IMG/VR virus record: IMGVR_UViG_3300025286_000122
Location: 1 to 26,140 of that record
Length of the DNA: 26,140 nucleotides
Direction: 5' to 3' (one strand)
Source of the DNA: a virus
A program made the translations under genes and the position numbers. The notes beneath the pieces are model-generated. The model made no database searches. It worked only from the letters and a program-made list of their open reading frames with translations, and was not told where the DNA came from. Within the stretch, counting starts at the first letter, position 1. Each line of letters starts with the position of its first letter. This document shows, in pieces, positions 1-26,140 of this stretch.

Positions 1-38
1 GTGGTCGAAGCTTGCGACCGGCTTCTTGATCCCGGATT

Positions 39-140
39 CCAGACTCTAAGCAACGAGTCACCTGCACGATCCTAGCTTGGCACATATATCCTGCGCGAGG
101 ATTGAAATGTATGCGCTGTGGAAAAAAGCTGCTAGAATAG
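39..140 (+). pseudogene. decayed copy of small zinc-ribbon protein
   Basis: The reading frame ending with TAG at 138-140 encodes a segment with CTILAWHIY followed by CxRCGKK. The intact microprotein at 372-497 has the same CTILAWHIY and CxRCGRK segments, and the DNA is similar too (for example 63-88 against 394-419). No ATG, GTG or TTG lies in this frame between the upstream stop at 27-29 and the conserved block, so the copy has lost its start or uses a non-standard one. The two copies keep the same Cys, His and Cys-x2-Cys positions, so the duplication is probably real and the left copy has decayed. Frames from an upstream gene end at 47-49 or 73-75, so the remnant follows directly behind whatever lies to the left. 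It could instead be a functional gene with an ATT start. Confidence 0.5.
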
Positions 141-313
141 ACCGGCGGCTAGAGTTCAAACCAGTCAGGCGTTGAGCTTGGCGCCTTTAGATGAGGATAA
201 CCTCAGAATACCCTCGGCCTACCGCTATAAAGCCTTCGGCCTAATGAGCCTCATCGTCTCATCTCCGCTCGAAAACACTGGTTTCGGCTGGTATATCCGG
301 TGCTTGCCGCTAA

Positions 314-357
314 AACGAAGCCCCAGGTTAAGCGAGGCGCTAACCTGGGGCTTCGTT
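314..357. terminator. perfect 17-bp inverted repeat, probable terminator
   Basis: Bases 314-330 are perfectly complementary to 341-357, with a 10-base loop at 331-340. The stem is GC-rich in the middle and ends in AA/TT. On the plus strand it is followed by a short T-containing tail (cttcgttattt), and on the minus strand by cttcgtttta, so either or both directions could terminate here. It lies only 14 bases before the start of the gene at 372. The stretch from 141 to 371 otherwise holds no gene I can support. I see only short direct repeats such as cggccta near 213 and 237. Confidence 0.7.
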
Positions 358-371
358 ATTTCAGAGCAAAG

Positions 372-497
372 ATGAGCTGGGTACGGCAGATCCTCTGCAC
401 GATCCTCGCATGGCATATCTACAAGCCCGGATCGTGGGAGGTACAGTGCCAGCGCTGTGGCAGGAAGCCGACGAAAGATAAGCACTGGTTCAGATAG
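372..497 (+). CDS. zinc-ribbon microprotein (DUF1660-like), 41 aa
   Basis: A 41-residue protein with Cys9, His15 and a Cys26-x2-Cys29-Gly pair. This is the layout of short phage zinc-ribbon proteins of the DUF1660 type (C-x5-H-then-CxRCG). I chose the ATG at 372 because the longer frame from 300 runs through the perfect hairpin at 314-357 and so is unlikely to be coding there. No strong ribosome binding site is visible; agagcaaag precedes the ATG. The decayed relative at 39-140 shares its core, which supports it as a real family. Next downstream, after 20 bases, is the acetyltransferase gene, so the two are probably cotranscribed. Function unknown; metal binding is inferred from the cysteines only. 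Confidence 0.6.
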   Translation: MSWVRQILCTILAWHIYKPGSWEVQCQRCGRKPTKDKHWFR

Positions 498-517
498 AAG
501 GAACTAGAGGAATACTA

Positions 518-985
518 ATGCCTAAAAAGGGGCATAGATTGGAAATAACCCCTGTGACCCTGGGGGAATCTTATGCCCTGGTTAACAGGATACACCGGCA
601 TCATAAGGCTCCTCAAGGCGGTCTCTTTGCGATTGCTGTGAGTTGTGAGGGCGAGGTTGTGGGGGTTGCGATAGTAGGTCGGCCCATATCGAGACGGCTT
701 GATGATTCATGGACAGTTGAGGTGACACGGGTGGCAGTTGAGGTGGGTAACCCGAACGCTTGCTCAATGCTATATGGAGCTTGTTGGAGAGCTGCGAGGG
801 CTATGGGATACCGGAAGGTCATCACGTATACCCTGTCAACTGAAAGGGGGACGAGTGTACGGGCTGCTGGGTGGAAGTGTGTTGGTAGTACTCCAGGTAG
901 GTCCTGGGATGTTCCATCAAGACCCCGCATTGATAAACACCCTCTACAACAGAGGTTCCGATGGGAGACAGAGCAAAGTGGATAG
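518..985 (+). CDS. XF1762-type GNAT-like acetyltransferase
   Basis: A 155-residue protein matching, from memory, the phage and prophage XF1762 family, which has a GNAT-like fold. Diagnostic blocks are HRHHK at 26-30, VVGVAIVGRP at 47-56, the helix NACSMLYGACWRAARAMGY at 80-98, YTL at 104-106, GTSVRAAGWK at 111-120 and SRPR at 134-137. The length is normal for the family. The ATG at 518 has GAGGAATACT just upstream, a good binding site. Acetyl-CoA-dependent transfer is the expected chemistry, but the substrate is not known. Such genes occur as single accessory genes in many phages, often beside small regulators. The next gene starts 11 bases after the stop, and its Shine-Dalgarno sequence overlaps this stop codon, which suggests translational coupling. 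No frameshift or missing block seen. Confidence 0.85.
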   Translation: MPKKGHRLEITPVTLGESYALVNRIHRHHKAPQGGLFAIAVSCEGEVVGVAIVGRPISRRLDDSWTVEVTRVAVEVGNPNACSMLYGACWRAARAMGYRKVITYTLSTERGTSVRAAGWKCVGSTPGRSWDVPSRPRIDKHPLQQRFRWETEQSG

Positions 986-996
986 GAGGTAACTCG

Positions 997-1356
997 ATGC
1001 AGGCTAGAGACCACGTAAAGGAGCTTCGGACGTGGCGGTGCCGGTACTGCGGGAACCCGCCAGCCAATAACAAGCAGGGCCAGTGGGGTCGAGCTTGTTC
1101 GGGCTGCAAAGGTTCGCTGACTAGGATGCTCCGCTCTGGGAAGTACGGTCGGACCTATACGAAGGCAACGAAGGAGCGGCTCCTGGGGATGGTAAAAGAC
1201 CACCTTACCGGGAAGTGGGTAGACGATGCAGACGTTGAGTGGTATATGCGATCCGACCTTCCCGGGATCGGATCGCACCCCGGGAAGGCTGGTCTCCACC
1301 ATTGGGACGATGCAGAGGCCGAGTGGTGGATGCGAGCCCGAGTGATCTGCACGTAA
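997..1356 (+). CDS. CxxC zinc-ribbon protein of unknown function
   Basis: A 119-residue protein with Cys15-x2-Cys18 and Cys34-x2-Cys37, spaced like a treble-clef or zinc-ribbon knuckle, in a basic N-terminal half. The start at 997 is preferred over the in-frame ATG at 961 because AGGAGGT (984-990) lies six bases before it and 961 overlaps the previous gene. The C-terminal half contains an internal repeat: DDADVEWYMRS (about residues 68-78) and DDAEAEWWMRA (about 94-104), with matching DNA near 1224-1252 and 1308-1336. The segment HVKELR at residues 6-11 is repeated in another frame just past the end of the gene (1350-1367). Its neighbours suggest an early or accessory operon. Nucleic-acid binding is plausible from the cysteines but not shown. 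Confidence 0.6.
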   Translation: MQARDHVKELRTWRCRYCGNPPANNKQGQWGRACSGCKGSLTRMLRSGKYGRTYTKATKERLLGMVKDHLTGKWVDDADVEWYMRSDLPGIGSHPGKAGLHHWDDAEAEWWMRARVICT

Positions 1357-1424
1357 AGGAGTTGAGACACGTCCCGGCGTCGGAGCTTATCCCGAACCCT
1401 ACGACGCACAGGAAGGGGCCTTAG
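1326..1424 (+). pseudogene. truncated ParB-like N-terminus (short ORF)
   Basis: A GTG at 1326 opens a 32-codon frame ending with TAG at 1422-1424. It reads HVKELRHVPASELIPNP then TTHRKGP. The pattern (V/I)P-x-x-x-L-x-PNP-x-x-x-RK is the usual opening of ParB/Srx-type domains. The rest of a ParB domain (the GERR region) is absent. The frame overlaps the 3' end of the CxxC gene and has no clear binding site; AAAGGAG at 1355-1361 lies inside it. It may be the stub of a lost ParB-like gene left by recombination, or a tiny real peptide. The same frame stays open after the TAG to about 1560, but that part is antisense to the gene at 1448-1642 and does not look like ParB. Confidence 0.35.
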
Positions 1425-1433
1425 AGCGACGTA

Positions 1434-1464
1434 GCGCCCTGGGGCGACTACTTACCTAGGGCGC
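1434..1464. terminator. GC-rich hairpin between convergent transcripts
   Basis: Bases 1434-1443 pair with 1455-1464 (ten pairs, one of them G-U) around an 11-base loop. The plus-strand accessory cluster ends at 1424 and the minus-strand cluster ends at 1448, so the hairpin sits exactly where opposing transcripts meet and contains the stop codon of the last minus-strand gene. Neither side has a T tract, so classical intrinsic termination is not certain. Confidence 0.4.
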
Positions 1465-1642
1465 GGCGAAAGAACAGCCTCGGACGAGTGAGGAATCCCA
1501 GGGCCTCGTCGATACGGGGGTCTCTGAGGGCGAGGTTAGCGATTCTCAGGGCTTCATAGGCTGCTGAGATATCGCCGGCCACCACGCGCAGCTCATGTAC
1601 GGACGCAAATAAGCGCAGGGCCAAACGCAGACGGGAAAGCAC
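1448..1642 (-). CDS. small hypothetical protein
   Basis: A 64-residue frame starting with GTG at 1642, strongly helical and basic at both ends (about 17 Arg or Lys in 64), with a leucine- and alanine-rich centre. It is the last gene of the minus-strand cluster, 11 bases after the preceding microprotein gene. No good ribosome binding site precedes the GTG, which lowers confidence. No family recognised. Its stop codon falls within the hairpin at 1434-1464. Confidence 0.4.
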   Translation of the reverse strand: MLSRLRLALRLFASVHELRVVAGDISAAYEALRIANLALRDPRIDEALGFLTRPRLFFRRALGK

Positions 1643-1653
1643 GGATTAGGTAG

Positions 1654-1740
1654 TCAGCCCTGAAGAACCTGCCAGGCGAACGTCACCCAGACGCCCAGGC
1701 ATATGCCTATCGTTGCCCAACGAGCAACCACTTCAAGCAT
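1654..1740 (-). CDS. single-pass membrane microprotein, 28 aa
   Basis: A 28-codon frame from ATG at 1740 to TGA at 1654-1656. The product is almost entirely one hydrophobic helix (MLEVVARWATIGICLGVWVT, then FAWQVLQG) with charged residues only near the N-terminus. It starts five bases after the stop of the two-helix membrane protein at 1746-1910, with AAGGAC and AAGG runs just upstream as possible binding sites. Position in a chain of overlapping small membrane genes supports it. A role in lysis or membrane alteration is inferred from context only. Confidence 0.5.
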   Translation of the reverse strand: MLEVVARWATIGICLGVWVTFAWQVLQG

Positions 1741-1745
1741 TTGCC

Positions 1746-1910
1746 TTAGTCCTTATCCTCCAAGATTTTCATACCGAGTACCGCAATCGCAGAAACACAG
1801 CCCGTCGTGACCTCTACCGCATCGATTCGGAGTGCGTAGGAGGCAATAAAACTGAGCGCCAGAATAGCGAGTAGGATTTGCGGTCGAATCTTAGCAAATA
1901 GGTCTCTCAT
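1746..1910 (-). CDS. two-helix membrane protein, holin candidate
   Basis: A 54-residue protein starting MRDLFAKIRPQILLAILAL. It has two hydrophobic segments (about residues 10-27 and 35-50) separated by a short polar turn with RID and E, and ends in a charged tail (KILEDKD). This is the size and topology of small phage holins, and similar sequences ending in a GxxxLGMKxLE pattern occur in phages as far as I recall. Its ATG overlaps the TGA of the preceding gene (ATGA), so translation is coupled. The preceding 28-residue product shares the KIRPQI segment, suggesting a duplication. No endolysin gene is in the window to confirm a lysis module. Confidence 0.65.
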   Translation of the reverse strand: MRDLFAKIRPQILLAILALSFIASYALRIDAVEVTTGCVSAIAVLGMKILEDKD

Positions 1911-1993
1911 CGATACCTCATTAATGCCACGACGCTAAAAACTGTGGCACAGAGGATACCCACCATAATCTGTGGACGAATCTTACCCATCAT
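1907..1993 (-). CDS. single-pass membrane microprotein with KIRPQI motif
   Basis: A 28-codon frame starting at ATG 1993 (ATGATG) and ending TGA at 1907-1909. It reads MMGKIRPQIMVGILCATVFS then VVALMRYR: a basic cap, one hydrophobic helix and a basic tail. GKIRPQIMVGIL aligns with AKIRPQILLAIL in the next gene, so the two appear to be paralogues. ATGA overlaps exist on both sides, with the zinc ribbon before and the two-helix protein after, which is strong evidence that it is translated. Confidence 0.6.
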   Translation of the reverse strand: MMGKIRPQIMVGILCATVFSVVALMRYR

Positions 1994-2184
1994 GCCGACA
2001 CGAACGTCGAGGTCCGGGCGTTACAGTGTCTACACTGACCAACCATGCGCTTTCCCCCTGACGGACTGTCCAGTGTGGTCTCAATCCTCGATCGGCGGCG
2101 TGTCTTGCAACCCACACACCAGACCTCCACCTCGGGGCGCACGTTTAGTCGGGTCTTACCCCAGTTGAGTATTGCGGATATCAT
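1990..2184 (-). CDS. DUF5679-like zinc-ribbon protein
   Basis: A 64-residue protein with WCVGC at 22-26 and CRHC at 51-54. Between them is a basic linker with TRRRSRIE and SGGKRMVGQ. This layout (WCVxCK, about 25 residues with a G-rich turn, then a second CxxC) resembles DUF5679, a family of small phage zinc ribbons of unknown function. The ATG at 2184 follows the TAA of the upstream gene directly (TAAATG), and the stop overlaps the ATG of the next membrane microprotein. Metal binding is inferred; the target is unknown. Confidence 0.65.
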   Translation of the reverse strand: MISAILNWGKTRLNVRPEVEVWCVGCKTRRRSRIETTLDSPSGGKRMVGQCRHCNARTSTFVSA

Positions 2185-2406
2185 TTACGACGCTTTCCGG
2201 CGGCCCAATATCCCGAGCTGCCTTCCGAATGCGGACCACTCGGGTGTCGTTACCATGCCGTCTTTGAGCATCTCCTTGGCGTGGGAGACGATATTCGCTT
2301 GCTCCTCTACTGTATTGACCGCCTGTAGCATCATAAGCCCCAGTTCGACCAGGTCCTTGTAGCGCTTCGGTAACAGCGGCCTCACTAGCTTGAATACGAT
2401 CTCCAT
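2185..2406 (-). CDS. small helical phage protein, unknown function
   Basis: A 73-residue protein that looks fully helical: MEIVFKLVRPLLPKRYKDLV followed by amphipathic helices with QAVNTVEEQANIVSHAKEML, ending in GRRKAS. No membrane segment is clear, although residues 1-12 are hydrophobic. AGGAGGTAGGTA lies just upstream of the ATG at 2406, an excellent binding site. It follows the 312-residue virion protein by ten bases and leads the chain of tiny genes, so it probably belongs to the end-of-operon lysis or host-interaction set. No family assigned. Confidence 0.6.
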   Translation of the reverse strand: MEIVFKLVRPLLPKRYKDLVELGLMMLQAVNTVEEQANIVSHAKEMLKDGMVTTPEWSAFGRQLGILGRRKAS

Positions 2407-2416
2407 TACCTACCTC

Positions 2417-3355
2417 CTACGGCGGGCTGATAAGCTCCTCCACATTTGAGTGGATGTTACTGACCTTAGCGTTTACCGAACTGGCAATAACGAAATCCTT
2501 AGCGGCTAGGCCATCGCCAGCCCCGACGACTAGTAGCTCTACATTGATGGTGCTCGCGATGACGTTGGAAATTACACAGGCGCCGCCCTTAGTTAGCAAA
2601 TTAGTTAAGGTCAGAGTGTCCACCTGCCCATTAACCCCGGAAGTCGCAGCCTCGATCCTGATTTGATCATACGTGCTATTAGCAACCCCCATACTCTCTG
2701 CCCTATTTCCACCGCCGATAGCCCGCATCCTTGCAGTCCCTGCAACACTCGACACAGAGATGCCGTCAGCGGCCACTCCCGTGATATTCAGGGTATGAAC
2801 AGAGGTATTCTCCATCAAAAAAGTCGTACATCTCCAGCGGTCAATCGTGAGGGTGCCGACTTCAAGAAAAGTTTCAGTAAAACCCGAAGCGGCTGGAAGA
2901 CCCCCAACAGACACCACATTGGTCTGGCCCGAGGGTAATGTACTCCCGGCATATGCCGTTCCTACCGTCACCGAGTCTATGGTGATATCCCCCACGGGGA
3001 CGGCATTTAGCTGGATTAACAGCGTGTTATCGCCCTCGATATAAGCCACTGGAATATCGGACGGTGCTGCATAGACTCCCGAGTCACCGCGTGCAAATGA
3101 CCGGCCCGACAGGAGAGTTTCATTCACCACGACTGCCGATCCTGCGGCTGTGGACGCAAATAGTAACGCCCCTGCCTGGATTGGGCTGAGGCCCATCGCC
3201 CGCAGCAGGCTGAAGGGGGACTTGAGGACGTTGAAGAGCCCTCGCCACTTGGCACTCTCGGAGTTGAGGTACTCTATTTTGGCTGTGAACCAGTCACGCC
3301 TAACTACCATCCAGAGGTAGAGCTGTATAGGCGAGAGCTTCCGAGGTAGCTTCAT
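2417..3355 (-). CDS. virion protein with hydrophobic segment and beta-rich body
   Basis: A 312-residue protein. Residues 1-50 are basic and helical with Trp-rich stretches. Residues 59-77 (IQAGALLFASTAAGSAVVV) form a hydrophobic segment. From about 100 onwards the sequence is a regular series of short beta strands and Gly/Ser/Thr turns (for example TLTIDRWRCTTFLMENTSVHT), as in beta-solenoid or fibre-like proteins. It overlaps the preceding small gene by one base (TAATG) and sits just after the main fibre gene, so a tail-tip or adhesin accessory role is likely. The membrane-like segment could also allow membrane contact during entry. Function is inferred from composition and position only. 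Confidence 0.65.
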   Translation of the reverse strand: MKLPRKLSPIQLYLWMVVRRDWFTAKIEYLNSESAKWRGLFNVLKSPFSLLRAMGLSPIQAGALLFASTAAGSAVVVNETLLSGRSFARGDSGVYAAPSDIPVAYIEGDNTLLIQLNAVPVGDITIDSVTVGTAYAGSTLPSGQTNVVSVGGLPAASGFTETFLEVGTLTIDRWRCTTFLMENTSVHTLNITGVAADGISVSSVAGTARMRAIGGGNRAESMGVANSTYDQIRIEAATSGVNGQVDTLTLTNLLTKGGACVISNVIASTINVELLVVGAGDGLAAKDFVIASSVNAKVSNIHSNVEELISPP

Positions 3356-3603
3356 TAAGTAGCCTTTGTGAACGACTTAGCAGTCCACGATGCAGCGGAC
3401 TGGGCCTGACTATTGCTCTGGTTCAGGACTACGTTGCCCAGCTTGTTAACTTCATACACCTGCCACTCCGCGTCCGTGTCGATGGATGCGTCTAACGCCG
3501 CCACATAGGTGCGGGACAGCGCCCTCGTAGCAGAGTCCAGAACGACAGACTTGGTCACACCGCCTTCGACTGCGACGGAGATCGTTACATCACCTGTAGC
3601 CAT
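3355..3603 (-). CDS. small beta-rich structural protein
   Basis: An 82-residue protein with alternating hydrophobic strands (VTISVAVEGGVTKSVVLD) and a polar C-terminus rich in Ser, Gln and Ala. It lies one base after the fibre gene and overlaps the start of the 312-residue gene, and GGAGGCAAACTGAT precedes its start. A virion or fibre-associated accessory protein is the most likely role. No family recognised. Confidence 0.6.
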   Translation of the reverse strand: MATGDVTISVAVEGGVTKSVVLDSATRALSRTYVAALDASIDTDAEWQVYEVNKLGNVVLNQSNSQAQSAASWTAKSFTKAT

Positions 3604-3604
3604 A

Positions 3605-5590
3605 TCAGTTTGCCTCCTGCAATGCTAAGAGATTGGTCTCCAGAGCCTCCATGCGCTCTGATACTTGTATCAACGCCCCGTGATGGAGCATGGATAGCCT
3701 CGTCATGTTAACCATCGCCTTCGGCTTGCCGTTTTCCATATGCCAAGAGTTCTTGCCGATGATCCCGACCTCTTCCAACATGTGGCGACGTTCAGTCTTT
3801 GCCACATCCTCATGGAGTAGCAGTTCTTGCTCCATGTCAACTACCAGACCGAGGTCATCATGCGTCGCATAGGTATGCCAATTAACATCTGCATAACCGT
3901 CGCCTTCGATATCAAAGACAAAGCGAGATACGCCTGCTACATCCCGTATTACCAGCATGTTCCCTTCTGCCCCAAGGGCCTCATAGCTGTCTGAGCCATC
4001 GGTTTTCCCTGCCTGTATCTCAACCATCCCACCAGCGCAAACGTTCTTATCGGTGTTCTGCGTAGACCCCACTCCGAGTAATACGAGAGACCTAGAACCT
4101 GTTTCTAGGAACGACCTGACAAGCAACCCACCTGTTGCTACATGTTTTTGGAAAGCAGCATAGGTGTCATTTTCAGCTTTACCGGTGCCTGTGAATGGGT
4201 GATCAACATCACTACTCTTGAAGGCCAGTATCTCATTGTCGGCAGCCCCCTGGTTAATGGTTAGGCCCGTCGTCATATTGCCGTTCGCAGTGTCATTGAT
4301 GTAAACCGGTACGGCAGCAGTGACGTTAATGCTGGCGGCTGGAGTCAGTTTTAAGATATTCCCGCTGACGGTCAAATCGGTGCCGTCACCCTCTATCTTC
4401 TCGCCGTCATTGCCAAAGGTCAGCCCAACACCGGTCGGGATATTTATGTCAGTTCCGGCAGTGAGGTTGAGATCAGCGCCAGCGTAGATAGTCATATCCG
4501 TGCCGTCTGACTTGATGTGTTCACCACCAGCGGCATCGTAGAAGTAGAGCTCCGCTCCTAAAGTTAGAACCAGGTCATCGGTATTCTCGTCCCAGAGCAT
4601 GTAGGTGTTTGCCGTTGCGCCGAAGAACTGCACGTCGTGGCCGGTATCACTCACGCCAACCGTCAGTGCCGACGAGAAAGTGATTACGTTGCCCGACGTA
4701 GAGGTGTCCACGACCACGATGTCCGCAGACCCGTCCGTGATGCTCAAGGCGTCTGCCAGCGCATTCGTCAGAACGATGTCGTTGGTGCCGGTGGTGCCGG
4801 TGAAATTGATGTCCGAGTTGGCAGGTAGGTTAAGACCGCTCGCCGTGACCGTAAGCTCTGTGTTGCCCGCAATGTCGAGGTTGAGGGTAGTGCCGCCCTG
4901 CACGTCTATCGTGGCTATGGTGCCTGTATGCCGGCCCAGCACAAGGTAATCGGTTGCCGCCGAGGTAGATGAATGTATCCAGACCTCAGAGTCGGCAGCG
5001 TTTGCAGAGACATTCCAGTCCACAGCCACGTCGCACGCCTCAGTGATATGCAGCACCTGGTTAGACTGACCAAGCGCAAGCACGAGAGCGTGGTTATCAG
5101 CGTCACCCGTAGACCAACGCAGCAGGGCGTCTGAACCGCTCCCTAAGGCCACGTCAGAGGCGTCCTGCACGATAATATCGGCGGAGTGGGTCTGGATGGC
5201 CGACCAGGTCTGTGCTATGCCAAGCACCGCCAGCGTGTCTGACGAAGAAATTACCGGCAGGTTGAGCGTTTGGTCAGCACTGACTATTGCACCCGGCACT
5301 ATGTCGTAGGTGAAGGTGTCTCCTGGGTTGCGAATCTTGAGGGTTGCGGTCTCAATTGTCTTGAGCTGCACCTCGTCTTTGTACTGGAGACGCCTTTTGT
5401 TCGACCCAGACGTTATCGTTACGTCATAGAGCCCCTGCGTGCAGGTCGTCGTGGTCCAGTAGCCACAGGCATTCGACAAAACGGCACTGCCGACGGCCGT
5501 ACAGGTGTCTGTGGTCACCCGCTGGGCAGTCGCGCAGGCAATCGCATTACCCTCGTTATCTCTTACGTACCCGCTGTGTACTATCGCCAT
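3605..5590 (-). CDS. tail fibre or tailspike protein
   Basis: A 661-residue protein. Residues 1-80 look like a small beta-sandwich for attachment, with VRDNEGNAIACATAQRVTTD and YDVTITSG. Residues 130-450 are repetitive beta strands typical of phage fibres, including GHDVQFFGATANTYMLWDEN (318-337) and two related units, GEHIKSDGTDMTIYAG (356-371) and GEKIEGDGTDLTVSGN (396-411). The last 80 residues switch to helices (MEQELLLHEDVAKTERRHML and SERMEALETNLLALQ), as in trimerising C-terminal domains. The extended, low-complexity Asp/Thr/Gly composition fits a trimeric host-recognition fibre. Its start follows a nearby GGAGG, and the nuclease-fold gene ends one base upstream. The receptor cannot be predicted. 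Confidence 0.8.
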   Translation of the reverse strand: MAIVHSGYVRDNEGNAIACATAQRVTTDTCTAVGSAVLSNACGYWTTTTCTQGLYDVTITSGSNKRRLQYKDEVQLKTIETATLKIRNPGDTFTYDIVPGAIVSADQTLNLPVISSSDTLAVLGIAQTWSAIQTHSADIIVQDASDVALGSGSDALLRWSTGDADNHALVLALGQSNQVLHITEACDVAVDWNVSANAADSEVWIHSSTSAATDYLVLGRHTGTIATIDVQGGTTLNLDIAGNTELTVTASGLNLPANSDINFTGTTGTNDIVLTNALADALSITDGSADIVVVDTSTSGNVITFSSALTVGVSDTGHDVQFFGATANTYMLWDENTDDLVLTLGAELYFYDAAGGEHIKSDGTDMTIYAGADLNLTAGTDINIPTGVGLTFGNDGEKIEGDGTDLTVSGNILKLTPAASINVTAAVPVYINDTANGNMTTGLTINQGAADNEILAFKSSDVDHPFTGTGKAENDTYAAFQKHVATGGLLVRSFLETGSRSLVLLGVGSTQNTDKNVCAGGMVEIQAGKTDGSDSYEALGAEGNMLVIRDVAGVSRFVFDIEGDGYADVNWHTYATHDDLGLVVDMEQELLLHEDVAKTERRHMLEEVGIIGKNSWHMENGKPKAMVNMTRLSMLHHGALIQVSERMEALETNLLALQEAN

Positions 5591-5591
5591 A

Positions 5592-5984
5592 TCAGCCTCC
5601 GATGCCGCTCAGGTCGCTGTAGTTCAAAGCAGCTTGCACGTACCTCTCTGGGTCTGAGAGCACGTCCTCTGCGTTAATGAATATCAAGGTTATCCCCTCG
5701 CCCGCTAACTGGGCCTTGGCAAGTCTATCACGCGCAATGATATCTGCGCCCTGCTCAAGGTGGAAGAACTCCCCCTGGACGTTGATCGCCAAGTCAGGAG
5801 GATTGCTGAAAAGAAAGTCGATGACGAGACCCCCTTTTTCCTGTCGCCCTCCAAAGAACGGGGTTTGGTAGCTATAGTCGATGCCCTCTAGTAGCCCGAA
5901 GCGCCTCAGCGTCTGGATCACAATGAACTCTGGCACCGACCCCGGGAACCCTTCAGGGATAACCTGTGCCTGTTGAATCGTCAT
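5592..5984 (-). CDS. PD-(D/E)xK/DUF559-like fold protein in tail operon
   Basis: A 130-residue protein whose order of motifs resembles Vsr/DUF559-type nucleases. It has an N-terminal helix (EFIVIQTLRRFGL), a strand with Asp56 in GGLVIDFLF, then LAINVQGEFFH (65-75) where family members usually have EVDGxxH, followed by RD at 85-86, an A-x-L-A-G-E-G-I helix and the strand IFINAEDV (101-108). The glutamate normally found at the centre is Asn68 and the following Asp is Gln70, so catalysis may be altered or lost, whereas Asp56 and His75 are kept. It lies between the 629-residue tail protein (one-base overlap) and the fibre gene, so it is made with virion proteins. It could be a virion-borne nuclease or a structural protein on a nuclease fold. 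Confidence 0.55.
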   Translation of the reverse strand: MTIQQAQVIPEGFPGSVPEFIVIQTLRRFGLLEGIDYSYQTPFFGGRQEKGGLVIDFLFSNPPDLAINVQGEFFHLEQGADIIARDRLAKAQLAGEGITLIFINAEDVLSDPERYVQAALNYSDLSGIGG

Positions 5985-7873
5985 TACAATTGATCCAGTA
6001 CGACCCTGGTTACTCCACGTTCATCGTGGCCTGTGCGCTCTATCGTCGCAGGCGAAATGATGTCGCAATAGTAGTTACGAGTATTCCCTGCGTCATCTCG
6101 GAAGGTGAACTCTTGTCCTAGGTTTGACTCGATTGCCGCCCTGAGATTCACTCGCTGCTCAAGGGGGCTTACGCCATGTGAGTAGTCGTCCAGGTCAAGC
6201 TCTATGCTGAACCTATACCGCGGCGTCAGCTTCTTGCGGTACTCTAGCGTCATAGAGCGCACGTCTGGAGATAGCGTGTTTACCGTACCGTTCGCCATGT
6301 CGGTTCGGAACCGAATAGAGCGAAACTCAACACCAGTGGCTCCCGTAGTTACTCCTGCCGTAGTGTTGGGAAACGTGTAGACAGATGTCCCATCACTAGA
6401 GATTGCCGAGAGGCTACTCCAGGTGGAGTCGTCACCGTTGAGGCCGAAGTACGGCGTCACGGTCTCGTTGGAAGAGGTGTCCGCCGCCTCGACCAGCAAC
6501 CTCACAGCCAGCTTGTCTATCTCGGCTTGACCAGCATCGAACCATGGAAACTCGTCTCGGGAGGAGTCCGCATACTCCCGATCTGATATCTCAGCTGGGT
6601 TTAGCACGTCAACTGGAAGGTCCATGTGGTGAACGCGCTCGTTCTGAGCCCACCATAGCCTGTACTCGTTGAGCGAGTTCGAGACCAGTGCATAGGTAAT
6701 CGCCTGCTCCGTGGTCCCACTCTCCCACAACACCTGCCAGCCCACGGTGTCCCAACCCAGTATCAACGACTGTCCCACAGTGAGGTTCATAACCGAGGTG
6801 CCGTGCGAGGCCATGCCAGAGGAGACGAAGACATTGAAGGTCTCTGCACCAGCTGCCGTGTTGTCGATCAGGGCGATAAGGTCGTTATGGCTTTTTACCA
6901 GCTTAATTATTTTTCCGCGCTTGGCCGCTGGCAACCCCTGATCGCGGTCGGGGCCTACAATAGAGATTACGGCACCGCCTCCACCTATTGAATACCTATA
7001 AATTCCTAGACCCGCAGGAACGTAGGTTGCGTCCCTGAAACGCTCAACCCCAGCACCTGCATCGTCATGGAACGGCAGTTCGAGTTCGGTCTTAACAAAC
7101 TGGTTGTTGCCTGCGTCGTGTGCGAACAATCCAACCTTGGTAGAGGCATAGAGAATGTGGTTCCCGAAGGCGTCACGTCCTACAAACAAGTCCTGAACGT
7201 AGTCATTGGGCAGTGGCAACTGGGCATCGTCTGTCCATGCACTGCTGGTGGGATTGAAGGCCCAGCGTAGCTGGCCGGTAGCGTCGATACCCCAGAGCCT
7301 ATCGTCCCAGCACTCGATGAACCGCATATCCTCTGTTCTATCGGTGGGCCAATCGCTGCCATTTGTGGTATAGGAATACCCTCCAGAGTGAGCAAAGACC
7401 ATGTATACCGTGCCACCCAGGCGACAGGTGATCGCGTCCCTGGCGACAGCCGGCAGTGTATGGACCTCGGTCCAGGTATCGGGCGCATAGCTCCGCAAAG
7501 ACGTGCCGAACGCTGCATATATAGTGAGGGCGAGTTCGGCCATGGCCCCTACAGTGAAGACACCAGAGACCCCGGAGGCGGCCGTTGTGGTCACACGATC
7601 AGGTAGGGTCCGGTGCCCATCGACTCTTAGGTGAGAGGTTCCGTACCAGAGTCGGTTAACGTCCGCAGAGCCTTGGTGGTCTTTCTTCCCTATGCCACCC
7701 CTTGCCGAGTTCCACCGAATCTGTGAGAGACGCGACTGGGAGTCGCCCGTGATATCCCCGATTATGACCTTGCTAGGATAGCCAGAGACCGTACCCTGTA
7801 TGTCTCGGGAGGTATTGTAATAGAAGCCCCCCAAAAAGACCTCGTTGTCGCCGATCACCCTGGCGGTACTCAT
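5984..7873 (-). CDS. large tail protein, possible propeller-type nozzle/hub
   Basis: A 629-residue protein. Residues about 20-440 show repeated short strands with W, Y and D turns (YGTSHLRVDG, VYMVFAHSGGYSYTTNGSDW, LWGIDATGQLRWAF, ILYASTKVGLFAHD), a pattern of beta-propeller blades. The last 190 residues (starting near AGQAEIDKLAVRLLVEAA) form another beta domain ending in FTFRDDAGNTRNYYCDIISP. It overlaps the 100-residue gene by four bases (ATGA) and the nuclease-like gene by one, so it belongs to the tail operon. In short-tailed phages a propeller protein forms the tail nozzle, and that is my best guess. An adhesion or hub protein is the alternative. No catalytic motif is evident. Confidence 0.65.
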   Translation of the reverse strand: MSTARVIGDNEVFLGGFYYNTSRDIQGTVSGYPSKVIIGDITGDSQSRLSQIRWNSARGGIGKKDHQGSADVNRLWYGTSHLRVDGHRTLPDRVTTTAASGVSGVFTVGAMAELALTIYAAFGTSLRSYAPDTWTEVHTLPAVARDAITCRLGGTVYMVFAHSGGYSYTTNGSDWPTDRTEDMRFIECWDDRLWGIDATGQLRWAFNPTSSAWTDDAQLPLPNDYVQDLFVGRDAFGNHILYASTKVGLFAHDAGNNQFVKTELELPFHDDAGAGVERFRDATYVPAGLGIYRYSIGGGGAVISIVGPDRDQGLPAAKRGKIIKLVKSHNDLIALIDNTAAGAETFNVFVSSGMASHGTSVMNLTVGQSLILGWDTVGWQVLWESGTTEQAITYALVSNSLNEYRLWWAQNERVHHMDLPVDVLNPAEISDREYADSSRDEFPWFDAGQAEIDKLAVRLLVEAADTSSNETVTPYFGLNGDDSTWSSLSAISSDGTSVYTFPNTTAGVTTGATGVEFRSIRFRTDMANGTVNTLSPDVRSMTLEYRKKLTPRYRFSIELDLDDYSHGVSPLEQRVNLRAAIESNLGQEFTFRDDAGNTRNYYCDIISPATIERTGHDERGVTRVVLDQL

Positions 7874-8172
7874 GTCATTATCGCTATCCAGGCGACATCG
7901 TCACCGCTTGTGGCAGCGTCTATAAAAAGTAGGTTTGCTACGATTGAGCCACCCTTATCTGCAAAGTCCAACTCGATTGTGGCATCTACGCCCCCACTAG
8001 CCCCGAGGGGATATCCATTAGTAGCCGACACGTCACTTAGACCCACATACGTCAACCCTGAATTAGCCGTTGGGGCCGTGAACTTTATCCAAGCGATCTT
8101 GTCTGTCGTATTGAGGATACGAACGGCAGTGCCCGCAGACGGCACATCGACAATGTCTGAGTCGATACGCAC
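7870..8172 (-). CDS. small beta-sandwich structural protein
   Basis: A 100-residue protein composed of strands, for example AVRILNTTDKIAWIKFTAPT and LTYVGLSDVSATNGYPL, ending DDVAWIAIMT. This looks like a compact jelly-roll of the kind found in decoration or fibre-base proteins. It starts two bases after the 160-residue gene and overlaps the 629-residue gene by four. No specific family assigned; the virion role comes from composition and context. Confidence 0.6.
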   Translation of the reverse strand: MRIDSDIVDVPSAGTAVRILNTTDKIAWIKFTAPTANSGLTYVGLSDVSATNGYPLGASGGVDATIELDFADKGGSIVANLLFIDAATSGDDVAWIAIMT

Positions 8173-8174
8173 AG

Positions 8175-8657
8175 CTACACGCCCGCCACAAAGAGTTCAA
8201 GGTCACACTCAGCTGTGTCGGCAATGGCTGATATCGTTACCAGGTCACCGCTCATAGCCGTAGAGTTCACAGTGATTGCGGAACCAGCAGCAAGCATGTT
8301 ATCCACCACTCCACCAGAGTTGTCACAACCCCAGATAAAGCTTTTACCAGCATCCAGCTTTAGTATGAATTCCGTTGAGCCATCATCGGTGAACACAAGG
8401 ACAACATGATTCGTGTCGTCCTTGTTCGTGATTCTGATATACCTCACATCTGCTTCATCAAAAGTGCCAGCACCAGGGTTGGTCGCCTGAAATGAGAGAA
8501 TATTTATCTCAGACGTGGGTACAGCAACTATTCGTTGCTGTATCTCCGTGACTGATGCGATAGTAAATGCGTTCGTAGAGCCCTTATCTTGACCGTTCAG
8601 GCTGATCTCTTCAAGCAGGGTTACGACCAACGAGGCAGGGGTTATTGTAGTTCCCAT
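8175..8657 (-). CDS. beta-rich virion protein
   Basis: A 160-residue protein with LVVTLLEEISLNGQDKGSTN near the start, then TEIQQRIVAVPTSEI, VRYIRITNKDDTNHVVLVF and LKLDAGKSFIWG. I recall this combination (an LNG-x-D-x-GST segment, a 'YIRITN' strand, then 'LxAGKSF') from small structural proteins of environmental phages, including cyanophages, with no defined function. It lies directly after the 421-residue gene and before another beta-sandwich gene, so a tail or capsid-surface location is likely. Confidence 0.65.
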   Translation of the reverse strand: MGTTITPASLVVTLLEEISLNGQDKGSTNAFTIASVTEIQQRIVAVPTSEINILSFQATNPGAGTFDEADVRYIRITNKDDTNHVVLVFTDDGSTEFILKLDAGKSFIWGCDNSGGVVDNMLAAGSAITVNSTAMSGDLVTISAIADTAECDLELFVAGV

Positions 8658-9923
8658 TTATGTCACCATCCTAGCGTTCACAAGCAGTGGGAACTTGTAG
8701 CTGAGGCGCTGTGCCTGGTTCAGCCAGAAAGCCCCCTGTCGAGCGTTTGCAATGCCTTTGTTCGTGCCGTCTGTCGCCCGCGTCATTAGCGCCAGCCCTG
8801 TCGTCTTGGCGATGATGTACTGATCATCAACTTCGCTCACATCGCTATCGGCTGAGAACCGGATCGGGTTGTCGCCGCCTCGAAGCTTTATGGGGGATTC
8901 CCCAATGAAGCTCACGGCCTCTCGATCAAGAACCAGGTCCCGAGCCTCTTTGTCTATATGCCACATATGATGTGGTACGGGCGTCCAGACAGCGCTCTCT
9001 TGGTCCACGGCCTCCACGTAGTCTATCCAGACGGTCTGGCTGTCGTTGTCCCCTACATCGTCCTCAAGGCCGACTGAGATAATCGCCGTATCGGTATCTG
9101 CAACGGCCAGCGCTACACGTATAGGCGTCCAAGTGTCTGCAGTTAGAGCGGGGACATCCAAAAGCTCTAAGGGTGAGCCCGAACCAGCAGTATCGTCCAA
9201 TAGCAGCTTATAGTCAGCTGCCGTTGTGGTAAAGCTGGATCGCATCCACCACTCAACGTGGGTGTACTTGGATATGTCTATCGAGGTTATGTCCCGGTAG
9301 GCCACTACGGCACCAGCAGAGACCGCACCGATAGCAATCTTGTTGGACTGACCTCGTTTTTGTAATTCAGTATCAATGCTGGTCGTGACGTTAGTGCCCT
9401 CGCTCCATTCTGAGGATGCCTCGTCTATGACTCGCGAGCGCACATATGAACGGTAGGCCAGCGAATGCACCATCTCGAAGGTGGCTGGGATATCGAAGCG
9501 AGCGGTCACGCCATCCCCGCGAAGGGTTATGTCCTCTACGGGATCGAAGGCGCGCCCTGTGACCTCAAAGATGGCTTGGTTGGCAAACCGCAGAATCTGG
9601 TTAGGGTCAAACGGCTCGGGCCATAGCTCATAGGTGTCCCCAGAGGACGTAGCAGCTAATGCAGTTGTGGTCGGCAGTACCGTCATGGTATGGACGTTGC
9701 TGGAGACCGTGCTTGAGACCACACGTCGTATACGACCGTCGTTGGTTCCCGAGGTGTAAACGATCCACTTGCCCGCATGTTCGCCAGACCCGCCAGGAAT
9801 GGAGCCGTCTACAACCTCGTTGGCCGTAGACTCGGCAGCGGTCATGGTCGACGTGATCGTCCCTAGGTTGGAGCCTATGGCTGTCCGTATCTCCTCGTAT
9901 GTCAACTGTTGCGTGACTGGCAT
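8658..9923 (-). CDS. probable connector/tail adaptor protein with inserted jelly-roll
   Basis: A 421-residue protein. Residues 1-160 begin LTYEEIRTAIGSNLGTI, have a small barrel region (KWIVYTSGTNDGRIRRVVSS), and continue FDPNQILRFANQAIFEVTGR and LRGDGVTARFDIPATFEMVH. The helix followed by 'RFDIP' resembles adaptor-type proteins placed after capsid genes in environmental phages. Residues about 165-307 look like an inserted carbohydrate-binding-type jelly-roll (HVEWWMRSSF, YKLLLDD, WTPIRVALAV, VWIDYVEAV). The C-terminus returns to the first domain type (FWLNQAQRLSYKFPLLVNAR). It is the first gene after the terminator at 9959-9985, so it may head its own transcript. A head-tail connector or tail-tube role is inferred. 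Confidence 0.6.
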   Translation of the reverse strand: MPVTQQLTYEEIRTAIGSNLGTITSTMTAAESTANEVVDGSIPGGSGEHAGKWIVYTSGTNDGRIRRVVSSTVSSNVHTMTVLPTTTALAATSSGDTYELWPEPFDPNQILRFANQAIFEVTGRAFDPVEDITLRGDGVTARFDIPATFEMVHSLAYRSYVRSRVIDEASSEWSEGTNVTTSIDTELQKRGQSNKIAIGAVSAGAVVAYRDITSIDISKYTHVEWWMRSSFTTTAADYKLLLDDTAGSGSPLELLDVPALTADTWTPIRVALAVADTDTAIISVGLEDDVGDNDSQTVWIDYVEAVDQESAVWTPVPHHMWHIDKEARDLVLDREAVSFIGESPIKLRGGDNPIRFSADSDVSEVDDQYIIAKTTGLALMTRATDGTNKGIANARQGAFWLNQAQRLSYKFPLLVNARMVT

Positions 9924-9958
9924 AGCAATCCCTACCCTTTGCCCCCCTTTAAACTAAG

Positions 9959-9985
9959 GGGCCTGGGCCAATGTAGCCCAGGCCC
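9959..9985 (-). terminator. intrinsic terminator between capsid and tail operons
   Basis: Bases 9959-9968 pair perfectly with 9976-9985 around a 7-base loop. On the minus strand the stem is followed by CCTTAGTTTAAA, and on the plus strand by TTTTT at 9986-9990, so it is potentially bidirectional. It lies between the end of the gene at 10061 and the start at 9923. The gap 9986-10060 holds no gene I can support, only a six-codon frame (MPKPKK). Confidence 0.75.
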
Positions 9986-10060
9986 TTTTTGGCAACGCTA
10001 TTTTTCTTTGGCCTCTTCTATTTCTTAGGCTTGGGCATATTGCCGTGTGGTCTAGAACTA

Positions 10061-10636
10061 TTACCGTGAGCTGGCATTACGAAAGTACGCTGTTCCTTCA
10101 TCGTCCACCACGACCTCGCCACGGTGGAAGATATGTGCATCGAACTGGTCGCCTAGGTCAACTGAACCCGAAAACCAGTTCAGGTTGATCACTCCCTTGT
10201 AGTTTTCCACGAACCATAGTCTGTCAGGGTCGCCACAGGCACATGACCCCTCGTGTCGAAGACGCCAGTTCCGCTGCTCCCTGAAGTAGCAACACCGCCA
10301 TGTATGAACACCGAGCGGCATGTCCGCGTAGTTCTTGCCAGTTGCGTCTACTGCCTTGCCCGTAAAGACCGGACATGAGGACTCAGGAATCGAGTCGACA
10401 AGGTTAGGCTCATCTCCGAGGTATGTGTAGGCAGTGCCATTTTGCAGCACCAGCTTGCACTTGAACGTGAGGTGTCCACGGTCTGAGTCGGCCTCTAGCA
10501 CCTCGACCTGACCCGCTGCTCGGGAGCACGGGTACTGTTCTCCCTCAGAGCGGAAACGGAACAGCCCAGTCTTACGACCGAACGAGAAGTCCCACTCACG
10601 TAGGTCAGCGGGCGGTGTTTCAGTTGCTATGGTCAT
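10061..10636 (-). CDS. hypothetical protein, Cys-containing, 191 aa
   Basis: A 191-residue protein of mixed strands and loops: FSFGRKTGLFRFRSEGEQYP near the N-terminus, FKCKLVLQNGTAYTYLGD in the middle, then WRCCYFREQRNW and CACGDPDRLWFVENYKG, ending in an acidic strand. Cysteines at about 38, 60, 89, 114-115, 132 and 134 could bind metal, but the spacing fits no family I know. It overlaps the 79-residue gene by 17 bases. It is the last gene before the terminator at 9959-9985, so it closes the capsid transcript. Virion or accessory role unknown. Confidence 0.6.
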   Translation of the reverse strand: MTIATETPPADLREWDFSFGRKTGLFRFRSEGEQYPCSRAAGQVEVLEADSDRGHLTFKCKLVLQNGTAYTYLGDEPNLVDSIPESSCPVFTGKAVDATGKNYADMPLGVHTWRCCYFREQRNWRLRHEGSCACGDPDRLWFVENYKGVINLNWFSGSVDLGDQFDAHIFHRGEVVVDDEGTAYFRNASSR

Positions 10637-10859
10637 GTTGAGCGATCGTAGCCACCATGCCGTAGGCGATGCTGTCGTTGTGCGTTGACGTTGTGGTACT
10701 CGCCGAACTCTGCCCGTTGGTCAGTGGATACCACTCGTGAGTATATGTTGGCTGGTGAGTACCCCACTCACGGCTGCAATCATTACACCACACTACGCCA
10801 CAGGTATAGCATAGCTTGAAGATGTGGTCATCGTCGCTGTGCTTGTGGGGGCTAGGCAT
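10620..10859 (-). CDS. small four-cysteine (zinc-binding) protein
   Basis: A 79-residue protein with a His/Asp-rich start (SPHKHSDDDH), Cys17-x2-Cys20, Cys25-x2-Cys28 and nearby His35. The tight CxxC-x4-CxxC pattern suggests one zinc site. The C-terminal half is Ser/Thr/His-rich and probably flexible. It overlaps the genes on both sides (by 8 and 17 bases), so all three are translated together. No family assigned. Confidence 0.6.
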   Translation of the reverse strand: MPSPHKHSDDDHIFKLCYTCGVVWCNDCSREWGTHQPTYTHEWYPLTNGQSSASTTTSTHNDSIAYGMVATIAQHDHSN

Positions 10860-11142
10860 TGGCCGGCACCTTCTCCTTGGAGGAGTTGTTGTTGGACGGC
10901 GCGTCCTTTGCAGCCGGCGGCGCAGGGAGTATTTCGTAGTCGGTATCGCTAACGCTGATTCTGTCGAGGGTCAAGTCACCGTCCTTTAGCTGCTGGATAA
11001 TGCTAAGGAACTTGGCCCTCTCCTGGTGATACATTCGTTGTAAGGCCATCTGGACGGCCTTCTGTCGGACCTGGTCATCCTCCTGAAGAAGCAGGTTCAT
11101 GTCCTCGGGCGTGACCGTTATATTGATATTCGGTAATGGCAT
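10852..11142 (-). CDS. small helical protein, unknown function
   Basis: A 96-residue protein: a short strand (PNINITVTPED), then a long amphipathic helix (NLLLQEDDQVRQKAVQMALQ and following) that could form a coiled coil, then a disordered Pro/Ala/Ser/Asn-rich tail with KDAPSNNNSSKEK. AAGGACGGGGT precedes the ATG. It lies nine bases after the zinc-finger protein gene. A chaperone-like or assembly role is possible; nothing specific is recognised. Confidence 0.55.
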   Translation of the reverse strand: MPLPNINITVTPEDMNLLLQEDDQVRQKAVQMALQRMYHQERAKFLSIIQQLKDGDLTLDRISVSDTDYEILPAPPAAKDAPSNNNSSKEKVPANA

Positions 11143-11151
11143 ACCCCGTCC

Positions 11152-11898
11152 TTACGAATGCGCCGAAGCGATATGCCGTTTCAGGGCAGCCTTGCGACTC
11201 GGGCTTTTCGTAGCCGTGGAGGCCCAATCGCACAGCTCGCACTGCCCGCTACGAGGAACTGGGGTAAAAACTAGGTCCTGTACCGGTATCACATTGTCGG
11301 GTGGGGGGATATCGGTGCTGGGAACAATGGTCACAGCACTCGGAGGTTGTTCCAGAATCCCCTGTACTGACACTGCACGAATCATGGCCTGTTGGGCATC
11401 GCGGTCCTCTTTGCGCTCACGGGACTCACGCTCCGCCTCAACGGCCCGCCACTCGTCGCGGTGTCGGTTTCGCGCATGGTTATCGGCCTGGTACTGGTTG
11501 GGCATAGTGGCCTTTTTACAGGTCTTGAAGCCCATACGGTCATAGTGTGCCCGGTCAGGCTGGTCTTTGTGGAGAAAGCACTTGAAGTTGCCACGCCAGG
11601 GCGGCTCTGACGGCTTAATACGGGTGAAGACCAGCGAGCCATCATCTCGCTTTGCCTCAAGCTGAGTGAACAGCATGTTGTGGTTCACCACTGAGGGCTC
11701 GCGGGTTATCGTGTCGTATAGTATAGTGTGGCCGGCAGACAAGAGGTCACTAACCACTGACCCAGGCACCCCGTTAGGCATAGTCTCCGACGGCGGCCCT
11801 GGGTTACGCACACGATCCCCCACCTGGAAGTCCCCAGGCTCTTCCTGTACGGCCTCCGTATCCGCGATTAATGTCGCAATAGGGTCTTTCGTAGTCAT
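11152..11898 (-). CDS. protein with two zinc-finger-like motifs
   Basis: A 248-residue protein. The N-terminal half includes a possible small barrel (FQVGDRVRNPGPPSETMPNG). The middle holds Cys107 and His110 (FKCFLH), Cys127, then His141-x4-His146, followed by a strongly charged helix (EAERESRERKEDRDAQQ). A Pro-rich linker leads to a C-terminal finger with Cys220-x2-Cys223 and His242-x4-His247, spaced more widely than in classical C2H2 fingers (18 residues instead of about 12). C2H2-like fingers are uncommon in phage structural operons. The start overlaps the previous stop (TGATG). A nucleic-acid or protein-bridging role is plausible but unproven. Confidence 0.6.
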   Translation of the reverse strand: MTTKDPIATLIADTEAVQEEPGDFQVGDRVRNPGPPSETMPNGVPGSVVSDLLSAGHTILYDTITREPSVVNHNMLFTQLEAKRDDGSLVFTRIKPSEPPWRGNFKCFLHKDQPDRAHYDRMGFKTCKKATMPNQYQADNHARNRHRDEWRAVEAERESRERKEDRDAQQAMIRAVSVQGILEQPPSAVTIVPSTDIPPPDNVIPVQDLVFTPVPRSGQCELCDWASTATKSPSRKAALKRHIASAHS

Positions 11899-12356
11899 CA
11901 GCCCCTCTCCACTTTACAGAATGGGCCAAAGTGAGACTGGTGCCTCATAATACGTGCCTCCTCGTCTATCTGGTCGTGATACCCCTCTATCAGGTTGGGA
12001 ATCTCCCGTTGGTACTGTTGCATGGTCAACCACTGGCGGAAGTCGTCTGCATAGTCCCTGAGCGCAGCCACGGTCTCCTGCCACTCTGAACGAGGTTTGC
12101 CAGGATCGCCGCCTGGAATATCTAACTCTGAGGCAAGGAACAACTCCGCTGGCCCCATGTCCTCCATGTACTTAGCCAGGGCGTCGTTACGCAGGACAAA
12201 GATGGTCTGATAGCGATGGAAGCCCTGGTAATCAGGGCGATTCTCGTTACGCTCTATCAGCAGCAACGCCTTTTCATCTGGGAAAATTTCTCGGGTCTTC
12301 GGCCAGACCGTATGCCCAACCTGTTGGGGTTGAAGGCTTAGCCCAGCTTCGATCAT
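11898..12356 (-). CDS. hypothetical protein, 152 aa
   Basis: A 152-residue mixed alpha/beta protein. It has a strand-rich first half (KALLLIERNENRPDYQGFHR, QTIFVLRNDAL) and a helical second half with many charged residues (SEWQETVAALRDYADDFRQW and later IEGYHDQIDEEARIMRHQ). Its ATG overlaps the stop of the 124-residue gene (ATGA). Encoded in the capsid operon, it may be a minor virion or assembly protein. No family recognised. Confidence 0.6.
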   Translation of the reverse strand: MIEAGLSLQPQQVGHTVWPKTREIFPDEKALLLIERNENRPDYQGFHRYQTIFVLRNDALAKYMEDMGPAELFLASELDIPGGDPGKPRSEWQETVAALRDYADDFRQWLTMQQYQREIPNLIEGYHDQIDEEARIMRHQSHFGPFCKVERG

Positions 12357-12727
12357 TGCATGTCCATGAGGTAAACGACAACAGTACGATCGGCACCCTG
12401 GTTCACGTCAGCTTCAGAGGACGTGTTGGTCGAAGCAATACGACCATCACCGGGCCCGGTAATCATAATGTCTGCCTGATTAGCGTCACCGCCTATTAGA
12501 TGCAACTCAGAAGTGCCCGTGGCAATGCCTGTGAGCTTGTATAGCGCCCCGGCACGGTCCACCACCTTCACATAGGTGCCTGAAGGCTCCTCGATCTCGA
12601 AGCTCACATCTCCGGCAGTCCAAGTTCCGGGCGTTGTAACGCCGATAACCCTACGTGCCTGAAAGGAAAAGGCAGTGGATGTAGCGGCGCCAGACGAAAT
12701 GGTAAGCGAAATTCGGTGGATAGCCAT
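12353..12727 (-). CDS. beta-rich decoration-like protein
   Basis: A 124-residue protein made of strands and Gly/Thr/Ser turns: HRISLTISSGAATSTAFSF, GDVSFEIEEPSGTYVKVVD and DRTVVVYLMDMQ at the end. Composition and position after the capsid and the two other beta-rich genes suggest a capsid decoration or tail-surface protein. It starts 15 bases after the 152-residue beta-rich gene ends and overlaps the next gene by four. Confidence 0.6.
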   Translation of the reverse strand: MAIHRISLTISSGAATSTAFSFQARRVIGVTTPGTWTAGDVSFEIEEPSGTYVKVVDRAGALYKLTGIATGTSELHLIGGDANQADIMITGPGDGRIASTNTSSEADVNQGADRTVVVYLMDMQ

Positions 12728-12742
12728 CTAACCCTCCACCGC

Positions 12743-13201
12743 CTACGAAGACGCTCCCTTGATTACTGCGAAGTTTATTACGATGGCCTCACTAAGAGAG
12801 CCACCGCTAACATTTTTGACGCTTACCTCAAAGGTCCCCGATCCTATTTCTGTAGCCTGCACAACATATGCCCCCATTGTGCCAGCAGACCCGTGATTAA
12901 CAATAACCACATCTGTGGCCGCAACATTGGTGTTGGTCGCGACAAACGATATTTCGGTGTCATCACCTAATGCGGCACCATTCATGGTGATCTGACCGGA
13001 GTTAGTGCTAAGAGTTACCCCTGTGCTTTTATTTGAAGACTGGGTAACTGTGCCGCCATCCTGAATGTCTACCGTACCGGCTGTAATAGCCAGGTCCCCA
13101 CTCGCACTTATATGACCTACGCGAGTACCCCGATAGTAGAAGTTTAATCGGGTATTATCCGGGTCGTAATGCCAACCGGTATGAGTTGCTGAAACAGCCA
13201 T
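12743..13201 (-). CDS. beta-rich virion protein of a common phage type
   Basis: A 152-residue protein. Residues 1-50 look like a short fibre repeat (YYRGTRVGHISASGDLAITAG). Residues 50-152 contain TQSSNKSTGVTLSTNSGQIT, then ATDVVIVNHGS and GSLSEAIVINFAVIKG. This order (SKSTGVTL..GQITM..ATDxVxVN..GSLSEAxVxxFAVIK) is a domain I recall from many phage virion proteins and fibres. It lies 41 bases downstream of the lectin-like protein. The short gap between them (13202-13242) contains no recognisable signal beyond a ribosome binding site. Confidence 0.65.
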   Translation of the reverse strand: MAVSATHTGWHYDPDNTRLNFYYRGTRVGHISASGDLAITAGTVDIQDGGTVTQSSNKSTGVTLSTNSGQITMNGAALGDDTEISFVATNTNVAATDVVIVNHGSAGTMGAYVVQATEIGSGTFEVSVKNVSGGSLSEAIVINFAVIKGASS

Positions 13202-13242
13202 TTCTTACTCCCTAGCTGCAAGGGCAGCACCTGATAGGGTGA

Positions 13243-13980
13243 TTATACAGTCCAATCGCGTGTGCCTTTAGCCGCAACATAGTCAACTTGGAGCTCCTCG
13301 TTAGCGGAACTGCGGTTCTCTATCATCAGCACTGCGAAGACGAGATCAGTGGCCGTGAGGCCGGTCTGTCCCGAGGCCACAAGCTCCTCGTCGTGCCAGA
13401 CCTCACCGAAGCCCGAGGGGTACAAATTGACCCGCACGATGTCGTACTCGTCTGCGACCATCGCGTCACTTGCATCAGTGCCATTGGCTCCATAGTTGTC
13501 GCTACCCGACACCGCACCGCCGTCACCGCAGACAGCCTTCCAGGCGTTGGTTGTCGCGTCCGGGTCCCATACCAGCCCCAGCATTCCACCAGAACCGTTA
13601 TATGACATGGTAGCCGTGGCAAACTCAGCAGGCATCACCGGCGTTCCCAACGCCATCGTCTCAGAGAACCCGGCGTATACCGCCTGCCTTGTGATAACCG
13701 TTGGGCACTTGAATCGCGCCTCAAAGCTGACCGGCCCCTTGGACGGGTCAAACTTGCCCGCAATAAGGCAGACATTGTCGTTGTCGCCGGTATCGGTGGT
13801 GAACTGTATGACCCCACCGCTCTCATCGACAATCTCCGCCACTGTTCCCTCATTGACACCTATGAAAGACCATCCCTGGCCGCCAGGTAAGTCGTTTACT
13901 CCGGCTACGACGGTAACGTCGCTCCCAAGAGCAGTGAAGTCGTTGAAAGCCCTGATTTCACCAAAAGAACCCTGTGGCAT
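13243..13980 (-). CDS. lectin-like beta-sandwich virion protein
   Basis: A 245-residue protein with the features of a concanavalin-type jelly-roll: GWSFIGVNEGTV, a CLIAGKFDPSKGPVSFEARF strand pair, YAGFSETMALG, MLGLVWDPDATTNAWKAVC and YDIVRVNLYPSGFGEVWHDE, ending VDYVAAKGTRDW. Encoded directly after the major capsid gene with GAGGAGGCATTAAA before the start. A capsid surface protein that binds glycans is plausible. The alternative is a beta-rich decoration protein with no sugar binding. No catalytic residues are apparent. Confidence 0.6.
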   Translation of the reverse strand: MPQGSFGEIRAFNDFTALGSDVTVVAGVNDLPGGQGWSFIGVNEGTVAEIVDESGGVIQFTTDTGDNDNVCLIAGKFDPSKGPVSFEARFKCPTVITRQAVYAGFSETMALGTPVMPAEFATATMSYNGSGGMLGLVWDPDATTNAWKAVCGDGGAVSGSDNYGANGTDASDAMVADEYDIVRVNLYPSGFGEVWHDEELVASGQTGLTATDLVFAVLMIENRSSANEELQVDYVAAKGTRDWTV

Positions 13981-14015
13981 TTTAATGCCTCCTCTCTATC
14001 TTCCTTACTAAATTA

Positions 14016-14888
14016 CTAAGAAGTAGGTGCGGTCGCGTCTGATACGATTTCGTGAACCCATTGGTTCTGCCGTATGCCGTATGCGTATGAGTCGGTGTGG
14101 GTAATGATTGTGGACCCGCCACCAGTCCTGGGCTTACGCTCAGTCTCCATCCTTGGACTCATGTCTTGGACCAATACGATGCCGTCCTTGGCGAAGACGC
14201 CAGCCTTGGCATCGTCAGACGAGTCTATAGTAAGGTCGCCGTTCTCGTAGGCTTGGGCGGTGTTGATCATGCCCTTGAAGCCCTCCCGGAAGACACGGAA
14301 ACTCGCACCCTCGGATATGTCGTAGGTGCCCACGGGAGCAGTGAACTGATCGTAGATGTCCTTCACCTGGAAGGGATGAGCTACGAAACGAATTGGCTGG
14401 TGCCCCGGCTCGGTCGTGTTCCCCGTGATGTTTGATACCCCTGCCGCCACTAAGCCGAAGGTCATAGCGCTGCCCGTGGAGCCGAGTTGAGTGGAGCCGG
14501 TGGCGTCGATAGTAGTCAGGCCGTCGATGTTCTTCTTGCGCTGCATGGCGTTCTGCCCCAGCCGACCAATCTCCCTCAAGCCGTTCTTGGTAATGTTACG
14601 CCCTACTTTGTCCGTGAGCATGGTGGCGATCTGTACCATCGTCGGCTTGATACTGAAGTCGGTGTCTGATACCTGCTGGATATTGTCGTTCTCAGTGGTC
14701 TCATTCACCGCCATTGCGGTCAGCTTGGCATATGAGACCTCATGCCAGGTATCTCCCATCCCTTTGCCTAGGGTGCGTCGCTCCACAAGCCCAGGCATGT
14801 CTCCTTCCTGCTCACGAGTGACGCGAGCGGAACTGATAATGGTCGGCAGTGAAGCGTCTAGTTGACTGGTAACTGTGGGTTGGGCCAT
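14016..14888 (-). CDS. major capsid protein
   Basis: A 290-residue protein directly downstream of a scaffold-like gene, the standard order for a phage capsid operon. It begins with a segment of the kind found in capsid N-terminal arms (QPTVTSQLDASLPTIISSAR, then EGDMPGLVERRTLGKGMGD). It continues with a long helical part (NITKNGLREIGRLGQNAMQR, residues about 98-117) and beta segments such as QPIRFVAHPFQVKDIYDQF and AYGIRQNQWVHEIV. Length and organisation fit an HK97-fold capsid subunit without a fused scaffold or protease. Sequence identity to a specific family cannot be asserted from memory, so the call rests on gene order and overall pattern. Its start lies six bases after the scaffold stop. 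Confidence 0.75.
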   Translation of the reverse strand: MAQPTVTSQLDASLPTIISSARVTREQEGDMPGLVERRTLGKGMGDTWHEVSYAKLTAMAVNETTENDNIQQVSDTDFSIKPTMVQIATMLTDKVGRNITKNGLREIGRLGQNAMQRKKNIDGLTTIDATGSTQLGSTGSAMTFGLVAAGVSNITGNTTEPGHQPIRFVAHPFQVKDIYDQFTAPVGTYDISEGASFRVFREGFKGMINTAQAYENGDLTIDSSDDAKAGVFAKDGIVLVQDMSPRMETERKPRTGGGSTIITHTDSYAYGIRQNQWVHEIVSDATAPTS

Positions 14889-14894
14889 CGTTTA

Positions 14895-15680
14895 TTAACC
14901 TCCGAATCCCTGACTTCTTTGATACGCAATAAGTCGATGAGTCACTTCCGGTGTAAGCTCTACGGTTCCGTTACCTACAGCCTGTTCCAACTCCTCTCCT
15001 TCAAGTGGTCCGCCAGCTGACCCCTGCCCTGAATCCCAGCCCTGTGGGGGCACTGTGCCCTTTCTCTGGGAATCGAGTTGAGCCTCAAGCTTAGCGATTC
15101 GACCATCACTGATAGCCTGACGTTCCATTTCAGCGGTTGATCCAAGCCTCATAAGTTCGCGTGCCGAGACCCCGTGTGTCTCTGCAAGCCTCAATGCCGT
15201 ATCGATACGAGCATTCTGTGACTGCTCTATTTCCCCACGAGCCTTGAAGTTTGCCCAGGCATCCATGCGGGACTGATAGTGCTGTGCGGCAATCTGGTTA
15301 GCACTCTGTTCGTCATACTGACCATTCTGGAGAAGCTGCTGCTGATAGCTCCGAGCCTCATCTGCCAAGTATTGCTGTGCTTGATTCTCCTCGTAGGCAT
15401 GAACCTGTTTCTCAAGGTCGGCTAGACGTTGCCTATCTGCCGCAGATGGCGGAAGAGGAGCCTGTGCAGGCTCCGCAGGAGGTAGCACCGCCTCTGCGAT
15501 GGGCTGGGGTGAAGGCTCTGGTGTAGGTGTTACTTCTGGGGTCGGCTCAACGGGAGCCGTAGGCTGTGGTTGTTCAGTAGACGGAGCTGGTGAGTTCGTA
15601 GCATCCGTTGCCGCGAGTTCACTAATAGGAATCTCGGAATCTACGACAGGGGTGTCACCGTCGCTGTTCTGAGTAACCAT
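14895..15680 (-). CDS. scaffold protein
   Basis: A 261-residue acidic protein. Residues 1-75 are low-complexity and Pro/Thr/Glu-rich (PVEPTPEVTPTPEPSPQP). Residues about 82-205 form long charged helices likely to make a coiled coil (SAADRQRLADLEKQVHAYEE, AQQYLADEARSYQQQLLQNG). The tail contains a Gly-rich stretch and a C-terminal ELTPEVTHRLIAYQRSQGFG helix. This design and the place immediately before the major capsid gene are typical of procapsid scaffolds. GTGAGGATGT precedes the ATG. The gene follows a terminator at 15701-15728, so it probably begins the capsid transcript or depends on read-through. Confidence 0.75.
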   Translation of the reverse strand: MVTQNSDGDTPVVDSEIPISELAATDATNSPAPSTEQPQPTAPVEPTPEVTPTPEPSPQPIAEAVLPPAEPAQAPLPPSAADRQRLADLEKQVHAYEENQAQQYLADEARSYQQQLLQNGQYDEQSANQIAAQHYQSRMDAWANFKARGEIEQSQNARIDTALRLAETHGVSARELMRLGSTAEMERQAISDGRIAKLEAQLDSQRKGTVPPQGWDSGQGSAGGPLEGEELEQAVGNGTVELTPEVTHRLIAYQRSQGFGG

Positions 15681-15700
15681 ACATCCTCACTTTGGGCAAC

Positions 15701-15728
15701 AAAAAAGCCGCCCAATTCTCTGGGCGAC
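15701..15728 (-). terminator. intrinsic terminator upstream of scaffold gene
   Basis: On the minus strand an eight-pair stem (15728-15721 with 15714-15707, one of the pairs G-U) encloses a six-base loop and is followed by six T residues (complement of 15701-15706). This is a textbook intrinsic terminator for transcription coming from the 1470-residue gene and the Com-like gene. It lies only 21 bases before the scaffold start codon. Confidence 0.85.
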
Positions 15729-15758
15729 TCAAGCGCACACGAAGGCGACTAGCGCACT

Positions 15759-15764
15759 ATTATA
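15759..15764 (-). promoter_or_regulatory. perfect -10 box (TATAAT), weak -35
   Basis: On the minus strand 15764-15759 reads TATAAT. With a 17-base spacer the -35 position is GCCACT, a poor match, and there is no TG extension. A TTGACA lies 34 bases upstream of it, too far to pair. Transcription from here would start near 15752 and meet the terminator at 15728-15701 within about 50 bases, giving a short RNA or an attenuated leader for the capsid genes. Confidence 0.4.
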
Positions 15765-15772
15765 GTTGCCGA

Positions 15773-15916
15773 CTACTTTACAGTGGCCCTTATCCGCTTG
15801 TCAAATTTGACTATCTCCCTACACGCTCGACAGTACACCAGGAGCAGCCCACCCTCAAGGTGCTCGGCTAGCTTCTTAGAGCATTTAGGGCAGCGTATGG
15901 CCTCTAGGGTCGTCAT
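15773..15916 (-). CDS. Com-like zinc-ribbon protein, 47 aa
   Basis: A 47-residue protein with IRCPKC (Cys9 and Cys12), a short GGLLLVY strand, then CRAC (Cys29 and Cys32) and a basic tail (REIVKFDKRIRATVK). The layout matches small zinc fingers of the Com type. In phage Mu, Com binds mRNA to activate translation of mom. The ATG overlaps the stop of the 1470-residue gene (ATGA), so the two are translationally coupled, and the gene ends 44 bases before the terminator. RNA or DNA binding is likely, but no mom-like gene is in the window, so the target is unknown. Confidence 0.6.
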   Translation of the reverse strand: MTTLEAIRCPKCSKKLAEHLEGGLLLVYCRACREIVKFDKRIRATVK

Positions 15917-18900
15917 GGCGCTACCAACTGTTTGCGATGCTTCTCCCGTTCATCCTCTGCTAGTTTTCGCCAGTTCTTAGAGGTCTCCGAGAGGTACTTG
16001 AATATGTCTGGTGGCACCTCACGCAGGAACACGTTGCGTATGAGGGCAGCCCAGCGCTCAGGGCTATCCTGCTCAAGGTCCCTCTGCATTTTCTTCCGGG
16101 CTTCCTCAAGGACCCCAGGGATAAGAATGCCCTCCTGCTTTAAAAGCGTCTCGGCGAGGCGGTACCAGGCGTCCATGTCTTGCTCTACTTGTGAATCAGG
16201 GTCTGCAAACTCTGTTCCTTCATGCCGTCGAGCGCCCGCCTTCTCAAGAAATCTTCCCGACTCAATGTCGAAGTATCGGCCAACGATAATTCTCTTCCAC
16301 TTATCGCTACCCTTTAGCATCTCAAACTCACCAGGGATACGTATAGAACTCTGTGCCCTCTTTACCAGGGCCTCCATTTGCATGTCGTAGTCGGCGTCTA
16401 TGTCCTCCAGGGTCTTGAACAGGCCTCCAGAGGGCCGACTCTCTGCGACCTCCTGTACCCTCGGGTCTTTTTCAACGTCTCTTTTTAGAAACTGTTCCAG
16501 GTCACTATAGCTGCGCCCCAGGCCTGTATCTCGTGTAAGCTTATCCGCCGCATCCAAGAAGCTAGTAGGCGACACCCGCAATCCAAAAGCAGCCTCAACC
16601 CCAGCCGCAGCCAAGCGCGTCCAAACACCTCCCTGAACTTCTAGGAACGCCTGTACGGGGAATGGCGCTCCACGGTTGATCGCTTGGTCTAATAGCATCT
16701 TGGGGTTATCGGTAAATGCCTCCAAGCTAAAAGGACGCCCGATATAATCTTGTCCTTCAATCGCATCGGCTAGAACCGCCCCTAGAGGGGAAGTACGGCT
16801 CCGCAAGTATCGGACGACAGGATTGCCCGTCAGGCCTTCGCCCCAGTTATCAAAGTCCCACCTATCCTTATCTGTGAGCGCACCCATAAAGGCCAGGAGA
16901 GAACGATAGGCTCCCCCAAGCCCAAAGTTGGCACCACCGATGTTGAAGTTCATGAACCGCTTCCCGCTCTGGGGATTCAGCCCTTCCATGATATCGATAT
17001 CGCTCATGCCGCGAGCTTTAGCGAGGCCATAATACGTTGCAGCCCCCCCAAAGAGCATCTTCCCCAATATCTTCCGTACCTGTTGGGGGCCAAAGCCCTT
17101 GCCAAACATATATCCCAGCGCCCCAAAGACCGAGCGCGTATAGCGGGGCGAGAAGAACAAGAAGACATTCTCTACCTGTCGTTGGGTTGCTGATATTGCC
17201 AAGCCCTTCGTAGAAGGCGTCCCTAGCATGGTGTCGGCAATACGTGCCAGGCGGAACAGCTCGTCCCTACCTTCTCTTCCGGCCAACGCAGCATCTGCCA
17301 AGCCATCAAACATTGATATACGCCCAGAGCCCAAGAAAGCATCGAACCCACGCTGGACACCCCGTACTACCTGTCCTACCCCAGGTATACGCCCTATCAG
17401 GGGTGCAGCCTGGAAGAATTCAGAAGGGTCTCCAGGGTTTACGCCAAACTCAGCAGCTCGTCGCGCTGCTGGGCTCTCAGAAATCCACCTAGCATAGTAG
17501 CGAGGTTGAGCGATGCTTCGGAGAGAGAGCCCTACTGACCGTGCCCACTGTTTAGGGCTATGTGCCAACAAGGTTATCCCCTGGATCATGAACTGCCCAG
17601 TGTCCATAAGACCCGTAACTAATAACCTGGGCACCGCCGCTATCATCTCTAGTGGCCTAAGCCATCCCTGCTCACGACCCAGTGGACCACGTAGGACACG
17701 AGCTGTCTGTTCATCAAAGACAAGGCCCTGGAAGCCACGCAGCGCAAACTCATCAGGGAGCACCTCGCCACGTCTTATCCGACCCTGTGCTATGGGACGT
17801 GCCAAACCCTGCGCCTTCAATCTCTGAATGAGTATCTCGTCTCGAGTCATTTTCTGGATCGCGCGACCGTACAGTTCCAGCTGCTTCAGCGGACTTGCCT
17901 CATAAGGTACGCCCTCCTCCAAGCCATCTTCCATAGACTCCATAATTCGCTGTCGTATCGGGGACTGCCGCGCACCAACCCTAGCCCGCACAGTTGCTTT
18001 GCCTTTAGTATCCCTGACGAACCTCGGCCAGTAATGTTCTCTGTCCAAGAATTTTCTGAGAGGCTTCCCTGACACAGTCTCGTATTCAATCGCCAAGTCA
18101 TCTATGTACTTGAACGCGCGCTGAAACCAGTCACGCTGCTCGGGGACAAGGCCGACGAACTTGCCTGGATTCTCGGCAACATCACCAAAAGCAATGCGCC
18201 TTGAACCTACAGCAATACGCCCATTCTTATCTGGACTAAATGGAACACGTTGTGCAAACTCAGACAGCCGGAATGAAAGTTGTGCATCTTGCCCCTGCTC
18301 CAAAAGGCGATACCCCAGGCCCTCTCGGATCGGCGGATTCAGCCTAGCGACGGCTGACGGGTTCTGTGCCCTAATAATCGGCCCGAAGCCAGGGATCTCT
18401 TCTAGCCTCTCAGCGGCACCACGTAGTAAGTCTCGCGCCTGTGGTCGATCAAGGTGGGCATCCAGTAGTTCGTCAACAAGTCCACTGCTCACACGGCTTG
18501 GCGGGGGTGCTACTTGCGGGGCAGCCTCCGCCACAAACCCAGGTGGCGGTGCTTGGCCCTCAGGGACCTGGATACGGACCGGTTCCCCCTGAGGCCCCCT
18601 GGTGGGCAGCCTTGGTAGGCGAGGGGCACGGCCCCGAGCGATGTTCCTGGCGGCTCCCGCTGCAACCTGCCCCTCAAGGCTGGGCAACGTAGCCTGAGGG
18701 CGACCACCGGTGCCCGTTACAGGTATTGGTTGCTGCCTACCTTGGCGGCGTGCGGCCTCCACGGCCTCTGCAGTGGTGCCGCCGTAGCGTGCCCGAGGGG
18801 GTACAGCTGCCACAAACGGCGGAGGGGGTGCTGGCGTCTGAGAGCTGGCGACTTCGTCTAAGGTCTTGCCGTAAATACGTCTAATCATCTTAACAAGAAG

Positions 18901-20325
18901 CTCTGCATCACCCGGCGTCGTCATGGAGCCCGGGGGTGCAGGAGGAGGGTTGCCCAGATGGGCTGTAAAGCGGTTCCCCTCCGGCTTCCATAGGATAGCG
19001 GCGTCACGCTTCCATACAGGGTTCCTGTAGGCACCAATGGTGTACCAACGTTCACCGTCAGGACCGGCTACAGACAGACCCACCGGGACACGGTCCCGTC
19101 CTACGAGAGGCGTTTCCTTACGCAAGAAGCCTTGCAGGGCACTAAGCCTCGGGGCGTTAAGGCGCAAGCCCTGGCCCCCAGCCTCGGAAAAGTTGCGATG
19201 TAGGTCCATTACAACCCTTGGTATTTGGGGACCTCTGACAACCGCACCCTCACCAACCCGCTCAACCGCCCTCAAGCCTTGCCTTCCCAGCCTAGGTGCT
19301 GAGGGCTCTACGGCAGCGGCAGCCGGGAAGAACTCAGATATGTCCCGGGTCACTCCGGGAAGTTGAGGTGGGCGCACGGGGGGTATCCGACGAGGAATGG
19401 TACGCTGGAGAGCGGCCATACCTGGACGGGTAAATGCCGATACGACGGGGCCAAACCCTGGACCAATGCCATAGGTCAGCGACTCTAGCGGTCCACCCAT
19501 CTGCTCTAGCCTAAGCGGCTCTTCGCCCAATCCAAGGGTCGCTACACTGCCCAGAATACGGCCAGCAGTGGCCTGTTGGGGCTGTGGCTCCTCTCGTGCC
19601 ACTCTTTCAGCCGCCTCCAGTATATGTTTACCCGTTCCGTAAACTGTTCCCCGAGCGCGATTAGTACTTATTGGTATGCCGACAGTCTCTGTATACCCTG
19701 GCGCCTCAAACCGTTTGTCAGGGTTACGGCGTACCTCTTCAGGATCGAAACCAGCGTTGCGTATGAGTTCGTCGATCCGTGTCTGAGGGCCACGAAATAT
19801 TAGGGGGGCCTGCTGTTCGCCAAAACGCTGGAGGCTTCCCGCAACGCCCTGTCCAAAACGAGCCACAGGACCTAGGGCGGGTCGCAAGGGACCAGGGATA
19901 GCCCGTTCGAGGAAGCCACGTCGCGGCTCAGCGGGAACTGGGACGATTGGCGGGAGCAATGTACGGCCTGTCCCAGATATAGGTACGCGCACGGGCGAGG
20001 GAGGCGCTACGGCTCGGGGCCTAGGCGTTGGTGTAGGCCGCACAGGGCGAGGCGTCGGTGTAGGGGGTGGGGGCCCTCCTCGACGGAGTTCCTCGGGGAT
20101 AATGATGCCCTGCGCCTCTAGCATATCGAGCCTTCGTGTCCTCGAATCCGTTTCGGCAGCTGGCCTAGGAGTGGGAGTGGGGGTGGGGGTGGATGTAGGA
20201 GGCGCTGCCTGATCAGAGAAGAGGTCCGCAGGGACAACCAGACCCTGGTCTTCGAGGCGCTTCCTGACCTTACGTTCCTCTTCGGTCTCCGTCCTTGGGC
20301 GAGGGGTCCGAGTAGGGGTAACCAT
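15913..20325 (-). CDS. giant virion protein, possible internal/ejected protein
   Basis: A 1470-residue protein, the largest in the window. Residues 1-110 are disordered, with two copies of a motif, LEDQGLVVPADL (24-35) and LEAQGIIIPEEL (69-80), each followed by Pro-Thr repeats (STPTPTPTPRP). A related sequence, LLKQEGILIPGVL, occurs at 1394-1406. Residues 110-600 are Pro/Arg-rich with short helices. The remainder is mainly helical and contains amphipathic or hydrophobic segments (LEMIAAVPRLLVTGLMDTGQ, FLFFSPRYTRSVFGALGYMF, LGKMLFGGAATYYGLAKARG). That pattern is seen in large phage polyvalent or internal virion proteins thought to be ejected into the cell. No peptidase or transglycosylase motif is evident. 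It lies three bases after the 116-residue gene. A tail tape-measure is less likely because there is no neighbouring tail tube gene. Confidence 0.6.
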   Translation of the reverse strand: MVTPTRTPRPRTETEEERKVRKRLEDQGLVVPADLFSDQAAPPTSTPTPTPTPRPAAETDSRTRRLDMLEAQGIIIPEELRRGGPPPPTPTPRPVRPTPTPRPRAVAPPSPVRVPISGTGRTLLPPIVPVPAEPRRGFLERAIPGPLRPALGPVARFGQGVAGSLQRFGEQQAPLIFRGPQTRIDELIRNAGFDPEEVRRNPDKRFEAPGYTETVGIPISTNRARGTVYGTGKHILEAAERVAREEPQPQQATAGRILGSVATLGLGEEPLRLEQMGGPLESLTYGIGPGFGPVVSAFTRPGMAALQRTIPRRIPPVRPPQLPGVTRDISEFFPAAAAVEPSAPRLGRQGLRAVERVGEGAVVRGPQIPRVVMDLHRNFSEAGGQGLRLNAPRLSALQGFLRKETPLVGRDRVPVGLSVAGPDGERWYTIGAYRNPVWKRDAAILWKPEGNRFTAHLGNPPPAPPGSMTTPGDAELLVKMIRRIYGKTLDEVASSQTPAPPPPFVAAVPPRARYGGTTAEAVEAARRQGRQQPIPVTGTGGRPQATLPSLEGQVAAGAARNIARGRAPRLPRLPTRGPQGEPVRIQVPEGQAPPPGFVAEAAPQVAPPPSRVSSGLVDELLDAHLDRPQARDLLRGAAERLEEIPGFGPIIRAQNPSAVARLNPPIREGLGYRLLEQGQDAQLSFRLSEFAQRVPFSPDKNGRIAVGSRRIAFGDVAENPGKFVGLVPEQRDWFQRAFKYIDDLAIEYETVSGKPLRKFLDREHYWPRFVRDTKGKATVRARVGARQSPIRQRIMESMEDGLEEGVPYEASPLKQLELYGRAIQKMTRDEILIQRLKAQGLARPIAQGRIRRGEVLPDEFALRGFQGLVFDEQTARVLRGPLGREQGWLRPLEMIAAVPRLLVTGLMDTGQFMIQGITLLAHSPKQWARSVGLSLRSIAQPRYYARWISESPAARRAAEFGVNPGDPSEFFQAAPLIGRIPGVGQVVRGVQRGFDAFLGSGRISMFDGLADAALAGREGRDELFRLARIADTMLGTPSTKGLAISATQRQVENVFLFFSPRYTRSVFGALGYMFGKGFGPQQVRKILGKMLFGGAATYYGLAKARGMSDIDIMEGLNPQSGKRFMNFNIGGANFGLGGAYRSLLAFMGALTDKDRWDFDNWGEGLTGNPVVRYLRSRTSPLGAVLADAIEGQDYIGRPFSLEAFTDNPKMLLDQAINRGAPFPVQAFLEVQGGVWTRLAAAGVEAAFGLRVSPTSFLDAADKLTRDTGLGRSYSDLEQFLKRDVEKDPRVQEVAESRPSGGLFKTLEDIDADYDMQMEALVKRAQSSIRIPGEFEMLKGSDKWKRIIVGRYFDIESGRFLEKAGARRHEGTEFADPDSQVEQDMDAWYRLAETLLKQEGILIPGVLEEARKKMQRDLEQDSPERWAALIRNVFLREVPPDIFKYLSETSKNWRKLAEDEREKHRKQLVAP
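20169..20198 (-). repeat. Pro-Thr coding microsatellite
   Basis: A run of units gtggga/gtgggg on the plus strand encodes the STPTPTPTP stretch at residues about 45-53 of the giant protein. Similar but shorter Pro-Thr codon repeats occur again near 20030-20070. Such repeats can change length by slippage and tune linker length. Confidence 0.6.
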
Positions 20326-20328
20326 GGG

Positions 20329-20679
20329 CTAGAACGGATACGTGAAGCGGGTCTGTGGCGCAAAACGGCTCCTAGATTGCCTAGGAGCGAAGCGAGATTC
20401 CTGGAAGCGTTGCTGGAACGGCATGTCCTGCAAGAACTCAGGGAATCGCAATGTGGGCAGATTGCCTCCCTTTATCTGAGCACCTAGAGCCCCCAGGAAC
20501 TCGTTGTGGAAATCTCGGAAGCCGGTCTGTAGGAAGCTACGTAGGTTAGGCGTCGCTCCCTGGAACTGCGGCGTCGAGAAGTACGCTGCTTCCGGGACAT
20601 CGGTTAGGAAGTTCTGAAACGGATCGTCCCCGAAGGTCGGAGACAAAGACTGTAATGGGTCAAGATAATGCGACGGCAT
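20329..20679 (-). CDS. small virion-associated protein related to 332-aa neighbour
   Basis: A 116-residue protein rich in Phe, Gln and Arg (TPNLRSFLQTGFRDFHNEFL, then PFQQRFQESRFAPRQSRSRF), ending in TYPF. The block PNLRSFLQTGFRDFHNEFL resembles PSFRASFEQAAGDVFNRFL near residues 283-301 of the 332-residue protein encoded just upstream, suggesting a shared helical module. GAGGAGG lies just upstream of the ATG. It sits between the 332-residue gene and the giant protein gene, so it is likely a packaged or portal-associated component. No family recognised. Confidence 0.55.
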   Translation of the reverse strand: MPSHYLDPLQSLSPTFGDDPFQNFLTDVPEAAYFSTPQFQGATPNLRSFLQTGFRDFHNEFLGALGAQIKGGNLPTLRFPEFLQDMPFQQRFQESRFAPRQSRSRFAPQTRFTYPF

Positions 20680-20682
20680 AAG

Positions 20683-20727
20683 CTAACCTCCTCCGAAGAA
20701 ACCGCCTCGGTTGACCAGGTAGTCCAT
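20683..20727 (-). pseudogene. micro-ORF resembling C-terminus of 332-aa protein
   Basis: A 14-codon frame beginning at ATG 20727 encodes MDYLVNRGGFFGGG. With the codons upstream in frame it reads RFMDYLVNRGGFFGG, close to SFMDQLIAKGGIFGP at the C-terminus of the 332-residue protein (residues 308-322). The frame is open back to a TAG about 27 bases upstream of the ATG. It lies in the 100-base gap between the 332-residue gene and the 116-residue gene and overlaps the latter's ribosome binding site. It is probably the left-over end of a duplicated gene, or a short peptide carrying a conserved tail motif. Confidence 0.4.
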
Positions 20728-20779
20728 GAAGCGCTGTGATATATGCCGCAAATACTAGATTTCAGCCCCCTAGATTACC

Positions 20780-21778
20780 TCAGAGAGCGAAGGAGGTGGT
20801 TTGAGGCATGGTAGGGCCGAAGATGCCGCCCTTGGCGATAAGTTGATCCATGAAGCTCTTTTGGGGCGTTTGATTTAGGAACCGGTTAAACACGTCCCCA
20901 GCAGCCTGTTCAAACGAGGCACGGAAAGACGGAGCGACCTGGGACAGCATTGGCTGCAACGCAACGTCAAAGGCAAGCTGTTGGCCTTGAGGGCCTCCAA
21001 ACATAGCCGCAAGCTGCGGTCCCCTTGCGAACCCTTCAATCCGTTGACCCTTAGACCTGGCCTCTTCAAACTGCCTGATCTGCTCAGGGGTATAGGCTAC
21101 ATCTCTCGAACTCTGTATCTGCCGCAGTCTGTCTATACCACCTTGTGGGCCTAGCGGGGCACGGCCAGACTGGAGAAAGTCCGAAAAGGTCGTATACGGG
21201 CTTATGGTGGGGTCGGTCAAGTAGCCCATCCTGAGAGGCTCATACTGCCTCTGAAGATAGCCCCGAGCAAGAGGGGTCATACCTCCGGCTGTTTGGGTCA
21301 TAAAGCGATTAAACGCCTGCCAGTTCGACTCAGCCAGGGCCTGTTCACGCGCTGATTGCGTCCGGGCAAGCTCATCGAACCAAGTGCGCTCGGTCTCGGG
21401 CATGGCAGCACCACGCCACTGCTCTGGGACATATGGTTCGTCCATCCCTGGAGGGGGCGTCGGAATTGTGGGGTCGATCCCATCGACGACCCTATCGACG
21501 ATCCGATCGTCGGCCCCATCGACGACCGCTAACCGTTCCCCTTCGTGAGCAAAAGTGAGACCAGCTATAAGGTCATTCGAGACATTAGCCCTTACAATCT
21601 TCGCTGCATCCTCAGGGCTTAGGGGATCGTCGCCCGATATTAAGATCTCGTACATAGCGGTTGCATACATTGTTGCACCGCCTACTATATCCTCGTGAGG
21701 AATACGTGAAAGCTCCCACTCATTGACGGTTTTTAACTGTCCGTTTGTAAGCAGTACCTTGGTTGTTCCTTGTGCCAT
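20780..21778 (-). CDS. virion protein following portal, unknown function
   Basis: A 332-residue protein encoded directly after the portal (one-base overlap, TAATG). Residues 1-80 look like a folded acidic domain (KVLLTNGQLKTVNEWELSRI, SPEDAAKIVRANVSNDLIAG). Residues 84-104 are a low-complexity acidic stretch (VVDGADDRIVDRVVDGIDP) from a DNA repeat. The rest is Gln/Arg-rich and helical, ending SFMDQLIAKGGIFGP and a short tail. Location suggests a portal-associated or internal virion protein, possibly working with the 116-residue and 1470-residue proteins. It does not look like a protease or scaffold. No family assigned. Confidence 0.55.
   Translation of the reverse strand: MAQGTTKVLLTNGQLKTVNEWELSRIPHEDIVGGATMYATAMYEILISGDDPLSPEDAAKIVRANVSNDLIAGLTFAHEGERLAVVDGADDRIVDRVVDGIDPTIPTPPPGMDEPYVPEQWRGAAMPETERTWFDELARTQSAREQALAESNWQAFNRFMTQTAGGMTPLARGYLQRQYEPLRMGYLTDPTISPYTTFSDFLQSGRAPLGPQGGIDRLRQIQSSRDVAYTPEQIRQFEEARSKGQRIEGFARGPQLAAMFGGPQGQQLAFDVALQPMLSQVAPSFRASFEQAAGDVFNRFLNQTPQKSFMDQLIAKGGIFGPTMPQTTSFAL
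21476..21528. repeat. short degenerate tandem repeat (atcgacgac units)
   Basis: The plus strand contains repeated blocks like atcgacga(c/t)cc (three close copies plus one diverged copy), separated by a few bases. It encodes the acidic DGADDRIVDRVVDG stretch of the 332-residue protein. Confidence 0.5.
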
Positions 21779-23676
21779 TAGAGACCTCCTGGTACTCCGT
21801 TCTGTCCGAACTGTCCGAATCTACCCGGCCTTGGGGTTCCTGGGGGCACTAGTGGCCCTATTTGCCCAGGCCCCATCTGAGGCGGCACGCCTATTGTAGC
21901 ATTGGGTGCAACCCTGGGGTCAAACCGAGGCGGTCCGGCGGGAGTGCCAACACCCCCTCCTCCTCTGTTACCCCCAGGAGCACCACCGGGTGCGCCTCCA
22001 GGTGCGGCACCGGCCTTAGCCTGGGCCAGACCTGCTGCCTGCATCTGCAATATCTGTAGCTCTGCAAACTCCTTGAGCATGGCCTTTTGGGCCTCGCCGA
22101 ACCAGACCATTGCAAGCTGCTCGTCTCCAGAGTTGATCGCGGCCAGCATCATGTCGTGGGCGGCCGCTACCTCAGAGGCCCGACGCGCCCTCTGCTCCAG
22201 CACCGCGTCGCCAACCCTATCTGCGTCTTGGAGCCTGAGCCACTTCTCCCTTATAGTCCGATAGTCTACCAGCGGCTCCCCGTCGGAACCGGGCTCGCTC
22301 AACTGTATAGCCATGGCGATTGCCTGTACGTCGTCTTGAGGCAGCTCTGGCGTAATGGTGATGTCGGGGTCTCCGCCGTCGCGAACGACCTCGGGCGGTA
22401 CGACCTGGTTAAACGGCGTCCTCTCTCCGGTCTGCTCTCTACCGCTAACGGTCATCTCTTTGAACGCGCCCGATCCGTACTGGGCACGAAGCGCCCGAGT
22501 GATCTGCACATAGGCGGCCTTCTTTGCCGCAACGGGGCCTTCTATAGGGGTCTGCTGGCCCTGTCGAAGCTGGCCTATCGCAAAGCCTGATATTGGGTCC
22601 TGTATGGTGCCGAACGAGGACCAGGGGATACCGCCGCGCTGGACCTGTCCTGCCAGTTCTCCGACCTGTAATCCGGCCTCCTGGGCCATCCTCAGAGAGT
22701 CGAGGACTATAATCTCAGCCCCTTCGGGCAACGATATACCGGTAGTGCCGCCTTCGGTTAGCCACGGGTTTTCGTCCAGGGTAAGCGTGCCGTCGGGGGA
22801 CTTGATAACGTAGGGTATCTTTAGGCTTCTGGACATGAACTCGGATCGGATCGACTGTGTAAAGGCCATTTCGTTATAGACGCCGCGATTGGACTGGTAG
22901 ATCGACTCGCCCCAGTCCTTAATAGTGTCCTGGTCTGAGGAGCTATGTATAAGGGGGTTTGGGCCGACGGCCCCAAAGAAGCAGGGGAACTCTGGGGAGC
23001 CGTGTGGTGTGGGCTTTTTATAGGCTTTGGTATCGACGACTATCCCGGTATGCTCGTCGTCGTACCACTCTATGACGGGGGTCTTGTCCCTGCCGTCGTC
23101 GTTGTGGGAGTCTTTTGTGACGGTAATGCCGAACTCGTTCTTGATCTGCCGCGAGGTGCGCCAGGTCTTATGTGCAAACCACGTAAGGCCCTTGGCCCCG
23201 AACTCCCAGTAGCAGTTACGGGGGTCCCACGGGTGGATATTGGGAGTTCCCGGCTCGAAGATAGAGTCGTCCTTGGTCAGCAGGTTACGGCCCGCATAGA
23301 ATCCCCGAATGGCGATATACCAGGAGAGCGATTCGTCGAGAGTGCTCATCCCCATGCGGGTCAGGCGCTCGTCGTTAGCGGAGAGCACTCCTATATAAAA
23401 GCGCTCGGCGGCGTTCCTTATATCGCGTTGGTCTCTCGTCTGGTCGATCTGGTTGATCTGCATGAGCAGCTTGGCCGTCGTGAGCAGCGATATGATCTTA
23501 TTCGCCTGGGTACGGGCCTCGTTCGGGGTATACTTCCTGAATCCAGCGAGTTCCTCACTGGCATACGGGGCCAAGCGCCACAGGTCGTAGTCTTCGTCCA
23601 TGCGTTGCCGCAGCGAAGAGGTCTGCTCAGCTTGCTCGTCGACCATGTCGACAATGTCAGCCGCTTTACGTCTCAT
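21778..23676 (-). CDS. portal protein
   Basis: A 632-residue protein in the position of a phage portal: it overlaps the terminase stop codon by four bases (ATGA). The first 500 residues are a large alpha/beta domain: MDEDYDLWRLAPYASEELAG, the helix QANKIISLLTTAKLLMQINQ, FYIGVLSANDERLTRMGMST, HPWDPRNCYWEFGAKGLTWF, then ESIYQSNRGVYNEMAFTQSI and a GQVQRGGIPWSSF segment. Residues about 557-632 form a Gly/Pro-rich flexible tail (GGAPGGAPGGNRGGGG). Portals form a dodecameric ring at the capsid vertex through which DNA enters and leaves. The family assignment rests on order, length and the overall pattern rather than a unique motif. The long disordered tail is unusual and may face the capsid interior. 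Confidence 0.8.
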   Translation of the reverse strand: MRRKAADIVDMVDEQAEQTSSLRQRMDEDYDLWRLAPYASEELAGFRKYTPNEARTQANKIISLLTTAKLLMQINQIDQTRDQRDIRNAAERFYIGVLSANDERLTRMGMSTLDESLSWYIAIRGFYAGRNLLTKDDSIFEPGTPNIHPWDPRNCYWEFGAKGLTWFAHKTWRTSRQIKNEFGITVTKDSHNDDGRDKTPVIEWYDDEHTGIVVDTKAYKKPTPHGSPEFPCFFGAVGPNPLIHSSSDQDTIKDWGESIYQSNRGVYNEMAFTQSIRSEFMSRSLKIPYVIKSPDGTLTLDENPWLTEGGTTGISLPEGAEIIVLDSLRMAQEAGLQVGELAGQVQRGGIPWSSFGTIQDPISGFAIGQLRQGQQTPIEGPVAAKKAAYVQITRALRAQYGSGAFKEMTVSGREQTGERTPFNQVVPPEVVRDGGDPDITITPELPQDDVQAIAMAIQLSEPGSDGEPLVDYRTIREKWLRLQDADRVGDAVLEQRARRASEVAAAHDMMLAAINSGDEQLAMVWFGEAQKAMLKEFAELQILQMQAAGLAQAKAGAAPGGAPGGAPGGNRGGGGVGTPAGPPRFDPRVAPNATIGVPPQMGPGQIGPLVPPGTPRPGRFGQFGQNGVPGGL

Positions 23677-25169
23677 TTGTGCCTCGTAACGATCGCCTTC
23701 CGATTTCGCTTATCATAACCGTAACCGAACTCACCTACAAGGAAGTACGTAGTAGCTTTAGTGCCGTCGTTGTTCTTTTCCTCGGGTATTTGGCCGTAAA
23801 CTGCCCCTTGTCGGTCGGTTTTCCACCTATACGGCCTAATTTTGCCGTCTAGCGGGTTCGGAGCGGCCCCAAAGTTGCTCAAGAGCCCCTTTTGGCACGA
23901 GTGGAAGACGATTTTAGGCATTTTGGAGACCGGATCGTCTCCGAGGAAGCTTTTTAGGCGTTCGTTACCGGGCATAACGGGAATCCGGTGGTTCGGGCCG
24001 GCGACCAGTCCCGTTTCGCGGTTCCAGACCTCTGCGACAGAGGACATCGAGTGATGTTGGTCCTTGTAATGGGGGTCTGAGTAGAGGAATTTAGGGCTTT
24101 TCCACCACGGCTTCCTCATGGCGATGTTGATTATGTCTTCGGTGATCTTCCCGTGCTCGAATATCTCGTCTATGCCGCGTACCTGCTCGTAGGACTGCCC
24201 CGTCGCGGTATAGTCGGTAACGATCTGATAGATTTCGAGGGCATGTGCGTGGGCCAGCTCTGAGCCATAGCCAGGGTCTTCGGCAATATAGACGGGTAAG
24301 GCGGGGTTATAGACGTTGTCTCGGACGTGTTTAGAGGCGTCGAACTCGTGGAAGACCAGGCCGCGCGGGGGAACGGGCTTCCCCTCGATCCGTTCTAGGA
24401 ACCATTCGTCGGACTGCTCGATCTTGGCGGCCTGAATCTTCGGGTCGTCTATACCGCCTGGATAGAGGTAGTGGTTAGAGTAAGAGGGGAGTATGAAGCT
24501 AGCCTTGTTATCGACGCCGGCGGCCCAGGCAGTAGCCATCTGGGAGAACCAGATGCCAACGCCACGTTCCATGGTGCCGGGTATAAAGAGCCAGCCGTCC
24601 ATGGGGGCCACACGGCCGCGACAGCGCTCGAAGACCTCGAACTCCATCTGTGCCGCCTCGCACAGGATGATCCCGTTAGGCGACTCTTTAGAGAGCTTGG
24701 TAATATCCGTGGCGGACTTGGTCTCTATTCGAAGGGCAGCTTTACGATCGGGTTTACCCAGATCGCTGACGTGTCGAAGTTCAATATATCCAGGGTCGAT
24801 CCTCTTGGACTTATCGATCTTAGCGGTCGGGAACAGCGTATAGAGGTCGTCGAGTATGTACTCGAACTCTTTTTGGGTCTCGCCGTAGGCTGCGGCAACA
24901 AGCCAGTATAGGTGTGGGTCCCCAACGCCGTCCCCGCGTTCTGGCCGACGGCCCTGGTCTAACGCCCACTCGACCTGGAACTTGGAGGCGGCTACCCTGC
25001 TCTTTCCGCCCTGCTCCCCTCCGGTTACGGCTATATACTTAGCCTTTGAGCGCATTATGGCGGGCTGATAGACATTATGCCCGCCCTGTGTCGGGTCGTA
25101 ACCTATCCGCTCGAATATTCCGTCTGCCAGAGGGGATATGACGGCCTTGGAGAGCGTCTGAGTCGCCAT
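23673..25169 (-). CDS. terL: large terminase subunit (packaging ATPase/nuclease)
   Basis: A 498-residue protein with the expected motor and nuclease motifs. Walker A-like GGEQGGKSR is at 50-58, Walker B-like IILCEAAQ at 167-174 with Glu171 as the likely catalytic base, and the following GWLFIPGTM at 192-200 is in the place of the coupling motif. The nuclease half has Asp298 in YIAEDPG, IDEIFEHG at 333-340 and YSDPHYKDQ at 363-371, which supply the acidic residues expected of the RNase H-like nuclease. The enzyme drives DNA into the capsid and cuts it. No small terminase subunit is seen next to it. The start is preceded by an extended -10 promoter only seven bases away, with no Shine-Dalgarno, so the mRNA may be leaderless. 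Confidence 0.9.
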   Translation of the reverse strand: MATQTLSKAVISPLADGIFERIGYDPTQGGHNVYQPAIMRSKAKYIAVTGGEQGGKSRVAASKFQVEWALDQGRRPERGDGVGDPHLYWLVAAAYGETQKEFEYILDDLYTLFPTAKIDKSKRIDPGYIELRHVSDLGKPDRKAALRIETKSATDITKLSKESPNGIILCEAAQMEFEVFERCRGRVAPMDGWLFIPGTMERGVGIWFSQMATAWAAGVDNKASFILPSYSNHYLYPGGIDDPKIQAAKIEQSDEWFLERIEGKPVPPRGLVFHEFDASKHVRDNVYNPALPVYIAEDPGYGSELAHAHALEIYQIVTDYTATGQSYEQVRGIDEIFEHGKITEDIINIAMRKPWWKSPKFLYSDPHYKDQHHSMSSVAEVWNRETGLVAGPNHRIPVMPGNERLKSFLGDDPVSKMPKIVFHSCQKGLLSNFGAAPNPLDGKIRPYRWKTDRQGAVYGQIPEEKNNDGTKATTYFLVGEFGYGYDKRNRKAIVTRHK

Positions 25170-25176
25170 AAAGCCG

Positions 25177-25185
25177 ATTATACCA
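25177..25185 (-). promoter_or_regulatory. extended -10 promoter for terminase operon
   Basis: On the minus strand 25185-25177 reads TGGTATAAT, a perfect extended -10 element. The -35 position is not conserved, as is usual for this promoter class. Predicted transcription starts about 25170, one base before the terminase ATG at 25169. Confidence 0.6.
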
Positions 25186-25249
25186 CGTCAAAACAAGACC
25201 CCACTGGCACCAGTTTCGCCCAACCACGAAAGATCAGCAATGAGATAGA

Positions 25250-25271
25250 GGGGGGCATTGACATGCCCCCC
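25250..25271. promoter_or_regulatory. perfect 9-bp inverted repeat in divergent promoter region
   Basis: GGGGGGCAT (25250-25258) and ATGCCCCCC (25263-25271) are perfect inverted copies around a four-base centre. The repeat lies directly upstream of the plus-strand -10 box at 25274-25279, where a -35 or operator would be. It could be a repressor or activator site or a terminator; there is no T tract beyond CTTAT. Confidence 0.55.
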
Positions 25272-25273
25272 CT

Positions 25274-25279
25274 TATAAT
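25274..25279 (+). promoter_or_regulatory. -10 box for plus-strand zinc-ribbon gene
   Basis: TATAAT at 25274-25279, with no recognisable -35 at 17 bases (the inverted repeat occupies that place). A TTGACA at 25258-25263 is only ten bases away and cannot pair with it. Transcription would start near 25286, twelve bases before the ATG at 25298. Confidence 0.45.
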
Positions 25280-25297
25280 GGTAGATTACTGGGTAAC

Positions 25298-25588
25298 ATG
25301 GGAATCACGAACACGTTACAGCGGGTACGGCTATTCAGCTGCGAGCAATGCGGGCACAAATGGAGCCCACGGGTCTCGGACGAGTCTCGCACGTTAAAGG
25401 ATGGCAGCATCAGTCCAGAGCCTCAACAGTGTTCGCGGTGTCGATCACCGTACTGGAACGATCCCAGCCATGAGCAGGGCACCCCTCTCTACGATCGACA
25501 AGGTCGTCCTTTAGAGTCTATAATGAGGGGGCGTAGGCGCAGCCCAAACGGCCATAAAAAGGAGTCTACAGATGCCAAAAGTAGGTAA
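25298..25588 (+). CDS. zinc-ribbon protein
   Basis: A 96-residue protein with FSCEQCGHKWSPR (Cys15, Cys18) and QQCSRCRSPYWNDP (Cys45, Cys48). This is the common zinc-ribbon layout CxxCGHxWxPR then CxxCxSPYWxxP known from many phage and prokaryotic small proteins. The C-terminal third is basic (MRGRRRSPNGHKKES) and could contact nucleic acid. The ATG at 25298 has only a weak GGG upstream, twelve bases after the predicted transcription start. It overlaps the lysine-rich microprotein gene by 17 bases. It diverges from the terminase operon and may regulate it, but that is inference. Confidence 0.7.
   Translation: MGITNTLQRVRLFSCEQCGHKWSPRVSDESRTLKDGSISPEPQQCSRCRSPYWNDPSHEQGTPLYDRQGRPLESIMRGRRRSPNGHKKESTDAKSR
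25495..25524 (+). promoter_or_regulatory. sigma70-type promoter for microprotein and downstream RNA
   Basis: TCGACA at 25495-25500 (five of six matches to the -35 consensus), an 18-base spacer and a perfect TATAAT at 25519-25524. It lies inside the 3' part of the zinc-ribbon gene. Transcription would begin near 25531, 41 bases before the microprotein start, and would run into the structured noncoding stretch. Confidence 0.55.
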
Positions 25589-25676
25589 GAAGAAGTTTCC
25601 CTACACCCAAAAGGGGAAACTAGCCGCCTCTGCGTACGCCAAGAAGACCAAGCAGGGGACCAAGACGAAAAAATAA
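25572..25676 (+). CDS. lysine-rich microprotein (MPKVGKKKFPYT type), 34 aa
   Basis: A 34-residue protein: MPKVGKKKFPYT, then a short Ala/Leu stretch, ending in AYAKKTKQGTKTKK. Twelve of 34 residues are lysine. AAAAAGGAG lies nine bases before the ATG, a strong binding site. I recall near-identical lysine-rich microproteins starting PKVGKKKFPYT in environmental phages, often near the terminase, with no known function. Its charge suggests DNA or RNA binding, perhaps in packaging. It is overlapped by the zinc-ribbon gene and followed by the structured noncoding stretch. Confidence 0.75.
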   Translation: MPKVGKKKFPYTQKGKLAASAYAKKTKQGTKTKK

Positions 25677-25683
25677 CCAAATA

Positions 25684-25914
25684 ACATACGGTAGCATCGT
25701 CGCCTCAGACTTAAACGTCGGGGAGAGACGTTCTCCAGGGTTGCTACCTGGAGTAAGAGGTACCGATAGGTCGTAGCTTTGTTGTGTCCGCTGGTGAAAG
25801 TAATGGACACCGCGCGAACCAGCGCGCGCCCACCTAGTGGGAAAATACGTGAGGGGGAAATAAATCGGAGGGTGCTGATTAAGGGGAACCCCCTACCCCA
25901 AAACCGACGCCCCC
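25684..25914 (+). ncRNA. candidate structured noncoding RNA (multi-hairpin)
   Basis: The 316 bases between 25677 and 25992 hold no convincing gene. Within them, hairpins follow one another: 25714-25719/25727-25732 and 25733-25739/25747-25753 with no spacer, then 25784-25789/25805-25810, 25811-25816/25823-25828 and 25829-25833/25837-25841, again with no spacers. A larger stem pairs 25853-25857 with 25910-25914 and 25865-25868 with 25904-25907, enclosing a small GGGG/CCCC hairpin near 25883-25893. The loop of the second hairpin (25742-25746) is complementary to 25692-25696, and the loop of the third (25791-25795) to the loop of the fourth (25818-25822). The strand is inferred from the upstream promoter. 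The remainder (25915-25992) is C-rich and then leads into a ribosome binding site. It could instead be a packaging or replication site. Confidence 0.45.
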
Positions 25915-25992
25915 AACTAAACCCAATCCACTACCACCCCAAAGACTAGCCGATACCGCTGAACAACCCTAGACGATATGGAGGAAGGCCCA

Positions 25993-26140
25993 ATGCCAGA
26001 CCAGCTCTTGCTAACCGTTGAGGAGGCTGCCGGTAGGCTTTCAATCGGGCGGAGCCGACTTTACCAGCTACTCAATGATGGGATGCTCGAATCCTTGCAA
26101 TTAGGCCGGAGTCGCCGCATTCCGGCCTATGCCCTCGAGG
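25993..26140 (+). CDS. excisionase-type helix-turn-helix protein (partial)
   Basis: The first 49 residues of a protein that continues past the window end. LLTVEEAAGRLSIGRSRLYQ is a helix-turn-helix of the MerR/excisionase (HTH_17) type, followed by LNDGMLESLQLGRSRRIPAY, where GRSRRIP is the usual wing. GGAGGAAGG precedes the ATG at 25993. Such proteins act as excisionases, repressors or small DNA-binding partners. It directly follows the structured noncoding stretch, so it may bind there. No integrase is visible in the window, so a temperate lifestyle cannot be concluded. Confidence 0.8.
   Translation, partial: MPDQLLLTVEEAAGRLSIGRSRLYQLLNDGMLESLQLGRSRRIPAYALE

Follow-up and report, generated by a model that had tools for sequence, protein, structure and literature searches.

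Abutting hairpins in a non-coding gap between co-directional genes of a virus contig, tentatively an untranslated spacer

A gap of 316 nt in a virus contig carries two chains of hairpins that abut without linkers and is tentatively read as a structured untranslated spacer between co-directional phage genes of one rightward transcription unit, perhaps acting in cis, a reading held with less than even confidence. The window analyzed is the whole 26,140-base contig (IMGVR_UViG_3300025286_000122, positions 1 to 26,140). The gap, taken as non-coding from the translations and the gap list, occupies positions 25677 to 25992 of the + strand and includes the element (25684 to 25914) singled out in the initial annotation. 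Stops are present in all three forward frames, and the sole ORF in the reverse frames is antisense to the neighboring 34-aa gene; no reading frame in the gap is convincing.

Genes on the − strand, including that of the terminase large subunit (23673-25169; phrog_2), occupy the window between about 2 kb and 25.2 kb. Judged by its position and conservation, the product of one of them (14016-14888) is taken as the capsid protein. The + strand then carries a zinc-finger-like gene (25298-25588) and the gene for a 34-aa basic peptide (25572-25676), an ORF that starts MPKVGKKKFPYT, has AGGAG upstream and matches phrog_33179 (PHROG E value of 7.7e-05). Beyond the gap begins the gene for a small HTH_17 (excisionase/BldC-like) DNA-binding protein (25993-26140; phrog_1877), which runs off the contig; the Pfam HTH_17 match (3.3e-10) comes from the longer copy of this gene in a second record, L001. 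The 34-aa and HTH_17 genes flanking the gap are thus both on the + strand. A proposed tie between the element and MPKVGKKKFPYT-type genes did not hold, as an open frame usually follows almost at once in more than 100 other copies (a pattern scan for MPKVGKKKFPYT gave at least 120 stretches, and the next frame was judged by eye over the first 60 bases). Because the next open frame elsewhere mostly begins near its stop, the 34-aa gene, which by sequence appears to be a widespread phage gene, is not a marker of the element. In L013, the nearest relative, the small and large terminase genes have a similar small gene between them, in the same orientation.

Sequence reading and a hairpin scan both bore out the two groups of abutting hairpins described in the initial annotation, all on the + strand. 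The first consists of hairpin A (25714-25732; AACGTC-GGGGAGA-GACGTT, stem of 6 bp, loop of 7 nt) and hairpin B (25733-25753; CTCCAGG-GTTGCTA-CCTGGAG, 7 bp, loop of 7 nt). The second consists of hairpin 1 (25784-25810; GTGTCCG-13 nt-TGGACAC, 6 to 7 bp, loop of 13 nt), hairpin 2 (25811-25828; CGCGCG-AACCAG-CGCGCG) and hairpin 3 (25829-25841; CCCAC-CTA-GTGGG, 5 bp, loop of 3 nt). A weaker long-range stem with internal loops spans 25853-25914 (25853-25868 with 25904-25914) at a pair probability of about 0.6. Both suggested loop complementarities can be read directly. In the loop of hairpin B, TGCTA (25742-25746) can pair with TAGCA at 25692-25696, a possible pseudoknot partner; opening the top of the stem would lengthen this contact to 7 bp (GGTAGCA/TGCTACC). 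The whole upstream sequence was available to this loop for a match. CTGGT in the loop of hairpin 1 (25791-25795) is complementary to ACCAG in the loop of hairpin 2 (25818-25822). Taken alone, this second match is weak evidence, because 5-bp Watson-Crick matches between the loops of abutting hairpins occur in 17 of 356 real viral pairs (4.8%) versus 3 of 205 pairs in shuffled sequence.

A sigma-70-like promoter reading toward the element was found at 25495-25524 (+ strand), as had been claimed; TCGACA-18-TATAAT agrees with 11 of 12 consensus positions, a consensus match only. Two such sites were found on the scanned stretch, compared with 0.5 expected by chance. The promoter probably belongs to the 34-aa gene, and the consensus scan gave no other match between the element and the HTH_17 gene. 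No intrinsic terminator (G+C-rich stem followed by a U-run) was found on the + strand of 25100-26140, and a single weak site was found on its − strand. With transcription predicted to start at about 25531, the hairpins lie approximately 160 to 310 nt downstream.

An untranslated spacer is the simplest account because the gap lacks a frame, lies between co-directional genes with a good promoter match upstream and has neither its own promoter match nor a + strand terminator. The order would be the promoter at 25495, the 34-aa gene, the spacer and the HTH_17 gene, in one rightward unit. RNA from this promoter would fold cotranscriptionally into hairpins B, 2 and 3, together with hairpin 1 and, at times, hairpin A. 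If it acts at all, the spacer would do so in cis: it would delimit the small-gene message at its 3′ end or protect that end, and it may set the amount of RNA polymerase or message arriving at the HTH_17 gene. Transcription of the spacer, its role in cis and any antitermination are what we infer from this arrangement. The promoter score, the co-directional genes, the closed forward frames, the robust stems and the rarity of such chains in shuffled sequence count for the spacer; average fold energy, the lack of demonstrated conservation among the relatives searched and the reliance of the promoter scan on consensus matches count against it.

Folding energy is average for the composition and not exceptional in the window. 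The element is predicted to fold at −81.9 kcal/mol versus a shuffle mean of −75.7 kcal/mol (z score of −1.23), and 21 of 200 shuffles were as stable or more so. In 160-nt windows over the element, z scores were about −0.6 to −2.4, compared with values down to −5.4 elsewhere in the window. The energy model has no pseudoknots, and these figures thus describe the structure without the proposed loop contacts. Hairpins B, 2 and 3 stay robust whichever flanks are chosen, the pair probability of hairpin B being 0.88 to 1.0 across all flanks tested. Hairpin A (−5.9 kcal/mol) competes with an alternative hairpin at 25698-25730 (−10.8 kcal/mol), and its pair probability varies with the flanks between about 0.14 and 0.84. 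Folding the entire gap lowers that of hairpin 1 to about 0.27.

The most stable fold sampled in the window is at 241-400 (z scores of −5.4 on the + strand and −4.6 on the − strand). A hairpin of about 20 bp (AACGAAGCCCCAGGTTA...TAACCTGGGGCTTCGTT; 313-358) is found here, within a 517-nt stretch that has no called gene and precedes a Mom-like DNA modification protein gene (518-985; phrog_1384, E value of 2e-37; Pfam Mom below cut-off). Two diverged copies of TGCACGATCCT...GCGCTGTGG (62-125 and 385-465), perhaps a duplicated small cysteine-containing gene, flank this hairpin. By its sequence, the Mom-like gene suggests that the viral DNA is modified.

Ordinary intergenic sequence with fortuitous or neutral hairpins is somewhat unlikely in its own right but nearly as likely as an untranslated spacer. 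The pattern came to notice in a reader's search of 26 kb for features of this type, and the average fold energy, the absence of conservation and the two further 5-bp loop matches in the same window (among the 17 viral pairs) all fit a neutral origin. Scores for chains, which count only hairpins that touch without any linker, are 43.0 for 25784-25841 and 30.5 for 25714-25753. A score of 43 was reached in 6 of 10,000 dinucleotide shuffles of the gap, and no shuffle contained both chains, which argues against chance. In 1.26 Mb of fetched viral sequence, however, 21 chains scored at least 43 (about one per 60 kb) and a second chain of at least 30 lay within 150 nt in six cases; at these rates, a window of 26 kb is expected to contain about 0.4 such chains and about 0.1 close pairs. 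The abutting chains therefore exceed chance relative to shuffles and are less rare in real viral sequence, and the two-chain pattern is uncommon but not astonishing, given the reader's freedom of choice. Also against a neutral origin, phage genomes are typically compact, and the 316-nt gap is one of only three gaps of >300 nt between genes taken as real in the window.

The only other copy of the element found is in L001 (IMGVR_UViG_3300009418_003597), which represents the same virus, with 2 mismatches over 6,800 bases and none near the element, and adds 32 bases; being identical over the element, it is uninformative on covariation. Terminase alignment gave 52 IMG/VR loci, with full-length matches 37 to 57% identical, the same virus apart; upstream sequence was comparable in 44 loci, L001 included, and apart from L001 none shared upstream sequence with the element. 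No match to the element was found in the searched contigs of capsid relatives (77 to 82% identical), and it was shared by none of the relatives of the zinc-ribbon and HTH proteins. A covariance model, insensitive because built from a single sequence, retrieved nothing from 517 kb at E values up to 10, and blastn against phages and plasmids, including 50,697 phage records, gave chance matches only. No terminase or capsid relative was found in the collections of bacterial and archaeal genomes, which thus gave no host and no prophage context. Lack of conservation, set beforehand as a finding that would refute a structured RNA, leans against one, in that distant relatives (37 to 57% terminase identity) share nothing and the covariance model was empty; this absence is weak evidence because none of these relatives is close.

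Candidate homologues did not hold up. A scan of IMG/VR for both kissing loops with variable spacing found, besides the same virus, one unrelated match (L186), which lies inside a coding frame without hairpin flanks and is regarded as a chance match. Hairpins in L048 and L017 have a similar abutting layout but no shared sequence, and no matching loop-loop contact was seen in them. The L017 hairpin region has a fold z score of 0.0, and a non-coding gap in L013 one of −0.84.

It is improbable that the gap is a DNA site whose inverted repeats are bound by a phage protein, e.g., the HTH_17 protein (as an operator or in recombination or replication), or serve in packaging. The HTH_17 gene is directly downstream, and several terminase relatives have non-coding DNA rich in inverted repeats upstream of the terminase gene, including TCTTAAGA palindrome arrays (L050-L052 and L061), long inverted repeats (L033, L035 and L041) and three abutting hairpins (L048). 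The element, however, is not at the small/large terminase position, unlike in relatives, and its stems differ in sequence from each other and share no repeated half-site. In addition, ARAGORN found no tRNA or tmRNA genes, a tRNA-like attachment site was not seen, and the window genes scanned included none recognizable as an integrase or replication gene.

The TCTTAAGA palindromes of L050-L052 and L061 overlap, form abutting hairpins and lie roughly 0.8 to 1 kb upstream of the terminase gene. L033/L034, L035 and L041 have inverted repeats based on GCGGATTAGGCGGATT upstream of the large terminase gene; these repeats differ between closely related phages, part of the motif is also present in L052, and they are possibly mobile palindromic elements. 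A conserved non-coding motif, AAGCCATACCCCC (often TAAGCCATACCCCCTCTTACT), precedes the large terminase gene in five divergent lineages of phage (L008:805-817, L013:2165-2177, L017:1298-1310, L025:826-838 and L040:1251-1263, all on the − strand) and is absent from the window. The motif lies about 155 nt past the small terminase gene in L013, about 50 nt past it in L017 and 25 nt past a short unassigned ORF in L008, and is a candidate packaging site or late promoter.

Less probable still is a discrete structured RNA that belongs to an undescribed class, contains kissing loops or pseudoknots and acts in trans. The earlier proposal of a structured RNA of an unmatched class stands insofar as the stems can form and none of 4,227 Rfam families matched at gathering score; up to an E value of 10, the best subthreshold hit (E value of 0.11) was a weak, unrelated 25-nt plant-virus pseudoknot. 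The average stability counts against the proposal. The loop complementarities are compatible with the stems, and hairpins B, 2 and 3 are robust; against this, IMG/VR yielded no second independent sequence with both loops, the L186 match being coding and without a hairpin, and the covariance model was empty. With no homologue found, a new class is unsupported but not refuted.

With HK022 put RNA the gap shares a likeness of layout alone. The put RNA of phage HK022 (putL/putR) is an antiterminator RNA of two stem-loops that measures about 70 nt; putR lies some 270 nt downstream of where its transcript starts, and the two long stems of put contact RNA polymerase and suppress pausing and termination (PMC9378689). 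The gap would resemble put in having neighboring stem-loops in untranslated early phage RNA, about 160 to 310 nt from the predicted start. Its pairs of abutting stem-loops lie downstream of a promoter-like site, the first stem of the pair being ambiguous. No sequence resemblance to put was found. The element has no significant nucleotide match in the 50,697 phage records, and the negative Rfam result bears on put only if a put model is included. GOLLD, ROOL and OLE are also structured non-coding RNAs, some of them phage borne, with many helices and tertiary contacts (PMC12286853, PMC2864571). They are several hundred nucleotides long and conserved across many genomes with covariation, whereas the element is about 160 to 230 nt long, is known from one virus and has no Rfam match. 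Structured intergenic or untranslated regions of phage operons likewise have hairpins that follow a promoter and separate co-directional genes, but those of the gap abut with no linker, and a + strand U-tract terminator is lacking. That the gap might encode a new phage RNA class of about 160 nt, built from a pair of coaxially stacked hairpin groups that are each held by a loop-loop or pseudoknot contact, and acting like put on RNA polymerase or mRNA in a virus for which no cultured relative was found, is very unlikely.

At present the element amounts to a single non-coding gap, seen in one virus and without a known homologue. It serves mainly as a warning, as abutting hairpins with 5-bp loop matches recur elsewhere in the same genome. 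Should it prove to be a compact RNA whose own loops kiss, the small set of structured phage RNAs would gain a class and, perhaps, phage transcription another protein-free mode of control.
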